Source: a bacterium (lineage in GTDB: Bacteria; ARS69). From it: a stretch of DNA of 18,086 nt. Position 1 is the stretch's first letter; the number at the start of each line of letters is the position of its first letter. The stretch lies in NCBI GenBank assembly GCA_025774865.1, contig JALGZO010000700.1:1-18086 (forward strand), written 5' to 3'. Shown here in pieces: positions 1-18,086 of this stretch. Under the pieces are notes generated by a model. The model searched no databases. It had not been told where the DNA came from and worked only from the letters and a program-made list of their open reading frames with translations. The position numbers and the translations under genes were made by a program.

Positions 1-66
1 TCTACACCGGGGTCGGCCGACGGGTTCACGGAAAGTCCGGAGCTCCCGGCGCCGGGGCCGGGTTGA
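1..66 (+). CDS. C-terminal end of an unidentified protein (partial)
   Basis: Frame 1 is open from the first base to a TGA at 64-66 and gives 21 residues ending in ESPELPAPGPG. The tail is Pro/Gly-rich and carries no recognisable motif. It ends 31 nt before nqrM on the same strand. In many genomes nqrM is next to apbE, the flavin transferase that attaches FMN to NqrB and NqrC, so ApbE is a reasonable guess from context alone. The visible residues neither support nor exclude it. A stretch of 21 open codons in GC-rich DNA could also be chance. Confidence 0.35.
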   Translation, partial: STPGSADGFTESPELPAPGPG

Positions 67-91
67 CCGGTCGCTCACCACCTCCTACCTT
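63..91 (+). promoter_or_regulatory. Possible promoter for a leaderless nqrM transcript
   Basis: TTGACC at 63-68 matches the -35 consensus at 5 of 6 positions. It is followed after 17 nt by TACCTT at 86-91, a TAnnnT -10 matching at 3 of 6. The -10 ends 6 nt before the nqrM ATG, so transcription would start on or next to the start codon. No Shine-Dalgarno sequence precedes that ATG, which fits a leaderless message. The match is weak enough to be chance, and nqrM could instead be read from an upstream gene. Confidence 0.27.
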
Positions 92-97
92 CGCGCC

Positions 98-301
98 ATG
101 GAGATCCTGCTCGCGCTCGGCGTCTTCGGGGGGGCCGTGGCGCTCCTGTCCCTCGGAACCCTCTACTTCCGCCGGCCTCTCAAGGGCTCCTGTGGAGGCG
201 TGGCCGCCGCGCTGGGTGAAGACGCGGATGAGACCTGCAGCGTGTGCGGGCGATCCACCTCCGACTGCCCCGACGGAGCTCCCGAGAAGGCCGCTCAGTA
301 G
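98..301 (+). CDS. nqrM: NqrM, Na+-NQR maturation factor
   Basis: This 67-residue protein has an N-terminal membrane helix (about residues 2-23). It then has the family signature GSCGG (Cys32) and a Cys-rich tail (CSVCGR, then DCPDG) with Cys47, Cys50 and Cys57. Length, the single helix and four cysteines match NqrM (DUF539). NqrM is required to assemble Na+-NQR, probably by delivering iron for the centre held between NqrD and NqrE in the membrane. The partner subunits are encoded at the far end of this window, about 13 kb away on the opposite strand, instead of next door. No ribosome binding site is visible before the ATG; the preceding bases are C-rich. The start is kept because it places the helix at the N-terminus, as in homologues. 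Confidence 0.9.
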   Translation: MEILLALGVFGGAVALLSLGTLYFRRPLKGSCGGVAAALGEDADETCSVCGRSTSDCPDGAPEKAAQ

Positions 302-395
302 CCGGCCCCGACCCCCTTCCCCGCGTCTCGAATCGCTCCCGATTCTCGCGATTCCGGCCCGGCCCGGAGCGAAAAGGACGCCTCTCCACATCACC

Positions 396-425
396 TTGAA
401 GTCCCCCGTCAAAAACCACTAAAGT
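396..425 (+). promoter_or_regulatory. Weak promoter candidate upstream of the giant gene
   Basis: TTGAAG at 396-401 and TAAAGT at 420-425 (4 of 6 match to TATAAT) are separated by 18 nt in a locally A-rich stretch of otherwise GC-rich DNA. If used, its transcript would run straight into the terminator-like hairpin at 435-455 before reaching the coding start at 512. Support is limited to the base match. Confidence 0.25.
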
Positions 426-434
426 GCGCATATC

Positions 435-455
435 GAGGGCAAAGGGCCCTTTTTT
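435..455 (+). terminator. Rho-independent terminator between nqrM and the giant gene
   Basis: A stem AGGGC (436-440) / GCCCT (446-450) with loop AAAGG runs directly into a T-tract (450-455). This is the only clean U-tract terminator in the window. It most simply ends the nqrM transcript, whose stop is 134 nt upstream. The core AAAGGGCCCTTT is also a perfect 12-nt palindrome. Confidence 0.6.
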
Positions 456-463
456 CAGCAAGC

Positions 464-487
464 GGTGCCAACCCACAGGGTGCCAAC
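464..487 (+). repeat. Direct repeat GGTGCCAAC in the leader of the giant gene
   Basis: GGTGCCAAC occurs at 464-472 and again at 479-487, with starts 15 nt apart, between the terminator and the ribosome binding site. It could be a regulator or RNA-binding site in the 5' leader. No known operator is recognised. The rest of 302-511 shows only the terminator and the weak promoter described separately. Confidence 0.4.
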
Positions 488-511
488 ATCCGGACTTGAA
501 AGGGGCTACTC

Positions 512-3500
512 ATGCTTCAACGGCTACTCGCTGTTCTTGGCACGGTCGTCTTCATTTCCGGAGCCACCGCTCACGCCACCGAAACTCAGATCACGAACGA
601 TACTTCGAGTGACCAGCGCCCCGCCTGGTCGCCCGACGGAAACACGATCGTCTTCGATTCGAATCGTTCGGGGGTCCGCGACCTGTGGTTGGTTCCCGCC
701 GCCGGCGGAACTCCCACGCAGCTCACCACCAACGTCGAACTCGACCAACATCCGGACTGGGCGCCGGGATCCGATACGATCGTCTTCAGCGCCATCGTCG
801 GGGGCGGCCTGCCCGACATCTACACGATTCCCGCGACTGGCGGATCGCCCACGCTGCTGATCGCGGACGCCGGAACCAGCGACCGCTTCCCCGCCTGGTC
901 GCCCGACAGCACGCAGATCGCGTATTCCCGCGACTCCGACATCTACGTGGCGCCGGCCTCCGGTGGCACGCCGGTCCAGATCACCACGGACCCCGGGACC
1001 GATCTGCACCCGACCTGGTCCCCGGACGGTACCCAGATCGCGTTCCTGTCGAACCGGACCGGGAACAACGACATCTGGATCATCCCGTCGACCGGCGGCA
1101 CCGCGACCCAGCTCACGACGGATCTTGCGAACGACGGAGCTCCGGATTGGTCTCCCAGCGGAGGGTTGATCGCCTTCCAGTCGAACCGGAGCGGCAACAA
1201 CGACATCTGGATGATCCCGGCCGGCGGCGGCACCGCGATCCAGCTCACGACCACGGGCGGGAACGACGTGCAGCCGGACTTTTCGCCGGACGGCTCGGCG
1301 ATCGTGTTCGCACGCGCGAACAACATCTGGGTCACCACGCTCCCGGAGGCCGACCTGTCGATCGACAAGACCGTCGACAACGCGGTCCCATCCGAGGGCG
1401 ACGCGATCCAGTTCACGGTCACGCTCACGAACGACGGTCCGGACGCAACGACCGGCATCGAGGTCACCGATCTGCTGCCGATGGGACTCACGTTCCAATC
1501 GTTCGTCGCATCCTCCGGCAGCTACGCCAGCGGCACCGGACTCTGGACCATCGCGAGCCTCGCGAACGGCGCGAGCGAGACCCTCTCGATCACTGCCGTG
1601 GTCGACAGCGGGACCGCCGGCACCATGATCGTGAACACCGCGGCCGTGACGGCGTCGGATCTCCCCGACCCGAATTCCGGCAACGACTCCGGCAGCGCCA
1701 CGGTGAACGTCGCCGGGATCGTCGCCGGTTCCTTCACGCAACTCACGGACGTCGGCGCCAGCGATCAGCGTCCCGCCTGGTCGCCGGACGGCGCGACGAT
1801 CGTGTTCGACTCCAACCGGACCAGCGCCCGCGACCTGTGGTTGATCCCGGCCATCGGCGGCACCGCCACCCAGCTCACGTCGAACGTCGAGATCGATCAG
1901 CACGCCGACTGGGCGCCCGGCTCCGCGAGGATCGTGTTCAGCGCGATCGTCGGAGGCGGCCTGCCGGATCTCTACGAGATCCCGGCGTCGGGCGGACCGC
2001 CCACTTTGCTCTTCGCCGATCCGGAGACCAACGACCGGTTTCCGGCCTGGTCGCCCGACAGCACCCAGATCGCGTACTCCCGCGACAACGACATCTACGT
2101 GATGCCGGCGGGCGGCGGCACTCCGGTTCAGATCACGACCGATCCCGGCGTCGATCTGCACCCGACGTGGTCGCCGGACGGCGCCCAGATCGCGTTCCTG
2201 TCGAATCGGTCGGGCAACAACGACATCTGGATCATCCCGTCGACCGGTGGGACCGCCACGCAACTCACGACACACTCGGCGAATGACGGGGCGCCCGACT
2301 GGTCGCCCGATGGCGCGCAGATCGCGTTCCAGTCGAATCGCACCGGCAACAACGACATCTGGCTGATCCCCGCGGCTGGGGGTGTCCCGGCGCAGGTCAC
2401 GACCAGTGCCGGCAACGACGTTCAACCGGACTGGTCGCCCGACAGCCGGCAGATCGTCTTCGCCCGCAACAACAACCTCTGGATCTTCTCGTATCCGAGC
2501 GCGGACATCGGCGTATCGAAGATCGTGGACAATGAGAATCCGAACGAAGGCGACACGATTCAGTTCACGATCGACGTGACGAACCACGGTCCGTTCGATG
2601 CCACCGGCGTCGACGTGACGGACCTGTTGCCGGTCGGCCTCACGTATCAGTCCGACACGCCCACGGCCGGGAGTTACGACTCCGGTAGTGGCGTCTGGAC
2701 CGTCGGCGCGCTGGCCGACGGCGTGACCGAGACGCTCACGATCGCCGCCACCGTGGACGGCGGCACGGGTGGCTCGAGTCTCGTCAACACCGCTTCCGTC
2801 ACGGCGTCGAGCCCCCTCGACCCCAACACCGCGAACGACTCCGACCTCGCCGTCGTCTTCGTCAAGAGCGTGGATCTCGCGGTCGTGAAGCAGGTGGACA
2901 ACCCGAATCCGAACGAAGGCGACACCGTCGAGTTCGCGGTGTTCCTCGTCAACTTCGGTCCGAGCGTGGCCACGAACGTGCAGGTCACGGATCTCGTTCC
3001 CGCGGGACTGACGTACGTGTCGTCGAGCACGTCGCAGGGAACGTACGACGAAAGCACCGGAGTCTGGGACGTCGGCACCAAGGCGCCCGGCGCCACCGAC
3101 GCCGACACGCTGACGATCACGATCACGGTCGACGCCGGCACCGCCGGCCAGACGATCGAGAACGTCGCGACCGTCACGCAGGTGACGGAGGCGGACGGCA
3201 ACCCGCTCAACGACAGCTTCTCGGCGTTCCTGACGATTCAGTCCGCCGACCTCGGCGTCGTGAAGTCGGTCAGCGACCCGACGCCCACCGAGGGGGACGA
3301 CATCTCCTACCTCCTCGTCTTGACGAACACGGGGCCGAACGACGCCACGAACGTGCAGGTGTCGGAGCCATTGCCGGCCGGAGTGACCTTCACTTCCGAC
3401 GATCAGACCAAGGGTACCTACAACCCGGGCACCGGCCTGTGGGAGGTCGGGAGCATCCCCGCGTCCGTGTCCGACACGCTGACCGTCCTGGTCTCGGTCG

Positions 3501-6500
3501 ACGCCGGCACCGGCGGCTCGACGATCACGAACACCGCCACCGTCCTCGGCGCGGACCAGGGCGACCCGAACCCCGCGAACGACATGGACAGCGCCAGCAT
3601 CGACGTGCAGCTGCCGGTGCTCGGCACGGAAACCCAGATCACGACCGCCGGCAGCGACCAGCGCCCCGCCTGGGCTCCCGACCAGTCCGGCATCGTGTTC
3701 GACTGCAACCGGAGCGGCAATCGCGACCTGTGGGTCATTCCCGTGAGCGGCGGCACGGCCACGCAGCTGACGACGAACATCGAGATCGATCAGCACGCCG
3801 ATTGGTCTCCCAGCGCGACGCGGATCGTGTTCAGCGCGATCATGGGCGGCGGCCAGCCCGATCTGTACGAGATCCCGGCCGGCGGCGGTACGCCGGTGCT
3901 TCTATTCGCGGATCCCGGGACGAACGACCGCTTCCCGTCCTGGTCGCCGGACAGCACGCAGATCGCGTACTCGCGCGACGCCGACATCTACCTCATGCCG
4001 GCGGGCGGCGGCACTCCGACCCAGCTGACGACGGATCCGGGCAACGATCTGCACCCGAGCTGGTCCCCGGACGGAACGCAGATCGTGTTCCTCTCGGATC
4101 GGAGCGGCAACAACGATCTCTGGGTGATCCCGTCGACGGGCGGCACCGCGACTCAGATCACGACCAACCCCGCGAATGACGGCGCCCCGGACTGGTCGCC
4201 GGACGGATCGCGGATCGCGTTCCAGTCGAACCGCGGCGGCAACAACGACGTCTGGGTCATCCCGTCCACGGGCGGCACCGCGACGCAGATCACGACGACG
4301 TCCGACAACGACGTGCAGCCCGACTGGTCGCCGAGCGGCGGTCAAATCGTCTTCGCGCGGAGCAGCAACCTCTGGAAGTTCGCGTTCACCGGTGCCGACC
4401 TGCAGCTCGAAAAGACCGTGAGCAACGCGAGTCCGAACGAAGGCGACTCGATCGACTACGTGGTTTCCGTCACGAACAACGGCCCCGACGCCGCTTCCGG
4501 GGTTTCGCTGTCCGACGTGCTCCCGGCGGGGGTCTCATTCCAGTCCGCCGCCGCGTCCCAGGGCAGCTACGACAACGGCACCGGCCTCTGGTCGGTGGGC
4601 TCGCTCGCTGTGGGTGCCTCGGCCATCCTCACCATCACCGCCGAGGTCGACCCGGGCACGGGGGGATCGACGATCACGAACAGCGTCGGCGTCGCCGCGC
4701 TCGATCAGATTGATCCCGGCCCGGCCGACGACACCGCGTCGGTGGACATCACGGTCCTGAGCGCGGACGTCGCGGTGACGAAGACGGTCGACGACGACAC
4801 GCCGAACGAAGCGCAGACGATCACCTACACGGTCGCCGCGACGAACCTGGGGCCGGACGCCGCCACCGGCGTCGTGCTCACGGATATCCTCCCGGTCGGC
4901 GTCACCTTCCAGTCGGCCGTGACGACGCAGGGCAGCTACGACAATGGCAGCGGGCTCTGGGATGTGGGCGCTCTCGCGGTCTCCGACGCGGACACCTTGA
5001 CGATCACGGCCACGGTCGATCTCGGCACCGGGGGCACGATGATCACGAACACGGCGAGCGTGACGGCGGCCGATCAAGCCGATCCGGAGGGCGCCAACGA
5101 CTCCGACAGCGCCGACATCACGGTGGGCGTCCCGGCCGTCGGAGTCGAGACGCAGATCACGACCGCCTTGAGCGACCAGCGCCCGGCGTGGGCCCCGGAC
5201 GGCGCCGAGATCGTGTTCGACTCGAATCGAAGCGGGAATCGCGACCTCTGGTCCGTGCCGGCTGGCGGCGGCGTCGCGACCCAGCTGACCACGAACATCG
5301 ATCTCGATCAGCACGCCGACTGGTCCCCGGACGCGTCCAGGATCGTGTTCAGCGCGGTCATCGGCGGCGGTCTGCCGGACCTCTACACGATCTCGCGGAC
5401 CGGCGGCACCCCCGTGCTGCTTCTGGCCGACGCGGCCACGACCGACCGATTCCCGGCCTGGTCGCCGGACAGCACCCAGATCGCGTACTCCCGAGACAAC
5501 GACATCTACGTCGTTCCGGCCACCGGCGGCACGCCGGTCCAGCTGACGTCCAACCCGGCCACGGACCTCCATCCGAGCTGGTCGCCGGACGGAACGCAGA
5601 TCGTGTTTCTCTCGAACCGGAGCGGAAACAACGACCTCTGGATCATGGCGTCGACCGGCGAGCCGGCCACCCAGCTCACCACGCACTCCGGGAACGACGG
5701 GGCTCCCGACTGGTCTCCCGACGGAACGAGAGTCGCATTCCAGTCCAATTGCGCCGGAAACAACGACGTGTGGATGATCCCCTCCGGAGGTGGCACGGCG
5801 ATCCAGGTCACCTCGACGACGTCCAACGACGTTCAGCCAGACTGGTCGCCGAGCGGCGGTCAGATCACGTTCGCGCGCGACGGCGGCATCTGGGCGACGG
5901 CGCTGTTCGGGGCGGATCTCGGCATCAGCAAGGCCGTGAGCGACGCGGCTCCCAACGAAGGCGACCTCATCGACTACACCGTCACCCTGACGAACCAGGG
6001 TCCGGACGACGCCACGAACGTCACGGTGGCCGACCTGCTACCGTCCGGCGTTACGTTCCAGTCGAGCGCGGCGAGCGCGGGCACCTACGACGACGGGACG
6101 GGCGAGTGGAGCGTCGCGGGTGTCGGAGCCGCCACCTCGGAGACGCTCACGATCAGCGTGACCGTGGACCCCGGCACCGGCGGCTCGACGATCACCAACA
6201 CGGCGAGCGTGACCGGGCTCGACCAGACGGATCCCGGCGGCGCTGACAACTCCGACTCCGTGGACATCACGGTGCCGAGCGTGGACCTCGCGGTCGGCAA
6301 GACGGTCGACGACGGAACGCCGAACGAGGGCGAAACGATCAACTACACCGTCGTCGTGACCAACAACGGACCGGATGGAGCCACGGGCGTCGAGGTCACC
6401 GATCTCCTCCCCGCGGGCGTGACCTACCAGTCCGACTCCTCGACGCAGGGCGCTTACATCAGCGGCACCGGCCTCTGGACGGTCGGCGCGATGGCGCCCT

Positions 6501-9500
6501 CCGAGAGCGACACGCTCACGATCACGGCGACCGTGGACCCGGGGACGGGCGGCACGACGATCACGAACACCGCGAGTCTCACCGGTTCCGATCAGGCGGA
6601 CTCGAATCCCGCGAACGACTCGGACTCCGCGGACATCACGATCCCGAGCGTGGACCTCGCGGTCGCCAAGACGGTCGACGACGGCTTGCCCCACGAGGGC
6701 GACACCGTCACCTACACGGTCGACGTCCAGAACCTCGGACCGGACGACGCGACTGGCGTCGAGGTCACGGACCTCCTGCCGGCTGGCGTCACGTACCAGT
6801 CCGACACCCCCTCGGCCGGCAGCTACGACGACAGCAGCGGCGTCTGGACGGTCGGGGACCTGGCCAACGGCGCGGCCGAGACACTCACGATCACGGCGTC
6901 CGTGGACGCCGGCACGGCCGGCTCGACGATCACGAACACCGCGAGTCTCACCGGTTCCGATCAGGCGGACTCGAATCCCGCGAACGATTCGGATTCGGCC
7001 GACGTCGTCGTGAGAAGCGTGGATCTCGCCGTTACGAAGTCCGTGGACAACGGCGCGCCGGCGGTGGGCGACGACGTCACCTACACGGTGACCCTGACGA
7101 ACGACGGGCCCGAGGCGGGGACCACGGTCGGCGTCACCGACCTTCTGCCGGCGGGGGTCGCCTTCCTCTCCCACACCCTGAGCCGCGGCGACTACGACAG
7201 CAACACCGGCTTCTGGGCGATCGGTACGGTCGGCGTCGGAGTCAGCGACACGCTCACGATCACTGCCCGAGTGCTCTCCGGCACCGCCGGCACGACGGTG
7301 ACGAACACGGCGAGCATCACCTCCGCCGATCAGGGTGATGCGAATCAGGCGAACAACACCGCCTCCGCCGACATCGACGTGCTCGAAGCGGGCGCGCTGA
7401 CGATCTCGTCCCAGACGGACCGAACGTTCTTCGTGGGCGATCCGGCCACGACGATCAGCCCGTTCACGGTGACCGACGACCTGGCCGTGGTGACCGCGGC
7501 GAACGACCTTCGCATCCGGATCCCGGCCGGCTTCAGCATGGACTGGGACACGTCGATCACGACGGCCACGATCGCGGGCTCGGCGGCCGGGAAGGTCGCC
7601 TCCTCGGTGACGTACGAAGACGGCGGCCAGACGCTCGTTCTCGACGTCTCGGCTGACTTCGACGCCGGCGATCAGATCGTCGTCTCCAGCCTGAAGTTCA
7701 CGAACTTCTCCGCCCCGGCGACCCCTGAGCGGCTCGAGCTCGAGGTCGCGAACGACGGAGCCGTCTCGGCGCTCGACGACCGGACGGTCGGCATTCTGGA
7801 GGCCGGGCCCATCGCGACCCGTTCGACCGCGATCGAGATCACGCCCGACGGCCAGGAGGTCTGGGTCGTGAACCCCGACCACGGCACGGTCGCGGTGATC
7901 GGCACCCAGGGCGCGAACGAGAACGTGAAGCTCGCCGAGATCAGCGTGGGGGCGCAGCCGTGGACCCTGGACATCCACCCGTCGAACGGCGAGGTCTGGG
8001 TCGCTTCGCTCGGAGCCGATCACGTCTACGTCATCGACGGCGCCTCGCGGACCGTCGTGGACTCCATTGCAGCCGGATTCGAGACGTTCGGCGTCGCGTT
8101 CAGCCCGGACGGATCGCTCGCGCTCGTCACGGCCAGCGGCTCGGACGAGATCTTCGCGATCGATGTCGCCTCGCGGACGATCACCGAAACCTTCGATTCG
8201 TTCGAGGAGCCCCGAGGCATCGCGTGGCGCGCCGACGGTGAGCGGGTCTGGGTCAGCCACCTGACCACGACGCGACCCTACGCCCTGCTGACGACGGTGT
8301 TCACGGGGTCGTGGACGCTATCGAACGTCGCGCTGACGCCGATCGTCGACGACACGCTCGGCGGTGTGCCCAACACTCTTCAGAACCTGACGGTGGGGCC
8401 GGCCCCGGGTGACTCCATTCTGTGGGTCCCGAACGTGCTGGAGAACAGTGCCGCGGGAGCCCTGGCCGGGAATCCGCTGACGCCCTCGAGCACGCTCCAC
8501 GCGACCATCCGGCTCGTGAACGTCCGGCCCCTCGAGCCGAGCGATCTCGACCAATCGACTTACTACCTCAGCGAGTCCGGGACGCCGGTCTCGGGTCCGA
8601 CCGCGGTCGACTTCAAGAACGGCAAGGCGTACGTCGCGAACATGAGCTCCGACGACGTCACCGTCCTGACCGACGACTTCCTGGACCCGGCGGAGATCAC
8701 GGTGCTCGCCGCGGGTCAGGCGCCGATCGGCGTCGTCACCCACCGGACGCTCGACCGGGCGTACGTGGCGAACTGGCTCAGCCGTGACGTCACGGTCCTG
8801 GACACCGATACCGACACCGTGGTGACCACGGTCGGCACCACCACGAGCGAGCCGCTCACTGCACAGCTCCTGAACGGCAAGCGCCTCTTCTTCACGTCGA
8901 CCGGTCAAATGTCGGAGGACAACCGGATGGCCTGCGCGTCCTGCCACGCGTTCGGTGCGAACGACGGTCAGGCCTGGGATCTCAGCCAGTTCGGACGCCA
9001 CGTCCGGGCCACGCCTGATCTCCGCGGCAGCGGCTCGTCGCTACCGCTCACCTGGACGGCCGGCTTCGACGAGATGGGCGACCTCAACCACGAGATCGTC
9101 GACCTCATGGGCGGCGGCGGGCTCATTCCGGGCGGCGGCAACCCGCCCCTGGGGGAGCCGAACGACGGACTCAGCCAGGACATGGACGACATCGGAGCGT
9201 GGCTCGCCAGCCTCGAGCACCGGAGCGACACCCCGGCGCTCCTTCCGGGAGGGCGGCTCTCGAACGCCGCGCTCGCCGGCCGGGAGATCTTCGACGATCC
9301 GATGGTCGGATGCGCCGACTGTCACTCGGGGCCGCGCTTCACCGACAGCGCGCTCCACGAGAGCCCGTTCCTGAAACACGACGTCGGCACGTGCGACCCC
9401 GGCGACGAAGACGCCGGGCTCGGATTCGACACGCCGTCGCTCATCGGAGTTTGGACGACCGCTCCGTACCTGCACGACAATCGGGCGGCCTCTCTCCAGG

Positions 9501-9940
9501 AAGTCTTCACCACGCACAACCCGGACGATCTCCACGGGACCACCTCGCACCTGAACGCGGCGGAGATCGACCAGCTGGTGGCGTTCCTCGAGTCGATCAC
9601 CCTGAATGCCGGTCAGGGCGGCGCGACCGATGCGGGGGTCGATCTCCCGTTCGCGATGCGAACGCAGTTCCAGGCGGTCTTCCCGAACCCGTTCGCGGCC
9701 GAGACGTCGCTTCGGTTCTCGCTCGAGAGTCCGAACTCGCAGGTCGTGATCGAGATCTTCAACATCGAGGGGCGGAGGGTCAGGACGCTCCTCGACCGGC
9801 GGATGCCCCGCGGCAACCACGTGGTGGGTTGGGACGGCCGGAACCACGGCGGCCAGGCCGTCGCGGCCGGGTTCTACTACGCGAGGCTGATCGTCGACGG
9901 TGAGAGGAAGGGCGGGAAGAAGATGACGCTCCTTCGTTGA
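512..9940 (+). CDS. Giant secreted PD40/DUF11 repeat protein with diheme peroxidase and sorting domains
   Basis: The protein has 3142 residues. A Sec signal peptide (1-22, cleavage after AHA) precedes the mature chain. Four six-bladed PD40/TolB-like propellers lie at about 23-278, 408-662, 1037-1293 and 1543-1799. They are followed by 1, 3, 2 and 4 DUF11 domains, ten in all, with a period of about 123 residues. Residues about 2291-2430 form an unassigned beta-rich linker, and 2430-2785 a YVTN-type propeller. About 2786-3040 is a cytochrome c peroxidase/MauG-like domain with CASCH (2808-2812), CADCH (2934-2938) and the family motif APYLHDNRA (Tyr2986, His2988). About 3052-3142 is a FlgD-Ig/type IX-style sorting domain starting PNPF. 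The ATG follows AAAGGGG at 499-505 with 6-nt spacing. The protein is expected at the cell surface or outside the cell with covalent haem. Its substrate and role are unknown; DUF11 and PD40 suggest scaffolding or binding. No frameshift or internal stop was found. Confidence 0.93.
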   Translation: MLQRLLAVLGTVVFISGATAHATETQITNDTSSDQRPAWSPDGNTIVFDSNRSGVRDLWLVPAAGGTPTQLTTNVELDQHPDWAPGSDTIVFSAIVGGGLPDIYTIPATGGSPTLLIADAGTSDRFPAWSPDSTQIAYSRDSDIYVAPASGGTPVQITTDPGTDLHPTWSPDGTQIAFLSNRTGNNDIWIIPSTGGTATQLTTDLANDGAPDWSPSGGLIAFQSNRSGNNDIWMIPAGGGTAIQLTTTGGNDVQPDFSPDGSAIVFARANNIWVTTLPEADLSIDKTVDNAVPSEGDAIQFTVTLTNDGPDATTGIEVTDLLPMGLTFQSFVASSGSYASGTGLWTIASLANGASETLSITAVVDSGTAGTMIVNTAAVTASDLPDPNSGNDSGSATVNVAGIVAGSFTQLTDVGASDQRPAWSPDGATIVFDSNRTSARDLWLIPAIGGTATQLTSNVEIDQHADWAPGSARIVFSAIVGGGLPDLYEIPASGGPPTLLFADPETNDRFPAWSPDSTQIAYSRDNDIYVMPAGGGTPVQITTDPGVDLHPTWSPDGAQIAFLSNRSGNNDIWIIPSTGGTATQLTTHSANDGAPDWSPDGAQIAFQSNRTGNNDIWLIPAAGGVPAQVTTSAGNDVQPDWSPDSRQIVFARNNNLWIFSYPSADIGVSKIVDNENPNEGDTIQFTIDVTNHGPFDATGVDVTDLLPVGLTYQSDTPTAGSYDSGSGVWTVGALADGVTETLTIAATVDGGTGGSSLVNTASVTASSPLDPNTANDSDLAVVFVKSVDLAVVKQVDNPNPNEGDTVEFAVFLVNFGPSVATNVQVTDLVPAGLTYVSSSTSQGTYDESTGVWDVGTKAPGATDADTLTITITVDAGTAGQTIENVATVTQVTEADGNPLNDSFSAFLTIQSADLGVVKSVSDPTPTEGDDISYLLVLTNTGPNDATNVQVSEPLPAGVTFTSDDQTKGTYNPGTGLWEVGSIPASVSDTLTVLVSVDAGTGGSTITNTATVLGADQGDPNPANDMDSASIDVQLPVLGTETQITTAGSDQRPAWAPDQSGIVFDCNRSGNRDLWVIPVSGGTATQLTTNIEIDQHADWSPSATRIVFSAIMGGGQPDLYEIPAGGGTPVLLFADPGTNDRFPSWSPDSTQIAYSRDADIYLMPAGGGTPTQLTTDPGNDLHPSWSPDGTQIVFLSDRSGNNDLWVIPSTGGTATQITTNPANDGAPDWSPDGSRIAFQSNRGGNNDVWVIPSTGGTATQITTTSDNDVQPDWSPSGGQIVFARSSNLWKFAFTGADLQLEKTVSNASPNEGDSIDYVVSVTNNGPDAASGVSLSDVLPAGVSFQSAAASQGSYDNGTGLWSVGSLAVGASAILTITAEVDPGTGGSTITNSVGVAALDQIDPGPADDTASVDITVLSADVAVTKTVDDDTPNEAQTITYTVAATNLGPDAATGVVLTDILPVGVTFQSAVTTQGSYDNGSGLWDVGALAVSDADTLTITATVDLGTGGTMITNTASVTAADQADPEGANDSDSADITVGVPAVGVETQITTALSDQRPAWAPDGAEIVFDSNRSGNRDLWSVPAGGGVATQLTTNIDLDQHADWSPDASRIVFSAVIGGGLPDLYTISRTGGTPVLLLADAATTDRFPAWSPDSTQIAYSRDNDIYVVPATGGTPVQLTSNPATDLHPSWSPDGTQIVFLSNRSGNNDLWIMASTGEPATQLTTHSGNDGAPDWSPDGTRVAFQSNCAGNNDVWMIPSGGGTAIQVTSTTSNDVQPDWSPSGGQITFARDGGIWATALFGADLGISKAVSDAAPNEGDLIDYTVTLTNQGPDDATNVTVADLLPSGVTFQSSAASAGTYDDGTGEWSVAGVGAATSETLTISVTVDPGTGGSTITNTASVTGLDQTDPGGADNSDSVDITVPSVDLAVGKTVDDGTPNEGETINYTVVVTNNGPDGATGVEVTDLLPAGVTYQSDSSTQGAYISGTGLWTVGAMAPSESDTLTITATVDPGTGGTTITNTASLTGSDQADSNPANDSDSADITIPSVDLAVAKTVDDGLPHEGDTVTYTVDVQNLGPDDATGVEVTDLLPAGVTYQSDTPSAGSYDDSSGVWTVGDLANGAAETLTITASVDAGTAGSTITNTASLTGSDQADSNPANDSDSADVVVRSVDLAVTKSVDNGAPAVGDDVTYTVTLTNDGPEAGTTVGVTDLLPAGVAFLSHTLSRGDYDSNTGFWAIGTVGVGVSDTLTITARVLSGTAGTTVTNTASITSADQGDANQANNTASADIDVLEAGALTISSQTDRTFFVGDPATTISPFTVTDDLAVVTAANDLRIRIPAGFSMDWDTSITTATIAGSAAGKVASSVTYEDGGQTLVLDVSADFDAGDQIVVSSLKFTNFSAPATPERLELEVANDGAVSALDDRTVGILEAGPIATRSTAIEITPDGQEVWVVNPDHGTVAVIGTQGANENVKLAEISVGAQPWTLDIHPSNGEVWVASLGADHVYVIDGASRTVVDSIAAGFETFGVAFSPDGSLALVTASGSDEIFAIDVASRTITETFDSFEEPRGIAWRADGERVWVSHLTTTRPYALLTTVFTGSWTLSNVALTPIVDDTLGGVPNTLQNLTVGPAPGDSILWVPNVLENSAAGALAGNPLTPSSTLHATIRLVNVRPLEPSDLDQSTYYLSESGTPVSGPTAVDFKNGKAYVANMSSDDVTVLTDDFLDPAEITVLAAGQAPIGVVTHRTLDRAYVANWLSRDVTVLDTDTDTVVTTVGTTTSEPLTAQLLNGKRLFFTSTGQMSEDNRMACASCHAFGANDGQAWDLSQFGRHVRATPDLRGSGSSLPLTWTAGFDEMGDLNHEIVDLMGGGGLIPGGGNPPLGEPNDGLSQDMDDIGAWLASLEHRSDTPALLPGGRLSNAALAGREIFDDPMVGCADCHSGPRFTDSALHESPFLKHDVGTCDPGDEDAGLGFDTPSLIGVWTTAPYLHDNRAASLQEVFTTHNPDDLHGTTSHLNAAEIDQLVAFLESITLNAGQGGATDAGVDLPFAMRTQFQAVFPNPFAAETSLRFSLESPNSQVVIEIFNIEGRRVRTLLDRRMPRGNHVVGWDGRNHGGQAVAAGFYYARLIVDGERKGGKKMTLLR
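578..1345 (+). repeat. PD40 propeller copy 1 (six blades)
   Basis: Six blades carry ordered signatures: DQRPAWSPDG, DQHPDWAPGS, DRFPAWSPDS, DLHPTWSPDG, DGAPDWSPSG and DVQPDFSPDG. Each blade ends in a D-[IL]-[WY] strand and a GGTPTQLT-like turn. This copy follows the signal peptide directly and is the only one with Phe in blade 6 (PDFSPDG). Confidence 0.85.
1349..1732 (+). repeat. DUF11 domain 1
   Basis: A single DUF11 unit begins ADLSIDKTVDN, has the core LTNDGPDATTGIEVTDLLP and ends NTAAVTASDLPDPNSGNDS. DUF11 is an Ig-like fold common in bacterial surface proteins. Confidence 0.85.
1733..2497 (+). repeat. PD40 propeller copy 2 (six blades)
   Basis: The blade order is the same as in copy 1, starting FTQLTDVGASDQRPAWSPDG and ending NNLWIFSYP. 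It is closest in sequence to copy 1 (both share DLHPTWSPDG), with many synonymous differences. Confidence 0.85.
2498..3619 (+). repeat. DUF11 domains 2-4
   Basis: Three units start at 2498, 2867 and 3242 (SADIGVSK, SVDLAVVK, SADLGVVK), with periods of 369 and 375 nt. Each has the [NT]EGD motif, a GP core and the closing pattern NTA-V-DPN-NDS, except that the middle unit ends in the divergent ADGNPLNDS. Confidence 0.85.
3620..4390 (+). repeat. PD40 propeller copy 3 (six blades)
   Basis: It starts LGTETQITTAGSDQRPAWAP and ends NLWKFAFT. Blade 1 carries a Cys (residue 1065, FDCNRSG) where copies 1, 2 and 4 have Ser. Confidence 0.85.
4391..5137 (+). repeat. DUF11 domains 5-6
   Basis: Two units start at 4391 (GADLQLEK) and 4760 (SADVAVTK), with a period of 369 nt. 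Unit 6 has NEAQT in place of the usual NEGDT. Confidence 0.85.
5138..5908 (+). repeat. PD40 propeller copy 4 (six blades)
   Basis: It starts VGVETQITTALSDQRPAWAP, shares the AWAP variant of blade 1 with copy 3 and ends GIWATALF. Blade 5 has a Cys (residue 1747, QSNCAGNND) in place of Arg. Confidence 0.85.
6555..6618 (+). repeat. 64-nt exact direct repeat, copy A
   Basis: This stretch in DUF11 unit 8 is identical base for base to 6924-6987 in unit 9, exactly 369 nt (123 codons) downstream. It encodes the end of the unit, from TITNTASLTGS to the PAND motif. Sequence on both sides differs between the units. Confidence 0.9.
6924..6987 (+). repeat. 64-nt exact direct repeat, copy B
   Basis: This is the partner of 6555-6618, lying in DUF11 unit 9. 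Identity ends at the third base of an Asp/Ser boundary (GAC TCG versus GAT TCG). Confidence 0.9.
8933..8947 (+). other. Haem c attachment site 1 (CASCH)
   Basis: This encodes Cys2808-Ala-Ser-Cys-His2812 of the giant protein. The surrounding sequence LFFTSTGQMSEDNRMACASC is typical of the N-terminal haem of diheme cytochrome c peroxidase/MauG-like proteins. Confidence 0.85.
9311..9325 (+). other. Haem c attachment site 2 (CADCH)
   Basis: This encodes Cys2934-Ala-Asp-Cys-His2938 in the context GREIFDDPMVGCADCHSGP, matching the second haem site of the same family. It lies 126 residues after site 1, a normal spacing for a diheme domain. Confidence 0.87.
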
Positions 9941-9998
9941 GGGAGGAGCCGTCAGCTCGCCGGGGCGCCCATGTCGCGCGCTCGAGGACGAGACGCGG

Positions 9999-10030
9999 GG
10001 GCAGAGCTTCTCTCGAGGCTCTGCCCTTCG
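9999..10030 (+). terminator. Hairpin terminator candidate after the giant gene
   Basis: A perfect 9-bp stem GGGCAGAGC (9999-10007) / GCTCTGCCC (10018-10026) with a 10-nt loop lies 58 nt after the stop codon. Only two T follow directly, with three more after CGACG, so it is a weak intrinsic terminator or a 3'-end stabiliser. A possible -10 box TATCAT (10042-10047) for the next operon lies just downstream, without a convincing -35. Confidence 0.5.
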
Positions 10031-10135
10031 ACGTTTCGGGGTATCATCCCGGTCGCCAGACCACGGAATGACCGCATCCAGCTGATCAGCTACCCGATCC
10101 GGGAACGGCCGGCTCCGGCCGCGGGAGGGTTCGAA

Positions 10136-11986
10136 GTGTGCGGAATCGCCGGCATCTTCCGCCGACGCGGCCCAGCGGAAGACTCCGAGATCGTAACCAC
10201 GATGACGGGGCGTCTGGAGCGGCGCGGACCCGACGGGCAGGGCGTCGAGCACGACGGGGCCGTCACGCTCGGCAACCGCCGCCTCGCCATCCTCGATCTC
10301 TCCGACGCCGGGCGGCAGCCGATGCGCAGCCGCGACGGTCGGTGGCTCGTCACGTTCAACGGTGAGATCTACAACTACCGGGATCTGTGCGACGAGCTCG
10401 GCGTGGATCGGAAATCGCTCCGCTCGACCGGGGACACGGAGGTCCTGCTGCTGGCGTGGGAGCGTTGGGGGCCCGAGGCGCTCCAGCGCATGGTCGGACA
10501 GTGGGCCTTCGCGATGGTCGACACGCGGGAGAGCCGGCTCTGGCTCGCCCGGGACCGCTTCGGAGAAAAGCCACTGTACTTCCATCGCGGACCGGACGCG
10601 CTCGCGTTCGCCTCCACCCTGCGCGCGTTGCTCGCCGTCCCCTGGGTTCCGCGGGAGCTGGACCCCGCCGCGCTCGCCGAGTTCGTCACGCTCCGTTACG
10701 TCGTGAGTCCGCGCACGGTGCTCGCGGGAATCGAGAAGCTGCCGGGCGGGCACCTCCTGGAGGCGGATGCGGACGGCGCTCGGGTTCGCCGCTGGTACGA
10801 GCCCCGATTTCGGCGGACGGCGAGCCGGCGTCGAAGCGACCTGGTGGAGGAGTTCGGGGCGCGCCTCGAGCGAGCCACGAAGCGCTGTCTGGTGAGCGAC
10901 GTCCCGGTCGCACTGCTTCTCAGCGACGGGATCGACAGCCGCAGTATCGAATCCACGCTCTCGTCGCTGGATCAGGCCGTGACCTCCTTCACGTTCCGGC
11001 TCTCCGGAAAGGTGACGCATCCGGCTCCTGCGAACGGCGACGAAGTGGAGCTCGTGGTAACGCCTGAGGAGCGGGTGGAGAAGATGGAGCCCGCGTTCGC
11101 GTCGCTGACCGAGCCGGTCGGAGACGGAGCGTCGCTCGCGACCTGGTTCCTCATCCGGCACGCGCGTCAATCCGCGACCGTGTTCCTCTGCGGCCACGGC
11201 GGCGACGAAGTCCTCGGCGGTTACCGGCTCAGCCAGGACCGATTCCGCCTGAGCGCCCTGCGCACTCTCGCCTGGTTGCCGAAGGCCTGGCTGGATCCGA
11301 TCGCCGAGCGCTACCTGCACGGCCCCGAACCGCCGGGCGCGCGCCTCGACGCCCTGCGACGCACGCCGCGCCGCAAGGTGCCGGCGACCGCGCGCTACCT
11401 CATCCACCGGCCGCTCCCGACCGCCGACGTGGAACAGCTCGCCGACGCCGCGCCGGCTCCCCCCGGCCTCGCCATCGTCGACGAGCTCTACGCGCAGTGC
11501 AGCGAGGGGGCGGCGGACCTCGACCGGATTCAGGAAGTCCTGCTGCGCACCTTCCTCTCGGAGAACATCCTCTCGTTCGCCGACTCCGTGGCGATGGATT
11601 CGTCGGCCGAGCTCCGGATGCCGTTCCTGGACCGCGATCTCGTGGAGTTCGCGCTGTCGCTCCCGCCGTCCGGACGGGTCAGCCGCTGGCCCGGGCGCGC
11701 CAACACGAAGCAGATCCTGCGCTGGTGGGGCCGCGAGCACCTCCCCCGAGAGGCCGTCTCTCGCCGGAAGCGCACGTTCAACTTCGGGAACCTCCCGGAG
11801 CTGCTCCGGTCACACGGGAGCCGGGTGCGAGGCTACGTTCTCGATTCGTCGGCGGTGCGAAAGGCGTTGCCTGGCGTGGAGGCCTGGGTCGACCATCCGC
11901 CCGAGTTCTTCCGCAGTACGCGGGAGGGAACGCTGTGGGCGCTCCTGGCGCTGGGAATCTGGTGCGAGAACGCGGAGGTCCGGTGA
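10136..11986 (+). CDS. asnB: AsnB-type glutamine amidotransferase/asparagine synthase
   Basis: A 616-residue class II amidotransferase. The start is the GTG at 10136, because it puts the nucleophile Cys at position 2 (VCGIAGIF) and follows GGGAGGG (10123-10129) with 6-nt spacing. A longer ATG frame from 9971 would run through a hairpin. The glutaminase domain (1 to about 210) has GNRRLAILDL, NGEIYN (75-80) and GDTE (99-102). The synthetase domain follows, with a pyrophosphate loop LLSDGIDS (263-268 core), GHGGDEVLGGY (353-363) and MPFLDRDLVEFAL. The loop has Asp where the family norm SGGxDS has Gly, and the usual YDE helix region after TFRL is shortened. The GT9 gene overlaps its stop by 4 nt, so a role in amidating a surface polysaccharide sugar is more likely than general asparagine supply. 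This is inferred from context. Confidence 0.88.
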   Translation: MCGIAGIFRRRGPAEDSEIVTTMTGRLERRGPDGQGVEHDGAVTLGNRRLAILDLSDAGRQPMRSRDGRWLVTFNGEIYNYRDLCDELGVDRKSLRSTGDTEVLLLAWERWGPEALQRMVGQWAFAMVDTRESRLWLARDRFGEKPLYFHRGPDALAFASTLRALLAVPWVPRELDPAALAEFVTLRYVVSPRTVLAGIEKLPGGHLLEADADGARVRRWYEPRFRRTASRRRSDLVEEFGARLERATKRCLVSDVPVALLLSDGIDSRSIESTLSSLDQAVTSFTFRLSGKVTHPAPANGDEVELVVTPEERVEKMEPAFASLTEPVGDGASLATWFLIRHARQSATVFLCGHGGDEVLGGYRLSQDRFRLSALRTLAWLPKAWLDPIAERYLHGPEPPGARLDALRRTPRRKVPATARYLIHRPLPTADVEQLADAAPAPPGLAIVDELYAQCSEGAADLDRIQEVLLRTFLSENILSFADSVAMDSSAELRMPFLDRDLVEFALSLPPSGRVSRWPGRANTKQILRWWGREHLPREAVSRRKRTFNFGNLPELLRSHGSRVRGYVLDSSAVRKALPGVEAWVDHPPEFFRSTREGTLWALLALGIWCENAEVR

Positions 11987-12900
11987 CGCCGGACAACGCC
12001 AGGGCGGCGACGTTCGTGTTCTTGCAGTACAGCCCCTCCTCCATCGGGGAAGAAGTCGCGCAGATCCCCTTCTTCCACTTCCTGCGCGAGGACCGGCCCG
12101 TCACGGAAATCGTCGCGGTGGCCCCGGAGCGGTCCGGGCGGACGCTCGAGAGTCTCGGACTCGTCGATCGGGTCGTGACGTATCCGGTGCGCGGCGGCTG
12201 GACGGAGATGCGAGAGGTCGTGCGGCGGCTGCGCGCCCTCCCTTGCGAACGGGTCTGGCTGCATCGTCGAAAGTCCCTCCGGGCGGCGCTCCTGGCCCGG
12301 GTCTCCACGACGGCGCCGATCGAGGGATTCGCCCACGGAATCACCGGCTGGTTCCAGCGGGTCTCGATCCCGTTCGATACCACGGGAACGTACATCGGAG
12401 AGAACTACGTCCGGCTGCTCGGTCGCAGCGTCGCGGATTTCGCGGCGGCGTTTCCGCGAGAGCGACGTGGGTACGCGGTCATCGTGCCGGGCGGGCGCAC
12501 CGCGATCAAGCGCTACCCGCTGGAGCGATACCTGGAGATCGCGCGCGCGCTCACCGACCGCCTCCCCGTGCGTTTCCTGCTCGGGCCCGACCAGGAGTCG
12601 GAGCGCGCGAAGATCGCAGACGCCGGGGGATTCGAGTTGCGGGTCGCCCCCGAGATGCCCGGCGTGCGCGACCTCCTGCGCGGCGCGAACCTCGTGATCG
12701 CGAACGACTGCGGACCGGCGCACTTCGCTCACATCTACGACGTGCCGCGCATCAGCCTCTTCGACCGGAGCGTCGACGCGTCGCACTGGTTCTGGCCGGG
12801 ACGGAACGGTCTCATCCTGGAGTCTGCGACTCCGGGGACGATCGGCCGGATCTCGTCCACCGACGTGCTGCGCCGGGCCGGGGAGCTGCTCGACCGCTGA
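11983..12900 (+). CDS. Glycosyltransferase family 9 (heptosyltransferase-like)
   Basis: A 305-residue protein. The GTG start overlaps the asnB stop (GTGA), with GGAGG at 11974-11978 four nt ahead, so the two genes are translationally coupled. The frame is open further upstream, but only as an asnB shadow. The GT9 hallmarks are in the C-terminal half: VPGGRTAIKRYPLERYLEIA (168-187), a Rossmann-like FLLGPDQESE (198-207) and the nucleotide-sugar signature NDCGPAHFAH (241-250), where the family norm is NDTGPxHLA. GT9 enzymes such as WaaC and WaaF transfer ADP-heptose to lipopolysaccharide core at the inner membrane. The donor and acceptor here are unknown. The N-terminal half lacks the usual GDxxxxTP motif and instead reads LQYSPSSIGEEVAQIPFF, which still matches the family's donor-proximal loop in position. 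Confidence 0.85.
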   Translation: MTPDNARAATFVFLQYSPSSIGEEVAQIPFFHFLREDRPVTEIVAVAPERSGRTLESLGLVDRVVTYPVRGGWTEMREVVRRLRALPCERVWLHRRKSLRAALLARVSTTAPIEGFAHGITGWFQRVSIPFDTTGTYIGENYVRLLGRSVADFAAAFPRERRGYAVIVPGGRTAIKRYPLERYLEIARALTDRLPVRFLLGPDQESERAKIADAGGFELRVAPEMPGVRDLLRGANLVIANDCGPAHFAHIYDVPRISLFDRSVDASHWFWPGRNGLILESATPGTIGRISSTDVLRRAGELLDR

Positions 12901-12902
12901 GC

Positions 12903-13025
12903 CCGAGCTTCACGAGGTCAAAGAGGCACCCTCACCCGCCGTTGCTGCTCGGCTCGCAGAACATCGAAGCGAGCCTGCGCTGCGCTGACGCGGGCGAGGG
13001 TGCCTCTTGACCTCGCGAAGCTCGG
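12903..13025. repeat. 123-nt inverted repeat (IR-A) with nested hairpin
   Basis: The left arm 12903-12938 pairs with the right arm 12991-13025 over about 35 bp, with two mismatches (12912 and 12934) and one bulged A. Inside the loop a second perfect 7-bp stem GGCTCGC (12951-12957) / GCGAGCC (12969-12975) is nested. The left arm starts 3 nt after the GT9 stop codon. Both mismatches are A opposite C on the + strand, which become U-G pairs in RNA read from the - strand. The minus-strand transcript, the 3' tail of the nqr operon, therefore folds better. Confidence 0.85.
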
Positions 13026-13070
13026 CTCCTCCGGATGGCGACCCGAGCTCGATCACGCCGACGGGGAGTA

Positions 13071-13179
13071 GCCGGTGAGAGGGCCGGTGCCTCTCGGTCG
13101 CATCAAGGGCCCGTGTTCCTCTTGGGGTGTGGCATGTTGGAGGGCCCAGCGGACGAGAGGCACCGGCCCTCTCACCGGC
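13071..13179. repeat. Inverted repeat IR-B with 26-bp perfect arms
   Basis: The arms 13071-13096 and 13154-13179 are perfect reverse complements over 26 nt (left arm begins GCCGGTGAGAGGG). The 57-nt loop has two GGGCCC palindromes (13107-13112, 13142-13147). A second copy of the right arm exists at 13275-13300, so the left arm could pair with either. Confidence 0.88.
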
Positions 13180-13335
13180 GCGATGTTTCAACCCGCGTAC
13201 CCGGCGCACTAGCCTCGGTCGCATCAAGGGCCCGGGTTCCTCTTGGGGTGTGGCATGTCGGAGGGCCCAGCGGACGAGAGGCACCGGCCCTCTCACCGGC
13301 GCGATGTTTCAACCCGCGTACCCGGCGCGCTAGCC
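13093..13335. repeat. Two-copy 121-bp tandem repeat ending in the nqrF stop codon
   Basis: Copies at 13093-13213 and 13214-13334 differ at only three positions (GTG/GGG after the first GGGCCC, TTGG/TCGG, GCAC/GCGC near the end). The unit starts within the left arm of IR-B, so copy 2 lacks that arm. Both copies end in CTAGCC. In copy 2 this is, on the - strand, the last Gly codon and the TAG stop of nqrF (13330-13332). Confidence 0.9.
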
Positions 13336-14562
13336 GAAGCTGTCGAAGGCGATCATCGACGGATCGACGCCCAGATCGTCGAGCATCCGCTGGACGGCCG
13401 AGATCATCATCGGAGGGCCGCAAAGATAGTACTCGATCTCCGTGGGATCGGGGTGATCCCTGAGATACAGGTCGTGGCAGACCTGATGAATGAAACCGGT
13501 GGGCCCGTCCCAGTTGTCCTCCGGGAGTGGCTCGGAGAGCGCGAGCTTCCAGTCGAAGTTGTCGAAATCCTTCTTGATGTTGTCGAAGTCCTCGACGTAG
13601 AACGCTTCGCGGAGCGAACGCGCGCCGTACCAGTAGGTCACCTTCCGGTCGCGAGTTTTCAGCGTGTGGAAGAGGTGAAAGAGGTGACTGCGCATCGGCG
13701 CCATTCCGGCGCCGCCGCCGATGTAGCACATCTCCCGTTTCGTGTCCTTGATGAAGAACTCACCGTACGGTCCCGACACGACGCACTTGTCGCCCGGCTT
13801 CATGTTGAAGATGTACGACGACGCGATGCCCGGGGGCACGTCCATGCCCGGCGGCGGGGACGCGATCCGGATATTGAGCATGATGCGATTGCCCTCGGCC
13901 GGATGGTTCGCCATCGAGTACGCGCGGAAGACTTCTTCGTCGTTGGTGGCGTGATAGCGCCAGAGATCGAACTTGTCCCAGTCTCCCCGGTACTCCTGGG
14001 GGATGTCGAACTCCTTGTAATCGAGCTCGTAGGGCGGGATGTCGATCTGGATGTAGCCGCCGGCCTGGAAGTCGAGGGTCTGGCCGTCGTCGATCCTGAG
14101 ATCGAACTCCTTGATGAACGTGGCCACGTTGTCGTTCGACTGCACCGTGCAATCGAACTTCTGAATGCTGAAGACCTCCTCCGGCACGCGAATGGTCATG
14201 TCGTTCTTGACCTTGACCTGGCAGGCGAGCCGCCAGTGCTCCTTCTGCTCCGCCCGGGTGAGGTGGCCGACCTCGGTGGGCAAGATGTCACCGCCCCCTT
14301 CGAGGATCTGGCACTTGCACATCGCGCACGTGCCACCGCCGCCGCATGCGGACGGGAGGAAGATCTTCTCGTTCGACAGGATGGAGAGGAGATTGCCCCC
14401 GGCCGCCACCGTGGGGCTCTTATCGGCGTCGTCGTTGATCAGGATCTTGACCGGCCCCGACGCCACGAGCTTGGACTTCGCCACGCCGAGAAGCATGACG
14501 AGCAGCAGGATCGTCGCGGTGAAGATGAACGTGGACAGACCGACGAGGGTGATGAGCTCCAT
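13330..14562 (-). CDS. nqrF: Na+-NQR subunit F, NADH dehydrogenase component
   Basis: A 410-residue protein and the entry point for electrons. It oxidises NADH on the cytoplasmic face through FAD and a [2Fe-2S] centre. An N-terminal membrane helix (about 4-27) is followed by a ferredoxin domain with Cys73, Cys79, Cys82 and Cys114 (ACGGGGTCAMC, RLACQ), the FAD motif RAYS (213-216), the NADH-binding GGGAGMAPMRSHL (282-294) and CGPPMM (381-386). The C-terminus FDSFG resembles the family's FDDFG end. An extra Cys84 follows the third ligand. The ATG has GGAGG with 9-nt spacing and lies 28 nt after nqrE. The stop codon lies within the downstream tandem repeat. Confidence 0.97.
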   Translation of the reverse strand: MELITLVGLSTFIFTATILLLVMLLGVAKSKLVASGPVKILINDDADKSPTVAAGGNLLSILSNEKIFLPSACGGGGTCAMCKCQILEGGGDILPTEVGHLTRAEQKEHWRLACQVKVKNDMTIRVPEEVFSIQKFDCTVQSNDNVATFIKEFDLRIDDGQTLDFQAGGYIQIDIPPYELDYKEFDIPQEYRGDWDKFDLWRYHATNDEEVFRAYSMANHPAEGNRIMLNIRIASPPPGMDVPPGIASSYIFNMKPGDKCVVSGPYGEFFIKDTKREMCYIGGGAGMAPMRSHLFHLFHTLKTRDRKVTYWYGARSLREAFYVEDFDNIKKDFDNFDWKLALSEPLPEDNWDGPTGFIHQVCHDLYLRDHPDPTEIEYYLCGPPMMISAVQRMLDDLGVDPSMIAFDSFG

Positions 14563-14590
14563 CAGCCGGCTCCTCCGAACGGGCGCCTCA

Positions 14591-15199
14591 TCACAGCTGG
14601 ATCCCGGCGAAGCACTGAAATGCGAGCGCCATGAGCCCGGTCAAGAGCATCGCCATCCCGAGGCCCCGGAGACCCTTGGGGACGTTGGAGTAGCGGATCT
14701 TCGTCCGGATCGCGGCGAGAGCGGTGATCGCCAGTGCGAAGCCGATGCCGGCGCTCGCTCCGAACACGGTCGTCTCCCAGAAGTCGTATTTCCGCTCCAC
14801 CATGAAGAGCGACGAGCCGAGGATCGAGCAGTTCACCGCGATCAGCGGCAGGAAGATGCCCAGCGCCGTATAGAGCCTCTGGCTGTACCGATCGAGGAAC
14901 ATTTCCACGAGCTGCACGACCGCCGCGATCACCGCGATGAACAGGATGAAGTTCAGGAAGCTGAGATCGACGTGCGGCATGCCGGCCCACCCGAGCCCGC
15001 CCTTCTTCAGGAGATACTCGTGGATGACCCAGTTCAACGGCGTGGTGATCGTGAGCACGAAGACGACGGCGGCGCCGAGCCCCATGGCCGTCTCGATCTT
15101 CTTCGACACGGCGAGAAACGAGCACATCCCCAGGAAGTACGCGAGAACCATGTTCTCGACGAAGATCGATTTGGCGGCGAGGTTCAGATAATGTTCCAT
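14591..15199 (-). CDS. nqrE: Na+-NQR subunit E
   Basis: A 202-residue integral membrane protein with six predicted helices, the usual length. Cys26 ([10 protein letters not shown]) and Cys124 ([10 protein letters not shown]) are in the half-helix positions that, with two cysteines of NqrD, hold the intramembrane iron-sulfur centre in known Na+-NQR structures. The start ATG is one nt after the nqrD stop, with GAGG in front (GTCGAGGATCACTAGCATG), so translation is probably coupled. NqrD and NqrE are inverted-topology relatives, and the counterpart in Rnf complexes is RnfA. The full nqrABCDEF neighbourhood excludes Rnf here. Confidence 0.96.
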
Positions 15200-15200
15200 G

Positions 15201-15884
15201 CTAGTGATCCTCGACGTAGCCGGTCCACGTGCGCTGCGCCCAGATGATCAGCCCGAGCAGGATGAAGGCGCCCGGCGGCACGACCATGAGGCCGAGATCC
15301 ACGTAGCCGAGGTCGTACATGAACTGCGGCACGACCTGGACCCCGAAGAGGCTGCCACTCCCGAACAGCTCGCGACCGAACGCAACCGTGCACAGGATCA
15401 CGGAGTAGCCGAGCGCATTGCCGAGCCCGTCGAGAAACGCCTGCCGCGGCGGGTTCGCCATGGCGAACGCCTCGGCCCGCCCCATGATGATGCAGTTCGT
15501 GATGATGAGCCCGACGAACACCGAGAGCTGCCTCGAGACGTCGTATACGAAGGCCTTGAGCACCTGGTCGGCGACGATCACGAGGCTCGCGATCACCGAG
15601 AGCTGCACGATGATGCGGATCTGCGACGGGATCCAGTTGCGAAGCAGGCTGATCACGGTGTTCGACATCGTCAGGACCGCGATCACCGCGAGTGACATCA
15701 CGACGGCGGTGTTCATCTGTACCGTGACCGCCAGCGCCGAGCAGATCCCGAGCACTTGCACCGTGATCGGATTGTTCTCCGAGAGCGGATCGGTGACGAT
15801 CCTCTTCGTTTTCTTGTCGAGCGAGAGGAGCTCGGTGAGCGTCTTGCGCGGAGCCTTGGCCGGTGCCGCCTGCGCGGTGCTCAT
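15201..15884 (-). CDS. nqrD: Na+-NQR subunit D
   Basis: A 227-residue membrane protein, about 17 residues longer than typical because of an Ala/Lys-rich N-terminal extension (1 to about 33) before [17 protein letters not shown]. The conserved Cys48 (GICSALAV) and Cys131 ([16 protein letters not shown]) supply two ligands of the iron-sulfur centre shared with NqrE. The start ATG overlaps the nqrC stop (ATGA) and is preceded by AGGAG with 8-nt spacing, which argues that the extension is real. It sits between nqrC and nqrE in the standard order. Confidence 0.96.
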
Positions 15885-16597
15885 GAGCTCGTCTCCTGTC
15901 GGACCTTGCTGAAGTAGGGCTCATAAGCCCGGAGCGTCCTCGCGACCATTTCCGACACACCCTTCGAAGTGATCGTGGCGCCGCTGATGCCATCGACATA
16001 GTGCTGGAGATCGCCGGGTTCGGGATACCGGTCCGCCGCCGTCCCCTTCACGACCGAGACCGACATGATGCCGCCGTCGTCGGTCAGGATCTTCTTCCCG
16101 ATGAAGTTCTGCTGGAACCACTCCTTCTCGATCTCGCCGCCGAGCCCCGGGGTTTCGCCGTGTTGGTAGAAAGTGATCCCTTTCACCGTGTCGAGATCGC
16201 TCTCCAGGGCGAAATAGCCGTAGAGGGTCGACCAGAGCCCCTTCCCCACGATCGGGAACGTGTAGGCCGCGACCTGACCATCCTGTCGGACCTCGTAGAG
16301 CGGTAGCAGGTCCGGCTCGGAATCCGGGTCCACGTCCGAGGGCGTTCGCCCCTCCAGGACCTCCCCCGCCGGCGTCAGGACGAGCCCCACCAGATTCTCC
16401 TGAAAGGTCCGGCCGACTTCTTCGCGAGTGTGCGCCGCGTCGTAGAGATCCACCGATTTCAGGATGTTCTTCTGGATGTCGAGTTGCAGGTTCGCCTCCT
16501 GGCGATCCCGCAGCCCGATGGCGGCGGCCGAGACCATGAGGCTGCAGGCGAGGCAGATGATCACCGCGAAACGAAGCACCCGCAGGTTCTCAGACAC
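15881..16597 (-). CDS. nqrC: Na+-NQR subunit C, covalent FMN protein
   Basis: A 238-residue subunit with one N-terminal membrane helix (about 8-28) and a periplasmic FMN-binding domain. The flavinylation motif DGISGAT (202-208) is intact, and Thr208 is the expected site of FMN attachment by ApbE. Other family features are GLWSTLYGYFAL (120-131) and HGETPGLGGEI (146-156). The GTG at 16597 is chosen as the start. It overlaps the nqrB stop by 8 nt, has GGAGGAGG seven nt upstream and gives the usual N-terminus (M)SENLR. An ATG at 16633 would add 12 residues and a 44-nt overlap without such a ribosome site. Confidence 0.95.
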   Translation of the reverse strand: MSENLRVLRFAVIICLACSLMVSAAAIGLRDRQEANLQLDIQKNILKSVDLYDAAHTREEVGRTFQENLVGLVLTPAGEVLEGRTPSDVDPDSEPDLLPLYEVRQDGQVAAYTFPIVGKGLWSTLYGYFALESDLDTVKGITFYQHGETPGLGGEIEKEWFQQNFIGKKILTDDGGIMSVSVVKGTAADRYPEPGDLQHYVDGISGATITSKGVSEMVARTLRAYEPYFSKVRQETSS

Positions 16598-17777
16598 GAG
16601 CCAGCCTCCTCCGCATGTTCGCCTTGACGACAAAGTGGTCGATCAAGGGCGCGAAGACGTTCATGAAGAGAATCGCCAGCATGACGCCCTCGGGATAAGC
16701 CGGATTGACGGTCCGGACGAGGATCGACAGAAAGCCGGCGAGGAAACCGTAGATCCACTGGCCCGTGCTGGTCGCGGCCGCGGATACCGGGTCCGTCGCC
16801 ATGAAGACCAGCCCGAAGGCGAACCCTCCGAGCGAAAGCTGCCAGGTCCACGGGAGCGCCATGATGCCGGAGGAGGAGGGGCCGGCGACGGCATTGATGA
16901 AGAACGATCCTCCGATGCCGCCGAGGAGCATCGAGAGCATGATCTTCCAGCTGCCCACTCCGGTCAGGACGAGAATGAGCGCTCCGAGGAGACACGCGAA
17001 CGCGGAAACCTCGCCGAGGCTCCCCGGCACCAGCCCGAAGAACGCATCCTGCAGTCTGAAGCCCGCCTGCTCGACCGCCGCGACCACCGCCTGACCCTCG
17101 TGCTCGGCGGCCACTGCGAGCGGAGTCGCGCCGCTCCAGGCGTCGACGGTCCGGGCGGGATCGACCGCGGTCCACACTTCTCCCGACATGTGCGCCGGAT
17201 ACGCGAAGAAGACGAACGCCCGCGCCGTGAGAGCCGGGTTCAGCACGTTCATCCCGGTCCCGCCGAACACTTCCTTGCCGACGACGACTCCGAAGCTGAT
17301 GCCGGCCGCGACCATCCACAGCGGCAGGTCGGGCGGGCACGTCAGCGGAAACAGCATGCCGGTGACGAGAAATCCTTCGTTGATCTCGTGCTTGCGCACG
17401 ACCGCGAAGAGGACCTCCCACACGCCGCCGGCGACGTAGGACACGATGACGATCGGCAGCATGTGCCAGGCGCCTTGCAGGAAGCACGCGTACCAGGTCG
17501 TCGCCTCGCCGAGCGCCGCGAGCTTCTGCCAGCCGGTGTTGTACATCGCCCACAGGAAGCACGGCATGAGCGCGACGATCACCAGGGACATGAGGCGCTT
17601 GATGTCCATGCGGTCACGCACGTGCGGAGCCCGCCTCGCGGTGACGCCCGGAACGAAGAGGAAGGACTCGTTCGCTTCGAACAGAGGATACGCCCAGCCG
17701 AATTTCCCGCCCGGCTTGAAGAGAGGCTTCAGCTCCTCGAGCTTCTTGTGGAGGTCTCGAGTCTCCTCGAAATCCAT
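16590..17777 (-). CDS. nqrB: Na+-NQR subunit B, covalent FMN and quinone-site subunit
   Basis: A 395-residue polytopic membrane protein, close to the usual length of about 400. After a soluble N-terminus (1 to about 60) come multiple helices. The segment NEGFLVTGMLFPL (133-145) corresponds to the region implicated in quinone and inhibitor binding. GKEVFGGTGMNVLNPAL (167-183) is the family signature. The FMN attachment motif reads DAWSGAT (212-218), with Thr218 as acceptor. NqrB carries the main Na+ path and riboflavin in characterised complexes. It starts 3 nt after the nqrA stop and overlaps nqrC by 8 nt. Confidence 0.96.
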   Translation of the reverse strand: MDFEETRDLHKKLEELKPLFKPGGKFGWAYPLFEANESFLFVPGVTARRAPHVRDRMDIKRLMSLVIVALMPCFLWAMYNTGWQKLAALGEATTWYACFLQGAWHMLPIVIVSYVAGGVWEVLFAVVRKHEINEGFLVTGMLFPLTCPPDLPLWMVAAGISFGVVVGKEVFGGTGMNVLNPALTARAFVFFAYPAHMSGEVWTAVDPARTVDAWSGATPLAVAAEHEGQAVVAAVEQAGFRLQDAFFGLVPGSLGEVSAFACLLGALILVLTGVGSWKIMLSMLLGGIGGSFFINAVAGPSSSGIMALPWTWQLSLGGFAFGLVFMATDPVSAAATSTGQWIYGFLAGFLSILVRTVNPAYPEGVMLAILFMNVFAPLIDHFVVKANMRRRLARV

Positions 17778-17780
17778 CGC

Positions 17781-18086
17781 CTAGCCTTCCTCTTCCGTCA
17801 GGAAATCCTCGATGCCGCCCGCGATGATCTCGCCGAACTCGATCTTCGAGGGACAGACGAACGTGCACAACCCGCACTCCGCACAGTCCTGCAGGCCTAG
17901 CCCCTCCATCTCCTCGAGATCGTTCGCCAGGATGCTCTTCATCAGGTACGCCGGGAAAATGTCGACGGCACAAACATCGTCGTACACGCCCGTCGCGACG
18001 TGCGCGCGGACGCCGCCGCCGAGGTTCGTCGTCAGGTGCGGCTCCTTCACCGGAGCCACCGCACCGGCGTAGGCGCGCCACCGGCT
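17781..18086 (-). CDS. nqrA: Na+-NQR subunit A, C-terminal part (5' end outside window)
   Basis: The frame is open to the window edge and gives the last 101 residues of NqrA, the peripheral subunit implicated in ubiquinone interaction. Segments such as AYLMKSILANDLEEMEGLGL, LCTFVCPSKIEFGEII and the acidic end TEEEG align with known NqrA C-termini. The visible tail contains CAECGLCTFVCP, a CxxCxxCxxxCP pattern like a [4Fe-4S] ferredoxin half-site and like RnfC, the Rnf homologue of NqrA. Well-studied NqrA proteins keep only part of this (LCTFVCP). The gene heads the nqr operon, so its promoter is outside the window. Confidence 0.95.
   Translation of the reverse strand, partial: SRWRAYAGAVAPVKEPHLTTNLGGGVRAHVATGVYDDVCAVDIFPAYLMKSILANDLEEMEGLGLQDCAECGLCTFVCPSKIEFGEIIAGGIEDFLTEEEG

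Follow-up and report, generated by a model that had tools for sequence, protein, structure and literature searches.

The stretch analysed here, hereafter the window (18,086 nucleotides), carries on its forward strand an uninterrupted frame for a product of about 323 kDa with a calculated pI of about 4.05 (Table 1). The purine-rich stretch GAAAGGGGC lies immediately 5' of its ATG. The third-position G+C of the frame keeps within 0.86-0.92 over its whole length, and the other two forward frames contain 72 and 15 stops across the same interval; the frame is therefore a genuine coding gene rather than one open by chance. Its neighbours are an asparagine synthase-like gene, a heptosyltransferase-like gene and the nqr operon. 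A small Cys-rich membrane frame at 98-298 (+) appears NqrM-like by eye, with no NCBIfam match. Furthermore, the intergenic stretch 13071-13335 holds two tandem copies, 97% identical, of a 121-bp repeat with a long, nearly perfect hairpin (DNA fold z -6.95). Contigs C358, C474, C130 and C154 carry single copies with 86-89% identity, and the repeat has the appearance of a dispersed palindromic element. Scanning the window for Rfam families and tRNAs gave no matches.

Table 1. Features of the giant gene and the nqr operon in the window
Feature	Position	Strand	Basis
Giant protein frame	512-9940	+	ATG 512 to stop 9940, 3142 codons, uninterrupted
Sec signal peptide, MLQRLLAVLGTVVFISGATAHA	512..577	+	by eye: charged start, hydrophobic core, AHA site
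PD40/TolB-like six-bladed propeller 1	578..1342	+	PF07676, TIGR02800; own profile 507 bits; model pLDDT 87
DUF11 domain 1	1346..1711	+	PF01345; boundaries from own-copy profile
PD40/TolB-like propeller 2	1733..2497	+	own profile 516 bits
DUF11 domains 2-4	2498..3607	+	PF01345; own-profile boundaries
PD40/TolB-like propeller 3	3623..4390	+	own profile 520 bits
DUF11 domains 5-6	4391..5125	+	PF01345; own-profile boundaries
PD40/TolB-like propeller 4	5141..5905	+	own profile 516 bits
DUF11 domains 7-10	5909..7381	+	PF01345; own-profile boundaries; 369-bp tandem array
Domain X, beta-rich linker, about 140 aa	7376..7801	+	no Pfam match; conserved in relatives
Seven-bladed YVTN propeller, HZS-beta-like	7802..8872	+	TIGR02276; best PDB match 5c2v_B
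Diheme cytochrome c domain, HZS-gamma/CCP/MauG superfamily	8873..9631	+	profile vs 5c2v_C 127 bits; NF052342
Heme c site 1, C2808-A-S-C-H2812	8933..8947	+	CxxCH; aligns with HZS gamma His106
Trp2848, place of CCP/MauG inter-heme Trp (His144 in HZS gamma)	9053..9055	+	invariant in family
Heme c site 2, C2934-A-D-C-H2938	9311..9325	+	CxxCH; aligns with HZS gamma His229
His3008, predicted second axial ligand of heme 2 (HZS gamma His332)	9533..9535	+	alignment
FlgD_ig-type C-terminal tail, predicted T9SS sorting domain	9680..9937	+	PF13860 39.3 bits, cut-off 27
nqrF, E, D, C, B and end of nqrA, Na+-translocating NADH:quinone reductase operon	13333-18086	-	

Modules of the giant protein and integrity of the frame

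The modules and their order named in the preliminary description were recovered by Pfam, TIGRFAM, our own profiles and a CxxCH scan, except that a domain of about 140 residues, domain X, had been overlooked. We set the domain boundaries with profiles built from the giant's own PD40 and DUF11 copies, which gave the stalk order PD40-DUF11-PD40-DUF11x3-PD40-DUF11x2-PD40-DUF11x4. Both families exceeded their Pfam cut-offs, DUF11 with 1084 bits (E=0, ten stretches) and PD40 with 445 bits. Each of the four PD40 copies spans about 255 residues with six W/F-S/A-P-D/S/G blade motifs, and the best fold match of the first PD40-DUF11 unit, modelled by AlphaFold with a mean pLDDT of 87, was TolB. TIGR02800 (TolB) exceeded its cut-off only through the sum of nine stretches, and no tol genes were found among the neighbours in the window. 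Protein identity among the giant's own copies is 69-78% for PD40 and 42-72% for DUF11. In the tree, the four PD40 copies tended to group together with weak support (80/87), and the nearest copy outside them was that of genome G004 (92/93), which suggests that PD40 expanded inside the giant gene. Outside the window, domain X was found on contig C244 of the same genome, twice in G001 C289 (locus L040) and once in G002 C37 (L091).

The source assembly is a draft in 785 contigs, with a completeness of 92.65% and a contamination of 8.3%, and such a repetitive gene in such an assembly could be a chimera of repeats. However, the longest exact repeat within the frame is 64 bp and the next 32 bp, codon bias is even along the frame, and every type of junction has at least one independent counterpart on another contig or in another genome: PD40-DUF11 in G002 (C28 and C37) and G004 (C249); DUF11-X in G001 C289, where the last DUF11 residues precede X, and in G002 C37; X-YVTN in L040 and on C244 of the source genome; YVTN-diheme in the full-length relatives; and diheme-FlgD in L040 and L048. 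On the exact-repeat lengths and the recurring junctions, we rejected an assembly chimera, a very unlikely origin to which we attach next to no weight, and the single uninterrupted frame first described was borne out.

The propeller-diheme head

The YVTN propeller and the diheme domain together form a C-terminal head, for which the closest relative of solved structure belongs to hydrazine synthase (HZS), the key enzyme of anammox. The propeller scored 75 bits against TIGR02276 (cut-off 27.9), and the 3142 residues contain exactly two CxxCH motifs, at residues 2808 and 2934. Pfam CCP_MauG (PF03150) gave 25.5 on the window head against a gathering score of 25.6, which was reached by the relatives L043, L045, L046 and L048 and not by L040 and L042. 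Because this match falls just short, the evidence for a diheme domain is the pair of CxxCH motifs together with the profile matches to HZS gamma and CCP. A profile of eleven heads scored higher against HZS gamma (5c2v_C; Table 1) than against the best peroxidase among the solved structures (CCP, 73 bits), and it matched HZS beta (5c2v_B) with 75 bits; in the propeller part, the same profile scored the S-layer protein 1l0q higher than HZS beta, at 173 bits. In the structural comparison, Foldseek gave 5c2v_B as the best match of the modelled propeller (TM 0.78 of target), and VIA-align gave HZS beta a Z of 38.4 (rmsd 2.2 over 309 residues) and 1l0q a Z of 36.1. The propeller was modelled with a pLDDT of about 80-95 over most blades. 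The diheme part, with an 11-sequence alignment, was mostly under 50 and the X part was also of low confidence; neither was used, and the structural match list for the head covers the propeller only. The predicted heme ligands therefore rest on the alignment.

The heme-binding histidines described for HZS are His229 and His332 at heme gamma-II and His106 at heme gamma-I (PMC12607021, PMC12758564), and we tied the HZS chain numbering to the residues given in these two papers. In the alignment, His106, His229 and His332 correspond to H2812, H2938 and H3008, the last column being His in 10 of 11 sequences, window and HZS included, with one gap. The heme 2 axial ligand is Met in CCP and Tyr in MauG; at the position of the axial Met of Shewanella CCP, the window has H3002 and its nearest relatives L or F. 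HZS Cys165, the third cysteine link to heme gamma-I, is replaced by Met2866. Asp168, near the same heme, corresponds to Asn2877 in a gapped and loosely aligned region, and His144 of the gamma-I pocket falls on a gap adjoining the invariant Trp2848; since these two columns adjoin gaps, both assignments are less sure than that of Cys165. A Trp in place of His144 also occurs in the non-anammox homologues (PMC12758564), and the inter-heme Trp of CCP and MauG has a described role (PMC12758564, PMC6405878). Furthermore, HDVGT and DTPSL-type motifs show little or no variation across the 11 sequences, down to about 30% identity.

Since the HZS-specific active-site residues are absent, the head is not a hydrazine synthase, and hydrazine synthase proper was also ruled out by the score of the HZS beta-gamma model NF052342 (69.2 bits against a cut-off of 1250). 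An ordinary CCP or MauG was rejected as a weaker match than HZS, and the MbnH and MauG models remained below threshold (36.8 and 33.6 bits). Judged by profiles, the propeller structure and the alignment, the head is HZS beta-gamma-like in build and peroxidase-like in its predicted active-site residues. The diheme peroxidase of the preliminary description keeps two predicted heme sites, but it is not a generic one, being a propeller-diheme pair of the HZS beta-gamma kind.

Export, relatives and alpha-like genes

The signal peptide (residues 1-22) is clear by eye. At the other end, the tail exceeded the PF13860 cut-off, and TIGR04183 (T9SS type A sorting domain) gave 21.2 against a cut-off of 23. 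The same genome encodes SprA (531 bits, cut-off 200), has PorV-family matches over cut-off in five places, and contains at least 149 FlgD_ig matches over cut-off. With SprA, PorV, these tails and the signal peptide, the FlgD-type tail is best read as a T9SS tag and is probably that of the lineage, although FlgD_ig is also a general Ig-like fold; this reading agrees with the FCB-type sorting domain proposed earlier. Three cytochrome c assembly hits in this genome make heme attachment possible. A second DUF11 protein with a FlgD tail and at least three DUF11 domains lies in the same genome (G000:C513:2-2371, L030), where the contig edge cuts its frame, and very long frames with nine DUF11 domains each in G002 (C229, L093) and G004 (C42, L095) are other giant surface proteins of the lineage.

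The window's phylum group is represented by five genomes in our set, three of which carry the head over the strict threshold. Among named genomes, the closest relatives are in two metagenome genomes labelled Gemmatimonadota (L040 and L041, 53-55% identical) and in a Candidatus Eisenbacteria genome (L048, 48%), and distant ones at 30-32% identity occur in Cyclobacteriaceae, Lysobacteraceae, Woeseiaceae and Myxococcota. The window head falls in a fully supported clade with L040, L041, L048 and two paralogues from its own genome, as the first branch (85/96, an open fork). What precedes the head varies: a signal peptide alone on C597 of the own genome and in L041 and L048, domain X on C244, a DUF11-X-X-head-FlgD order in L040 (G001), and Big_5 and PKD domains in distant relatives. 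In the Woeseiaceae locus L046 (6497-12697), PA14, a glyoxal/galactose-oxidase-like set, F5/8 type C and PKD are joined to a propeller-diheme head, and this chain could possibly combine a peroxide maker and a peroxide user.

The different N-terminal parts indicate that the head is a stable unit and the rest exchangeable. Since the lineage has head-only paralogues and also a complete 661-residue PD40-DUF11-X-FlgD protein without a head (G002 C37), the giant, as read from these sequences, is a fusion of two module sets of its lineage, the stalk and an HZS beta-gamma-like unit. A further protein with the whole PD40+DUF11+YVTN+diheme order was found neither in the sampled genomes nor in the named ones, an absence that is weak evidence because the named genomes were scanned with two short peptide patterns only. 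Limited literature searches (PD40/DUF11/propeller, DUF11-T9SS, Eisenbacteria surface/secretion) found no paper describing the architecture. The modules and the propeller-diheme unit of the frame are thus each known, but these limited searches met them nowhere else in this combination, in agreement with the earlier view that it is undescribed as a family.

HZS_alpha (PF18582) genes were found in the own genome (G000:C363 and C753; L098, L097), in G001 (C176, L099), in G004 (C32, L100), in G098 (C4, L117) and also in G002. C363 and C753 share sequence at their ends, as if the assembly had broken a single lipoprotein gene in two, with a lipoprotein-type LAGC motif in the N-terminal frame and CxxCH motifs in the C-terminal piece; C363 is 66% identical to its G001 counterpart in the aligned part. 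PF18582 occurs in all four genomes of the window's head clade (own, G001, G004 and the Eisenbacteria genome of L048) and in 8 of the 12 genomes with a full-length head, namely all four of the sampled set (G000, G001, G004 and G086) and four of the eight named ones, against three over cut-off among the 94 sampled genomes without a head. The Fisher figure for the sampled set, 1 in 100,000, is overstated since three of the four sampled carriers share one family, so that the excess of alpha-like genes over background in genomes with the head is suggestive only. Neither the head in the window nor, in the stretches read, any other head of this clade has an alpha-like gene next to it. In G002, which is not an anammox genome, locus L037 (C244, 3-5141) has FG-GAP-like (by eye), HZS-alpha-like (180 bits) and beta-gamma-like frames in a row, the last divergent (170 bits to the beta model) and followed by a four-CxxCH frame; this row resembles the gene clusters described in PMC12758564.

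Proposed function and comparison with known systems

The reading that we favour, with moderate confidence, is that T9SS displays the giant at the cell surface as a long-stalked c-type diheme redox enzyme, which would react with a small oxidant, most likely peroxide, at heme 1; the chemistry of the head is probably peroxidase-like. The chain would be exported by Sec, and in the periplasm the cytochrome c maturation machinery would attach two hemes at C2808/C2811 and C2934/C2937, whereupon T9SS would use the FlgD-type tail to carry the folded protein outward. Provided that this tail serves as an anchor, as it does in known T9SS cargo, the diheme unit would sit near the outer membrane, with the stalk and propellers pointing outward, where they might bind partners or the substratum. 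The preliminary description of a redox head near the C-terminus fits in wording, but that head may therefore lie on the membrane side, with the PD40 propellers distal. The predicted bis-His heme 2 (H2938/H3008) would take or give electrons, which could pass to heme 1 by way of Trp2848, and the open face of heme 1 would react with the oxidant.

The giant might instead be a structural or adhesive protein in which the diheme unit is no longer catalytic and acts just as a structural terminus or a store of electrons. Binding or scaffold repeats do make up most of its mass, the head-less G002 protein shows that the stalk is used without a head, and the window head branches first in its clade, at an open fork. 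However, both CxxCH motifs, His3008 and Trp2848 are retained, and the HDVGT and DTPSL-type motifs have stayed nearly invariant down to about 30% identity, so we regard this alternative as unlikely. We consider it quite unlikely that the diheme unit and the HZS-alpha-like lipoprotein form a surface complex with an HZS-like layout, for nitrogen or small-molecule redox chemistry: the co-occurrence of PF18582 with the head and the linked pair on G002 C244 speak for such a complex, whereas descent confounds the co-occurrence, the HZS-specific gamma residues are absent, and the clade's heads have no alpha-like gene beside them in the stretches read. There is only a slim chance that the giant itself is the stalk-mounted beta-gamma half of a non-anammox HZS-like complex on the surface, with the lipoprotein of the same genomes as its alpha half. 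If a complex of this kind were real, a relative of the anammox reaction system would be on the cell surface of a non-anammox lineage. A MauG- or MbnH-type enzyme that modifies a partner protein, perhaps an adjacent surface protein, by oxidising its residues would agree with the Trp between the hemes and the sub-threshold MbnH and MauG matches, but these matches score half as high as the HZS beta-gamma model, the predicted bis-His ligand is of the HZS type, and no evident substrate gene lies nearby in the window; we hold this to be improbable.

The locus adds a lineage related to Candidatus Eisenbacteria to the carriers of the HZS beta-gamma-like unit. This lineage has the unit both in stand-alone, predicted secreted enzymes and as the terminal part of a 323-kDa protein that T9SS would bring to the surface, and its genomes also carry alpha-like genes. 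This opens to test the role of HZS-like units outside anammox and the use of c-type diheme enzymes as T9SS cargo on giant stalks.

Among known systems, TolB resembles each PD40 unit in fold, but the giant has four propellers in one chain and lacks the TolB N-terminal domain. The archaeal S-layer protein with YVTN and PKD (1L0Q) and DUF11 surface proteins share the YVTN propeller and Ig-like repeats with the giant, but have no heme domain. T9SS cargo with a FlgD-like C-terminal domain resembles the giant in its signal peptide, read here by eye, and in its predicted Ig-like sorting tail, and the giant's genome has SprA and PorV in common with such systems; in contrast, the host here is not a member of the Bacteroidota, and the export of the giant is predicted from sequence. 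The bacterial diheme CCP/MauG/MbnH enzymes (PF03150) share the two CxxCH motifs, the inter-heme Trp, and PYxHDG-like and DTPTL-like motifs, whereas the giant has a predicted bis-His heme 2, with neither Met nor Tyr, and an attached propeller.

To our knowledge, HZS was long held to have no relatives. Its beta-gamma part (Kuenenia 5C2V; fused in Scalindua; NF052342) has the same order of a seven-bladed propeller followed by a diheme domain, and it is the best structural match of the giant's propeller and the best solved sequence match of its diheme part. In the alignment, both CxxCH motifs and the gamma-II axial His are kept, but the giant is without equivalents of gamma Cys165, Asp168 and His144, is fused to a giant stalk and a T9SS-type tail, and belongs to a lineage that is not anammox. 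An HZS beta-gamma-like family is wide outside anammox bacteria (Hagglund et al. 2025, PMC12758564), and its members resemble the giant in their fused propeller-diheme unit, in the Trp for His144, in the lack of conservation of HZS-specific residues and in their non-anammox phyla. The clades of that study were chosen for genes beside an alpha-like gene, whereas the giant's head has none beside it, and in the giant the unit forms the end of a very large protein.
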